From: Candidatus Poribacteria bacterium
GTDB taxonomy: Bacteria > Abyssobacteria > SURF-5
NCBI GenBank assembly: GCA_016215705.1
Contig: JACRIR010000238.1
Span: 1-49,455 of the forward strand
Length of the DNA stretch: 49,455 nucleotides
Reading direction: 5' to 3'
Below are positions 1 through 49,455 of this stretch, in pieces; within the stretch, counting starts at the first letter, position 1, and the number at the start of each line of letters is the position of its first letter. Position numbers and translations under genes: made by a program. The notes below the pieces were generated by a model. That model searched no databases. It was given only the letters and a program-made list of their open reading frames with translations, and was not told the origin of the DNA.

Positions 1-765
1 ACATTCAATTACGACAGGAACGGAAATCTTACGAAGAAAACGCAAAACGGGGCGGATGACACGATCTACACGTTCGACTACGAGAACAAGATCACTCGAA
101 TCGACTACCCCGACGAGACATATTCGGCGTATAAGTATGATGCGCTTGGAAGAAGGATTGAGAAACGGGACAGGAGCGGGAACATAGAACGCTATGTCTA
201 TGATGGACAGAACTTCATCGCGGAGTATGATGGGAGCAATGATCTGGTAGCGAGCTATATTCAAGGTATCGGCATTGATAGCCCGGTCTCGATATATCGT
301 GGCGGAGAAAACTACTGGTACCACTCCGATGCTCTTGGAAGCATCTATCAGGTGACGGATGCAAGCGAGGCAACAGCCCGAAGCTACGATTACTCGGCCT
401 TCGGGAAGATCGTTTCCGAAACTGGATCACTTGTGAATCCATTCACCTACACCGCCCGCGAGTGGGATACCGACAGCGGGCTGTATTACTATCGGGCGAG
501 GTACTACGACGCGGGCTTAGGAAGGTTTTTGAGCAGAGATTGGTTGGGATCCAAGCCCAGTTCTGTACAGAGTAACTTATATTTGTATGTATCAAATGGG
601 CCGGTCAACGTAATTGATCCGTCAGGCTTATGTCCAACCGACGAGTTTCTGCAAGGTTGTTGCGTTTGGACTGTGACATGTTGCCCTACAGTCCCTTATC
701 GTGAAACACCAAATGGTTTTTCCTACTCAACGGAGAAAACAGAGGGGTCGCGTCTACACTCTTGA
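1..765 (+). CDS. RHS-repeat protein, C-terminal part (5' end outside window)
   Basis: The reading frame is open from base 1 to the TGA at 763-765. It shows YD-type repeats (NYDRNGNLTKK, YKYDALGRRIEK) and then the RHS core end motif (YTAREWDTDSGLYYYRARYY, GRFLSRDWLG, NVIDPSGL). RHS/YD proteins form secreted or surface shells, and in the polymorphic-toxin class the residues after the DPxGL-like motif are the variable toxin tip. Here only about 44 residues follow, including five cysteines (GCCVWTVTCC), which is short for a toxin domain, so the tip may be truncated, decayed or very small. The next frame begins soon after. Family assignment is firm; a toxin role is inference. Confidence 0.9.
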   Translation, partial: TFNYDRNGNLTKKTQNGADDTIYTFDYENKITRIDYPDETYSAYKYDALGRRIEKRDRSGNIERYVYDGQNFIAEYDGSNDLVASYIQGIGIDSPVSIYRGGENYWYHSDALGSIYQVTDASEATARSYDYSAFGKIVSETGSLVNPFTYTAREWDTDSGLYYYRARYYDAGLGRFLSRDWLGSKPSSVQSNLYLYVSNGPVNVIDPSGLCPTDEFLQGCCVWTVTCCPTVPYRETPNGFSYSTEKTEGSRLHS

Positions 766-937
766 TTCCATTGCAGAACCTCTTGTTCGGGTAAGTTTGA
801 ACGTCGTCAACATTGCTGATAGGAAGGCGGTTTAATGCGCGTAGAATGGCGGCTACTGCGGGGCTGGATGCGGAGGAGGCTCCGGGGAGATTTTTTTAAG
901 TAAGAAGGAAGCCGAGTTCATCTTTTCACGCGGGATT

Positions 938-1351
938 TTGTACGGGATCGTATTCATGTTTCTCTTCAAGGTTTTGACCCCCATAATTGTGCGCCACGCA
1001 CCGCGTCAAACCATTGATATTCGCGTCATTGCCGAGTTGGTCAAAGAATATAAAGAAAGGGAAAGCGAATTTCCATATTCGCTTGAGCAATTAGTCCATT
1101 CTTTGCAGAAGCGCCCCAGGCCGGGAATCGATACTTTCCCAGTCTTCGACCCGTGGGGGAGAGAATATCTCTATTTTAGAATCTCCGATTCAAGAGTGGT
1201 GCTAGCCTCCAAGGGACCAAACGGTAGATTGGACACACCTGTTGAGTCTTTTTCGATTGTCTCGGCAGATGACGTGGTAGATGCCAAGGAACACGGGATA
1301 TACAGATTGGTTGTGGAAAACGACGATTGTATTTACGTCATCAGTATTTAA
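938..1351 (+). CDS. Orphan GspG-like (type II secretion pseudopilin-like) domain protein
   Basis: A 137-residue frame with a hydrophobic N-terminus (about residues 3-18), a helical middle and a motif typical of the GspG C-terminal domain: FDPWGREYLYF (70-80) followed by ASKGPNGRLDT (90-100). No other secretion genes are nearby, so this is not part of a T2SS operon. The start is uncertain: TTG at 938 is used, ATG at 956 is possible, and the open frame extends back to 845 with a glycine/cysteine-rich stretch resembling an RHS tail but no good start. Directly following an RHS tip, it could be an immunity-like or displaced tip protein; that is inference. Confidence 0.5.
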   Translation: MYGIVFMFLFKVLTPIIVRHAPRQTIDIRVIAELVKEYKERESEFPYSLEQLVHSLQKRPRPGIDTFPVFDPWGREYLYFRISDSRVVLASKGPNGRLDTPVESFSIVSADDVVDAKEHGIYRLVVENDDCIYVISI

Positions 1352-1478
1352 GAAATCAGAAAATCAAAGAGGTCAGGCCTAAGCCGATTAGTAACCGAAA
1401 CAGTTGCGGTTTTCAAGGATTTATGAGATACTGATTGCGAATTTTGTTGGGTCACGCGATTCCGGTGGGAGTGGCTGT

Positions 1479-2129
1479 ATGCCGAAGGAAACCCTTGAGA
1501 ACAAGCGCAAACGAGTCAGGAAGATACTTGACTTACTGAAAAAAGAGTATCCTGACGCGGGGTGCGAACTTGGTCATTCGACGCCGCTTGAGCTTCTTGT
1601 AGCCACGATCCTGTCCGCTCAGTGCACTGACGAACGAGTCAATATCGTGACCCAAGACCTTTTCAAGAAATACCGCGCACCCGAAGATTATCTCAAGGTC
1701 CCTCCGGAAAAGTTCGAGCAGGAGATTCGTTCCACGGGCTTCTACCGAAACAAAACGAAAAATATACGCGGCGCGTGTAAGATATTGATTGAAAAATTTG
1801 GATCGAAAGTGCCGCAGACAATGGAAGAGTTGATCGAGTTGCCAGGGGTCGCCCGGAAAACGGCCAATATAGTGCTTACACACGGATTCAATGTCGTCGA
1901 AGGAATCGCAGTTGACACCCACGTCAAACGGCTCACCCAACGGCTCGGTATCACCCGCAACAGCGACCCTGACAAAATAGAAGCCGACCTTTGCGCTTTG
2001 CTGCCCAAAGAAGATTGGGGGATATGCTCCGACGTGCTGATTTTCCATGGCCGGCGCGTCTGTTTCGCAAGAAAACCCAACCACGACGCCTGCGTGGTCC
2101 GAAACCTCTGCCCTTCAAGGAGCATCTAA
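1479..2129 (+). CDS. nth: Endonuclease III (DNA glycosylase/AP lyase) with an altered Fe-S loop
   Basis: Base-excision repair enzyme that removes oxidised pyrimidines and cleaves AP sites. From the ATG at 1479 (GGTGGGAG upstream) it has 216 residues, close to the 211 of E. coli Nth; an upstream TTG at 1404 would add 25 unlikely residues. The helix-hairpin-helix LPGVARKTANIVL (121-133) carries catalytic Lys127, and AVDTHVKR carries Asp146. The C-terminal cluster loop is C195-FARKPN-H202-DA-C205-VVRNL-C211, so the second of the four conserved Cys ligands is His (codon CAC). The other spacing is canonical. The gene stands alone between the RHS region and a tRNA. Confidence 0.95.
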   Translation: MPKETLENKRKRVRKILDLLKKEYPDAGCELGHSTPLELLVATILSAQCTDERVNIVTQDLFKKYRAPEDYLKVPPEKFEQEIRSTGFYRNKTKNIRGACKILIEKFGSKVPQTMEELIELPGVARKTANIVLTHGFNVVEGIAVDTHVKRLTQRLGITRNSDPDKIEADLCALLPKEDWGICSDVLIFHGRRVCFARKPNHDACVVRNLCPSRSI

Positions 2130-2231
2130 AATCACGCTACCGAAATCCTATGGCATACCCGTTCCTGCCATTGGCGCGCCCTTTCTTGCCGTTCACGCAA
2201 GGGATGGAATCCACTCTTGCGGCCAATGAAT

Positions 2232-2258
2232 ATGGACTCTCGCTTCCGAGGGAATGAC
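2232..2258 (+). repeat. Degenerate dispersed repeat (TGGACTCTCGCTTCCGAGGGAATGAC type)
   Basis: An imperfect inverted repeat that resembles the widespread GGATTCCCGCTTTCGCGGGAATGAC-like intergenic element known from many bacterial genomes. It sits between nth and the tRNA-Ser promoter. The match is by recollection of the motif and was not searched. Confidence 0.45.
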
Positions 2259-2276
2259 TTTTTTGCTTCGCATATG

Positions 2277-2306
2277 TTGACACCGCATCGTTTATTCTGC
2301 TATTCT
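2277..2306 (+). promoter_or_regulatory. Promoter of tRNA-Ser
   Basis: TTGACA (2277-2282), an 18-base spacer and TATTCT (2301-2306), ending 19 bases before the tRNA. This is a close sigma-70 type match in the expected place. Confidence 0.7.
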
Positions 2307-2325
2307 TTCAGTCTGAAGGCATTGG

Positions 2326-2412
2326 GGAGAGGTGTCCGAGAGGCCGAAGGAGCACGCTTGGAAAGCGTGTATAGGGGAAACTCTATCGAGGGTTCGAATC
2401 CCTCCCTCTCCG
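2326..2412 (+). tRNA. tRNA-Ser(GGA)
   Basis: A class II tRNA of 87 bases. The acceptor arm GGAGAGG (2326-2332) pairs with CCTCTCC (2405-2411), with discriminator G2412. The anticodon stem-loop CACGCTTGGAAAGCGTG gives anticodon GGA (serine UCC/UCU). A long variable arm (TATAGGGGAAACTCTATC) and T-arm GAGGG-TTCGAAT-CCCTC are present. CCA is not encoded. Confidence 0.96.
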
Positions 2413-2510
2413 CTTGCGCAATACCGTCGCAACATATTGCCCCGACTGTGGGTAGGATATATGCCGATTTTCTCGTGTGCGCGGGGCCAATAGAGATCGG
2501 AATAGCGTCG

Positions 2511-2543
2511 GAATGAATTCGCGCCTATCCCGCGCAGCGCGGG
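2511..2543 (+). repeat. Copy of the GCGAAT/ATTCGC palindromic repeat plus a short GC hairpin
   Basis: GAATGAATTCGCGCCTA (2511-2527) is the reverse complement of TAGGCGCGAATTCATTC, the same type of sequence as at 11724, 17342 and 35661. It is followed by the perfect inverted repeat CCCGCGC-A-GCGCGGG (2529-2543). It lies in the 410-base gap between tRNA-Ser and the RRM gene, which otherwise holds only the RRM promoter and leader. Confidence 0.5.
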
Positions 2544-2590
2544 AACTCAGACGCGCAACTGCAAGGAAACGCGTCCGGAATGCTTGCCAC

Positions 2591-2620
2591 TTGCTTATGT
2601 GTGCATCATGTGGATATAGT
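2591..2620 (+). promoter_or_regulatory. Candidate promoter of the RRM gene with a long leader
   Basis: TTGCTT (2591-2596), an 18-base spacer and TATAGT (2615-2620). It would give a 5' leader of roughly 195 bases containing small inverted repeats (GGGCG-atgg-CGCCC just before the ribosome-binding site). Long structured leaders are common for cold-shock-type mRNAs; that role here is inference. Confidence 0.4.
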
Positions 2621-2822
2621 TAAGGAAAGGGGAAAACGATTTTTGCAGAGAAACCCGAAAAAGTGAATGTGTAAGATCAGGAAAATAGGGTGTGGGATTG
2701 CCTGGAGAGAGGGCATGGTCCTGTTGGTCTCCCGGCTTGAGAGCTCTCCGGGTTGCCTGTGACAGCGCGGAGAAGCTAACTAAGACAGTGGGCGATGGCG
2801 CCCGGAAAGGAAAGCGAGTTAG

Positions 2823-3188
2823 ATGAACATCTACGTAGGCAATCTGGCGAACACGTTGGCCGATGGCGATTTGAGAACAGCCTTCGAGGCATTCGGTCAG
2901 GTAACTTCGGTCAACATCATCAAGGACAAGTTCTCCGGGGAGTCCAGAGGATTCGGGTTCGTAGAAATGCCCGACAAGGCCCAGGCGGAAGCGGCCATCA
3001 AGAACCTGAACGGCAAAGACCTCAAAGGTCGGAATCTCAACGTTAACGAGGCGCGTCCGAGACCCGAAGGATCGAGGGGTGGCGGCGGTCCTCGCAGGGG
3101 CGGCGGCGGTGGCGGCGGTTATCGTGACAGCAGGGGCGGTGGCGGTGGCGGCGGTGGCTACCGCGGCGGTCGAGGCCCCAGAAGTTGA
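2823..3188 (+). CDS. RRM RNA-binding protein with Gly/Arg-rich tail
   Basis: A 121-residue protein with one RNA-recognition motif: RNP2 NIYVGNLA at residues 2-9 and RNP1 ESRGFGFVEM about 40 residues later, followed by a tail from about residue 80 rich in RGG/GGGG (RGGGGPRRGGGGGGGYR). This is the architecture of cyanobacterial and delta-proteobacterial Rbp proteins and of cold-inducible glycine-rich RNA-binding proteins, which bind single-stranded RNA. The ribosome-binding site is AAAGGAAAGCGAG before the ATG. It is monocistronic, with a promoter about 200 bases upstream and a terminator downstream. The glycine tail is encoded by GGCGGT runs, a plausible slippage-prone tract. Confidence 0.93.
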   Translation: MNIYVGNLANTLADGDLRTAFEAFGQVTSVNIIKDKFSGESRGFGFVEMPDKAQAEAAIKNLNGKDLKGRNLNVNEARPRPEGSRGGGGPRRGGGGGGGYRDSRGGGGGGGGYRGGRGPRS

Positions 3189-3244
3189 GAGGCCGTCCCG
3201 TCCTGCCGGCGGGTTGAGCAAGTCCGTTCGTTAATTCTGGCATG

Positions 3245-3291
3245 ACACGGTCCTGGAATATGTCTACGCATGGTTTCAGGACCGTGTTTCT
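3245..3291 (+). terminator. Rho-independent terminator after the RRM gene
   Basis: ACACGGTCCTG (3245-3255) pairs perfectly with CAGGACCGTGT (3277-3287), with a 21-base loop and the modest T-rich tail TTTCT. It separates the RRM gene from fprA. Confidence 0.75.
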
Positions 3292-3311
3292 GTTGAAGCC
3301 CCTCGGGCAAA

Positions 3312-4523
3312 ATGGAGGACACGGCGGTGAGTTCTGCAGAAGCAAATAAGGTTGCCGAAGGCGTATATTGGGTGGGCGCCGTCGATTGGGACGTCAGGAC
3401 CTTTCACGGATACACATATACTACGCCAAGAGGAACGACATACAATGCATATCTCGTGAAGGATGAGAAACTCGCGCTTGTGGACAGCGTGTACGCGCCG
3501 TTCACGAGCGAAATGTTGAAGCGAATACGCGCCCTGGTAGACCCTGAGAAGATTGATTATGTGGTCGCGAACCACGTGGAGACCGACCACTCCGGCGCGC
3601 TTGCCGCAATACTCTCGGTCGCGAAGAATGCAAAGCTTGTTTGCAACGCCCGCTGCAAAGACGGCCTCGAGAAGAACTACTACGGCAACTGGGATTACCA
3701 GATAGTGAAGACAGGCGACACCATAAGACTCGGCAGAAATACGCTCACCTTCATCGAGGCGCCGATGCTTCACTGGCCCGACAGTATGTTCACGTATATT
3801 CCCGAACAAGAACTTTTGTTGCCGAATGATGGCTTCGGTCAACATATTGCCTCATGCGAACGCTTTGTCGAGGACTACGACGAGGCTGTCGTCATGCAAG
3901 AGGCCGCAAAATATTATGCAAACATCCTTATGCCGATGTCAGGACTTGTCATCAAGAAAATCGAAGAACTCCAGAAATTGAAGCTGAGCATAAGAACGAT
4001 AGCGCCGAGCCACGGCCTGATCTGGCGCAAGCCCGAGAAAATCCTGAGCGCTTATTTGCGGTGGGCCGCGGGAGAGGCCGAGAAGGCGGTCCTTGTCGTT
4101 TATGACACCATGTGGACAGCCACCGAGAAGATGGCCCACGCAATGGTCGAGGGCATCGTGTCGGAAGGCGTCTCAGCGAAAATCACGAGGCTTGCCGTCT
4201 CAGACCGGAGCGACGCCATCCGCGATTGCATGTTAATGAAAGGGATTCTCGCGGGAACCTCTACCATCAACCGAGGCATGCTTCCCGCGATGGTTCCATT
4301 CCTCGAAGACCTAAAAGGGTTGCAACCAAGGGAAAAAGTAGGAGCAAGTTTCGGCTCATACGGTTGGAGCGGGGGCGGCGCCGAGGCGGCAGAAAAGATC
4401 CTCCGCGAGGCAGGTGTAAAGATCGTCGCGAAGCCTATAACCGTCAAATTCATGCCCTCTGCCGAAGAACTGAAAAGATGCTACGATTTTGGCCGCGATG
4501 TCGCCTCGAAAGTCAAAGAGTAG
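3312..4523 (+). CDS. fprA: Flavodiiron protein (oxygen/NO reductase)
   Basis: A 403-residue A-type flavoprotein. A beta-lactamase-like diiron domain (1-255) holds H88-x-E90-x-D92-H93 (NHVETDHSG), H154 (MLHWPDS), D173 (LLPNDGFG) and H234 (APSHGLIWR), the full diiron ligand set. A flavodoxin domain (about 258-403) starts with the FMN loop VYDTMWTATEKMA. The family reduces O2 to water or NO to N2O in the cytoplasm of anaerobes, fed by rubredoxin or similar carriers; no rubredoxin is seen next door. tadA follows 10 bases later. There is no fused rubredoxin or flavin reductase module. Confidence 0.96.
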   Translation: MEDTAVSSAEANKVAEGVYWVGAVDWDVRTFHGYTYTTPRGTTYNAYLVKDEKLALVDSVYAPFTSEMLKRIRALVDPEKIDYVVANHVETDHSGALAAILSVAKNAKLVCNARCKDGLEKNYYGNWDYQIVKTGDTIRLGRNTLTFIEAPMLHWPDSMFTYIPEQELLLPNDGFGQHIASCERFVEDYDEAVVMQEAAKYYANILMPMSGLVIKKIEELQKLKLSIRTIAPSHGLIWRKPEKILSAYLRWAAGEAEKAVLVVYDTMWTATEKMAHAMVEGIVSEGVSAKITRLAVSDRSDAIRDCMLMKGILAGTSTINRGMLPAMVPFLEDLKGLQPREKVGASFGSYGWSGGGAEAAEKILREAGVKIVAKPITVKFMPSAEELKRCYDFGRDVASKVKE

Positions 4524-4533
4524 GCGTCGCCGT

Positions 4534-4992
4534 ATGAAACACGAAGATTACATGGCTATCGCGTTGCGCGAAGCCCAGAAGGCATTCGAGATCAAAGAAG
4601 TGCCGGTCGGCGCCGTGATCGTTCACGAAGGCCAGGTAATCGCCAAGGCCCATAATCAGCGCGAACTGCTGCAAGATCCAACGGCTCACGCTGAAATCAT
4701 AGCAATAACGCAGGCAGCCTCTTCGTTGCACAGTTGGCGGCTTGAAAAGACCACGATGTACGTGACCCTCGAGCCATGCGTGATGTGCGCGGGAGCGATA
4801 GTGCTGGCCCGGATTCCTGAGTTGGTACTCGGCGCCTGGGACCCGAAGGCGGGCGCAGCGGGGTCGCTCATGAATATTCTCCAAGATTCGCGGCTCAATC
4901 ACCGGGTGAACGTGACCGCCGGCATAGGGGAGAATGAGTGCGGAGCAATCCTCAAGGATTTCTTTGTGCGGCTCAGGGGGCAGGGATATTAG
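4534..4992 (+). CDS. tadA: tRNA-specific adenosine deaminase
   Basis: A 152-residue zinc deaminase that converts A34 to inosine in tRNA-Arg(ACG). The zinc/catalytic motifs are TAHAEIIAI (HAE) and LEPCVMCAGAI (PCxxC). The start MKHEDYMAIAL at 4534 matches the family's N-terminus; an ATG at 4489 would overlap fprA and add 15 basic residues. It is co-directional with fprA. A perfect palindromic repeat abuts its stop codon and may serve as terminator for this and the convergent TPR gene. Confidence 0.95.
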   Translation: MKHEDYMAIALREAQKAFEIKEVPVGAVIVHEGQVIAKAHNQRELLQDPTAHAEIIAITQAASSLHSWRLEKTTMYVTLEPCVMCAGAIVLARIPELVLGAWDPKAGAAGSLMNILQDSRLNHRVNVTAGIGENECGAILKDFFVRLRGQGY

Positions 4993-5037
4993 CAGAAAAA
5001 CGGGGACACGATGCGGCATCGTGTCCCCGTTTTTCTG
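4993..5037. repeat. Dispersed palindrome, family 1, copy A (perfect)
   Basis: A perfect 22+1+22 inverted repeat: arm CAGAAAAAC, half-core GGGGACACGATGC, central G, then the complements ending in GTTTTTCTG. It lies between the convergent tadA and TPR genes and would act as a hairpin with a T-run on either strand. Confidence 0.9.
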
Positions 5038-5084
5038 TAATGTGCAGCGAAGCACTTGTCAGCGCCGAGATAGAATTCGGCCGG

Positions 5085-6836
5085 TTACTTGGGGAGTATT
5101 GCGTCGGTCCCGGATTGCGGTCCGGCCTTCAGATCGCCGATCTTCTTCGTAACTGCCTCATTAGAAGGGTCGAGCGCAAGGGAATGTTCCCATTGTTCCT
5201 TGGCTTTGTCAGGCTGTCCAAGCTTTAGATAGACGTCGCCGAGGTGCTCGCGAATGGTGGAGTCGTCCTCCTCGACGTTTTCGATTGCATTCTGCAAATA
5301 TTTTAGCGCTTCCTCAAAATTGCCTTGTTGATAGTAAACCCATCCGAGGCTGTCGAGAAAATAGCCGTTTTCAGGTTCGATATCCAGCGCGTGCGCGATC
5401 AATTCCCTTGCCTCATCGAGATTCTCGCCCTTCTCCGCAAACATGTATCCGAGATAGTTGAGGGCGTCGGCATTGTCGGGATCAAGCGCGATTGCCTTCC
5501 TCAACTCCTCCACCGCCTTTTCGTCCTGGTCTTGCTCCTCGTACAAAACGCCAAGACGAAAATGGGCTATCTTGCTTTCCGGATTGATGTTGGCAGCCTC
5601 TTCAAAAGCGGCTATTGCCTGTTCGTTGTTCTTCTGCTGGTGATAGGCGGTTCCCAGCAGCAAGTAAACCGGCTCATTGCGCGAGCCGAGCTCGATGGCC
5701 TTCTTCAGCGCCTTGATGACCATATCGGGCATGTTCTTCTCACCGTAGAGAAGGCCCAGCTTCAGGTACGCCTTGAGCGCTTCGTCGTCAAGGACGGTGA
5801 CGTGTACGAAATGTTCGAGCGCTTTGTCGAGGTTGCCTTGTTCTTCATAAACGGCGCCAAGTAGATAGTGGACGGTAACATCGTCGGGATCTTTTGAAAT
5901 CGCGTCCTCGAACTGTGCCCGCGCTTTCTCCAACTGGTTGTCGCGGAGGTAGAGAAGCCCGAGCGCCTTTCGATAGTTAACCATCTGGGGCCGCTGCTCG
6001 AGAATAGCCTCGTACTGTATAATTGCATCATCCCATCTCTCAAGTGAAGAATACAATATCCCGAGCTTCTTCCGCGCCTCGATGTTCCTGGGATCGAGAA
6101 TAAGAACTTTCTCGAACTGCTCAACCGCGCGCCCGAGGTCCCCCTGCATCTCGTAGATTACGCCCAGATTATGGAGAGCCTCGGTCGAATCGGGAAAAAC
6201 CTCAAGCGTCGATTTCAGTTCGGCTATTGCCTTGTCGAAGTTGCGCAGTTTTATGTACGCGAGCGCGAGCTTATTGTGCGCCCAAACAAGATCGGGCCGC
6301 GCTTCGATAAGCTGCTTGTACGCCTCAAGGGTCCGGTAATAATCTTGCTGCGTTTCATAAATCTCGGCAATCGAAGTGAGCGCTGCAACGTCGGCCGGAT
6401 CGAGTCGGACAACCTCCTTGAATTGCTCCGCCGCCTCTGCGTATCTTCCTTGATGCGTGTACATGGCGCCCAGAAGCATATGCGCGCCGGAATCGTCGGG
6501 GTCCATGTGAACCGCGCGGATCGCTTCAATCGTAGCCATTTCCACCATACCTTTCTGGAGATAGGCCGAAGCAAGTTGCACGCGGATTCGGGAAGCTGAA
6601 GGATCATATTCTGAGGCCTTCTTGAAAGCCTCTATCGCGCCGTCAAGGTCCTCCTCCTGCATGAGATAGAGTCCATAGGCATAGTGCGCGTAAGCTTTGG
6701 AAACGGTCGGCGGCTGAACCTCCATGACGGCCGTACCCATGTCAACCTTCCCCTCCAAAGCCACGGCTTCCGCCCTATGGGCCGCAAATGCGCATTGCAG
6801 AAGAATGATTGCGAAGACTTTGCAGAGATTCTTCAT
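5085..6836 (-). CDS. Secreted TPR-repeat protein
   Basis: A 583-residue protein. The N-terminus MKNLCKVFAIILLQCAFAAH followed by RAEA-VAL looks like a Sec signal peptide. The remainder is about a dozen or more consecutive 34-residue TPR units with conserved W/Y-LG-Y-A-P positions (for example NADALNYLGYMFAEKG). TPR arrays are protein-protein scaffolds; the likely location is periplasm or envelope. The start at 6836 is fixed by a 4-base ATGA overlap with the rnhB stop, so it is the last cistron of the ffh-rplS-rnhB operon and is probably translationally coupled. A start 7 codons upstream lies inside rnhB and is less likely. Specific function unknown. Confidence 0.9.
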   Translation of the reverse strand: MKNLCKVFAIILLQCAFAAHRAEAVALEGKVDMGTAVMEVQPPTVSKAYAHYAYGLYLMQEEDLDGAIEAFKKASEYDPSASRIRVQLASAYLQKGMVEMATIEAIRAVHMDPDDSGAHMLLGAMYTHQGRYAEAAEQFKEVVRLDPADVAALTSIAEIYETQQDYYRTLEAYKQLIEARPDLVWAHNKLALAYIKLRNFDKAIAELKSTLEVFPDSTEALHNLGVIYEMQGDLGRAVEQFEKVLILDPRNIEARKKLGILYSSLERWDDAIIQYEAILEQRPQMVNYRKALGLLYLRDNQLEKARAQFEDAISKDPDDVTVHYLLGAVYEEQGNLDKALEHFVHVTVLDDEALKAYLKLGLLYGEKNMPDMVIKALKKAIELGSRNEPVYLLLGTAYHQQKNNEQAIAAFEEAANINPESKIAHFRLGVLYEEQDQDEKAVEELRKAIALDPDNADALNYLGYMFAEKGENLDEARELIAHALDIEPENGYFLDSLGWVYYQQGNFEEALKYLQNAIENVEEDDSTIREHLGDVYLKLGQPDKAKEQWEHSLALDPSNEAVTKKIGDLKAGPQSGTDAILPK

Positions 6837-7654
6837 ATTAGTCGATGCCCTAAACACTCCATAACGGGGGCAAATGAACGCCGATGAATAGCGGAAACCC
6901 CGAATTTCTTCATGAGTTTCAGGTGTTCGGACGTGGCGTAACCTTTGTGTTCTGCAAACTTATAATGCGGATATTTCTTGTCAAACTCAAGCATTACCTG
7001 GTCGCGGATAACTTTGGCGACTATTGAAGCCGCCGCAATCGACATCGAGAGTCTGTCCCCCTTCACTATCGCCCACTGAGGGACGCCCAAATCGCCTACC
7101 GGACGGCCATCGACAAGGACGAGGTCAGGCGAGCGACCCAAGTCCCCGATCGCAAGCTTCATTGCCAGCACATTCGCCCTGTAAATGTTTGAATAATCTA
7201 TCTCCTCCGAGCTCGCGACCCCAACTCCGATATCAGCGCATGCCACAACAATTCCGAAAGCCTTTCGACGCTGCGCGTCGCTCAGCAATTTCGAATCATT
7301 TACCTCAGCCATTCCCGTATTGGGAGGCAGGATCACTGCAGCGGCGACAACCGGTCCGGCGATAGGCCCCCGGCCGGCCTCATCTATTCCGGCAATGACC
7401 TCATATCCTTTGGCGCGTGCCTGACTCTCATAAGAGAGCATTCTATCAATTCGCGCCTGAATCCGTTCCTCTTTCTTCTGTCTTGTAATCAGCTTCCTGC
7501 AAAGCTTCTGGACGCCCGACCTGGTGTCACGCTCGAGCGCACCCATGATTTCTCTCGGATAAGGCGGCCTCACGCCCTCCAACGACTTCTCGATTTCCCG
7601 CAAGTTCATCGCCTTGAAATCGAAGTTTGGGGCTTCCACTTCTTTGTCCACCAT
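6833..7654 (-). CDS. rnhB: Ribonuclease HII
   Basis: Type 2 RNase H that removes ribonucleotides and RNA from DNA hybrids. It has 273 residues from the ATG at 7654 (TTG directly before it is possible). A helical N-terminal extension of about 85 residues, as in Bacillus-type RnhB, precedes the catalytic core: GIDEAGRGPIAGP holds the Asp-Glu pair, VNDSKLLSDAQR follows, LVDGRP holds the third Asp, and AAASIVAKVIRDQ the fourth. It is located downstream of rplS as in many bacteria, with 129 untranslated-looking bases between them, and overlaps the TPR gene by 4 bases. Confidence 0.95.
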   Translation of the reverse strand: MVDKEVEAPNFDFKAMNLREIEKSLEGVRPPYPREIMGALERDTRSGVQKLCRKLITRQKKEERIQARIDRMLSYESQARAKGYEVIAGIDEAGRGPIAGPVVAAAVILPPNTGMAEVNDSKLLSDAQRRKAFGIVVACADIGVGVASSEEIDYSNIYRANVLAMKLAIGDLGRSPDLVLVDGRPVGDLGVPQWAIVKGDRLSMSIAAASIVAKVIRDQVMLEFDKKYPHYKFAEHKGYATSEHLKLMKKFGVSAIHRRSFAPVMECLGHRLI

Positions 7655-7757
7655 CAATCATCAATGAATCCGTATTCGCGCTTGCGCTGGAACAACAAAT
7701 TCGATTTCCCGCAACCACGAGTCGAAAGGAGAATCTTCGCTACACCCTTCCTCTTTC

Positions 7758-7777
7758 TAACCCTGAACCATGAACCG
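7758..7777 (-). repeat. Short copy of the GGTTCATGGTTCAGGGTTA heptamer-type repeat
   Basis: Read on the minus strand, the rplS-rnhB gap contains GGTTCATGGTTCAGGGTTA, similar to the heptamer-like repeats at 44637-44755 and 48838-48905. It lies inside an operon, in untranslated sequence. Confidence 0.4.
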
Positions 7778-7783
7778 AGCTTC

Positions 7784-8167
7784 TTAGGAGGCTCCTTCCG
7801 CCGGGCTCGCTTCGGCGGTGCGGGTGGCTGTGCGTGTCTTGACACGCGACTTCTTGCCCACCTTGCCCCTCAGGTAGTACAACTTCGCTCTCCTCACCCT
7901 TCCCTCAGAGACAACCTCTATTCCCTGCAATCTCGGAGAGTGAAGAGGAAACACACGCTCAACCCCCACCCCGAACGTCACTTTCCTGACCGTGAATGTT
8001 TCTCGAACTCCTTTGCCTTTGCGGCCAACAACGATTCCTTCGAACACCTGGATTCTTTCGCGCCCGCCCTCAACAATCTTCAGGCTGACCCTCACCGTAT
8101 CGCCTGCCTGGAACCGTGGCAAGTCGGTCCGCAACTGCTCCTTCTCGATAACTTCCATAAGATTCAT
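7784..8167 (-). CDS. rplS: Ribosomal protein bL19
   Basis: A 127-residue large-subunit protein at the 30S-50S interface. Diagnostic stretches are [52 protein letters not shown] and [15 protein letters not shown]. The start at 8167 is supported by GGAGGAAGAAAC immediately before the ATG; a longer frame to 8212 is not needed. An acidic/Ala C-terminal tail ([15 protein letters not shown]) is slightly longer than usual. Part of the trmD operon. Confidence 0.98.
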
Positions 8168-8271
8168 GTTTCTTCCTCCATAATGCGCCCGTCCCAAATC
8201 CGTCCGATTCATACGCTTTTGACGGGCTGAATGTCTTCCGTAAGGTCGCAGCGCGCGCCGCCCCTGCTGCT

Positions 8272-9006
8272 CTAACGCTCACCTTTCTCAAGCTGCCTGA
8301 CGAATTCCTGCTCTTCCGCAGCCAACAAAGCGCCGGCCAGCATTCCTCTGCGCATCCTGAACGTCTTGCGGATCGCCTCGCGCCTGCGCCATTTCGCGAT
8401 CTCGGCGTGGTGGCCCGAAATGAGAACATCCGGCACACTCAGGCCTCTGAGATGAGGCGGTCGCGTAAACTGAGGATACCCGAGCAAATCCTTGCTGAAC
8501 GAATCATGCTCAATGGACTCGGGAGAACCGACCACACCCGGGATAAGTCTGGCGACCGCATCTATGATGACAAGCGCAGGGAGTTCGCCACCCGAAAGGA
8601 CGTAGTCGCCGATCGAAATCTCGTCGGCGTTAAGTCCCGTCGCGACACGCTCATCTATTCCCTCGTAGCGGCCGCAGATAATTACCAGGCTCTCTTCGGT
8701 GGCCAGTTCGCGCGCTTTCGCCTGGCTGAACAACGAGCCCTGTGCGCTCGTCAAAACCACTCTCCGAAGAGGATTCTCACCAGAAAGCGATTCAACCGCC
8801 TTAAACATCGGCTCGGCCATCAACACCATTCCAGCGCCGCCGCCGTAGGGTTTGTCGTCGGCTTGCCGATGTTTGCCTTCGCAAAAGTCTCTGAGGTTTA
8901 CAATGTGTACGGAAACAATCCCGTCATTGATCGCGCGGCCGATTATGCCTTCAGACAGCGGGCCGACGAACATTCCCGGAAACAGCGTAATAACGTCTAT
9001 CCGCAT
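8272..9006 (-). CDS. trmD: tRNA (guanine-37-N1)-methyltransferase
   Basis: A 244-residue SPOUT-family enzyme that uses SAM to methylate G37 next to the anticodon, preventing frameshifting. Family markers: [13 protein letters not shown] at the N-terminus, [13 protein letters not shown], the trefoil-knot SAM-binding loops [11 protein letters not shown] and [15 protein letters not shown], and [13 protein letters not shown]. Position between rimM (14-base gap) and rplS is canonical. All knot motifs are intact. Confidence 0.98.
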
Positions 9007-9019
9007 TTTGTGTCTGCTA

Positions 9020-9562
9020 TCATCTCAACGAGGTGATGTCGGTCACCATCTCACCGCTCGCGACGTCAACTTTCAGGATAACACTCTCAATCGCCGGCAG
9101 AAGGGTTTCGTGGCCCATATCATCGAGAACTCGGTAGATGTCGTTCGCCGGCGTCTCCCAGATTTCAGCAAGGCGCCCGATAACCTTGCCCTCCGCATCC
9201 TTAACGGTAATCCCGAGCAAATCATCCACGTAATATTCATTCGCCGGCAGGCGGAAACGTTCAGACCGCGAGACAACCGCAACAGCCCCTCGACTCAGCG
9301 CTATCCTGTCATCGTCGTTGCTTTCGACGTTCGCTATGACGGCGCCGGACGTAATTCTCACGCTGACAAGCTTGAATTTGATCTCGTGACCCTCTTTAGT
9401 TCTCAGCCGAAGTTCTCGAAGATCATTGAAACGCTCTGGATGGCTTGTCGCGGGCGCGATACGGAGCTGACGCCTGGGCACATTTACTGAAATGACCCTG
9501 CCTATGACAATCTCGCGTTCCGCGGATTCCCCGCTCGGTCGGTCGTTCTGTGAGTTACTCAA
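9020..9562 (-). CDS. rimM: Ribosome maturation factor RimM, divergent N-terminus
   Basis: 16S rRNA processing factor that binds uS19 during 30S assembly. About 180 residues. The C-terminal PRC-barrel half is typical: [32 protein letters not shown] and [15 protein letters not shown]. The N-terminal barrel keeps VIGRVI and [11 protein letters not shown], but the usual HGLxGEVRV segment reads NVPRRQLRI. No ATG fits; TTG at 9562 overlapping the khpA stop by 8 bases is the most plausible start, with TTG at 9565 and 9571 as alternatives. Operon context (khpA-rimM-trmD) settles identity. Confidence 0.9.
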
Positions 9563-9785
9563 CAATCTCAAGGACCACTCGAATGTTGTCTTTGGTCGCA
9601 GCAGCATTGAGAAGCGTTCGCATGGACTTCGCAGTACGGCCGTGCTTGCCGATGACCTGCCCCATGTCGTCGGGATGAACCCGTAACTCAAGCACCTTGG
9701 TCCTCCCGCCCTCCACTACGCTGACTTGTACTGCTTCCGGGTGGTCAACGAGAGCCTTCGCAATGTACTCTACCAGCTCTTTCAT
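9555..9785 (-). CDS. khpA: KH-domain RNA-binding protein
   Basis: A 76-residue single KH-domain protein (YlqC/KhpA type). The GxxG RNA-binding loop is [15 protein letters not shown]. The start [12 protein letters not shown] at 9785 follows GGAGGT with good spacing; the open frame adds 5 residues upstream. KhpA proteins pair with KhpB or act alone as small RNA chaperones and occur between rpsP and rimM in many bacteria, exactly as here. Confidence 0.95.
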
Positions 9786-9865
9786 GGGTGTGACCTCCAC
9801 TGTGACGTTCGTGGCCCCTTGACTAGGAGCCTTCTCTCCGACCGGCGAACCTACTGGATTGAGTG

Positions 9866-10144
9866 TCAGCCTTTCGGTAACTCGGCGGCCTGCTTGAACT
9901 TGGCGAGGATACCCTGCTCCTTGAGCAAGCGACGGACTCTCTCTGTAGGCGCAGCCCCTTTACCTAACCAGTAGAGCGCGCGTTCCTCGTTAATACTCAC
10001 TCTGGCTGGTTCCGTCTGAGGATGATAGAAACCAATGTTCTCCACAACTCGCCCATTCCGTGCACGCCTCACGTCCGCAACGACCACCCTATACTGGTCC
10101 ACTTTGTTGCGTCCGACCCTCGAAAGTCGGATCTTAACTGACAT
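9866..10144 (-). CDS. rpsP: Ribosomal protein bS16
   Basis: A 92-residue 30S protein: [20 protein letters not shown] at the N-terminus, [24 protein letters not shown] and [19 protein letters not shown]. The start at 10144 has GGGAGG 7 bases upstream. It follows ffh by 86 bases and precedes khpA. Confidence 0.98.
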
Positions 10145-10230
10145 CGTCTGCCTCCCTTGCCCAAACAGTAAGCTTTTCCTTAACACTATATATTAACAGA
10201 ATTCAAAACCTTCGTAAATAGCACAATCGC

Positions 10231-11559
10231 TCACGGCTGCAAATTCAGCCCCCCGCCCAATCCGCGCAACCACCCCAGCCGCCGCACCTGTTTCATCATC
10301 TTCTGCATCTGCTGGAACTGCTTGAGAAGCCGATTTACATCGGCCACGCTCGTGCCGCTGCCCCGGGCAATCCGCTTCTTCCGGCTCCCTTCGATTATGT
10401 GAGGCGACTGACGCTCCTTGTTCGTCATCGAATTGATTATCGCTTCAACCTTGACGACGTCCTTTTCCTGCGGTTCGAGCCCTTTGAGCTTGGACATGCC
10501 CGGAATCATCGCAAGCACTTCATCGAGCGGCCCCATTTTCTTCAACTGCTGCAACTGCTCGCGGAAATCCTCGAGCGTGAACTGCGCTTTCAACAGCTTC
10601 TCCTGAAGCTCAGCCGCCCTCTTCTCATCAATCGTTCCCTGCGCCTTCTCCACAAGCGAAAGTACGTCGCCCATGCCGAGAATACGGGAGGCAATACGGT
10701 CAGGATGAAACGCATCAAATGCGTCAAGCTTCTCGCCGATACCGACGAATTTGATGGGTTTCCCCGTCACCGACCGGATGGAAAGGGCCGCTCCGCCCCT
10801 GGCGTCGCCATCAAGCTTGGTCAATATGACACCGGTGACTCCGACACGTGTGTGAAAGCTCTCTGCCACAGTAACGGCGTCCTGGCCGGTCATGGCATCG
10901 GCCACAAGCAGGGTTTCCTTTGGCTTGAGCGCATCTCGGATAAGCTGAAGCTCTTCTATGAGTTCATCGTTTATGTGAAGCCTCCCGGCTGTGTCGAGTA
11001 TAGCAACGTCGCGGGCGCTGCGGCGAGCGTGCTGGATCGCCTCTTTGCATATACCGACCGGATCACGAGACCCTTCGATGGTGAACGAGGGCATCTCCAA
11101 CTGCTCGGCCAGTATCTGCAACTGGCGAACGGCAGCCGGCCTATACACGTCGGCGGCAACCAGAAGGGGATGATGCCCGCGCGCCCGAAGGTTGCGCGCA
11201 AGCTTGGCCGCCGTTGTGGTCTTGCCGGAACCCTGCAGGCCAATGAGCATTATGACCGTCGGCGGCTCGGAAGAGAAACCAAGAGGCTCCGCGACCCCGC
11301 CCATTAACTGAACCAGTTCGTCATGGACAATCTTGACGATCTGCTGGCCGGGGGTTATGCTTTCGAGAACCTCGCGACCAAGCGCTTTCTCCTGCACGTG
11401 AGCAATGAAATCCTTGACGACCTTATAGCTCACATCTGCTTCCAGGAGGGCCATACGAACGTCTCGAAGGCCATCCTTCATGTTCTTGTCGGAAAGCTTG
11501 CCCAATCCGCGAAGGTTTCTGAAAGTTTTCTGAAGTTTTTCGCTGAGCGCCTCAAACAT
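10231..11559 (-). CDS. ffh: Signal recognition particle GTPase
   Basis: SRP54 homologue of 442 residues that binds 4.5S RNA and signal sequences and targets ribosomes to FtsY. N domain 1-85; G domain with GLQGSGKTTTAAKLA (P-loop), DTAGRLHIN, LTKLDGDARGGAALS and GIGEKLDAF; M domain from about 300 with ALAMIPGM-like and methionine-rich RNA/signal binding helices (QQMQKMMKQVRRLG). First gene of the operon. A good promoter lies at 11630-11658, and the leader contains a perfect GCCGGGA-GACA-TCCCGGC hairpin (about 11589-11606). Confidence 0.97.
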   Translation of the reverse strand: MFEALSEKLQKTFRNLRGLGKLSDKNMKDGLRDVRMALLEADVSYKVVKDFIAHVQEKALGREVLESITPGQQIVKIVHDELVQLMGGVAEPLGFSSEPPTVIMLIGLQGSGKTTTAAKLARNLRARGHHPLLVAADVYRPAAVRQLQILAEQLEMPSFTIEGSRDPVGICKEAIQHARRSARDVAILDTAGRLHINDELIEELQLIRDALKPKETLLVADAMTGQDAVTVAESFHTRVGVTGVILTKLDGDARGGAALSIRSVTGKPIKFVGIGEKLDAFDAFHPDRIASRILGMGDVLSLVEKAQGTIDEKRAAELQEKLLKAQFTLEDFREQLQQLKKMGPLDEVLAMIPGMSKLKGLEPQEKDVVKVEAIINSMTNKERQSPHIIEGSRKKRIARGSGTSVADVNRLLKQFQQMQKMMKQVRRLGWLRGLGGGLNLQP

Positions 11560-11629
11560 AAGCTCGATTCGACTCCTGTCACAAAACAGCCGGGATGTCT
11601 CCCGGCCTAAAGACTACCAGTAGCCCTAT

Positions 11630-11658
11630 AGTGTATTACATAGCCGCTTAAATGTCAA
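11630..11658 (-). promoter_or_regulatory. Promoter of the ffh-rpsP-trmD-rplS operon
   Basis: On the minus strand, TTGACA (11658-11653), a 17-base spacer and TACACT (11635-11630), about 70 bases before the ffh start. The leader then contains a GC-rich hairpin and AGGAG before the ATG. Confidence 0.7.
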
Positions 11659-11723
11659 TGAGCTTCGCGGCAAAAACGCGGATAGCCTTGAAGGACGGGT
11701 CTGAAATCCGTCTCGCAATCCAG

Positions 11724-11751
11724 TAGGCGCGGATTTTGTTCGCACGTGCGG
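11724..11751 (+). repeat. GCGCGGAT/TTCGCACGTGCGG repeat, family 2 copy
   Basis: TAGGCGCGGATTTTG followed by TTCGCACGTGCGG, an imperfect palindrome closely matching the copy at 35661-35687 and partly those at 2511 and 17342. It lies in the 576-base gap between the divergent ffh and putA genes, which holds both promoters, this repeat and the putA leader but no convincing gene. Confidence 0.6.
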
Positions 11752-11869
11752 CGTCAAAAAAGCCCGCAAATCCTGTGCGAATGAAATCGCGCCTGCGCCG
11801 GTCTCCCCAAGTTGCCATTTGCCGCAGAGTCTCGTCTATCTACGCCTCTCACGGCAAATGCGCCCTCTG

Positions 11870-11898
11870 TTGACGAGCGCAGAAATCTCTGTTACACT
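11870..11898 (+). promoter_or_regulatory. Promoter of putA
   Basis: TTGACG (11870-11875), 17 bases, TACACT (11893-11898). The -10 box is identical to that of the ffh promoter. It predicts a leader of about 230 bases, which contains the element shared with the cytochrome gene. Confidence 0.6.
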
Positions 11899-11971
11899 TT
11901 GGTGCAAAACGAGATAGACGTCACCCGAAATCCGGGATGGACACAGACCCGCACCTCGGATGTGTGAATCC

Positions 11972-12040
11972 GTCCCACAGTTGCATAGGTGTGAGTTTAT
12001 TCACAAACGCAGAGCGAAAACAGGCCCGTGAATACTATAC
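11972..12040 (+). promoter_or_regulatory. Leader element shared by putA and the multihaem cytochrome gene, copy 1
   Basis: GTCCCACAGTTGCATAGGTG, a GTGAGTTTATTCACA inverted repeat and GCGAAAACAGGCC (12013-12025) occur in the same order as in 17329-17400 upstream of the cytochrome gene. GCGAAAACAGGCC is identical in both. The central part belongs to the family 2 palindrome. It could be a dispersed repeat or a common regulatory leader. Confidence 0.5.
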
Positions 12041-12135
12041 GAGCAAATTGGCGCGTGCGCCGATTTTCCCCGGGTTGCCGATTGCGGGACGGTCTCTCTG
12101 TCCCCCTTGTTGGTAATTGCGATGGAGCGAGATGA

Positions 12136-15100
12136 ATGCCTTCACCCAATTTTGACGACAAGCATATAGAAATCCGAACGAAGGCAATCGGTTTCGAACT
12201 CTTCTCGAAAATCGAGGAAAAGAAGCCGTCGATTCTGGAGTCGCAATGGTGGGAAAACCAGATTCTGGAATGGTGCATGAAGAACGAAGCCATGAAGACC
12301 CAGTTGCTCCGTTTCGTGGATGTCTTCCCTTCACTGCAAACTCCGCGGCAACTAGTGAGTCATCTGCGCCAGTATTTCCCGAAGTCAAACAGGGCTTTCC
12401 CTGCGTTCTTGCGGTTCGGGATCGATTTGTCGAGTCCCACTGCCCTCACCCGCTCAGTCGTCGCCCGCGAGACCCGCGCCATGATGACGCGAATGGCGCA
12501 AAGATTCATCGCAGGCTCGAACATCGAGGACTCTTTTGAGAACCTGAAGGAAATCCGGCGGCAGGGAATGACGTTTACCATCGACTTGCTCGGAGAAGCG
12601 GTTGTAAGCGAGTCGGAAGCGGATCGATACATGAATGCTTACATCGACGCGCTTCGGGCTCTATCGACGCGATGGCGGGCCTTGAGCGCGGGCGCGAAGC
12701 AGAACGACAGCCCGAACATTTCTCTCAAACTGTCATCCCTCTACTCCCGGTTTGATCCGGTTGACGAAGCCGGCAGCAAGGAAATCGTCAAACAGAGGCT
12801 GCGCAAGATGTTGCGGACAGCGGGAGAGCTCGGCGCATTCGTAAACATTGACATGGAACAATACAGCTCTTGCGAGCTGACACTTGAGATATTCCGCGAG
12901 TTGCTTGAAGAAAGTGAGTTCCGCGCCTTATCAAATGTCGGCATCGTGGCGCAGGCTTATCTCCGCGATTCCGAGCGTATGATCCGCAGCATGCTGCAAT
13001 GGCTCCGGCACAGAAAGACCCCGGTAACGGTTCGGCTTGTCAAGGGAGCGTATTGGGATTACGAGATCATCCATGCAAAGCAAATGGGCTGGCCCGTACC
13101 CGTTTTCATTTCCAAGCCTGAGACTGACGCCAATTTCGAGCGCTTGACACGAGTCCTCCTCGAAAACTCCCCTGCGGTCAGAACTGCCATCGGAAGCCAC
13201 AACGTCAGGAGCATAGCGTACGCGATGGCTCTCGCTGAAACGCTTGGGGTCAAACCCGCAAACCTTGAGTTCCAAATGCTTTACGGAATGGGCGACTCAA
13301 TAAAGAGGGCTATTCTCAAGACCGACCATCCTCTCCGTGTATATGCCCCCTTCGGCGATCTGATACCCGGAATGGCCTATCTCGTGCGGAGAATCCTTGA
13401 AAACACGTCAAACGAATCGTTCCTCCGGCAGGATTTCTTCATGGGGCTGTCCCCCGAAGAACTGCTCCGAAACCCGGCGGAGATTGCGCGGACAAATGCG
13501 GAGGCTGCAACTTCCGCCGTCGGCAAAGAACCGACTAATACATTGGATCAGCCCCTGAAGACGGGACAAACCCGAGGCAACGAGTATCGGGAATTCGTAA
13601 ATGAGCCGACGACTGATTTCTCACGAGCCGATTCCCGAAAGCAGATGCGAGAGGCGATTGATTCGAGTTTGGAACAAATGGGCCAGTATTACCCGCTCGT
13701 CATCGGCGGAAAGAGAATCGAGACGACTGAGGCATCGTTGTCGATAAACCCATCTCACAAAAGGCAGATTATCGGCCGTGTGGCGCAGGCATCCATTGAG
13801 GACGCTGACTATGCTTTGAAGCGGGCTCGAGACGCCTTCGAAACTTGGCGCACAACGCCTGCGGCCAAACGGGCTGAACTCCTTCTCAACGCCGCAGAGA
13901 TCATGAGCCGAAAGCGGTTCGAGTTGGCAGCGCTCGAGGTTCACGAAGTCGGCAAGGGATGGCGCGAGGCGGACGCGGACGTTGCCGAGGCAATTGATCA
14001 TTTGCGATATTATGCCTGTGAAATGGTCCGCCTCAACGCAAATCCTTCCACGTGCCGGATGCCCGGCGAAAAGAACGAGTACGTTTACCGGTCGCGCGGA
14101 GTCGGAGCAATCATAGCCCCGTGGAATTTTCCGCTCGCGATACTGGCGGGTATGTCATCCGCCGCCATCGTTACAGGCAACACGGTCATCATGAAGCCCG
14201 CGCCCCAGTCGGCAATCACCGCGGCGCGCTTGATGCGCATATATGAGGAAGCGGGGATACCGGCTGGAGTCGTCAACTACCTGCCCGGACGGGGTGAGAC
14301 GGTCGGCGAATATCTTGTAAAGAGCCCGGAGGTCGATTTCATAGCGTTCACCGGCTCGCGTGACGTAGGCATTCGCATCAACACCTTGGCCGCCCGGCAT
14401 CCCGCAGCCGGAGGCGTCAAGAGGGTGGTGGCCGAGATGGGCGGCAAGAATGCAATCATTATTGACGAAAGCGCGGATCTCGACGAAGCTATATCGGGCG
14501 CGACCGCTTCCGCGTTTGGCTATCAGGGGCAGAAATGTTCGGCAGCCTCGAGGGTGATCGTGTTGGAGAGTTCGTACCGGACATTCGCGTCGCGCCTGAC
14601 CGAATCAGCCGGAAGCTTGCGCATCGGGCCGGCCGAAGACCCCTCAAACCACGTGGGCCCTCTCATAGACGAAGAGGCGCTCAAGAAAGTGCTTCACTAC
14701 ATCGACGTCGGAAGAAGAGAAGCTAAAGTCCTGCTCGAACCCGACGTTTCTCTCTTGGAAGAGGGATTCTTCGTCGGACCGGTTGTTTTCGCTGACGTCT
14801 CCCCGAAGTCAACGCTCGCGCAAGATGAAATATTCGGGCCGGCTCTCGCAGTATTGAAAGCAAGAGATTTCGAGGAAGCGCTCCGCATCGCCAATGATAC
14901 TCCCTATGGCTTGACAGGCGGAATTTATTCGAGGACACCTGAGAATATCGAACGTGCGCGGCGGGATTTGATGGTCGGCAATCTCTACATCAACCGGAAG
15001 ATTACCGGCGCAATAGTCAAGCGCCAGCCTTTCGGCGGATTCAAGATGTCGGGCATCGGCTCGAAAGCTGGCGGGCCGGACTACCTCGTACAGTTCATGC

Positions 15101-15153
15101 TTCCGCAAACAGTGAGCGAGAACGTCATGCGGCATGGATTTGCGCCGCTCTAA
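12136..15153 (+). CDS. putA: Bifunctional proline dehydrogenase / P5C dehydrogenase
   Basis: A 1005-residue enzyme oxidising proline to glutamate in two steps. The PRODH (FAD) half spans about 95-440: SLKLSSLYSRFDP, VRLVKGAYWDYE, FQMLYGMGD and RVYAPFGDLIPGMAYLVRR. The ALDH half spans about 500-1000: GAIIAPWNFPLAI, GNTVIMKPAPQS, FTGSRDVG, general base E767 (VAEMGGKN) and nucleophile C801 (GYQGQKCSAAS), and EIFGPALAVLK. There is no N-terminal ribbon-helix-helix DNA-binding domain, so it is not a self-regulating trifunctional PutA. GGAGCGAG precedes the ATG. The downstream cyclodeaminase (30-base gap) would deliver proline. Confidence 0.96.
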   Translation: MPSPNFDDKHIEIRTKAIGFELFSKIEEKKPSILESQWWENQILEWCMKNEAMKTQLLRFVDVFPSLQTPRQLVSHLRQYFPKSNRAFPAFLRFGIDLSSPTALTRSVVARETRAMMTRMAQRFIAGSNIEDSFENLKEIRRQGMTFTIDLLGEAVVSESEADRYMNAYIDALRALSTRWRALSAGAKQNDSPNISLKLSSLYSRFDPVDEAGSKEIVKQRLRKMLRTAGELGAFVNIDMEQYSSCELTLEIFRELLEESEFRALSNVGIVAQAYLRDSERMIRSMLQWLRHRKTPVTVRLVKGAYWDYEIIHAKQMGWPVPVFISKPETDANFERLTRVLLENSPAVRTAIGSHNVRSIAYAMALAETLGVKPANLEFQMLYGMGDSIKRAILKTDHPLRVYAPFGDLIPGMAYLVRRILENTSNESFLRQDFFMGLSPEELLRNPAEIARTNAEAATSAVGKEPTNTLDQPLKTGQTRGNEYREFVNEPTTDFSRADSRKQMREAIDSSLEQMGQYYPLVIGGKRIETTEASLSINPSHKRQIIGRVAQASIEDADYALKRARDAFETWRTTPAAKRAELLLNAAEIMSRKRFELAALEVHEVGKGWREADADVAEAIDHLRYYACEMVRLNANPSTCRMPGEKNEYVYRSRGVGAIIAPWNFPLAILAGMSSAAIVTGNTVIMKPAPQSAITAARLMRIYEEAGIPAGVVNYLPGRGETVGEYLVKSPEVDFIAFTGSRDVGIRINTLAARHPAAGGVKRVVAEMGGKNAIIIDESADLDEAISGATASAFGYQGQKCSAASRVIVLESSYRTFASRLTESAGSLRIGPAEDPSNHVGPLIDEEALKKVLHYIDVGRREAKVLLEPDVSLLEEGFFVGPVVFADVSPKSTLAQDEIFGPALAVLKARDFEEALRIANDTPYGLTGGIYSRTPENIERARRDLMVGNLYINRKITGAIVKRQPFGGFKMSGIGSKAGGPDYLVQFMLPQTVSENVMRHGFAPL

Positions 15154-15183
15154 AACCAAGAATCCGAAATCTGCGAGGCAATC

Positions 15184-16398
15184 ATGTACAGCGAAACTGT
15201 TGAAATAACGGGCCATATCATTGATTCGCTCTTGCTGCCGAAGATTCTCGACGATATCGTAAGGCACGGAATCGAGTTTAACATTGAGCGTCTCGACGTA
15301 GGCAAGAAGAGGGAGGACCCCAGTTGCGCCCGCATCCGGTTGACGGCAAAAGACGCGGAAGCGCTCGAAAATGTGCTCAAAAGGATACGCCAGCATGGCG
15401 CCACACTCGTTGACGAGCAGGATGCCGCACTTGAAAAAGTCGAGAAGGACGGCGTGTTCCCTGACAACTTCTATTCGACGACAAATCAGCAGACACTCGT
15501 CAGGCTGAACGGCAGGTGGATCGAGGTGGAACGCCCTGAAATGGACTGTGGAGTGCGAGTTTCCGCTGACAGCGCGCATGCCGCCTGTGTCGCGATAAGC
15601 GAAGTCCGCGAGGGGGACCCGATTGTGGTTGGCCACCGCGGCGTCAAGGTTGCGCCAATGCCGCGACCTTCCAAGGAAGACCTGTTTTCATTCATGTCGA
15701 GCGCGGTATCCACGGAAAAACCGAAGGGCGCCGTCGTCAAGGACATCGCCCGCTGTTTTCAGGAAGTGCGCTACCGCGGACAGAAGATACTCGTAGTCGG
15801 CGGTCCGGCAATCGTACACACGGGCGCGGTCCCCCATTTTATTCGCTTGATTGAGTCGAATTATGTTAATATACTGTTCGCCGGAAATGCGCTCGCAGTC
15901 CATGACATCGAGTATGCGCTCTATGGAACGTCTCTTGGCGTATACCTCGACAAAGGCATCCCCGCCGAACACGGCCATGAGAACCACATGCGCGCGATCA
16001 ATACCATACGGAAATATGGGGGAATCAGGCAGGCGGTGGAGGCGGGCGCTCTCACAAGAGGGATCATGTGCGCGTGCGTGAAGCGCGGTGTTCCTTTCTT
16101 GTTGGCGGGCTCCATCAGGGACGACGGACCGCTGCCGGATGTCATCACCGATGTGATAAGGGCGCAAGGAGAAATGAGAAGAATGCTACAGGGGGTAAGC
16201 GTGGCGCTCATGGTTGCGACGACTCTTCACTCGATTGCAGTAGGAAACTTGCTGCCTGCTGCCGTGAGGACCATTTGCATTGATATCAACCCCGCCGTTG
16301 TCACCAAACTGACGGATCGAGGCTCGTTCCAGGCGCTCGGCATTGTCACCGATGTCGAACCTTTCCTGCGCGAGCTCTGCGGAGAACTGAAGCTGTAA
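15184..16398 (+). CDS. TIGR00300-family (LOR/SDH-domain) ornithine cyclodeaminase
   Basis: A 404-residue protein resembling the TIGR00300/LOR-SDH family: MYSETVEITGHIIDSLLLP at the start, LGVYLDKGIPAEHGHENHMRA, and NAD-type binding region GPAIVHTGAVPHFIRLIES with ILFAGNALAVHDIE. Members include an archaeal ornithine cyclodeaminase and the C-terminal half of cyanobacterial ArgZ/AgrE, which makes proline and ammonia from ornithine. Position between putA (30 bases away) and an ArgZ-like dihydrolase fits exactly that chemistry. The gene is separate from the dihydrolase, unlike the cyanobacterial fusion. The specific reaction is inferred from family and context. A family 1 palindrome follows 16 bases after the stop. 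Confidence 0.85.
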   Translation: MYSETVEITGHIIDSLLLPKILDDIVRHGIEFNIERLDVGKKREDPSCARIRLTAKDAEALENVLKRIRQHGATLVDEQDAALEKVEKDGVFPDNFYSTTNQQTLVRLNGRWIEVERPEMDCGVRVSADSAHAACVAISEVREGDPIVVGHRGVKVAPMPRPSKEDLFSFMSSAVSTEKPKGAVVKDIARCFQEVRYRGQKILVVGGPAIVHTGAVPHFIRLIESNYVNILFAGNALAVHDIEYALYGTSLGVYLDKGIPAEHGHENHMRAINTIRKYGGIRQAVEAGALTRGIMCACVKRGVPFLLAGSIRDDGPLPDVITDVIRAQGEMRRMLQGVSVALMVATTLHSIAVGNLLPAAVRTICIDINPAVVTKLTDRGSFQALGIVTDVEPFLRELCGELKL

Positions 16399-16413
16399 CA
16401 CATGACCCAAACT

Positions 16414-16462
16414 CGAGCTTATTCGGGGACGCCATGCGGCGTGGCGTCCCCGAATAAGCTCG
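16414..16462. repeat. Dispersed palindrome, family 1, copy B
   Basis: A 24+1+24 inverted repeat: arm CGAGCTTATTC, half-core GGGGACGCCATGC, and complements closing in GAATAAGCTCG; the only non-Watson-Crick pair is a T:G. It sits between the cyclodeaminase and dihydrolase genes, within a presumed operon. Confidence 0.9.
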
Positions 16463-16484
16463 GTTTCTCAGGAACCCTTCGTGC

Positions 16485-17318
16485 ATGCAAACCGCTCTCT
16501 TTATGTGTGCGCCCGAGCATTTCGGCATCGAATACGAGATAAATCCATGGATGAGTCTTGAACGACAGCCGGACCGCGGCCGTGCAAAAACACAGTGGGA
16601 GTCGCTATATCGGTTTCTTACTTGCGATCTGGACGTAGACGTGAAGCTCATTGCGCCTGTGGCCAACTTGCCCGACATGGTTTTCACCGCCAATGCCGGA
16701 CTGGCGCTGGATAAGAAATTTGTTTCAAGCAGATTTCGTCATAAGGAGCGCAGAGGCGAAAGCGAACACTATGAGGCATGGTTCAAGCAAAGAGGATACT
16801 CAGTTCACACTTTGCCGGGCCGGCTCTATTTCGAGGGCGAGGGTGACGTGCTGTTCGCCGGCGAAGCGGATGCTTATGCCGGATATCTGATACGGTCGGA
16901 CGTGTACTCCCATGCGGCTGTCGCGGACCTGCTCGGAGCGCGCATCGTCTCGCTGGAACTTGTCGATCCAAGGTTCTATCATCTCGACACGTGTTTCTGT
17001 CCGCTCAGTTCCGAGAGCGTTGTCTATTATCCGGAAGCATTCGACTCGTATGCGCGCGATGTCATCAAGGCCAATTTCCCTGATCGTATCGAAGTGACCG
17101 AGCAAGAAGCCCTTCAATTCGTGTGTAACGCGATCATTATTGGAAATCATTATATCCAGCCGCGAGGCGGGAGTGAAAACCTCAGGCCGGCGCTCGAGGC
17201 GAGGGGATACAAAACGCATGAGTTTGACATGTCTGAGTTCATAAAAGCGGGTGGGGCGACCAAGTGTCTTGTGTTAAAGCTTATGGAAACAACGAAGTCA
17301 ACAAGGGGCTACAAATGA
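16485..17318 (+). CDS. ArgZ-type arginine dihydrolase (guanidino-modifying fold)
   Basis: A 277-residue protein of the amidinotransferase/DDAH superfamily, closest by motif to the N-terminal half of cyanobacterial ArgZ/AgrE, which converts arginine to ornithine, CO2 and two NH3. Visible active-site elements: N70 in VFTANAGLAL, E119/D121 in FEGEGDVLF, H166 and D168 in FYHLDTCFCPL, and nucleophile C261 in GGATKCLVLKL. These correspond closely to Asn71, His168 and Cys264 recalled for the Synechocystis enzyme. Alternatives are DDAH or an arginine deiminase; the neighbouring cyclodeaminase and putA favour the dihydrolase. The start ATG follows AGGAA. Confidence 0.85.
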   Translation: MQTALFMCAPEHFGIEYEINPWMSLERQPDRGRAKTQWESLYRFLTCDLDVDVKLIAPVANLPDMVFTANAGLALDKKFVSSRFRHKERRGESEHYEAWFKQRGYSVHTLPGRLYFEGEGDVLFAGEADAYAGYLIRSDVYSHAAVADLLGARIVSLELVDPRFYHLDTCFCPLSSESVVYYPEAFDSYARDVIKANFPDRIEVTEQEALQFVCNAIIIGNHYIQPRGGSENLRPALEARGYKTHEFDMSEFIKAGGATKCLVLKLMETTKSTRGYK

Positions 17319-17328
17319 CCATGATATG

Positions 17329-17400
17329 TCCCACAATTGTGTAGACGCGAATTAATTCGCACGGGCTGAGCGAAAACAGGCCAGGGGATTACATGCAAAT
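17329..17400 (+). promoter_or_regulatory. Leader element shared with putA, copy 2
   Basis: GTCCCACAATTGTGTAGACG, a GCGAATTAATTCGC palindrome and GCGAAAACAGGCC, in the same order as at 11972-12040. It is 90-150 bases upstream of the cytochrome start. No clear -35/-10 was found next to it. Confidence 0.5.
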
Positions 17401-17486
17401 AAGTCCGCGCTGGAATAGCTTGATCCGAATACGCGATTGCCGGACGAATTCACGTGGGCCATTTGGCGGATTGGGGGAGATGAACT

Positions 17487-19004
17487 ATGACAGAAAACGG
17501 ACAACCTAAGAAGCTTCAAAGATCATTGTTTCAAAACAAAGTGAGCGCAGTCGGTATCGGCATCGCCTCCGTCGCTTTGTTCCTTGCCGTCTTCTTTCTA
17601 GCTTTGGACTTTCTTTCGGGCGGGACGAGTCTGTACACCGGCATCATCACATTCTTCATATTGCCCATCATACTCATTCTGGCGCTGATTGTGGCGGCAG
17701 TGGGCGCTTTGATAGAAAGGCGCAGACGTCACATGAAGCACCCCGAAGTTGTTCCTCGCTTCCCTACACTCGACTTGAATGTGTCAAAGGCAAGACGCAC
17801 TCTCGTTTGGGTCGTAGTCGTGTTCATAGCGTTCCTGTTGCTAAGCACGGTCGCCGGCTATCGGGCATATCACTTCAGCGACTCGGTTTCGTTCTGCGGC
17901 AAGACGTGTCATCAGGTCATGAAGCCCGAGTTTACGGCATACAGCAATTCGCCTCATGCGCGAGTCGACTGTGTGCATTGTCATATCGGGCCGGGGGCAG
18001 GCTGGTTCGTCAGATCCAAACTCTCCGGAATGTACCAGATATACGCGACACTTTTCAATAAATATCCGCGCCCTATCCCTGTCCCCATAAAGAATCTGCG
18101 CCCGGCGCAGGAAACATGTGAACAGTGCCACTGGCCGAAGCAGTTTTATGGCGCAGTGCAAAAGGAGAATTACCACTTCCTGCCGGACGAGGCGAACACG
18201 CCCTGGACGGTCAAATTGTTGATCAAAGTCGGCGGCGGAGACCCGACGTTTGCACAGGTGGGCGGGATTCACTGGCACATGAGCATCGAGAACAAGATTG
18301 AATACATCGCAACGGACAAACAACGCCAGAAGATCGCTTGGGTCAGAAAGACTGATGAGAACGGAACGGTCACCGTCTACGAATCGGAGGACGAGCCGCT
18401 TCAGAAAACTCCGGAAAACTATGAGGTTCGCAGAATGGACTGTATTGATTGCCATGATCGGCCCACTCATATTTATCGCTCGCCGAACACCGCCCTCAAC
18501 CTGGCGCTCCAAACAAACAGGATTGACCGAAGCCTCCCTTACATAAAATCCAAGGGCGTGGAAATCCTTTCGAGAACCTATGATTCCGAGGCTACCGCCC
18601 TGCAAACCATAGCGGACGAAATCAAGGCGTATTATAAGGCGGACTATCCCGCCCTTTACGAATCCAAGAAGGCGCTTATCGAGGCCGCCATAGATGAACT
18701 GGAGAATATCTATCGAAATAACTTCTTCCCGCACATGAAGGTCAGATGGGATGTTTACCCGGACAACGTTGGCCATCTGGTCTGGCAAGGATGCTTCCGC
18801 TGTCATGACGAAAAACACAAAACCAAGGCGGGCCAAACCATAAATAAGCAATGCAACGCCTGCCATATCATCATCAGCCAGGGAACAGCCGAGGAAACAG
18901 CGGTCAATCTGAACGGCCTCGAGTTTAAGCACCCCACCGAGGACGTGGGCGACGCCTGGAAAGAAATGAACTGCAACGAATGCCACACCGGCGTGAATCC
19001 GTGA
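17487..19004 (+). CDS. Membrane-anchored seven-haem c-type cytochrome (NapC/NirT-like)
   Basis: A 505-residue protein with three N-terminal membrane segments (about 19-42, 48-75, 106-124) and a periplasmic part with seven haem sites: a CxxxCH site C137-GKT-C141-H142, then CVHCH (162), CEQCH (211), CIDCH, CFRCH, CNACH and CNECH at the C-terminus. The first CX3CH site and following SPHA/HIGPGAGWFVRSK region resemble NapC/NrfH quinol-oxidising cytochromes. Likely role: electron transfer from the quinone pool to periplasmic acceptors, or the reverse. No partner reductase is in the window, and the second domain with four haems is not a family I can name. The extra membrane helices are unusual for NapC. 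Confidence 0.88.
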   Translation: MTENGQPKKLQRSLFQNKVSAVGIGIASVALFLAVFFLALDFLSGGTSLYTGIITFFILPIILILALIVAAVGALIERRRRHMKHPEVVPRFPTLDLNVSKARRTLVWVVVVFIAFLLLSTVAGYRAYHFSDSVSFCGKTCHQVMKPEFTAYSNSPHARVDCVHCHIGPGAGWFVRSKLSGMYQIYATLFNKYPRPIPVPIKNLRPAQETCEQCHWPKQFYGAVQKENYHFLPDEANTPWTVKLLIKVGGGDPTFAQVGGIHWHMSIENKIEYIATDKQRQKIAWVRKTDENGTVTVYESEDEPLQKTPENYEVRRMDCIDCHDRPTHIYRSPNTALNLALQTNRIDRSLPYIKSKGVEILSRTYDSEATALQTIADEIKAYYKADYPALYESKKALIEAAIDELENIYRNNFFPHMKVRWDVYPDNVGHLVWQGCFRCHDEKHKTKAGQTINKQCNACHIIISQGTAEETAVNLNGLEFKHPTEDVGDAWKEMNCNECHTGVNP

Positions 19005-19013
19005 ATGCGAATA

Positions 19014-19056
19014 GGATAATCGGGGACACCACGCGGCATGGTGTCCCCGATTATCC
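19014..19056. repeat. Dispersed palindrome, family 1, copy C
   Basis: A 21+1+21 inverted repeat with arms GGATAATC/GATTATCC and half-core GGGGACACCACGC; one mismatch (C/A) in the core. It begins 10 bases after the cytochrome stop and precedes the DUF166 gene. Confidence 0.9.
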
Positions 19057-19132
19057 GGCTGATTGCAGAAGCCGACTCTTTCTGTCAGTATTGAAGAGGG
19101 CGCAGTGGCAAGCAACATCATAGGGAAAAGGC

Positions 19133-19954
19133 ATGCGGCTGTTTATTATCTGTCCGGACAAAATGATTCCGAAGAAAGCGGAGCCTTTCTGCAAACTGTT
19201 CGACGACAACTACGCGGCCCGGTTCATAAGGCATATCGTCGACGACCCTAGCCTGTGCTTGGGATGCGCCGAGAAATGTGACCATTGCCGCTACGGATAT
19301 CGGATTGATTTCTCGGGAAGTCTCGCAGGAGTGCTGAGACTTCCCTCCGAACTCCCCCTTTTTGCGGATGACTCGAGCGAATACTTGCCACCGAGTTTGC
19401 CCGAGCACGATGTCACAATAGCGATCAATGTTCACGAGGACTTGCTGACTGATATCCCCGCTCTCGCCCAAAAGGCGGGCTCAAGAGCGCTTATTGTGCC
19501 GTCGGAAGCTCCCGAATGGGTGAGCAGGGGCTGCCGGCGCAGGCTGATGGAGGTTTGCAAAGAGATCGGTATGGAAGCGTCGTTCCCAAAGCCATTCTGT
19601 TCGCTGGAAGAGAAGCCGGAACACCCTGTCATAAACGAATTCATAAGAAGATTCAAAGTCGGCAAACCGAAGCTCAAGATATTCGTCCATGACGGCCAAA
19701 TTGTGAATACGCAAGTGGACTGCTGTGCTCCGTGCGGCTGCACGTACTTCGTCGCGAAGAACCTTGTCGGGAAACCGGTCACGCCGACGATTAACGAAGA
19801 CCATACTGCTAAGTACTGGCACAGTTACCCGTGCGTTGCGAGCATGCAGATGGACGCCGAACTTGGGGATACGATCCTGCACCGGGGCGGTTACATACAT
19901 TATTCAACGGTGGGCGCATCAGTCGAGGAATCGAAAAGGAGAGAACGTTCCTAG
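19133..19954 (+). CDS. DUF166-family protein
   Basis: A 273-residue protein with the DUF166 pattern: a cysteine cluster C42-LG-C45-AEK-C49-DH-C52 followed by RYGYRIDFSG, and a second Cys-rich segment VDCCAPCGCTYFVAKNLVG near residue 200, then NEDHTAKYWHSYPC. The family is common in methanogens and anaerobic bacteria; older annotation as 'thymidylate synthase' is unsupported, and the function is unknown. The cysteine clusters suggest a metal or Fe-S site (inference). It starts 76 bases after a palindrome that follows the cytochrome, so co-transcription is uncertain. GGGAAAAGG precedes the ATG. Confidence 0.8.
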   Translation: MRLFIICPDKMIPKKAEPFCKLFDDNYAARFIRHIVDDPSLCLGCAEKCDHCRYGYRIDFSGSLAGVLRLPSELPLFADDSSEYLPPSLPEHDVTIAINVHEDLLTDIPALAQKAGSRALIVPSEAPEWVSRGCRRRLMEVCKEIGMEASFPKPFCSLEEKPEHPVINEFIRRFKVGKPKLKIFVHDGQIVNTQVDCCAPCGCTYFVAKNLVGKPVTPTINEDHTAKYWHSYPCVASMQMDAELGDTILHRGGYIHYSTVGASVEESKRRERS

Positions 19955-19961
19955 GGAAATT

Positions 19962-20008
19962 GCGCTTATTCGGGGACACCATGCGGCATGGTGTCCCCGA
20001 ATAAGCGC
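19962..20008. repeat. Dispersed palindrome, family 1, copy D (perfect)
   Basis: A perfect 23+1+23 inverted repeat: arms GCGCTTATTC/GAATAAGCGC, half-core GGGGACACCATGC. Located between the convergent DUF166 and PilZ genes; it probably terminates both. Confidence 0.92.
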
Positions 20009-20066
20009 GCATCCACGTGGGATGTTTTCTTGCCGGAACAGACTGGCACGGGGAGATAATAGTTTC

Positions 20067-21182
20067 TCAGACAAGCGGCGGCTCGCGCTTCATGTGAGAA
20101 TAGATAAGCTGGAATATCTTTTCGTGAGTGTCCGCGTCCAGACCCGCAAACTCCGCGTGAACATGGTACTCAGCAGTAACCTGCTTGTGCGTAACGTTCA
20201 GTATCTTGCCGATGACTGGAATTTTCAAGTCGTCTTCCGTCGGCAACTCGAGATAGACCAAGTCATTGGGCCGGAGCGCCGTTCGAAGGGCCAGAGTGAA
20301 GCCGGCTCCACTGATGTCAACCACGTAGCCGTGAAGACCGGGGTGGCTTTCGTTAATGCGAGCAGTGTCGGTGACGTTGGTCTTCTCGAGCTCTTCACGC
20401 GTGACGGGTATTGCCACAACCGGCATCGAAGTGACTGTGCGATGGAACTGACGCCTCTGAATCCGCTCGACGTCATCGACATGCTTGAAAACCGTTATGA
20501 GGAAATGCATCGCTGATTGCCCGACGACCTCAGTCTCGAAGTGGTAACTTGCATCGCGGTCCCGCCAAAAATAAATATCATACCGCTCCCCCGGCTTCAT
20601 CTCGAGATTCTTGTCCTTCACACGAGGAGTCGAAACGAGCAACCCGCTCGGACCGGCCTCCACGACTCGCGCCATAAAGACTTCTCCATCTTCCAGTCGC
20701 TTCAACTGGAGCCATTGGTTTGGCCTCAACTCACGCGTCGTCCTGATCGGAGGCGACTTTAATCGCTCGCCGAAAAAGATGCGATTGCGGATGATTCTCA
20801 GCCGGTTCACGTCCGATTCGCTCAGCGGACCGGAGTACATGGGACCCATGTTGCGCAGGCATCTGTTGAACAACTCGAATGACGTGAAAAGACGATCCGG
20901 ATATTTTATCTCACAGAGATTCACCAGTTGCTTGAGCAGCTTGATTTCGTCGGCCGTCAACTGACAGACGAGCGCAAGCTGGTCGAAATCGGCCTCGCTG
21001 CTCATGATTGCGCGCCTTACCCGGATAAGACGCGCAGCCACCTCGAAGATGGCAAAAACAAAAACCGTGCAGAGAACCGTCGCCACCATCCACCATATTG
21101 TCGCCGGGCTTGGCTCAGGCAACCTTATAGAACGCAGGATGTCCCTGTAGGTCGGATCGATTGCAAGCGGCAAGGCAGGCAT
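20067..21182 (-). CDS. Membrane-anchored PilZ-domain protein (c-di-GMP effector)
   Basis: A 371-residue protein: one N-terminal membrane helix (about 29-50), a helical region to about 150, a YcgR-like N domain (about 155-250: LRPNQWLQLKRL, GLLVSTPRV) and a C-terminal PilZ domain (about 250-365). The c-di-GMP motifs are RRQFHR (RxxxR) and DISGAGF (DxSxxG), both intact, so nucleotide binding is likely. The overall form resembles flagellar-brake YcgR proteins but with a membrane anchor. Its ATG lies one base after the stop of the upstream pseudokinase (TAAgATG), so the two are translationally coupled. The target is unknown. Confidence 0.88.
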   Translation of the reverse strand: MPALPLAIDPTYRDILRSIRLPEPSPATIWWMVATVLCTVFVFAIFEVAARLIRVRRAIMSSEADFDQLALVCQLTADEIKLLKQLVNLCEIKYPDRLFTSFELFNRCLRNMGPMYSGPLSESDVNRLRIIRNRIFFGERLKSPPIRTTRELRPNQWLQLKRLEDGEVFMARVVEAGPSGLLVSTPRVKDKNLEMKPGERYDIYFWRDRDASYHFETEVVGQSAMHFLITVFKHVDDVERIQRRQFHRTVTSMPVVAIPVTREELEKTNVTDTARINESHPGLHGYVVDISGAGFTLALRTALRPNDLVYLELPTEDDLKIPVIGKILNVTHKQVTAEYHVHAEFAGLDADTHEKIFQLIYSHMKREPPLV

Positions 21183-21183
21183 C

Positions 21184-22017
21184 TTAGATACCCATGCGCT
21201 GTTGTTGACGCTGCTCCATTCTCGATAAATCCAGGATAAGCTCTGAAAGAGTGGAAAGTCGTTTTCGAGGTTTCTTCTCGAGCATCTTCATGACTATCCG
21301 GCTGATTTCCGGAGGCACGTCGGGGTTGATTGTAGAGGGAATTTCCACGATATTCATCTTGATATGCTTCTGCATGATTTCCGGAACTGACGCTCCCCGG
21401 ATTGGCATAATGCGAGTGAACAAATAGAAAAGAACGACGCCGACGGAATAAATGTCGCTCCTCTCATCCAACGTCTTTTCCTTTACCTGTTCGGGTGAGA
21501 AGTACCTGACCGTCTCAACGCTCGGATAGCCGCGCCTCTTGCGCCATCGATTGAACAACTTCGAGAAATAGAAATCGGATAACTTCGCGTTGAGATTCGC
21601 GTCCAGAAGCACATTGGTCGACTTCAGGTTCTGGTGCAATAGCTTGAAATGATGCAGGTACTGGACGCCTCTAAGAATCTGGATTGCGAGGCGAAGAAGC
21701 TCAGGGAACTGATGGACCTGATTGTCCACATAGCCTTTCAGGTTCACACCCTCGATAAACTCGGTGAGAATGAACGCCTCACTGAACTTGCCGAGAAGCT
21801 TATGATAGGTCACCAGATTTGAGCACTTGAACTGGGCGACCTTATCAAGGAGCAGATTGAAAACCTTGAACTCGCGCTCGTTATCGAAGAAGTCCATGGG
21901 TAGGGCCTTCATCGCGAACTTTTTCGCGGTTCCGATTTCCTCGACAAGGAAAACCCGGCTCTCCTGAGGATTCCCAACCACGCCGACTACGTTATAGTTG
22001 TCAACTTGCCTCTTCAT
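21184..22017 (-). CDS. Eukaryotic-type Ser/Thr protein kinase fold, probable pseudokinase
   Basis: A 277-residue kinase domain with no membrane helix or sensor. The N-lobe lysine is present (KFAMKAL, K37) and a C-helix Glu is likely (EREF), but the glycine loop reads GNPQESRVF. The catalytic loop is H128-Q-N130-LKSTN (the HRD Asp is Asn), and the metal-binding DFG reads D148-F-Y. SPE replaces APE (174-176), and DERSDIYSVGVVL (helix F) is intact. Loss of the catalytic base suggests no or weak phosphotransfer; nucleotide binding may persist. GGGGGAATAG precedes the ATG. Coupling to the PilZ gene suggests a joint signalling function. Confidence 0.88.
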   Translation of the reverse strand: MKRQVDNYNVVGVVGNPQESRVFLVEEIGTAKKFAMKALPMDFFDNEREFKVFNLLLDKVAQFKCSNLVTYHKLLGKFSEAFILTEFIEGVNLKGYVDNQVHQFPELLRLAIQILRGVQYLHHFKLLHQNLKSTNVLLDANLNAKLSDFYFSKLFNRWRKRRGYPSVETVRYFSPEQVKEKTLDERSDIYSVGVVLFYLFTRIMPIRGASVPEIMQKHIKMNIVEIPSTINPDVPPEISRIVMKMLEKKPRKRLSTLSELILDLSRMEQRQQQRMGI

Positions 22018-22120
22018 CTATTCCCCCATCAATCCGGTTGCTGCAATGATTAATCTGAGCTTGCCTCCCTGCTTGTCATCTCAGCGAAAGCGGAAATCCC
22101 CCCCAAAGTATCGAGTCCGC

Positions 22121-22150
22121 CTATTCGGGAACACCATGCGCCACAGTGTC
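22121..22150. repeat. Decayed family 1 palindrome
   Basis: CCTATTCGGGAACACCATGC followed by GCCACAGTGTC keeps the left arm and most of the half-core, while the right half is mutated so that pairing is broken. It lies 6 bases downstream of the HAD gene stop. Confidence 0.6.
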
Positions 22151-22155
22151 ATCGC

Positions 22156-22875
22156 TCAATCCGCGACCAGAAGCGGACGAAGCTCCAGCAGGCTCCGTAT
22201 CACCTCATGCTCATGATGCGCGCCGCCGCGTCGGTCGAGCATGATCCCCCTGATACCTGCTTTTCTAGCGCCGAGAATGTCGGTCTGAAAAGTGTCGCCG
22301 ATGTGGACCACGCGCGAGGGCGACTTGCCGGCGTGCTGCAGGGCGATCTCGAAAATCCTTGACGACGGCTTCTTCGCGCCTGCCTCAGCCGATGCGATAA
22401 CGAAATCAAAGTAACCGTTCAGGTTCAAGCCGTCCACTATGCCCTTGAGGCTCGAATTCCAATTTGAGACTATAGCAAGCGAAAAATCGCTCGCCTTCAG
22501 TTGCCTGAGCGACTCGACGGTGTCCGGATAAAGCTCCCATGCGGACGGATTCCCAAAAAACACGTATATGTCGTCAAAAATGCCGGCATGCTTCTCTCGC
22601 GGAATGCCCAACCGTGTGAAGACCTCGCTGTCGTAGTTCCACCACCACGCGCGGTCTTCCTCGTCCGAACATGAAAAGTCCGCATTCGGATCATTCATCT
22701 CGGGGATGACTCGATCGACCCACACATCGCGCATTGCCGCAATCACCTGCTCAATTGTAGTATCACAGCCATGCCGCAAGCACACTTGATGGTAAAACTT
22801 TGGAGGAGACGGGCTTGCCGCGAACAGAGTGTAGCCGGCGTCCATGAAAATAAAATCATACTTTCTATCAGACAT
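22156..22875 (-). CDS. HAD-superfamily hydrolase
   Basis: A 239-residue haloacid-dehalogenase fold phosphatase with an alpha-helical cap. Motif I is IFMDAGYTLF (nucleophile D12; the +2 acid/base position is Gly14, as in the DxGxT subgroup), motif II VSNWNSS, motif III Lys in GAKKPSSRIF, motif IV HIGDTFQTDILGA. Closest type: HDHD3/REG-2-like or phosphoglycolate phosphatase-like; the substrate cannot be told. The ATG at 22875 follows AAGGAA; a TTG three codons upstream is less likely. Upstream of the kinase-PilZ pair on the same strand, with 139 bases between. Confidence 0.88.
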   Translation of the reverse strand: MSDRKYDFIFMDAGYTLFAASPSPPKFYHQVCLRHGCDTTIEQVIAAMRDVWVDRVIPEMNDPNADFSCSDEEDRAWWWNYDSEVFTRLGIPREKHAGIFDDIYVFFGNPSAWELYPDTVESLRQLKASDFSLAIVSNWNSSLKGIVDGLNLNGYFDFVIASAEAGAKKPSSRIFEIALQHAGKSPSRVVHIGDTFQTDILGARKAGIRGIMLDRRGGAHHEHEVIRSLLELRPLLVAD

Positions 22876-23054
22876 TTCTGTCAAATTCCTTGTAAGTCTC
22901 TTGCTCGCGTACGGCTGCCTGTCCTTCGAGGAAGCCCGAGCTTGATTTTAGGGTAGACCGCGGGCTCTGCCATGTTTGCTATATCCGTTAAATGGGGTTT
23001 CTGGTCGAGCTCATTCACGGTGTTTGTGGAGTGTCGATGCGGCCAGACGCACTT

Positions 23055-23084
23055 AGTCTAGCAGAGTTTTACTTTGCAAGTCAA
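23055..23084 (-). promoter_or_regulatory. Candidate promoter for the HAD gene
   Basis: On the minus strand, TTGACT (23084-23079), an 18-base spacer and TAGACT (23060-23055), about 180 bases before the HAD start and just after the acyl-CoA synthetase stop. Confidence 0.45.
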
Positions 23085-23098
23085 CGCGACATGAAAGG

Positions 23099-24784
23099 TT
23101 ACTCTGACATATCACGAAGTTTGATTCGCTGAATTTTCCCGGAAGGACCTTTCGGAAGGTTTTCCATGAACCTTATTAGTTTCGGCGTCTTGAACTCCCC
23201 CAGCAGTTCCTGGCAATGGCTTCGCATCTCGTCTTCGGTTACTGCGAACCCGGGCTTCAGAACGACGCAACACATGATTTCCTCGCCGTACTGCGCGTCC
23301 GGAATTCCGACCGCCGCGCAGTCCAACACCGCAGGATGGCAATAGACCGCCTCGTCTATTTCTCTCGGCGCAATGTTCTCGCCACCCTTGATAATAAGCT
23401 CCTTGATGCGACCCGTGACAAAAACAAAGCCGTCCGCATCCATGTAGCCGATGTCTCCCGTATGCAGCCACCCGTCGGGCTCGATGGCTCTCGCGGTCAG
23501 GTCAGGGGCCTTGTAATATCCCTTCATAACATTATCGCCCCGGATCATAATCTCTCCCTGCGTCCCTCGCGGCGCTTCCTTGCCCTCCTTGCCGGCAATT
23601 TTCGCTTCATTGCCGAACGGACACCCGGGCGAGCCGTATTTCCTCTTTGACTGATCGAGAGGATTGGAGAACACGGGGGCGGCTGTCTCCGTCAAGCCCA
23701 TTGTTTCAATAATGGGTATCCTGAACTTCTCCTCAAAGGCTTTATGGAGACTCGGCGGCAGGGCTGAAGAGGCTGAGCGGCCAAAACGGACCTGTTCAAG
23801 ATTGAGATTCTTTCCCTCCAGGTCCGTCGCGCTGTGGAGGTAAGAGATGATTGTGGGTACCAGGCTGAACCAAGTGCAGCGATAATCAGAAAGCAATTGC
23901 CAAAAATTCGACACGCTGAACCTGTGCGGGATGACTACGCTTCCACCGCTGACCAGCGGCGCGACAACAGTCACCACGGTGCCGTTGATGTGGTAGAGCG
24001 GCAGCGAACAAAGGGCTATGTCTTCGGGCGCGAGATCATGAGCCATGGCTGTGTAGCAGCCGCCTGCGACCATGTTCTTGTGCGAGAGTAACACTCCTTT
24101 TGGCCGTCCGGTTGTGCCGGAAGTGTAAAGCAACAGTGCGTCGTCTTCTTCCGTCACTTCGGGAAACGCAAAACATGAGGCGCTCTCTTCCGTCTCCCCC
24201 GCCATTTCGAGCTTCTTGCCCGTTTGCGGCGTGCTCTCTGGAGAATTAATGGGAAGCCGGAGCCCAGCAACATCTCTATGTTCTTCTTCTCTCCCGGTCT
24301 CGACTTCCCCTTTCGCCTTTGTCCTTTCGCCTTTCGCCTCGTCTGCGAGCGTTGTGAAGAGTCTCTCTTCTATGGAAACGGCATCGACGTCCACCTGCAC
24401 AAGCTGGATTCTTCGCTTCACTCCTGATGCTGCCTTCTCCAGCTTCTCTTTCTGGTCTCCCGACAAAAAAACGAGCCGCGTGTCAGAATGCTCGAGAACA
24501 TACTCGAGGTGAGACGGCTGAGCCATGAGGTTGAGAGGGGCTACCGTGAACCCTGAGTACATCGCGCCAAGAAACAGCTTTGCCGTCTGATAGCCGTTGC
24601 CCATCATATAGGAAAGCTTGTGGCCCTTGTCAAAACCGAGCTTTGCCAGGTATTGGCCGAGGTAGATGCAGTCTTGTCTTAACTGGCCATAGGTGAGGGT
24701 CAAACCCGTCTCGGGCGCGATGAGATACACCTTGTCCGGATACCGCTCGGCCCTTTCGTCAATGATGTGTCGGATGGTGCGCAT
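23099..24784 (-). CDS. AMP-forming acyl-CoA synthetase with an in-frame insertion
   Basis: A 561-residue ANL-superfamily ligase activating a carboxylic acid to its acyl-CoA with ATP. Motifs: LLLYTSGTTGRPKG (P-loop, about 217-230), ETMGLTETAAP, DGWLHTGDIGYMDADGFVFV, GRIKELIIKGGENIAPREI, and the C-terminal lysine motif LPKGPSGKIQRIKL. The start MRTIRHIIDERAERYPD at 24784 fits the family; the open frame to 24907 only adds repeat-like sequence. Residues about 149-205 are a low-complexity Lys/Glu/Gly/Ser-rich stretch not expected between the N-terminal subdomain and the P-loop. Substrate unknown (medium or long-chain fatty or aromatic acid). Confidence 0.9.
   Translation of the reverse strand: MRTIRHIIDERAERYPDKVYLIAPETGLTLTYGQLRQDCIYLGQYLAKLGFDKGHKLSYMMGNGYQTAKLFLGAMYSGFTVAPLNLMAQPSHLEYVLEHSDTRLVFLSGDQKEKLEKAASGVKRRIQLVQVDVDAVSIEERLFTTLADEAKGERTKAKGEVETGREEEHRDVAGLRLPINSPESTPQTGKKLEMAGETEESASCFAFPEVTEEDDALLLYTSGTTGRPKGVLLSHKNMVAGGCYTAMAHDLAPEDIALCSLPLYHINGTVVTVVAPLVSGGSVVIPHRFSVSNFWQLLSDYRCTWFSLVPTIISYLHSATDLEGKNLNLEQVRFGRSASSALPPSLHKAFEEKFRIPIIETMGLTETAAPVFSNPLDQSKRKYGSPGCPFGNEAKIAGKEGKEAPRGTQGEIMIRGDNVMKGYYKAPDLTARAIEPDGWLHTGDIGYMDADGFVFVTGRIKELIIKGGENIAPREIDEAVYCHPAVLDCAAVGIPDAQYGEEIMCCVVLKPGFAVTEDEMRSHCQELLGEFKTPKLIRFMENLPKGPSGKIQRIKLRDMSE
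24170..24340 (-). repeat. In-frame low-complexity insertion in the acyl-CoA synthetase gene
   Basis: On the coding strand it begins GAGGCGAAAGGCGAAAGGAC, a tract of the same type as the noncoding run at 44584-44622 and the AGGCGAAAGACAAAAGGA run at 31869. It encodes residues about 149-205 (EAKGERTKAKGE...), ahead of the conserved P-loop. It keeps frame and contains no stop. Confidence 0.6.
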
Positions 24785-24904
24785 GTGAATCGGAGCGCCT
24801 TCCTGATGCCGTATTTCATGCGGCACTGCGCTAAGGACGCCGCGCGAAAACCATGAGAATGCCTTCATTCTGAGCTGCGGCCCCCGCCTCGGGTGGCGGG
24901 GTCC

Positions 24905-24972
24905 CATAACTCGGGGACACGATGCCGCTCATAATTCGGGGACACGATGCGGCATCGTGTCCCCGAATTATG
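24905..24972. repeat. Dispersed palindrome, family 1, copy E, with a half copy beside it
   Basis: A left-half copy (CATAACTC then GGGGACACGATGC, 24905-24927) is followed directly by a perfect full copy (24930-24972, arms CATAATTC/GAATTATG, half-core GGGGACACGATGC). The arms of the half and full copies differ by one base. It is the only tandem arrangement in the window and lies between the kor operon and the acyl-CoA synthetase gene. Confidence 0.9.
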
Positions 24973-25049
24973 AGGAAACACTCCCCCGTTTCTTTAGGAG
25001 CGTTTCACACAGACTGATGAGATGATGCCGCACATCGGCCACAGGAAGC

Positions 25050-25583
25050 TCAGCCAACGTAGTCATACCCAATCTGAAACGCTCTCCTGTTCTCATCATG
25101 GAACTTCGGCATGACCCGCAAAATGCTTTCGACCACTATGTCCTTGTCCAAAATGCCCACGAGTCTGGCGACGGCGCCCAGCACGAGTGAATTTGCGAAA
25201 AGCGGACTTCCGAAATTCTTCGAGGAAAGCTCCTTCGCCGGAATCGCCTTCTGCAAGCAATCCAGGCTCTGACTTATCTCTTCGACAAAGGCGGGGTCGT
25301 AGAGAATGATGCCATATTTTGGCATCAAATGCCTGAATTGGCCGTAGGCTGCGCCGGAAAGCGCAATGAAACAATCGGGGGATTCGCAGATGGGGCTGTC
25401 AATTGCATCTTTCGACAGTACTACCTGACTCCTTACGTATCCGCCTCGCATCTCGGTGCCGTGACTTTTCAGCATGGTCACGTGCAAGCCCTGGCGCACG
25501 CCCGCTTCTCCGATAATCTGGCCGAGTCGGACGACTCCCTGACCACCGAATCCACTGGCGAGTATCTCAGTGCGCTCCTTCAT
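25050..25583 (-). CDS. korC: 2-oxoacid:ferredoxin oxidoreductase, gamma subunit
   Basis: A 177-residue gamma subunit. N-terminal ILASGFGGQGVVRLGQIIGEAG and SHGTEMRGGYVRSQVVLS are characteristic. Together with the alpha and beta subunits it forms the CoA-dependent, TPP-dependent enzyme that reversibly decarboxylates a 2-oxoacid and reduces ferredoxin. The start overlaps the korB stop by 17 bases. 2-oxoglutarate is the likeliest substrate by subunit layout; a branched-chain 2-oxoacid enzyme (Vor) is possible. Confidence 0.9.
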   Translation of the reverse strand: MKERTEILASGFGGQGVVRLGQIIGEAGVRQGLHVTMLKSHGTEMRGGYVRSQVVLSKDAIDSPICESPDCFIALSGAAYGQFRHLMPKYGIILYDPAFVEEISQSLDCLQKAIPAKELSSKNFGSPLFANSLVLGAVARLVGILDKDIVVESILRVMPKFHDENRRAFQIGYDYVG

Positions 25584-26415
25584 TGCCGTGCCTCCTGCGA
25601 ATCTCTTCTACCTTCTCCCGCATGAATTGCGAGAATTCCGGCCTCGAGTTGCTCGCGTCGAGATATATACCGGTTCGCCAGATGGTGTCTTCTTTTTCGA
25701 GCCCGAGAGGCTTGGCGTGGCTTTTTATCCATCTGAAAATATCGACGGGCTTGCGCGAGCCAAGCGCGTTCTTTCCGAAGTTGGTCGTGCATGGATAGAC
25801 GACGTGGACCAGCGAAAAACCATTATTGCGAAGCGCTTTCCTGAGCGTCTCGACGAGAACGCCTCCGTCCATGCTCACGTGCCTCGCAAGGAAAGTGGCG
25901 CCCGCCTCCTTTAGTATCATCAACACATCGCGCCCGGGCTGCACCCAGTTCGGCTCAAACATGCCGTAAGGACTACTATCGGTCACCACCCCCGGCGGAG
26001 TGGTCCATCCGTATTGTCCGCCAGTCGACTGATAGCCCAGGTTGTCGCATACCATAACCGTCATTTGCGCATTCGTTCTGACCGCGTGTAAGAGATGATT
26101 AAAACCGATCCCGAAGGCGTCACCGTCACCTACGGTCAGCACGAGTCTCTTCTCAGGCGCCAACGCCAGCCTGAGCCCGCGCGCTATCGCGTAGACGCGA
26201 CCGTGAGTTCCGGCAAAGCTGTCGCCTTTCCATGTGGCAAACGTCTGCCTTCCCGCACACCCGATCGAGGTACCCCAGATAATATCGTTGCGCTCGTATC
26301 CGAGGTCGTCGATCGCCTTTACAAGCGCCTTGTGACATTGCCCCAGACCGCAGCCCGAACAGGCTGAGCTCGGTATCTTCCTCGAGCGCAGGTATTTAGT
26401 CGCTAAATAATCCAT
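25567..26415 (-). CDS. korB: 2-oxoacid:ferredoxin oxidoreductase, beta subunit (TPP-binding)
   Basis: A 282-residue beta subunit. An N-terminal Cys motif (ACSGCGLGQCHKAL) may bind Fe-S; the TPP/Mg site is VGDGDAFGIGFNHLLHA followed by VCDNLGYQSTGGQ, i.e. GDGDA...N. SIGCAGRQTF and HGRVYAIARGLRLA are family signatures. Its ATG follows the korA stop with no gap. Substrate specificity (2-oxoglutarate or other) is inferred only. Confidence 0.92.
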   Translation of the reverse strand: MDYLATKYLRSRKIPSSACSGCGLGQCHKALVKAIDDLGYERNDIIWGTSIGCAGRQTFATWKGDSFAGTHGRVYAIARGLRLALAPEKRLVLTVGDGDAFGIGFNHLLHAVRTNAQMTVMVCDNLGYQSTGGQYGWTTPPGVVTDSSPYGMFEPNWVQPGRDVLMILKEAGATFLARHVSMDGGVLVETLRKALRNNGFSLVHVVYPCTTNFGKNALGSRKPVDIFRWIKSHAKPLGLEKEDTIWRTGIYLDASNSRPEFSQFMREKVEEIRRRHGNEGAH

Positions 26416-27588
26416 TTACCACGCCTCCGTTTCCCACCCGCGTCGCTGGAGGGGCTCACCCTTGAGAAGTTTGTCGAATACCTCCTGCAACTCCGAAACC
26501 GTCGGCAGCTCGCCGCATTTGCCGAAAAAGTGCACTTCGCTTCCGCACGGCGCCGCCCTCTGGATTTCGCGAACCATCTGGCCGTCATAATTCAATTCGA
26601 CCGAGAGATATGTGGCCCTGCTTTTGAATAGCTCTTCCGGAAACGGCCACAATGATATGGGCCTGATCATGCCGATGCTTTGGCCTCTCTCATGCGCTCG
26701 CTTGACGGCTGTCTTTACCACTCGGGACGGCGTGCCATACGCAACAACAACAAGATCCGGCTCCTCGTCAAGGAATAGCGTCTCGGAACGCATGATGATG
26801 TCTTTGTGGTTGCGTATTTTGTAGATTAAACGGTAGGCATGCTTATGCTGCGCCTCGACGGTTTCAATGTCGTAGCCTTCTTCGGTCGGAGTCCAGTCGG
26901 AACAGAGCGCGCCGGCGCCCATGCCGAGAACAACGGGCGGAACATCGATTTCATCCGTCGGCGGATAGAACTTCGGCCCGGGGTGCGCCCTCCTCTCGAA
27001 GAACTTGAGTCCCATCAACCGCTTCTCTTCTTCCGTCTCTGGGATGCTCAGGTCTTCCCATCCGTCGGTAATCAACTGGTCTGCCAGAATAGTCACCGGG
27101 GTTCTGAATCTCTCGGAAAGATAGAATGCCTCGATGGTAAGCGCAAACGCTTCTTGCGCTGTGCCGGGCGCGAGCACAATCGTCTCGAAGTTGCCGCCTT
27201 GCGTAACGTAACGGCTCAAGTAGAATTCGCCCTGCCCCGGCGCGCCTGTGATTCCGCTTACCGGCCCAACCCTCTGAGCATTCAAAACCACCAACGGCAC
27301 TTCGCAGCCGATTGCCCAGCCATACGGGTCGGCATAGAGAATGAAGCCGGGACCGGAAGTGGCAGTCATGGACTTCATGCCGCCAAGGGATGCTCCGATT
27401 GCCAGATGCATGGCGGCCGTCTCGTCTTCCGCCTGAACGTAGTAGCCGCCGACGCGTGGCAAGAGCTTGGACATAGCCTCCGCGATCTCGGTCGCAGGCG
27501 TAATGGGATAGCCGCAGAAGGCGCGGCATCCAGCCATGACCGCAGCCTGTGCCACGGCAAAATTTCCGGTTTCCAAATAACGTTTCAT
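26416..27588 (-). CDS. korA: 2-oxoacid:ferredoxin oxidoreductase, alpha subunit
   Basis: A 390-residue alpha subunit from the ATG at 27588 (MKRYLETGNFAVAQAAV). A GTG at 27636, overlapping the upstream stop as GTGA, would add 16 residues and is a fair alternative. Family motifs are FCGYPITPATEIAE, QAEDETAAMHLAIGASLGG and ATSGPGFILYADPYGWAIG in the pyrimidine-binding domain, and VVAYGTPSRVVKTAVKRA followed by GMIRPISLWPFPEE in the C-terminal domain. The order fusion-A-B-C is a compact operon. Confidence 0.93.
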   Translation of the reverse strand: MKRYLETGNFAVAQAAVMAGCRAFCGYPITPATEIAEAMSKLLPRVGGYYVQAEDETAAMHLAIGASLGGMKSMTATSGPGFILYADPYGWAIGCEVPLVVLNAQRVGPVSGITGAPGQGEFYLSRYVTQGGNFETIVLAPGTAQEAFALTIEAFYLSERFRTPVTILADQLITDGWEDLSIPETEEEKRLMGLKFFERRAHPGPKFYPPTDEIDVPPVVLGMGAGALCSDWTPTEEGYDIETVEAQHKHAYRLIYKIRNHKDIIMRSETLFLDEEPDLVVVAYGTPSRVVKTAVKRAHERGQSIGMIRPISLWPFPEELFKSRATYLSVELNYDGQMVREIQRAAPCGSEVHFFGKCGELPTVSELQEVFDKLLKGEPLQRRGWETEAW

Positions 27589-27632
27589 TGTCTCATCCGT
27601 TTTCCCGGGCTTGTCCCTCTGTGTTTCCGCCG

Positions 27633-29381
27633 TCACTCATCATTAATCATTTTCTTCTCTGCTACGTCTATCGAGAAATCGGGGCAAGCAAAGAAACACA
27701 GCAGGCATCCCACGCATCTTTCTCGATGCTTGGCAAGAATGGGTCTGTAACCGCGTTTGTTGAACTTCTCAGCAACCTCAAACACATCCAAACCGCAAAC
27801 TTCTATGCAATAGCCACATTCCTTGCATCCCTCTGAATGCACTTCTATCTCAAACTGCCGGGCGTCGCAACTCCGGCATCTCGCGGCTTCTTTGATCGCC
27901 ATTTCGCCGGTCAGTCCCATCTCGACTGGCCGGAAATTGCTCGCGCGGTCGTTCAGGGACGCGCAAGGAATCGTGACACGCGGCCGGCCCTGCGCTTCGT
28001 AATCCGCCACCACCACTTCTTCTTCCGGCGGGGCGAGGGTCTGGTCTATTACACCCCTTCCGCCAAGAAACTTGTCGATGGATGACGCGGCTTTCCTGCC
28101 GTGAGCAATGGCTTCAATAATAGAGGCTGGCCCGCTCACCATGTCGCCTCCTGCGAACACGCCCGCTCGATTTGCTGCCAACGTCTCGCTATCAACAATG
28201 GCCGTGTTCTTCTCATTCAGCGAGACACCCATGCCGCCAGGAATATCTGGAATCTGTCCGACGGCCACGATCACAGTGTCGAATTCCGCCCTGAATTCAC
28301 TGTCCTTGATGGGGACTGCGCTTCGGCGACCACTCGAGTCTCGCTTTCCCAATTCCATTCGAACAAAAGTTACTTCGAGACCCCCATCTTCACTGGAACG
28401 GTCGCTCAGATTCCCCTTCATCCCGAAACCACTTTCCGCCCCCGAATCCCCTTTCATCCCCCTTTGGGAAAGAGGGAGAGAGGGGGATTTTACAATATGA
28501 ACAGGCGTCGCAAGAAACTGCAAGGCCACGCCTTCGAGAACGGCGCTTCCCATCTCTTCTTCATATGCGGTCATTTCCGCCTGCGATCTGCGGTATATGA
28601 CAGTGACTTCCTTCGCGCCAAGGCGAACCGCGCTACGCGCGGCATCGATCGCCGTGTTTCCGCCTCCGATTACAGCCACACGATTCCCTATGTCGAGCTT
28701 CTTTCCCTGATTGATATCTCTAAGAAAAGAAATGCCGTCGATTACTCCCGACAAATCCTCTCCAGGAATTCCAAGCCTGACGCCTTTGTGAGCTCCACAC
28801 GCGAGATAGACCGCGTCGTAGCCTTGCTGGAAAAGTTGATCTATTGATTCCACTCGCCTGCCCGTCTGTATCTCGACGCCGATCTCTTTCAGATAAGCGA
28901 TCTCTTTATCCAAAGACTCTCTCGGCAATCTGTATTTAGGAATCCCCGCACGCATCATGCCGCCAGGCTCAGCGAGCGCCTCCAAAACGGTCACCCTGTG
29001 GCCAAGCGTCGCGAGGAAATAGGCGGCGGTCAAGCCGCTCGGCCCCGAGCCGACCACCGCGACTCGCTTCCCGGTGGCAGGCACAATCGTGAGGTTCTTT
29101 CGCCACAGATCACCGCCTCTTTCAGCGGCTGACCTCTTGAGCGCGCGTATCGAGATCGGGTCGCCGAATTGACGGTTTCCGCATTTCGCCTCGCACGGGC
29201 TGTAACATGCGTAACCGCAAATCGAAGGGAACGGAATCCGCTCGCGAATGACGGCGAGCGCCTCGTCAAACTTGCCTTCCTTGATACATCGGATATATCG
29301 CGGAACGTCGATTCCGGCGGGACAAGCCTGTCTGCACGGCGCGACAACCAATTGCTCCCGCGGAACATGCTTCTGTTTCAT
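27633..29381 (-). CDS. GltD-like FAD/NAD(P)H oxidoreductase fused to a 2x[4Fe-4S] ferredoxin
   Basis: 582 residues from the ATG at 29381 (AGAGG upstream). The N-terminal Cys region (C16, C20, C55, C59, C63, C67) is the Fe-S part of glutamate-synthase small-subunit-like proteins. It is followed by the FAD fold VAVVGSGPSGLTAAYFLA (107-124), the NAD(P)H fold AVIGGGNTAIDAARSA (236-251), FAD motif AGVFAGGDM and a C-terminal ferredoxin with C519-x2-C522-x2-C525-x3-C529 and C556-x2-C559-x2-C562-x3-C566. First in the kor operon, it probably supplies the delta (ferredoxin) module and links it to NAD(P)H. Residues 298-334 are an in-frame repeat insertion. Confidence 0.9.
   Translation of the reverse strand: MKQKHVPREQLVVAPCRQACPAGIDVPRYIRCIKEGKFDEALAVIRERIPFPSICGYACYSPCEAKCGNRQFGDPISIRALKRSAAERGGDLWRKNLTIVPATGKRVAVVGSGPSGLTAAYFLATLGHRVTVLEALAEPGGMMRAGIPKYRLPRESLDKEIAYLKEIGVEIQTGRRVESIDQLFQQGYDAVYLACGAHKGVRLGIPGEDLSGVIDGISFLRDINQGKKLDIGNRVAVIGGGNTAIDAARSAVRLGAKEVTVIYRRSQAEMTAYEEEMGSAVLEGVALQFLATPVHIVKSPSLPLSQRGMKGDSGAESGFGMKGNLSDRSSEDGGLEVTFVRMELGKRDSSGRRSAVPIKDSEFRAEFDTVIVAVGQIPDIPGGMGVSLNEKNTAIVDSETLAANRAGVFAGGDMVSGPASIIEAIAHGRKAASSIDKFLGGRGVIDQTLAPPEEEVVVADYEAQGRPRVTIPCASLNDRASNFRPVEMGLTGEMAIKEAARCRSCDARQFEIEVHSEGCKECGYCIEVCGLDVFEVAEKFNKRGYRPILAKHRERCVGCLLCFFACPDFSIDVAEKKMINDE
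28380..28490 (-). repeat. In-frame repeat insertion in the flavoprotein-ferredoxin gene
   Basis: Encodes residues 298-334 (KSPSLPLSQRGMKGD...) between LATPVHIV and LEVTFVRMELG, which are continuous in related proteins. The DNA contains CCCTCTCTCC/CAAAGGGGG-type inverted-repeat sequence; its peptide PLSQRGMKGD parallels PLSQRGARGDL in the fusion protein at 46632. It has no stop and keeps frame. Confidence 0.7.
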
Positions 29382-29467
29382 ATCATTGTTGCCTCTAACT
29401 ATCATAGGGTTTTGTCCAGTGCTGAAACTACCCAGGATAGGCACTAGTCTGAAGTAGGTTTCTCTTG

Positions 29468-30340
29468 TTATCTGGGGATAATTCCCAGCGTGGTCTCTAG
29501 CTCTTTATAGCTTCTCTTTCTCTGGAGTAACTCATGCACTGTTGGCACGTCAATAAAACGCATCCTGTCTGCAACTTCATGAAATGTTCCAGATATCAGT
29601 TCTTGATATTTGCTCTTATCCTGCAAAGTTCCCACCAAAAAGATATGGCTGTTCCACAGATCGAAGGCGTGTTTCAGTTTTGCCATCGCATGATAGATGT
29701 CTCCTCCAATCTGAACCTCGAAAACATAAGTAGGAACTGATCGCTCGATTCTCCTCCAAACGACGTCAAGCCGAGCACTTTCCATAGGATATTCCATTTG
29801 CGCAATATATCCCTGTATGGAACCTATCTCCGCCAAATAAGATTTCAGGCTTTCGTGGTTTGGAGTGGCCAAGGCCGGTAAAGGATATGTCTCCTCTGCG
29901 GCATGAGACTTGATAAGCGGCGCGTATGGCTTCAGATCAAGCGCGACGCGCGCAACGTTTGCCTCCTCAATCGGGTAGCATTGGAACACCATTCTCGTAA
30001 TCATCTGGAGATCATGGGATGTGTACCTGTGGGTTCTCCACATGTCCGGCGCGAGACAATACTCGACATCAAACTCAAAACGAAGGGGCCAAACCACTGC
30101 GTTCTTTTCGATCTCTTCTGGCCAAAGAGGAGCGTCTTGCCTGAATTTCGTCGTCACACTTCCGAACCCGACTATGCCGTGTACCGGCTTTGACACATAG
30201 AAGACCACTCCATCTCCTTCGCGGAGCATGTTCCACAAAGACCTGAGTTCCCGGAAATCCTTGAGACCCCAAATATTATTGTTTTGGAGCGCGACTTTCC
30301 AGCTCTGTTCTGTTCCTACGATCAACCAGAATTGCTTCAT
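29468..30340 (-). CDS. EVE-like domain protein with a PD-(D/E)XK-like C-terminal region
   Basis: A 290-residue protein. Residues 1-120 resemble an EVE/PUA-like modified-base reader (FWLIVGTEQSW, WGLKDFRELRSLWNMLREGD, VVFYVSKPVHGIVGFGSV). Residues about 165-245 look like a PD-(D/E)XK nuclease core: ESARLDVVWRRI (D192), then TYVFEVQIGG (E208-x-Q210), then HAMAKLKHAFDLWNSHIFLVG. The pairing suggests a modification-dependent restriction-type enzyme; that is inference from motifs. GAGGAGAGAGG directly precedes the ATG. It sits between tRNA-Leu and the kor operon in visibly AT-richer DNA, which hints at acquisition. Confidence 0.6.
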   Translation of the reverse strand: MKQFWLIVGTEQSWKVALQNNNIWGLKDFRELRSLWNMLREGDGVVFYVSKPVHGIVGFGSVTTKFRQDAPLWPEEIEKNAVVWPLRFEFDVEYCLAPDMWRTHRYTSHDLQMITRMVFQCYPIEEANVARVALDLKPYAPLIKSHAAEETYPLPALATPNHESLKSYLAEIGSIQGYIAQMEYPMESARLDVVWRRIERSVPTYVFEVQIGGDIYHAMAKLKHAFDLWNSHIFLVGTLQDKSKYQELISGTFHEVADRMRFIDVPTVHELLQRKRSYKELETTLGIIPR

Positions 30341-30423
30341 CCTCTCTCCTCAATTTTCGCTGAGGGTCCCTTAGTTGAGAAGTCTTCGACCTCCCTAATC
30401 TCGCAACGCCCAGGAGATAAATA

Positions 30424-30558
30424 CTAGAATCCATTATGAGATGCCTCATCAAGCCTTGTCCTTCCATTCAATTCAAACTCTGGTTTCTTGCCGTAATCTT
30501 TTGATTCGTGGTCGCAGTCACCGCAGATAATCTCGTCCAATGGCAAATCAGATCTCAT
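30424..30558 (-). CDS. Possible small ORF (44 aa)
   Basis: ATG at 30558 to TAG at 30424 encodes a polar, acidic peptide with CGDCDH near residue 12 (start MRSDLPLDEIICGDCDH). There is no convincing ribosome-binding site and no recognised family. It lies upstream of the EVE-like gene on the same strand, in a 448-base gap (30341-30788) that otherwise shows nothing I can name. It may be chance or a decayed gene. Confidence 0.2.
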   Translation of the reverse strand: MRSDLPLDEIICGDCDHESKDYGKKPEFELNGRTRLDEASHNGF

Positions 30559-30788
30559 AAGCGTTTATCATTATGTGGGTGCGCCGGCTAAGTATCAGTC
30601 ATTAAAACTGGGAATATTATAGCAAAGTGCGAACTTCCCTTCAACGTTGACTTGACACAGCCAAATCACAACCATGGAGTGATTTCCCTCAGCGAGAATT
30701 TGAGTGAGGATTCACAGCAAATAGAAGGGGTCACGAAACCAAACTACAAGCGCCCGAAACTCAGAACCTGGAGGCAGCTTCTGAATAG

Positions 30789-30872
30789 TGCGGAAGGGGG
30801 GACTTGAACCCCCACGGGATTGCTCCCACTGGACCCTGAATCCAGCGCGTCTGCCAATTCCACCACTTCCGC
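30789..30872 (-). tRNA. tRNA-Leu(CAG)
   Basis: A class II tRNA. Read on the minus strand the acceptor GCGGAAG pairs with CTTCCGC-complementary 3' sequence, discriminator A; the D-arm TGGTGGAATTGGCAGACGCG is typical of leucine tRNAs; anticodon loop CTGGATTCAGGGTCCAG gives CAG; a long variable arm and T-arm GGGGG-TTCAAGT-CCCCC follow. CCA is not encoded. Confidence 0.96.
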
Positions 30873-30888
30873 TCACCGAATCAGCATG

Positions 30889-30917
30889 ATTTTACTGAAA
30901 AACGAGATTGAAGTCAA
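30889..30917 (-). promoter_or_regulatory. Promoter of tRNA-Leu
   Basis: Minus strand TTGACT (30917-30912), a 17-base spacer and TAAAAT (30894-30889), 16 bases before the tRNA. Confidence 0.75.
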
Positions 30918-30934
30918 GGCGGGCAAGTGTAATA

Positions 30935-31630
30935 TCACTTGCCGAAGAGTATGCTCCGGGCAACAACCTTAAAGACGAGATACGTATCAAGGTAGGGGTT
31001 GAATGAGGAGACGCTTTCGGTTTCTTCGGTATAGATTGTGCTGATTGCGACAGGGAATATCTTGTATCCTGCACGAGCGGCCAGTATCAAAAAAGCAGTC
31101 TCTGTCTCGTAGCGGCCAGGCTTGAGCTGTGGCTTGATTGCGAAAAGAGCTTCGCGCGAGAACACCCTGAAGCCCGACTGTGTGTCCGGAATATACTGAC
31201 CGCAGGCCTTTGATATGAAATAGCGGCTGATAATGTTGCCCCAGCGATGGCGAAAACCAATGTCGGGCCTGTCAACCTCGCGCGTGCCGACCACAATCGA
31301 GTCGGGATGTGCTGCGTAAGCGTCGAGCAGTCGTTGAGTCTCGTTCGGGTTGTGCTGTCCATCACCGTCAATCGTCAGCACCGTATCATAGTCCCGGTAC
31401 TCAGAACTCGTGAGAAGAAATTCAAATGCCGTGATAAGCGCCACGCCCTTGCCCGAATTTCTCACGTGGGTGAGCGCCTTCACGCCCGCTTCCGAGAGGT
31501 GGACCGCCGTATCGTCGGTCGAGCCATCGTCCACCGCGATGATCCCTTGGACATACTTGCGTGTTTCTTCGATTACAGGACGACAGAGCGCGCCGACATT
31601 GTAACAGGGAATGACGGCAACCGTTTTCAT
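30935..31630 (-). CDS. Family 2 glycosyltransferase (dolichyl-phosphate-mannose synthase-like)
   Basis: 231 residues, GT-A fold, no membrane segment beyond the core. AVIPCYNVGA at the N-terminus, nucleotide-binding D34-D35 (IAVDDGSTDD), NSGKGVALITAFEFLL, D88-G-D90 metal motif (TIDGDGQHNP) and DTQSGFRVFSREAL. The family moves a sugar from NDP-sugar to a lipid phosphate or cell-wall acceptor at the inner face of the membrane. Donor and acceptor unknown. AGGAG precedes the ATG. It is divergent from tRNA-Pro and upstream of tRNA-Leu on the same strand. Confidence 0.92.
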   Translation of the reverse strand: MKTVAVIPCYNVGALCRPVIEETRKYVQGIIAVDDGSTDDTAVHLSEAGVKALTHVRNSGKGVALITAFEFLLTSSEYRDYDTVLTIDGDGQHNPNETQRLLDAYAAHPDSIVVGTREVDRPDIGFRHRWGNIISRYFISKACGQYIPDTQSGFRVFSREALFAIKPQLKPGRYETETAFLILAARAGYKIFPVAISTIYTEETESVSSFNPYLDTYLVFKVVARSILFGK

Positions 31631-31679
31631 CAGGCTGCTCCTTTTGCTCCTTCCTGCGCTTCCAATCGCACGCCGACGT

Positions 31680-31708
31680 TTGACTATCGTGTATTCGATT
31701 GCTATAAT
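31680..31708 (+). promoter_or_regulatory. Promoter of tRNA-Pro
   Basis: TTGACT (31680-31685), 17 bases, TATAAT (31703-31708), 28 bases before the tRNA. This is the strongest consensus match in the window. Confidence 0.8.
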
Positions 31709-31736
31709 AACACACGAAACTGTGAAATAGAAGCGC

Positions 31737-31811
31737 CGGGGCGTAGCGCAGCTGGTTTAGCGCGCATGGTTCGGGACCATGAGGTCGCTGGTTCAAATCC
31801 AGTCGCCCCGA
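31737..31811 (+). tRNA. tRNA-Pro(CGG)
   Basis: Acceptor CGGGGCG (31737-31743) pairs with CGCCCCG (31804-31810), discriminator A31811. D-arm AGCGCAGCTGGTTTAGCGC; anticodon arm CATGG-TTCGGGA-CCATG gives CGG; T-arm CTGG-TTCAAAT-CCAG. CCA is not encoded. A family 1 palindrome with a T-run follows 7 bases later and probably terminates it. Confidence 0.96.
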
Positions 31812-31818
31812 CTCAATG

Positions 31819-31861
31819 GGAAAAACGGGGACACGATGCGGCATCATGTCCCCGTTTTTCC
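31819..31861. repeat. Dispersed palindrome, family 1, copy F
   Basis: Arms GGAAAAAC/GTTTTTCC and half-core GGGGACACGATGC with one mismatch in the right half (GCATCATGTCCCC). It lies between tRNA-Pro and the convergent sensor kinase, so it is likely a bidirectional terminator. Confidence 0.9.
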
Positions 31862-31868
31862 TTACCAC

Positions 31869-31954
31869 AGGCGAAAGACAAAAGGAGCAGAGAGGGGAAA
31901 ATGAGAAGAGCAAGGCAAAAGGAAAACGTCATTCTGAGAGAAGTGAAGAATCTC
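31869..31954 (+). repeat. AGGCGAAAGACAAAAGGA tract and CATTCTGAG/GAAGAATCT element
   Basis: The AGGCGAAAGACAAAAGGA run matches the low-complexity family seen at 24340 and 44584. CGTCATTCTGAGAGAAGTG followed by AAGAATCTCC (31927-31954) resembles a widespread dispersed element of the type GTCATTCTGAGCGAAGCGAAGAATCT-like motif (recollection, not searched). This is noncoding DNA between tRNA-Pro and the kinase stop. Confidence 0.4.
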
Positions 31955-32007
31955 CTTTTCGTCTTGCCCCCGCCCTCTTTCCCCTGAGTTCCCCCACTTC
32001 CACCCAT

Positions 32008-35000
32008 CTAAAGCCCTGGACCGGCTTGATGGCTCAGGACTTTCTGAATGGTTCCTACATATTTCGAGATTTCAAACGGCTTCGAGAGGTAGGGCAACCT
32101 GGAGTCCCGCAAGAATCTCTGAGTCTCATCGGCAACAATGTCTCCGGTCATGAAAATGATTTTGTCCGCAATACCTGGTTTTGCCTTTTTGGCCCAATAG
32201 TAGAGGTCAATGCCGCTCAGCGCTCCAGGCATCCTGACATCCGTGATCACAAGGTCATATGGCTTCGACTCGATGAGTCCTTTGGCCTCTGAGCCCGTAT
32301 GCGCCGTGTCGACCTCGTACCCCGAATCACTGAGGATATCCACCGAAAGATCAAGAATTGTCGTCTCGTCATCGACCACGAGAATTCTCGGTTTCGATTT
32401 ACTCTCAAGTAAGGCAGGCGCTTCATCACTTGCAGCCTCGCTGTCGTGCACGGCTTGGACGATCGGCAATCTGACAACGAACCGGGCGCCTCCACTATAT
32501 TTACTATCCATAAATAATTCGCCTCCGTGCTCACGAATGATCCCATAACTTATGCTCAATCCCAGACCTGTGCCTTTGCCCACTTCTTTTGTGGTAAAAA
32601 AGGGGTCGAATATCCTGTCCCGGATATTGGTCGGAACGCCGGGACCATCGTCGGTGAAATCGATTACGATGACATCCCCATCAATGAGCGTTCCAATCCT
32701 CAAGACACCGCTTCTGTTCGCTTCATACATGGCGTCAGAGGCGTTGTTGATAAGATTGAGGAAAACGCTCTGAAGCTGCTGCGCGTCGCAGACCGTGCTT
32801 TTGTGATCGGCGTCATAGTTCCGCTGGACCTTGATATTTCGCGCCTTAAGGTCATACTCGCGCAGTTCGATCGCTTTCTCGACAACGTCGCATATGTTCA
32901 TATTTGCCCGGGTCAGACCCCGCTGTCGGGCAAAACTGAGCAGATTCTGGATTATCCGCTTGCACCGCTCGCTTGACTCGAAAATCCTCCGCGCGGTGTT
33001 CTGTTCTCTTGCCGATAAGGTTTTCGACTGCGAGAAAAGTTCGGCATATCCCATGATAGCCGCGAGCGGGTTGTTGAGCTCATGGGCCACACCCGACACC
33101 AATTGCCCGATGGATGCGAGTTTTTCCGACTGCACAAGCCGCTCCTGCAATCGCTTCTTCTCGGTAATGTCCACAAGGACTCCCATGCTCGCGGGCTTGC
33201 CCTCGTACGTCAGAGAAGTTCCGGTTAGAATAAAGTCGATGACCTCTCCCTTCTTCGTGACAAACCGAGCCTCGACTCGTTCCGGAGATTGGCCTTCCTG
33301 AGAAAGCCGGTTGACAGCGTCCGCCACAAGCGCCCGATCCTCCGGATGAACCAACTGGAACGGATCGAATCCCTCGCTGAACAACTCTTCTCTTGTGTAT
33401 CCGCTTCTCTCGAGACCGATCTCATTGAGGAACTTTAGTGCTCCGTCCTGCATAATATAAACAACGTCGCCGGATTCCTCGACGAGATTCCGGTATTTCT
33501 CTTCGGACTCCTTGACCTGCTGCTCGAGTTGTTTGGTCTCCGTAACATCTCGCGCGATGATCGAGAAGCCGGTCACAGCGCCGTTTCTCATAATTGCGCC
33601 AAGAAAATTCTGTAACGTCAGCGCCCTCCCATCCTTGTGGAGGACCCTGGCTTCGTACCTTTGAGGTTTGCCTTTGTACGCCCCCCGTGCATATCGCAAA
33701 ATCTTCTCCTCTTCGTCAGGAGCTATCAGGGCCCGGAAGTTCTTGCCAAGCAACTCCTGGGTGGTGTAACCGGCGATCTTGTGCACAACCTGATTGATGA
33801 AGGTGATATTTCCGTAAGGGTCGGTCGAATATATGATATCGTTGGCATTCTCAACAAGCATCCGATATTTCTCTTCGGAACTGCGCATCTCCTTTTCAAG
33901 CCGCTCTTTCTCTTCCAGCAGATTCCTCAGAGAGTCGGCCTTTTCCTTGATGCTCATTCCATAACAGGGTATCTTTATTCCCATTTCTGACAGCCGCTCT
34001 TTGGTGGCCACGATGAATTCGCACGCATCGTCGCCGCACGCGACACACATGGTTTCAACACACTCGAGGCCTTCGAGCTGCGTCGTGTGCTGCATGAACG
34101 AGAGGAGAACACCGCGCGAGTAATTGCACACCGGTTCCGCTGCCAATTGTCCGCTGCTGCGGTACGACCATCCTTCAAAAGTGTCGCAACACCGTATGAG
34201 CGCATACCCTTTTTCCCACTCGAGCGACCTGATCGTGAAGTCGCCATAGCCGGATTCGGCATACGTCTCGACGGCGTCCACAAAGCTTTGCGCATCGCAT
34301 CCGAGAAAGCCGCCCCTGAGAGCGTTCGTTGTGAATGTCTCCGAGTTCCCCGCCTCGAAGATCACCCTCCTTGCCGTGTCATCTCCTGCAAAGAGCGCAA
34401 GCCTCTCAAAGAGGTTCTTCCATCCTCCGGCGATGTCAAGCAGGCACATGCGCGTCGAGGCGACGTCGATCCAGCCCCGAGCCCGCTTCTTCGTAAACTT
34501 GACGCGGGTCCGCTCAATCTCTTCTTCGAGCCTTTTGTGCTCGCTGATGTCGTGGAATAAGAAGACGCTTCCCACAGCCTTGCCTTTGTCATTCATGAGC
34601 CGGCTGGCTACTAGGTCGAGCGATTTTCCGCCGAGTCCGGGAAGCGTAACCTGGAAAGATTCAGGTTGACAGGCCTCGAACCAGCGCCGTGGTGAGGGTA
34701 GCCTCTCTCCCATCTTCGATTCAATCAGAGCGATTAGCTCGTCCAACGATCTTCCCGTGAGGTCTGTCTCACACTCGAGCATGTCAGTCAGGGCGTGATT
34801 GCAGCGAACTATGCGGCCGCCGCTCTGGGTCACGCAGATGCCGACCACAACGCTGTTGAAGACATACTCGAGCGCAAGGCCCACCTCGATAAAAAGGCCG
34901 CGCCTGGATATGGCGTAGCCTGTCATAATGATGAAGGCCGTTGTGGAAATGGGGCCCGCAGATAAAAGCAAGGGAGAATTGCCCAGAAAACGCGGGAGCA

Positions 35001-35571
35001 CGGCAAGCGAGATGAGACTGGCAGAGGCAGGAATCAGAATACCCGCCCCGAGCATCTTCAGTTGACGCTTCTCTTCAGTGAGGCGGGTCTCCTTGTACCG
35101 ACTCATCAAATGGCATAGCCCGAAGACGAATAGAAGCCCTTCAGAGGCATAGAACGGCATTTGCAGAGGCCCAGGTACATTGATGACGCCTTCAGTCGTA
35201 ATTCCGTAATCCTCCAGGAGATTGCCGGGAAGCGACGCAACGACGATAAAGACTGTGCAGATCGTGAATATCCAGCCGAGAGGGTTCCGGACCAGAACCC
35301 GCTTGTTCGAAAATATAACGCAGAATGCGGCCACGAGCCCGCACGTAAGCATGCCGCACACGTACGCAAGCTTCGTGAAAACAATTCTCGTATAAACCTG
35401 CTCCCAGTAGATTGTCTGCGCGGTATGGAACAATATCCACAAGACCAGCGCAATTATGGCAAGAAAGAACGCCCGATTTGTCCGGTCGTCCGGCGCCTTG
35501 AGGAAGACCGACGTGCCTATCCCTATGTGGACTACACAAATGAAAACGCAGGCGAAAGCAAGAGCATTCAT
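32008..35571 (-). CDS. Hybrid sensor histidine kinase: 7TM-V4R-PAS-PAS-HisKA-HATPase-REC
   Basis: A 1187-residue protein. An N-terminal multi-helix membrane region (about 1-220, 7TM histidine-kinase type) is followed by a PAS (about 235-350), a V4R-like sensor (about 370-525, ending ECVETMCVACGDDACEF), two PAS domains (about 565-690, 695-810), HisKA with H830 (GVAHELNNPLAAIMGY), HATPase (LINNASDA, DDGPGVP, GKGTGLGLSISYG) and a C-terminal receiver with D1111 (VITDVRMPG). V4R domains often sense small hydrophobic ligands or bind metal. No cognate regulator with an output domain is adjacent; the two signalling genes upstream on the same strand may act with it. Confidence 0.9.
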   Translation of the reverse strand: MNALAFACVFICVVHIGIGTSVFLKAPDDRTNRAFFLAIIALVLWILFHTAQTIYWEQVYTRIVFTKLAYVCGMLTCGLVAAFCVIFSNKRVLVRNPLGWIFTICTVFIVVASLPGNLLEDYGITTEGVINVPGPLQMPFYASEGLLFVFGLCHLMSRYKETRLTEEKRQLKMLGAGILIPASASLISLAVLPRFLGNSPLLLSAGPISTTAFIIMTGYAISRRGLFIEVGLALEYVFNSVVVGICVTQSGGRIVRCNHALTDMLECETDLTGRSLDELIALIESKMGERLPSPRRWFEACQPESFQVTLPGLGGKSLDLVASRLMNDKGKAVGSVFLFHDISEHKRLEEEIERTRVKFTKKRARGWIDVASTRMCLLDIAGGWKNLFERLALFAGDDTARRVIFEAGNSETFTTNALRGGFLGCDAQSFVDAVETYAESGYGDFTIRSLEWEKGYALIRCCDTFEGWSYRSSGQLAAEPVCNYSRGVLLSFMQHTTQLEGLECVETMCVACGDDACEFIVATKERLSEMGIKIPCYGMSIKEKADSLRNLLEEKERLEKEMRSSEEKYRMLVENANDIIYSTDPYGNITFINQVVHKIAGYTTQELLGKNFRALIAPDEEEKILRYARGAYKGKPQRYEARVLHKDGRALTLQNFLGAIMRNGAVTGFSIIARDVTETKQLEQQVKESEEKYRNLVEESGDVVYIMQDGALKFLNEIGLERSGYTREELFSEGFDPFQLVHPEDRALVADAVNRLSQEGQSPERVEARFVTKKGEVIDFILTGTSLTYEGKPASMGVLVDITEKKRLQERLVQSEKLASIGQLVSGVAHELNNPLAAIMGYAELFSQSKTLSAREQNTARRIFESSERCKRIIQNLLSFARQRGLTRANMNICDVVEKAIELREYDLKARNIKVQRNYDADHKSTVCDAQQLQSVFLNLINNASDAMYEANRSGVLRIGTLIDGDVIVIDFTDDGPGVPTNIRDRIFDPFFTTKEVGKGTGLGLSISYGIIREHGGELFMDSKYSGGARFVVRLPIVQAVHDSEAASDEAPALLESKSKPRILVVDDETTILDLSVDILSDSGYEVDTAHTGSEAKGLIESKPYDLVITDVRMPGALSGIDLYYWAKKAKPGIADKIIFMTGDIVADETQRFLRDSRLPYLSKPFEISKYVGTIQKVLSHQAGPGL

Positions 35572-35660
35572 TGTGACGGCCCTTAAACTCCTATGCCCTA
35601 ACGCCTAATTTCGTCGGGTAGAGTGTTTCGTAAACTATATAAAACTGCCCCGTAGTTCCG

Positions 35661-35687
35661 CAGGCGCGAATGCATTCGCACGTGCGG
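35661..35687 (+). repeat. GCGCGAAT/ATTCGCACGTGCGG repeat, family 2 copy
   Basis: CAGGCGCGAATGCATTCGCA followed by CGTGCGG, with the palindromic centre GCGAATGCATTCGC. Nearly the same as 11724-11751. It occupies the gap between the HDOD-GGDEF stop and the sensor-kinase start. Confidence 0.6.
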
Positions 35688-35717
35688 TGCGAAATAGCCG
35701 CCCCGCTCATCAGTCAT

Positions 35718-37724
35718 TCAAACAGACGCAATCCGGTTCCGCCCGTTCTGCTTGGCCTTATAAAGCGCTTGGTCGGCTCGTTCGACGATTGTCTCGGGAG
35801 TGTCCGCATCCGGAATGTAAGCCGTGACTCCTCCGCTGATAGAGAGACTCGAACCCACAAAATCCGCGCATTCTGTTTTCCCGAGTTTCTCGACGGCAAG
35901 ACGAACACGCTCGCAGTAAACACTTGCGCTTCCGGCGTCCGTTTCGGGAAGTATCGCGAGAAACTCTTCTCCGCCGTGTCTGCCCACGACGTCGGTTCCC
36001 CGCGAGCAACTGTGCATGAACCGGGCAACCAGTTTCAGAATCTTGTCACCCGCATTGTGGCCGTAGGCGTCATTGAAGTTCTTGAAGTGGTCGATGTCGA
36101 ACATGGCGATTGAAAGCGGACGCTTATATCTTCTCGACCTCTCTATTTCGGTTCTCAGACATTCTGAGCAATAGCGCCGGTTGTAAAGTCCCGTCAACTC
36201 GTCTTTTGTTGCGAGTTCCGTTGTTTTCTCGAATAGAAGCGCATTGTCGATTGCGAGGCCCGCCTCATGCGCCAAAATACCCAGCGATTCAACCGATATC
36301 GGGCTGAAGGTCTTCTGACTGTAATTGTTGTCGGCCAGAACCACGCCGAGCAACCCTCCCTTCGAGGGAACCGGTATCATGAAGACCTCGTCGGTGTCAA
36401 GATTCGCGAAGATAGGGTCTCCCGAAGTTTCGGGTTTTCTTGTGAACTTCATGATTTTCTTCTCCGCCAAAGAATCAGAGAGAAGATTATTACTCTTGAA
36501 ACCAAAATCTATCTTCGAGTAGTCTCTGTCCAGTTTCGGTTCGGTCAGGTAGTCGGCAAGGCATAGGCTCTCGTTGCCGTCACGGAACCGGAAGAAAAGC
36601 ACTCTCGAGTAGCTCAATTCGTCGCGAATAGCGCCGAGCAACGCCCTGATCGTGAGATCGACGTTTAGATTCTGGCGTATGTGATAGAGCGCCCTGTTCA
36701 GGCGGGAGAGTTCGTCTACCTGACGCTGCAGTTGCCGCTTGGCCTCTTCGTACAAACAGTTTATGCGGCCCAATTCAACATTCGCCTTCTTGAGTGCATC
36801 GCGAAACTTGTTCGCGTCGGGCACCTGCAGATTGAAAAGTTCGGCCGTGCTCATGATCTGCCGGTCCACGGCCTCGCAGATTTTGTCTATATCGAGCCGG
36901 TCAATGCTTATGAGTTTCTGGGCGCGCTCGCCGAGGTACGGCGGTTGAAACGCATCGACCGAGCTGAAACCGTGAACCCAGCAGACGAAGTCAGCCACCG
37001 CCACAACTGCCGTCATGATTTCCTGTCGTCCCTTCAGAGCGTCTTCGGGCATCTCGTGATGATAACGAATGGCGGTCACAATATCCGCAGGCAAGGACCA
37101 TTTTTCTGACAAGATGCCGCCTATCTCGGCGTGATCGGTCCCAAGATACTGCCGCTCAACCATGACCGAGCGCACATCCTCGGATGAGACCTCCCCGAGT
37201 ATGTCGGAATACAGGCCGCCGGCCGCAGAGTCGAGCGCCACTTTTCCGACGTCATGCAACAGACCGGCCACGTACGCTTCGTTCGTTGACGATAATTTAA
37301 CCTGGCGGGCTATTTCCTTCGCAACAGCCGCGCAAACCAGGGAATGTTCCCAGAACCGTGTTTTGTCGAAGGACGCAATCCGTTTCGCATTCAGAAAATC
37401 GTCAAAGATAGAGACGCTTTGGACCAGGTCTCTCACGGCGTCGAAGCCAAGCAGGGTAACTGCGCGAGGGACGGTGGAGATTCTGTCCTTGAAGCCGTAA
37501 GCGGGTGAATTCGCAATCGCAAGCACCCTCGAGGTGAGCGACTGGTCCCGCCCGATGATCTGCGCCACGTCGGTTGCAGACGTCTTCTCCTTCGAGACCT
37601 GCTCGAGAATCGCCATGAAAACATGCGGGAGCGTGGGCAGCGAAAGTACGCTCTCCTGAATTAGTATCTTCAAATCCTTCGTGCTTCGAACCGGTTTCCT
37701 CACCTGCACGCTAGTCTTTCGCAT
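35718..37724 (-). CDS. HDOD-GAF-GGDEF protein (probable diguanylate cyclase)
   Basis: A 668-residue protein: HDOD (about 25-235: LPTLPHVFMAILEQVS, DQSLTSRVLAIANSPAYG, GLLHDVGKVALD), a helical linker, a GAF domain (about 345-500) and a GGDEF domain (about 510-668) starting DELTGLYNRRYCSECL with active site RHGGEEF and FDIDHFKNFNDAYGHNAGD. GGEEF is a functional active-site variant, so c-di-GMP synthesis is expected. HDOD modules regulate or scaffold signalling. Its start overlaps the end of the upstream hybrid kinase by 14 bases, implying coupled translation. The window also encodes a PilZ receptor. Confidence 0.93.
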   Translation of the reverse strand: MRKTSVQVRKPVRSTKDLKILIQESVLSLPTLPHVFMAILEQVSKEKTSATDVAQIIGRDQSLTSRVLAIANSPAYGFKDRISTVPRAVTLLGFDAVRDLVQSVSIFDDFLNAKRIASFDKTRFWEHSLVCAAVAKEIARQVKLSSTNEAYVAGLLHDVGKVALDSAAGGLYSDILGEVSSEDVRSVMVERQYLGTDHAEIGGILSEKWSLPADIVTAIRYHHEMPEDALKGRQEIMTAVVAVADFVCWVHGFSSVDAFQPPYLGERAQKLISIDRLDIDKICEAVDRQIMSTAELFNLQVPDANKFRDALKKANVELGRINCLYEEAKRQLQRQVDELSRLNRALYHIRQNLNVDLTIRALLGAIRDELSYSRVLFFRFRDGNESLCLADYLTEPKLDRDYSKIDFGFKSNNLLSDSLAEKKIMKFTRKPETSGDPIFANLDTDEVFMIPVPSKGGLLGVVLADNNYSQKTFSPISVESLGILAHEAGLAIDNALLFEKTTELATKDELTGLYNRRYCSECLRTEIERSRRYKRPLSIAMFDIDHFKNFNDAYGHNAGDKILKLVARFMHSCSRGTDVVGRHGGEEFLAILPETDAGSASVYCERVRLAVEKLGKTECADFVGSSLSISGGVTAYIPDADTPETIVERADQALYKAKQNGRNRIASV

Positions 37725-40700
37725 CCAACACTCCCCTCACTTTTGACAGAAGTTCGTTCACGTGGTAAGGTTTCTGTATGAATCCCAAAACACCGCTGTT
37801 CAAGATCTCCTGCGCCTTGCCGTTCTGACTGTATCCGGTGGAAAGGAGAGCTTTGACCGTCGGATTCAGTTCCTTCAGTTTCAGGAACGTCTCGCGCCCT
37901 CCCATCCTGGGCATAACCATATCAAGTATCACCAGACTGATTTCGTCTTTGCGCTTCTCGTATACCTCCGTCGCCTCTCCACCATCCTCCGCCAGCAGCA
38001 CCTGATAGCCATAGCTCTCGAATATGTCCTTTGTGAGAGCGCGTATCGGCTCCTCATCGTCGACAACAAGGATCAGCTCGTTGCCGCCGCGTGGCGCCTC
38101 GGCTGTCAACAACTCCTTCATCTCGGGTTTGCCGCTTGCTGGGAGGTACACTTTGAAGGTTGTCCCGATGCCCGGCTCGCTATACACCCGGACGAATCCG
38201 CCATGGTTCTTGACGACTCCGTAGACCATGGATAAGCCCAGACCCGTGCCTTTCCCCTTTTCTTTTGTCGTGAAGAAAGGCTCAAAAATGCGCTTCATGT
38301 GCTCTTTGCGTATGCCGACGCCGGTGTCAGTGATCGACACGGTGACGTACGGCCCCGTCTTCGCGTCCATGCGAGTCTTGACGTAATCCTCAGTAAGCAT
38401 TTCGACGTTCGTTTCGATGAACAATTTGCCGCCACATGACATGGCGTCGCGCGCGTTGACACAAAGGTTCATCAAGAGTTGCTGAATCTGGCCCGCGTCG
38501 GCTTCAACCGTAGGCAGCGGCGAACAGAGCTGGGTTTCGATCTCGATCGATTTGTCGAAAGTCCTGCCGATAATTCCCAGCGTCTCGGCTACGATTGCGT
38601 TCAAGTCGACCGGCCTGCTGTGATACTTGCCGCCTCGCGCAAACGCGAGAAGCTGCGAGGTAAGCTCGGCCGCCCGCATTCCGCTCCTCTCGATGGTATC
38701 GACGTATTTATAGAACGGGTGGGACTCTTCGATTTTCGTTTTCATGAAAGAGGCGTACCCGAGAATGCCGCCCAGAAGGTTGTTGAAATCATGTGCAATC
38801 CCGCCGGCTAATGTTCCGATGCTTTCCATTTTCTGCGCCTGAAAGAACTGCTCCTCGAGTTGCTTGCGGTCCGTCACGTCCCGCATGATCCCGCGGTAAG
38901 CCACAATCGCGCCGGTGCCGTCGCGAAGGGCGTTCGCGGTTAGCATCACCGTAACCGGCTGGCCATCCTTCCTCTTGAAGAGAATCTCGTAGTCTTTCAC
39001 GTAGCCCTGCCGCGCAATTGTTTCCTGATATGTCCTGCGATCATCAGGGTGCGCATAAAGGTCCTGCGCTATGTCGATCCGCAATATCTCTTCTTTCGAC
39101 GAATACCCGAACAGCTCGATGCCTGCCGGATTGATGTCCACGAATCTCCCGTCGGGAGTGGTTATATATACAACGTCTTTTGATTCCTCGAACAGCGTGC
39201 GATACTTTCCCTCGGATTGGCGAAGCAGTTCCTCCGCTCGTTTGCGCTCGGTGACGTCGCGCGCAACACCGCGGAAACCAACGGGTTGCTCCCGCTCGTC
39301 ACGAACAAGAATCACGCTTGCTTCGTGAGGCACCCTTCTCCCATCCTTTGGAACTATGTTGTAGACAAATCCCTGGGCCGAGTGACCAGTCTCATAGACC
39401 ATGTTATAGATGCGATATAGCTCATCTCTATCTTTCTCATCGATGAATTGCCGATAGTTCATACCCCGGAGTTCTTCGCCCGAATACCCCAGCAGCCTCG
39501 ACATGGTCTCGTTGAAGAAGATGATGTTGCCGGCAAGGTCTGTTTCATAAAAGCCGATCTCGAGGGTATCGAGGAGATTGCGATACTTCTCTTCCGACTG
39601 GCGAAGCAACTCCTCTGCCCGCTTAGCGTCGGTGATATCGATAATTGTGCCCAATACGGTCGGCTTCCCCTGAAAATTGATGAGCGAGGCGAAAGTCTCG
39701 ACCCAGCGTATCTCCCCGCTCTTGGTGATGACCCGGACATGCCCGTGACTCTGGTTGTCCCATCCCCCCATGCGCTGTGCCGCGCGTTGGAGGGCGAAGC
39801 CCCTGTCAGCAGGATGGATCACGTCCACCAGCCTCATCCGCAGCAACTCTTCTTCCGAGTACCCCAGAATCTGCTTCAGCCGATTATTGACGAAGATGAC
39901 ATTCTGTCCTGTTCGCAGGTAAATCCCTGTCAGCGAGTTGTCTACCAACACGCGATAACGCTCTTCCGATTCTCTTAGAGCCTGCTCGGCCCGGTTCCGC
40001 TCGGTGACATCGCGCATCACGCCCATATAGGTCTTCGGGCGACCTTCGCCATCGTAAATGACGGCCCCATTCAACTCGATGTCCATATAGGAACCGTCCG
40101 CTTTTCGCAATCGAAATGGAAAGTTCGGATGCTGTTCTTCGCCCGTGACTCTTTTGTGCAGGTGTATGGCCACGTCCTCGAAATCGTCGGGATGGATCAT
40201 CTCGCGGAAGTTTACTTTGTTCAAGACATCTTCGCGCTTATAGCCGAGCGCCTCGCCGGCATACTTATTAGCGTTCGAAATGGTCCCGGTCGCGAGGTCC
40301 AAAGTCACGATCATCTCTCGCGCTTCCTCCACGAGAGTCCGGTACCGTGTCTCGGATTCCATGAGCGCCTGCTCGGCTCGCTTGCGCTCACTAATGTCGC
40401 GGCTGACCCCGAGAACGCCGACCGGCCGGCCCTCCGCGTCTCGGATAAAAGTCATCTTGACTTCGGCCCAAACCGTCGAACCATCCTTGCAGTTGTGCTC
40501 CAGATCGATGGTGCGTGACCGGGATAAATCCTTCGTCTCACCGGCTTCTATCTCGAGTTCTTCGGCGAGCGCCTGCATGCCTGCCGCGAACGATTGGGGG
40601 GTGAGAACCTCGTCGAGCGTTTGAGCGAGTCCCTCTTCAACTGTGTATCCGCGAAAACGGGTAAGAGATGGACTGAGATATGTAAAACGCATGCTCATAT

Positions 40701-41928
40701 CAGCGGTCCAAATGTGGTCGCTTGCGTTTTCCGCCAAAAGCCGGTAACGCGCTTCGCTTTCCCTCAATGCGTCCTCGGTCTTCTTTCGCTCGGTGACATC
40801 GCGGATGACGCCAACAAGAGTCGCCGGATGATTGGCGCTGTCGAAGGTGACGGTCCCATTCACCTCTGCTTGGATATAGTCGCCGTCCGCCTTCCGAAGT
40901 CGCAACGCAAAATTGGGAACCCGTGTCCCCTTAATGGCCAGTTCGTGCAGCCGCACCAGCACTCGCTCCTGATCCCCCTGATGCACGAGATCAAGAAAAC
41001 TGAGTTTCCGGAGAATCTCGCCGCGTTCATAGCCGAGAATCTTTGTCACAAATGCATTGACGTTCGTGATTGCTCCGCTTTTCAGGTCGATGGTGCAAAT
41101 CATGTCGGCGGCATGTTCCACCAGGGTCCGGTATCGTTCTTCGGACTCGTTAAGAGCCGCCTCCGCCAGCTTCTGCTCGGTAATGTCAAGGACAACCGCC
41201 TCGATGGCGTTTCCACCGTCGTATTGGATGGTTTTTGAATGAAGCGACAGCCACTTCACCTCGCCGCTCTTGGATATTATGCGAAACTCATACCGGGGAA
41301 TTACTCCCCCTGTCCCGGCTTGTTTCTTGCGCGCCTGTTCGAGAACAAAGGCACGGTCATCCGGATAAACGATCTTTATGAATCCTTCGGATTCCCATGA
41401 GAGAATCTCCCGGCGCGTGTAACCGGTGATTTCGCAGACAACCTCATTGGTGAAGACAACCTTGCTGTCCTTGACGATATAAATGCCCAGAAGTGACTGC
41501 TCAGTCAAAATACGGAATCTCTCCTCGCTTTCGCGCACCGCGTTCAGAGCGCGACCGCGTTCAATCGCCGACTTAATAGAACGGCGAAGCAACGGCGCGG
41601 CAAGCTGACTTCTCAGAAGACAATCCGATGCTCCTGCCCTCACGGCTTCGATATCCGCCGGACAGCCTTCGTGCCCGGAAATCATGATGATCGGAGTCCT
41701 GCACCCCTCGGCAACCGCGCCACGGAGGAGGTCAAGTCCACGAGAACCTCCGATACGACAGTCGACAAGGCAAACGTCGTGGGTGCGCCGTCTCAGTTCC
41801 TCTATCGCGATCTCACAATTGCCGGCCGTCTCGATATCAAACTCGGCATTACGCAGCAGTTCACTAATAAAAGCAGACTCGCTCGCATCGTCTTCGATGA
41901 GGAGCACTCTTGTCCGGCAGTTCACCAT
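37711..41928 (-). CDS. Soluble hybrid histidine kinase: REC-(PAS)7-HisKA-HATPase-REC
   Basis: 1405 residues from the ATG at 41928, preceded by GGAGGAGGGGAG; a TTG at 41952 lies in that Shine-Dalgarno region. N-terminal receiver (VLLIEDDASESAFI, VCLVDCRIGG), then seven PAS/PAC repeats, each opening with a (E/Q)SExxYR-type motif and closing with (D)(V/I)T(E/D)RK-type linkers, HisKA with H1046 (GGIAHDFNNLLGGILGY), HATPase (LLMNLCVNARDAM, DTGVGI, GKGTGLGLSMVYG) and a C-terminal receiver (LVVDDEEPIRAL, VILDMVMPRMGG, FIQKPY). No membrane helices. The PAS repeats may bind cofactors; none is identifiable from motifs. A family 1 palindrome lies just upstream. Confidence 0.93.
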   Translation of the reverse strand: MVNCRTRVLLIEDDASESAFISELLRNAEFDIETAGNCEIAIEELRRRTHDVCLVDCRIGGSRGLDLLRGAVAEGCRTPIIMISGHEGCPADIEAVRAGASDCLLRSQLAAPLLRRSIKSAIERGRALNAVRESEERFRILTEQSLLGIYIVKDSKVVFTNEVVCEITGYTRREILSWESEGFIKIVYPDDRAFVLEQARKKQAGTGGVIPRYEFRIISKSGEVKWLSLHSKTIQYDGGNAIEAVVLDITEQKLAEAALNESEERYRTLVEHAADMICTIDLKSGAITNVNAFVTKILGYERGEILRKLSFLDLVHQGDQERVLVRLHELAIKGTRVPNFALRLRKADGDYIQAEVNGTVTFDSANHPATLVGVIRDVTERKKTEDALRESEARYRLLAENASDHIWTADMSMRFTYLSPSLTRFRGYTVEEGLAQTLDEVLTPQSFAAGMQALAEELEIEAGETKDLSRSRTIDLEHNCKDGSTVWAEVKMTFIRDAEGRPVGVLGVSRDISERKRAEQALMESETRYRTLVEEAREMIVTLDLATGTISNANKYAGEALGYKREDVLNKVNFREMIHPDDFEDVAIHLHKRVTGEEQHPNFPFRLRKADGSYMDIELNGAVIYDGEGRPKTYMGVMRDVTERNRAEQALRESEERYRVLVDNSLTGIYLRTGQNVIFVNNRLKQILGYSEEELLRMRLVDVIHPADRGFALQRAAQRMGGWDNQSHGHVRVITKSGEIRWVETFASLINFQGKPTVLGTIIDITDAKRAEELLRQSEEKYRNLLDTLEIGFYETDLAGNIIFFNETMSRLLGYSGEELRGMNYRQFIDEKDRDELYRIYNMVYETGHSAQGFVYNIVPKDGRRVPHEASVILVRDEREQPVGFRGVARDVTERKRAEELLRQSEGKYRTLFEESKDVVYITTPDGRFVDINPAGIELFGYSSKEEILRIDIAQDLYAHPDDRRTYQETIARQGYVKDYEILFKRKDGQPVTVMLTANALRDGTGAIVAYRGIMRDVTDRKQLEEQFFQAQKMESIGTLAGGIAHDFNNLLGGILGYASFMKTKIEESHPFYKYVDTIERSGMRAAELTSQLLAFARGGKYHSRPVDLNAIVAETLGIIGRTFDKSIEIETQLCSPLPTVEADAGQIQQLLMNLCVNARDAMSCGGKLFIETNVEMLTEDYVKTRMDAKTGPYVTVSITDTGVGIRKEHMKRIFEPFFTTKEKGKGTGLGLSMVYGVVKNHGGFVRVYSEPGIGTTFKVYLPASGKPEMKELLTAEAPRGGNELILVVDDEEPIRALTKDIFESYGYQVLLAEDGGEATEVYEKRKDEISLVILDMVMPRMGGRETFLKLKELNPTVKALLSTGYSQNGKAQEILNSGVLGFIQKPYHVNELLSKVRGVLDAKD

Positions 41929-41958
41929 AGCAGGTTGACTCCCCTCCTCCAAGGGAAC

Positions 41959-42003
41959 CTTTTAGTTGGAGACGCCATGCGGCATGGTGTCCCCAATAAA
42001 AGG
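41959..42003. repeat. Dispersed palindrome, family 1, copy G (imperfect)
   Basis: Arms CTTTTAGTT/AATAAAAG and half-core GGAGACGCCATGC against GCATGGTGTCCCC, with several mismatches or wobbles. It lies in the upstream region of the hybrid kinase, about 5 bases before its Shine-Dalgarno region, so here it is not a 3' terminator for that gene. Confidence 0.8.
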
Positions 42004-42502
42004 AAGCGCGCGTTTCCTTTTCAGCCGGCCCGCTGCCCGTAGGTTAGACGCTCTTTCTGAAGAAGCCTCACGGCAAAAAAAGAAACGGGCCTGTTTGAAT
42101 GTGTCCGGCAAATCCGGTTTCGGCGCAATATTGACCGCAGGGGCACGGCATGTCGCCCCTCTACAACATTGCTGGATAAACTCTATTCCCCCTCGTGGCG
42201 CAAGGCCTCGAGGTTCAGCCCCCAAATTGCCTGCGAGCGACAATCGCCCTCTGCAGCATGATAGGCCGGAGGAGAGGAAAGGCATTTTTTATGCCTAACC
42301 ACGGCGCCATCGCCGCTTTGCGGCATATGCATCCATAAGTCTTTGTATTTAAATAAGTTGGATTTGCGGAGACATTATTTGGCAGGCTCTTGGCGTTCTT
42401 GCTCTCCGCACAATTTGGAACAACGAACCGTCCGTTAAATACCTGGCGCTTGGGCAGGCTTCACTGGAATGATTGAGAAGGCGCGTTCTTATACCCGGCC
42501 TA
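42004..42502. other. Noncoding gap with a third palindrome type
   Basis: About 500 bases between the AlkZ-related gene stop and the hybrid kinase leader. It contains GCAGGGGCACGGCATGTCGC followed by CCCTCTAC (42137-42164), an imperfect palindrome of the GGGGCACGGCATGCCGTGCCCC kind, and a small GGCAT-ttttt-ATGCC hairpin near 42280. Open frames here are short, overlap the palindromes on both strands and resemble nothing known. Confidence 0.5.
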
Positions 42503-43345
42503 TCAGGGCCGAAGAAGCTTCGGGCTCGCAATCCACGGGGCGGGCATCTTGCTTCGAAGACGGATTCTATTCAGTTCCCCTCTCGATACAAGGGAATCGA
42601 TTGCATGAGCGCTCTCCACGACCGACCACCCAAACATACGGGCAAGCATAGCCTCGGGAATTGCCCCCGCAGTCTCCACGAAAGCTGACGCGACATATTG
42701 GAGCGCTTCCTCTCTGGGCATGCTCTCTGCGGCCCCCTCTAGCCTTCCGGGCAGCCAGTTCATAAAAAGGTCAAGCACTCTGACTCCCCAACTCTTATCT
42801 TCAATACCTACCGAGACAATCTTGAACTTGGATTGGAGCTCGAAAAGAGCGGAGTGGAAACGACGCGTGTTCTCCTTGCCCGGCGCTACGAGAGCGCGGC
42901 GAAGAACGCCCGCCGGCGTGGGGCCGTTGCGGTCCAGGTATTGCGCTATTTCGTTGGCGAGCCAGCCGAGCTTTCCCCAGTAGTATTCCTCTTCATACAT
43001 GGCGTGTCCGCCGCCGGTCAGGTAGAGAGCGAAAAAAGCGGGCAACAGATTCATCGACACAAGGGTCGCTTTGTGGCGCACGATGCGGCCATTGTACGCC
43101 CGCTTGTGTTGTTGGAGAAGGTCCTTCCATGCCCACCAGTCCGCTTCGTCGGCGGCGACTGCGTACACTTTCGGCAGCGGAATATCTTCACATGCAAAGA
43201 GGAGACACATGCCGACAACATCGAGGAATTCCGCCGCTTCATCCAGTGTACGCAAACCCTTTGAGCCCTGCGTGTGCCATGTCCGGCGACGATAATCCAG
43301 TATGTCTTTCTTCGACAAAGTTGTTGACATATGTTTTTCGCTCAT
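42503..43345 (-). CDS. AlkZ-related winged-helix protein
   Basis: A 280-residue protein resembling the AlkZ/YcaQ-related family seen in anaerobes: ADEADWWAWKDLLQQHKRAYNGRI followed by VRHKATLVSMNLLPAFFALY, a winged-helix region (QYLDRNGPTPAGVLRRAL, RRFHSALFELQSKFKIV) and a second helical domain (ARMFGWSVVESAHAI). AlkZ proper unhooks DNA crosslinks; for the related family DNA binding or repair is inferred. The catalytic QxD/QxQ motif of true AlkZ is not evident, so glycosylase activity is doubtful. ATG at 43345 preferred; ATG at 43330 possible. It lies downstream of the His-rich gene and its terminator. Confidence 0.6.
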   Translation of the reverse strand: MSEKHMSTTLSKKDILDYRRRTWHTQGSKGLRTLDEAAEFLDVVGMCLLFACEDIPLPKVYAVAADEADWWAWKDLLQQHKRAYNGRIVRHKATLVSMNLLPAFFALYLTGGGHAMYEEEYYWGKLGWLANEIAQYLDRNGPTPAGVLRRALVAPGKENTRRFHSALFELQSKFKIVSVGIEDKSWGVRVLDLFMNWLPGRLEGAAESMPREEALQYVASAFVETAGAIPEAMLARMFGWSVVESAHAIDSLVSRGELNRIRLRSKMPAPWIASPKLLRP

Positions 43346-43399
43346 AACGGATGGAGTGCCTTCTTGACTAATATACCAAATCCTTCTCAACAAAACACG

Positions 43400-43440
43400 A
43401 AAAGAGCCGCACATCAAAACCCTCTGTCTGACGGCGGCTC
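43400..43440 (-). terminator. Rho-independent terminator after the His/Tyr-rich gene
   Basis: On the minus strand GAGCCGC (43440-43434) pairs with GCGGCTC (43410-43404), followed by TTTT (43403-43400). It is 80 bases past the His/Tyr-rich gene and separates it from the AlkZ-related gene. Confidence 0.7.
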
Positions 43441-43519
43441 CAATCTACGTATCTTCTACCTGAAATCTCCTATCCCTACCTCCCCTCTCTGGAAACGTTC
43501 TCTTCTGAGTCTCTGACTA

Positions 43520-43828
43520 TCAGTACCGATACCCGTAGTACGGCTGCGGGCAGTAGGACCCGTACGGATAGTAATACGGTCTGCCGTAGTAAACGGGGTA
43601 ACCGTAATTATACGGCCTCGCGTAGTAGTACGGCCTGCTAAAGTTGAGACTGAAGAAGAAAGCGTTGTCATGATGACGGAAATTGTCATGGTGACCAAAA
43701 TGATGGTTGTCGAAATGGTGGCCGTGATGCCTCGAACCGGCAATCGCGTTCCCAGTAAAACTGAAACTGAGCAAAGCTATTGCCACGACTGCTATTACCA
43801 CCAACTTGTATATGGTCAAGCGTCTCAT
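43520..43828 (-). CDS. Small secreted His-rich/Tyr-rich protein
   Basis: A 102-residue protein. The signal peptide MRRLTIYKLVVIAVVAIALL ends near AIA-GS (30/31). The mature part has ten histidines in residues 34-53 (HHGHH, NHHFGHHD, RHHD pairs), then a 37-residue tail rich in Tyr, Pro and Gly (RPYYYARPYNYGYPVYYGRP). No known domain. His pairs suggest metal binding and the Tyr/Gly/Pro tail an extracellular or outer-membrane structural or adhesive role; both are inference. GGAGGT lies 7 bases before the ATG at 43828. A 5' hairpin CTATCGG...CCGATAG (43853-43880) sits in the leader. Confidence 0.85.
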   Translation of the reverse strand: MRRLTIYKLVVIAVVAIALLSFSFTGNAIAGSRHHGHHFDNHHFGHHDNFRHHDNAFFFSLNFSRPYYYARPYNYGYPVYYGRPYYYPYGSYCPQPYYGYRY

Positions 43829-43970
43829 TACAACACCTCCTCTACTCACTTTCTATCGGGCAAGCACGGGTAGCCGATAGAGTTCTTTTCTTCTCCTTGT
43901 TGTTAGACGCCCTAAGAACCCAAATAATTCAATCATATTGCGATTCTTAATAAACCGGCGACTGTTTTCT

Positions 43971-44011
43971 TTAATTTGGGGACACCATGCCGCATGGTGT
44001 CCCCAAATTAA
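43971..44011. repeat. Dispersed palindrome, family 1, copy H (perfect)
   Basis: Perfect 20+1+20: arms TTAATTT/AAATTAA, half-core GGGGACACCATGC, central C rather than G. It lies between divergent genes (His/Tyr-rich and VOC), so termination alone cannot explain all copies. The 330-base gap around it contains only this, the His/Tyr-rich leader and the VOC promoter. Confidence 0.9.
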
Positions 44012-44073
44012 GGGCCGTTTCTTTCACAACCAAACGTGGCCGCAGGCGCAGTCAGCGGCTATTGAGAGCCTGC

Positions 44074-44102
44074 TTGACAATTAGTACGCCAGGCTTTATT
44101 AT
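44074..44102 (+). promoter_or_regulatory. Promoter of the VOC-family gene
   Basis: TTGACA (44074-44079), 17 bases, TATTAT (44097-44102), about 57 bases before the ATG. Confidence 0.7.
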
Positions 44103-44158
44103 GAGCCAACGCATGACGCAGTCTCCCGCCTTTGTACAGCCATATCCGGAGAACCAAT

Positions 44159-44605
44159 ATGCTAAGAGAAATGCATCACACCGGCCTGAGCGTAAGGAAC
44201 ATGGAAAGATCACTTAAGCTTTACCGGGATACCCTCGGCATGGAAGTCGAGTGGGACCTCACGATCGAGGGCATTCCGCAATTCGGGACGATTATCGGTT
44301 TGCCGGGAGTGCGAGAGCGCATCGCGATGATGCGCTTGAGCAATTGCCGAATCGAGCTGTTTCAATTCTTCAAGCCGAAAGGCAAGAAGATACCGCGTCG
44401 TCAGTGCGATATCGGCTACATGCACGTGGCTATGGTGGTAGACGATCTCGACAGTATTTGCCGCAAGCTGAAGAAGCTGGGCTTGAAGTTCTACTCCAAA
44501 GCCGAAAACCTCGGCGTGTACAAAGTCGTATTCTTCAAGGGATTCGACGGCGAAACGATTGAGCTGATGATGCCCATGATAAGAGAGGCGAAAGGCAAAA
44601 GCTGA
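44159..44605 (+). CDS. VOC-superfamily (glyoxalase/dioxygenase-fold) protein
   Basis: A 148-residue two-module VOC protein. Probable metal ligands are H7 (EMHHTGLSV), Glu in CRIELFQF, His in GYMHVAMVV and Glu in GETIELMMP. Best fits are glyoxalase I-like lyase or methylmalonyl-CoA epimerase-like proteins; the pattern VRNMERSLKLYRDTLGMEV is general to the fold, so the reaction is open. ATG at 44159 with GGAGA 8 bases upstream. The last codons (REAKGKS) run into an AGGCGAAAGGCAAAAGC low-complexity tract. Confidence 0.8.
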   Translation: MLREMHHTGLSVRNMERSLKLYRDTLGMEVEWDLTIEGIPQFGTIIGLPGVRERIAMMRLSNCRIELFQFFKPKGKKIPRRQCDIGYMHVAMVVDDLDSICRKLKKLGLKFYSKAENLGVYKVVFFKGFDGETIELMMPMIREAKGKS

Positions 44606-44622
44606 AAGGGCAAAGGCGAGAG
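44584..44622 (+). repeat. GCGAAAGG/CAAAGG low-complexity tract
   Basis: AGAGGCGAAAGGCAAAAGC followed by TGAAAGGGCAAAGGCGAG spans the VOC stop codon. The same kind of tract is in frame inside the acyl-CoA synthetase gene (24170-24340). Confidence 0.5.
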
Positions 44623-44636
44623 AGATTAGTTGGTTT

Positions 44637-44755
44637 GCAGTTTACAGTCTACGGTCTACGGTTGAAAGAAGTGGAAAGGGAAACGGCGAAGATACCGTTT
44701 ACGACTTGTAGTTTGCGGCTTTTAACCGCAAACCGTAAACCGTAGACTGTGAACC
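44637..44755. repeat. Inverted pair of heptamer-like TTTACGG repeats
   Basis: The left arm (44637-44665) reads TGCAGTTTACAGTCTACGG then TCTACGGTTG; the right arm (44724-44755) is nearly its reverse complement (AACCGCAAACCGTAAACCG, then TAGACTGTGAACC). Each is built from degenerate 7-base TTTACGG/TTCACGG units. The pair could form a hairpin ending about 22 bases before the AcnX start. Confidence 0.6.
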
Positions 44756-44777
44756 GCTCTTTACGGAGGTTTGTTTT

Positions 44778-46007
44778 ATGAAACTGACGGACGAACAGAA
44801 ACGGATGCTCGAAGGTGAGGACGGCCCCATCATCGGGATGGCAATGAACTATCTGGTCAAATACGGCGAGGCGATGGGGGCCGAAAAACTCATCCCTGTC
44901 GAAAACGTGCACACTGTCTTCACAATTCCCATGGAGAGCTCAGGCAGGGGCGAGGAGGTTGTAAACCTGCTGAAGATGTTCGGCCAACTGAGGGTGAAGG
45001 CAACAACGACAACCCACGTGGGTTTCATGGACTTCAAGAAATGGCGGGAGTTCGGAATCGATGAGCGCCGCTATGAGCTTCAGGCTTCGCTCGTGCCTGT
45101 GGCCGCGAGCGCAGGAATACAACTCACGTGGACTTGCGCGCCAGAGATCGTCGGCAACGCCCCGTTGAAGGGCCAGACCTGCGCGTGGATGGAATCGGCC
45201 GCAATCACGTATGCAAATGGAATACTTGGCGCCAGGACAAACCGCGAAGGGGCCGAATCGACCATGCCCGCAGCAGTCACGGGACTGATCCCCTGCTTCG
45301 GCAATCACATCACCGAGAACAGGCGCGGCACGATTCTCGTAGACGTCGAGGCGGATCTTGAGAATCTGTCGGATTGGGGGACGCTCGGCTACTACGGCGG
45401 CGACCATGCCGGCCTGGGCGTGCCGGTGTTCCGCACCCGCGATATCCCCACCCTCGAAGAAGCAAAGGAATTGTGCGCTGCATTGGCTACCGAAGGCGGC
45501 GTCGGCATGTTCCACATAGTGGGGATCACCCCCGAGGCGCCGACTGTGGAAGCGGCGTTTCAAGGGGGCATGCCTAAGAGCCGGCACACGTTCACCAACA
45601 AGGATAAGGAAACCGTATACAAGCGACTCAACATCTGCGCGTCGCCGGACGTGGATATCGTAATGATCGGATGCCCCCACGCGACTCTCACCGAGATAGT
45701 CGAGGTGGCGCACCTTGTCGAGGGCAAGAGAATCTCCCCGAATACTCAACTGTGGGTATGCACGACCCATTCGATCCGTTCGTATGCCGAGAAACTCGGC
45801 TACGACAAGATGATTGCGGACGCGGGCGGCAAGATAATGGCCGACACGTGCCCGTGCATCAGCCAGATAGAAATGGCCCGAAACAAGAGATATATGACGA
45901 ACTCGGTCAAGCAGGCATACTATGCGCCGGGGCAGCTTGGCGCACAGGTCCACTTTGCGAATACCCGCGACTGCATCGAGGCTGCGCTCAAAGGGAAGAG
46001 AGGCTGA
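44778..46007 (+). CDS. Aconitase X large subunit
   Basis: A 409-residue AcnX catalytic subunit: MKLTDEQKRMLEGEDGPIIG at the N-terminus, SSGRGEEVVNLLKMFGQLR, GQTCAWMESAAITYANGILG, GLIPCFGNHITENRRG, LGYYGGDHAGLGVPVF and MADTCPCIS. Known AcnX enzymes are cis-3-hydroxy-L-proline dehydratase (bacteria) and mevalonate 5-phosphate dehydratase (archaea), both Fe-S dependent. Which applies cannot be read from sequence; no mevalonate gene is in the window, and putA is about 30 kb away. GGAGG precedes the ATG; the small subunit follows after 6 bases. Confidence 0.88.
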   Translation: MKLTDEQKRMLEGEDGPIIGMAMNYLVKYGEAMGAEKLIPVENVHTVFTIPMESSGRGEEVVNLLKMFGQLRVKATTTTHVGFMDFKKWREFGIDERRYELQASLVPVAASAGIQLTWTCAPEIVGNAPLKGQTCAWMESAAITYANGILGARTNREGAESTMPAAVTGLIPCFGNHITENRRGTILVDVEADLENLSDWGTLGYYGGDHAGLGVPVFRTRDIPTLEEAKELCAALATEGGVGMFHIVGITPEAPTVEAAFQGGMPKSRHTFTNKDKETVYKRLNICASPDVDIVMIGCPHATLTEIVEVAHLVEGKRISPNTQLWVCTTHSIRSYAEKLGYDKMIADAGGKIMADTCPCISQIEMARNKRYMTNSVKQAYYAPGQLGAQVHFANTRDCIEAALKGKRG

Positions 46008-46013
46008 TGTGCC

Positions 46014-46439
46014 ATGACAAACAAGATCATAATAAGAGGCCGGAAAGTTGTTGGCGGGAAAGCTGAAGGCGAGGCACTCATAGCCGACGAGCGCGTGTCG
46101 TTCTGGGGAGGCACAGACCCAGTCCGCGGAATCGTCCACGAGGTCGGCAGCAAATTCGAGGGCAAGAGTTTCGCCGGAAAGGTGTTCATCTTCCGGTTCA
46201 CAAAAGGTTCATCGGGCACGTCGGCCTACATCAATATCGCGAGCAGGGAGGGTGTCGCCCCAGCGGCCATCATCAACACCGAGCTTGACTCGCTGTGCGT
46301 GCTCGGGTGCGCCATCTCAGATATTCCCATGATTACCGACCTGGACCAGGACCCGTTCCGCGTCATTGAAAATGGCGACTGGATCAAGCTCGATGCCGAC
46401 GCGGGTCTCATCGAAGTGACCAAACGGACTGCGGGTTAG
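46014..46439 (+). CDS. Aconitase X small subunit (DUF126 swivel domain)
   Basis: A 141-residue swivelling-domain subunit. IIIRGRKVVGGKAEGEALIA, SFWGGTDPVRGIVHEVGS, KGSSGTSAYINIASREGVAPAAIINTE and a C-terminal DGDWIKL-like region (ENGDWIKLDADAGLIEV) are the family pattern. It completes the active site of the large subunit. Six-base spacing with a Shine-Dalgarno GAGAGG inside the large-subunit end shows a two-gene operon. Confidence 0.9.
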   Translation: MTNKIIIRGRKVVGGKAEGEALIADERVSFWGGTDPVRGIVHEVGSKFEGKSFAGKVFIFRFTKGSSGTSAYINIASREGVAPAAIINTELDSLCVLGCAISDIPMITDLDQDPFRVIENGDWIKLDADAGLIEVTKRTAG

Positions 46440-46484
46440 GACCTTCGAAGTCGGAAAGCAGACAGATTTTGCGAACACATATTG

Positions 46485-46528
46485 AAAATCGGGGACACGA
46501 TGTGGTGGGGGCGCGATTCATCGCGCCC
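46485..46528. repeat. Half family 1 palindrome joined to a GGGCGCGAT/ATCGCGCCC palindrome
   Basis: AAAATC then GGGGACACGATGTGG (left half of family 1) runs directly into GGGCGCGAT-TC-ATCGCGCCC (46509-46528), a perfect palindrome of a different type. It lies in the gap between the AcnX small subunit and the fusion gene. Confidence 0.7.
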
Positions 46529-46631
46529 GAAAATCCTGTGGACGCCAATCTATTCGCGCAATTTCACGTCGGTCTATGTTGCAGGTCTGAACTTTGCGGG
46601 TCTGATCGTAAATGAAGAACCGGAGAAATGA

Positions 46632-48740
46632 ATGGAATTCTTTTTCAACCCCAAAAGTGTCGCAATTGTCGGCGCATCTCGAAACCCCATCAAATTCGGA
46701 AGCATCATCCTTGCCAATCTGTTCGCCCTTGGCTACGAGGGCAAGATATTCCCCATTAACCCCAAGGGCAAAAATATCGCCGGCTTGAAAACTTATCCAT
46801 CGGTCAGAGATGTTCCCGACGAAGTCGACCTCGCGATTTTCGCAATCCCCGCCCCTGCCACGGTTGAAGCCATGCGAGACTGCGCGGAAAAGCGCGTCAA
46901 GGGAGTCGTCATAATCTCTTCCGGATTCAACGAGTCGGGAGAAGTCGGCGCGCGATTTCAGCGAGAACTGCTCGAGATCGCGCGCGGCGCCGGCATAAGG
47001 ATAATAGGCCCTAACACGACGGGTATCCTGAACCCTTACGACAATTTCACAACCACGTTTGTTCTTTTGAGAGAGGTGAGGAAAGGGCCAGTGGCTTTCA
47101 TAGCGCAAACCGGCATGTTCGCCGGAATGCTCATGGAATGGGTTCTATCGTCGGAGTGTTTCGGTATCAGCCGGGTTGTGGGTTTGGGCAACAAATGTGA
47201 CGTCGATGACGCCGATGTTTTGCGCTACCTCGCGGAGGATGACGCCACAAAAGTCATCATGATGTATATCGAGTCGGTCAAGGATGGCAGCCGTTTCATG
47301 GAAGCGGCGAGGGCAACGACTATCCGCAAGCCGATCATTGCGCTCAAGTCGGGCCGCACCGGCGAAGGCGCTGCCGCCGCCATGTCGCATACAGGCTCGC
47401 TCGCGGGGAATGACGACGTCGTGTCGGGCGCGTTCAAACAGGTTGGCATCGTGCGGGTTGACGCATTTCAGAAGCTCACCGACCATGCGAAGATGTTCGC
47501 GTATCAACCTGTCGCGCGCGGCAACCGGCTTGCAATCGTATCACTGTCCGGCGGGGCGGCAGTCATGTCGGCCGACGCTGCGATAAGAGCGGGCTTTCGG
47601 CTTGCGCATTTCCCCGATGAATCCATCGCCGGCATACAGAAGCATTATCCTTCGTGGGCCAAGGTAAGACACCCATTCGATATCGAGCCGCTGACCGAGA
47701 CCATTGGCTACGAACCCGCTTTCGACATGACCATACGATGCGCTCTCGGCAATCCGGAAACAGATGCTTGCATCGTTGTAATGTGGGCGCCGTTCCCCGA
47801 AGCCGGAATCTCATACGACTTCCTCAAGAACCTTCAGGCCGACTATCCCGACAAGCCGATGGCTTTCTGCTGCATCGGCTATAAAGAATACTATGAGGCG
47901 CTGTTCCGGCAGCTCGAATCCTACCAGATACCCGTCTACACGAGTTTCACGCGCGCGGTCGATTCGCTCGCAGCCTCCGCCAAATACGGGCAATACCTCA
48001 AGTCCATCGGAGCGGAAATGCCATGCCGTTCCACCAAAATCTCCATTCCCCCGCTTTCGGAAACCATCGAAGCTTGCTCCCCTCTTTCGCGGACGACCAA
48101 GACTTCGCCGACTCTTCTCGCAAAGGGCCGATACTTCTCGCCCCTTTCGCAGAGTACTGAAGCTTCTTCTACCCCTTCACAAAGGAACGAACCTTCTTCC
48201 CCCCCCTCACAAAGGACTGAAGCTTCTTCCCCCCTTTCGCAAAGGGGGGCTAGGGGGGATTTACCGGACAAATCCACCAGCTTGCCTGCCCGCGACAAAG
48301 AACCTCGCTCTTCTATTCCCGACGAGGATAAGTCTGCGGAAACGCCCAAGAAACTAACCATATTCATTGATGGAGCGTCCCACGGCAACCCCGGGCCGGC
48401 CGCCGTCGGAATCGTGATAAAAAGCTCGGGCAAGACAATTCGCGAGATCGGCGAAACCATTGGAAAAGCCACCAACAACTATGCCGAATACTCCGCCCTC
48501 ATCCGAGCCCTCGAGGAAGCCTGTAAACTCGGCGCATCCGAAGTGGATTGCTTTTCCGACAGCGAACTGCTCGTTCGCCAGATGACCGGCGTGTACAGCG
48601 TCAAGAGCAGGAATCTTCTTCCGCTCGTCAGCAAGGCCCAAACGCTTCGGCGCACTTTCAAGAAGTTCTCCCTCCACCACGTCGACCGCTCGAAGAACGA
48701 GCGCGCCGACGACCTCGCGGGCAAGGCCCTCAAGAAATAG
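46632..48740 (+). CDS. ADP-forming acyl-CoA synthetase alpha-like protein fused to RNase HI
   Basis: 702 residues. Residues 1-462 form the alpha part of NDP-forming acyl-CoA synthetases: CoA-binding fold (NPKSVAIVGASRNPIKFG, IIGPNTTGIL), phospho-His H253 (AAAAMSHTGSLAGNDDVV) and SLSGGAAVMSADAA. Residues 573-702 are an RNase HI with all four acidic residues: D580 (TIFIDGASHGNPGPA), E619 (TNNYAEYSAL), D643 (CFSDSELLVRQ) and D693 (NERADDLAG). Residues 463-572 are a Ser/Pro-rich linker of repeat origin. No ATP-grasp beta subunit is seen, so ligase activity needs a partner. RNase H would act on RNA in RNA-DNA hybrids. The join is unbroken in this read. Confidence 0.88.
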   Translation: MEFFFNPKSVAIVGASRNPIKFGSIILANLFALGYEGKIFPINPKGKNIAGLKTYPSVRDVPDEVDLAIFAIPAPATVEAMRDCAEKRVKGVVIISSGFNESGEVGARFQRELLEIARGAGIRIIGPNTTGILNPYDNFTTTFVLLREVRKGPVAFIAQTGMFAGMLMEWVLSSECFGISRVVGLGNKCDVDDADVLRYLAEDDATKVIMMYIESVKDGSRFMEAARATTIRKPIIALKSGRTGEGAAAAMSHTGSLAGNDDVVSGAFKQVGIVRVDAFQKLTDHAKMFAYQPVARGNRLAIVSLSGGAAVMSADAAIRAGFRLAHFPDESIAGIQKHYPSWAKVRHPFDIEPLTETIGYEPAFDMTIRCALGNPETDACIVVMWAPFPEAGISYDFLKNLQADYPDKPMAFCCIGYKEYYEALFRQLESYQIPVYTSFTRAVDSLAASAKYGQYLKSIGAEMPCRSTKISIPPLSETIEACSPLSRTTKTSPTLLAKGRYFSPLSQSTEASSTPSQRNEPSSPPSQRTEASSPLSQRGARGDLPDKSTSLPARDKEPRSSIPDEDKSAETPKKLTIFIDGASHGNPGPAAVGIVIKSSGKTIREIGETIGKATNNYAEYSALIRALEEACKLGASEVDCFSDSELLVRQMTGVYSVKSRNLLPLVSKAQTLRRTFKKFSLHHVDRSKNERADDLAGKALKK
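48060..48265 (+). repeat. 30-base tandem repeats forming the fusion linker
   Basis: Three clear 30-base units (48156-48245) encode TEASSTPSQR, NEPSSPPSQR and TEASSPLSQR, with looser copies upstream (ETIEACSPLSR, YFSPLSQS). The last runs into CTTTCGCAAAGGGGGGCTAG and GGGGGATTT, an inverted-repeat element encoding PLSQRGARGDL. The peptide is similar to the insertion in the gene at 27633. Confidence 0.8.
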
Positions 48741-48837
48741 ACGGCCTGTCGCCCAAAAGCAACAGTTGAGTCAAAAGATAATCCTTGCCACAGAGAGATG
48801 AGAGGTCTCCGAGAGATTCTTTGTCGCTTAAGAAGCG

Positions 48838-48905
48838 GGTTTACGGTTCATGGTCTACAGCAACCGGTTTACGGTTTAGGGTCCACAGTTTACGGTTCAC
48901 GGTTC
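48838..48905 (+). repeat. Heptamer-like TTTACGG/TTCACGG repeat tract
   Basis: GGTTTACGGTTCATGGTCTA, then GGTTTACGGTTTAGGGTCCA, then GTTTACGGTTCACGGTTCGC: degenerate seven-base units, same type as 44637-44755 and 7758-7777. Telomere-like in appearance but short and degenerate. Confidence 0.6.
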
Positions 48906-49429
48906 GCGGTCAGGACAAGAGAGGGTTTGGGGTTCAAGGTTGGGTGAAGGCTGGAACACGAATGGGATACGAATGAAACGAATGAAGCTTCTTCATCCGC
49001 AGATTACGCAGATTTGCACAGATTCAGAGAAAAAGAAAAAAGAAGAGGGATCACGGATATGACGAATGGAACGAACTACACGAATCATCAACCGCAGAGG
49101 ACGCTGAGGAACGCGGAGGACTTATCTTTCTTGCTTTTTCCTCTGCGTTTTCGCTTTCTATCGCAAACGGAATGGCATTGTCAAATGCATACGCTTTTGC
49201 TCTTTTTGGACAAGATTTGCAGGATTATTTTTCCCAATCTTGTTCATCTTGTCAATCATGTCCATTCATTGCCTTCACAAACCGAGTTCCGGTTATCTTG
49301 CGAAAAGAGCGCCGTTGTGAATGTGTAGACCTGGTAATGTGAAAAAGCGGGCATCCAAGTGTTGCAGTTGGTATAAAATACGCAGTTAAGGTAAGAACAA
49401 ACCAACCAGTCAACGCAAGGAGGCCCGAG
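48906..49429. other. Repeat-rich noncoding region
   Basis: No convincing gene. Contains an ACGAATG-rich stretch (48957-48987), CCGCAGATTACGCAGATTTG (48997 on), ACCGCAGAGGACGCTGAGGA with ACGCGGAGG (49090-49119) and its partial inverse CCTCTGCGTTTTC (49140 on), and CAAGATTTGCAGGATT with AATCTTGTTCATCTTGTC (49210-49254). These look like several dispersed repeat families placed end to end. A 104-residue open frame through them is made of repeat translation and is rejected. Confidence 0.6.
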
Positions 49430-49455
49430 ATGCATACTATCGGATTGGACGCTCA
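49430..49455 (+). CDS. Start of a gene cut by the window edge (possibly IS110-type transposase)
   Basis: ATG at 49430 preceded by AGGAGG with good spacing; the readable part is MHTIGLDA. IS110-family transposases begin like M-x-x-IG(I/L)D-x-H, and the next codon starts CA (His or Gln), so a transposase is plausible. BadF/BcrA-type ATPases (IGLDxGSTT) start similarly. Only eight residues are visible. Confidence 0.35.

Follow-up and report, generated by a model that had tools for sequence, protein, structure and literature searches.

The locus described here raises the question of how an acyl-CoA ligase alpha domain and an RNase HI domain came to share one polypeptide, and of whether the join matters to either of them. 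The window, meaning the whole stretch of 49,455 nucleotides that was analysed, is an entire contig of a 5.47-Mb MAG from Abyssobacteria, a little-known phylum of the subsurface of which we know no cultured member. Positions 46632-48740 of its forward strand form a single stop-free frame of 702 codons, which encodes a protein with a calculated mass of 76.2 kDa. The parts of this frame and the neighbours upstream of it are as follows.

44162-44605, forward strand: glyoxalase/VOC-family protein, conserved upstream neighbour (Pfam; synteny)
44778-46007, forward strand: AcnX large subunit, conserved upstream neighbour (Pfam AcnX, E 3e-126; synteny)
46014-46439, forward strand: AcnX small (swivel) subunit, conserved upstream neighbour (Pfam AcnX_swivel_put; synteny)
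46632-48005, forward strand: NDP-forming acyl-CoA synthetase alpha domain, residues 1-458, with phospho-His H253 (Pfam; PDB 2csu/4xyl; Foldseek 4xym)
48006-48350, forward strand: linker, residues 459-573 (comparison with two relatives; 469-569 predicted to be disordered)
48069-48262, forward strand: degenerate 30-bp tandem units within the linker, in frame, ten codons each, ending in a full palindromic repeat copy at 48229-48262
48351-48740, forward strand: RNase HI domain, residues 574-702, with D580, E619, D643 and D693, and the stop codon (Pfam, alignment, PDB/Foldseek)

The ORF scan and Pfam bore out the single frame, the alpha region with H253 and the complete RNase HI domain of the original prediction, and the active-site residues D580, E619, D643 and D693 were found where it had placed them; all four are invariant in the three genera compared below. 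Within the alpha half, Pfam places CoA_binding_2 at residues 8-134, Succ_CoA_lig at 151-289 (E 5e-51) and Ligase_CoA_2 at 302-441, and H253 lies within an SHTGS motif. Within the RNase half it places RVT_3 at 579-698 (E 7e-19) and RNase_H at 573-700, and all Pfam matches of the fusion protein exceed the curated cut-offs. Pfam found no His_Phos_1 domain in the fusion, which is not a member of the bifunctional RNase HI/CobC (Rv2228c) type. When the two halves were compared with the PDB by sequence, the alpha half matched 2csu (E 7e-91) and 4xyl (E 1e-83), and the RNase half matched 4e19, 3u3g and 3hst, the last of which is the RNase HI domain of Rv2228c. A ColabFold model of the whole protein (mean pLDDT 81.6) contains both folds as confident domains, with Foldseek matching the alpha half to 4xym (TMt 0.89) and the RNase half to 4e19 (TMt 0.94), while linker residues 469-569 have a pLDDT below 50 and are predicted to be disordered. 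The Pfam matches and the 4xym fold identify in the alpha half the CoA-binding and flavodoxin-like ligase domains of an alpha subunit, together with the phospho-His. The C-terminal half has the RNase HI fold with its D-E-D-D residues, and hybrid cleavage is its predicted function.

The comparison within the phylum covered three genomes from three genera, namely this MAG, SURF_17 (G002; matching contig QZKI01000003.1) and G001, which is probably SURF_5. The original prediction had allowed for relatives that consistently carry two separate genes, but in both of the other genera the fusion is a single ORF (625 and 633 aa; 68% and 71% identical to the window protein). The gene order glyoxalase, AcnX-large, AcnX-small, fusion is kept at all three loci, and the gap of 150-190 bp between AcnX-small and the fusion counts against taking a common transcript as established. 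A perfect hairpin with an 8-bp stem (GGGCGCGA-TTCA-TCGCGCCC) lies in this interval at window positions 46509-46528 and may separate transcripts. Among the three genomes dN is about 0.15-0.23 in both domains, with dS saturated or near-saturated (Nei-Gojobori), and residue identity in the linker is 21-33% among the genera; purifying selection acts on both domains and not on the linker. The three genomes share no internal start codon upstream of the RNase HI domain, and SURF_17 has no start codon at all from residue 440 to that domain, which makes it unlikely that the RNase half is translated separately. Each of the three genomes yielded one RNase HI match, the fused copy, and an RNase HII. Since the fused copy is the sole RNase HI found, no RNase HI paralog offers the cell a way round the tether. 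The fusion is most likely ancient and lineage-specific, predating the split of the three known Abyssobacteria genera.

The linker, in contrast, differs greatly among the genera, being 115 residues long in this MAG and 35 and 42 residues long in the two relatives. Tandem Repeats Finder reported 2.9 copies of a 30-bp unit at 48159-48245, and the period-30 self-identity over 48069-48263 was 0.51, as against 0.28 in codon shuffles (largest of 2000: 0.41); the claim of a repeat-derived linker built largely from 30-base units was therefore correct. The final unit, at 48229-48262, reproduces the dispersed palindromic element CCCCCCTTTNGNAAAGGGGGGNNAGGGGGGATTT without a mismatch. This repeat has 32 copies in the MAG (e.g. 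at L178, L184, L188, L194, L201) at three or fewer mismatches, compared with 0 for the reversed control. The majority of the copies are outside long frames and several are inside, and some of the in-frame ones are arrays of units of about ten residues. In a GT2 glycosyltransferase an array adds about 94 in-frame residues within the catalytic domain, a stretch that runs uninterrupted in the SURF_17 ortholog, and in a UvrD/PD-(D/E)XK helicase protein about 48 residues around the palindromic element are missing from the G001 ortholog. A search of plasmids for the linker DNA repeat found nothing. Directly downstream of the fusion gene, at window positions 48838-48910, there is a second short tandem repeat set (28 and 7 bp).

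It had been proposed that expanding repeats between two adjacent genes abolished a stop codon and so joined them, and the linker does consist largely of in-frame 30-bp units of a repeat that is otherwise mostly intergenic. This origin is not supported by the relatives, in which the fusion stands at the same locus with a short linker free of repeats, and we consider it very improbable; it could hold only if the repeats had been there ancestrally and both relatives had lost them. Because both relatives are fused in this way, and the linker repeats are confined to this MAG among the three genomes, the repeats most likely entered or expanded within a linker that this genus already had. The GT2 array, set against the continuous SURF_17 ortholog, indicates that in-frame insertion into existing genes is a habit of the repeat family; with the helicase insert, it makes the linker repeats a further insertion of this kind rather than what produced the fusion. 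A repeat-bearing linker on one MAG contig could raise the suspicion of an assembly chimera or a frameshift error, but the recurrence of the fusion in separate MAGs from two further genera leaves this explanation almost no probability. The reading that we favour, with a probability of roughly 0.6, is an ancient fusion of an alpha gene with a downstream RNase HI gene that gave two independently folding enzymes in one chain, joined by a mostly passive tether. The two genes would have become one before the three Abyssobacteria genera diverged. The alpha half and a beta (ATP-grasp) subunit whose gene lies elsewhere would together form an acyl-CoA synthetase, with the alpha half giving substrate specificity to a shared beta, and the substrate acid would be tied to the neighbouring AcnX/glyoxalase genes. 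The C-terminal half would be a housekeeping RNase HI carrying out ordinary RNA/DNA-hybrid removal. A mostly passive tether would account for the ability of one genus to gain about 70 extra repeat residues in frame with both halves retained.

No gene of the window contig matches ATP-grasp_5. The three Abyssobacteria genomes contain 8-17 ACD alpha matches apiece and each a single lone high-scoring beta gene, besides alpha-beta fusions, and beta-less alphas are more numerous than betas in all three. In Pyrococcus furiosus, any of five alphas combines with either of two betas, the acyl substrate specificity is set by alpha, and there are three extra alphas, the alpha and beta genes being not always linked (PMC3942289). 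The alpha half of the fusion scored 445 bits against the NCBIfam equivalog TIGR02717, below its cut-off of 567, and on this score it is homologous to the acetate-CoA ligase alpha but not certified as one. The fusions fall in a 17-row alpha clade (support 99/98) with stand-alone alphas of Dehalococcoidales and Bathyarchaeota type, their sister group being a Dehalococcoidales pair of about 50% identity, and no beta gene was found in the available flanks of the clade members. The score below the cut-off and the flanks of these closest relatives mean that acyl-CoA synthetase activity is not assured. The clade could instead consist of orphan alphas, with the alpha half acting as a beta-independent acyl-CoA-binding/transfer protein, as the thiolase-type gene upstream at four Bathyarchaeota-type alpha loci would also suggest. 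We regard this as possible but doubtful, given that the CoA-binding and ligase domains keep H253, many glycines and further residues unchanged in all the relatives compared, that lone betas are present in each Abyssobacteria genome and that elsewhere, as in P. furiosus, alpha and beta genes do not always lie together. It is also conceivable that the tether itself is functional, the alpha/CoA-binding half sensing CoA/acyl-CoA and tuning RNase HI, or holding it near a metabolic complex. Retention of the fusion in three of three genera, on the only RNase HI found, could mean that the cell benefits from the tether; in PatZ and DddX the alpha fold has been put to other activities, and the CobC domain of Rv2228c changes RNase activity in vitro, as quoted in PMC7466739. 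However, the linker varies threefold in length, has almost no sequence conservation and is predicted to be disordered. In MSMEG_4305, an RNase HI-CobC protein with a variable linker, the domains work separately in vivo, removal of the CobC domain barely changes RNase HI function in vivo, and the authors propose fixation by drift (PMC7466739). A functional tether thus seems rather unlikely to us, and the specific proposal that the alpha half is a CoA/acyl-CoA sensor regulating or localising the cell's only RNase HI, and so linking RNA/DNA-hybrid removal to carbon metabolism, is improbable. If it were true, RNase HI fusions to CobC-, IspF-, KdsA-, IMPDH- and ACD-alpha-type enzymes would amount to a general metabolic control of RNase HI.

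On the alpha side, a scan of GTDB 220 contigs with two 7-residue patterns gave 73 confirmed loci, among which RNase HI was attached to or near alpha in SURF_17 only. On the RNase HI side, 386 genomes across the domain were searched and part of the matches read; no ACD alpha occurred in the long RNase HI frames read beyond the three Abyssobacteria. Long frames with RNase HI elsewhere (L165-L174) proved to be other fusions or chance frames, none of them with an ACD alpha. An RNase_H_2 gene just downstream of a Dehalococcoidales alpha (L064) was considered as a candidate for the unfused ancestor and set aside: it belongs to another family of the RNase H superfamily, and it is missing beside the 81%-identical alpha in L065. 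The open-access literature held nothing on RNase HI fused with acyl-CoA synthetase, KdsA, IMPDH or IspF. The original prediction knew of no described protein with the present architecture, and none was found in the open-access literature or in the collections searched; the pairing of an acyl-CoA ligase alpha with RNase HI appears to be undescribed.

RNase HI of the same subtype was seen in one frame with YgbB/IspF, IMP dehydrogenase, a DAHP-synthetase-I family (KdsA-like) protein and a histidine phosphatase, in four unrelated genomes (L036, L165, L169, L173), so that fusion to metabolic enzymes is a recurrent habit. Another frame, of 469 codons (L024; G035:C34:9082-10344), contains three tandem RNase HI-like domains, and the latter two seem, judged by eye, to be catalytically degraded. 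Taken with the IspF, KdsA, IMPDH and histidine-phosphatase fusions, the Abyssobacteria protein makes it testable whether RNase HI is a promiscuous passenger or has repeatedly been put under metabolic partners.

Several known systems resemble parts of this protein. The linker records the in-frame insertion of a dispersed palindromic repeat into protein genes, a phenomenon best known from Rickettsia, whose palindromic elements are likewise dispersed palindromes that lie in frame in unrelated genes and add peptide with the frame intact (PMC10969869). The resemblance claimed is functional only: the linker family has another sequence, occurs in another phylum, and consists of a short GC-rich core and 30-bp tandem units in place of an element of about 150 bp. 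The ACD1-alpha of Ca. Korarchaeum (4xym) and the P. furiosus ACS alphas have, like the fusion, the complete alpha-subunit fold and the phospho-His, whereas the fusion differs from the alphas of ADP-forming acetyl-CoA synthetases in its extra C-terminal RNase HI, in a locus without beta and in falling under the TIGR02717 cut-off. ACD-fold modules are also reused in the protein acetyltransferase PatZ and the DMSP lyase DddX, which differ from the fusion in having no RNase H. Both retain the ATP-grasp part. The closest parallel to the join itself is the Rv2228c/MSMEG_4305/SCO2299 type of Actinobacteria, in which a metabolic enzyme of unrelated function is likewise joined, by a linker that varies, to RNase HI of the same subtype, and the join is fixed in one lineage; one of the solved structures nearest to our RNase half is the RNase HI domain of Rv2228c. 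In that type RNase HI is N-terminal and the partner a phosphatase, whereas in Abyssobacteria it is C-terminal and the partner an acyl-CoA ligase alpha; there is also a second RNase HI in M. smegmatis, but in Abyssobacteria the fused one was the only one found. The Abyssobacteria fusion adds a further well-supported example, seen throughout its lineage, of a housekeeping enzyme for nucleic acids that is tethered to a metabolic enzyme with an unrelated job.
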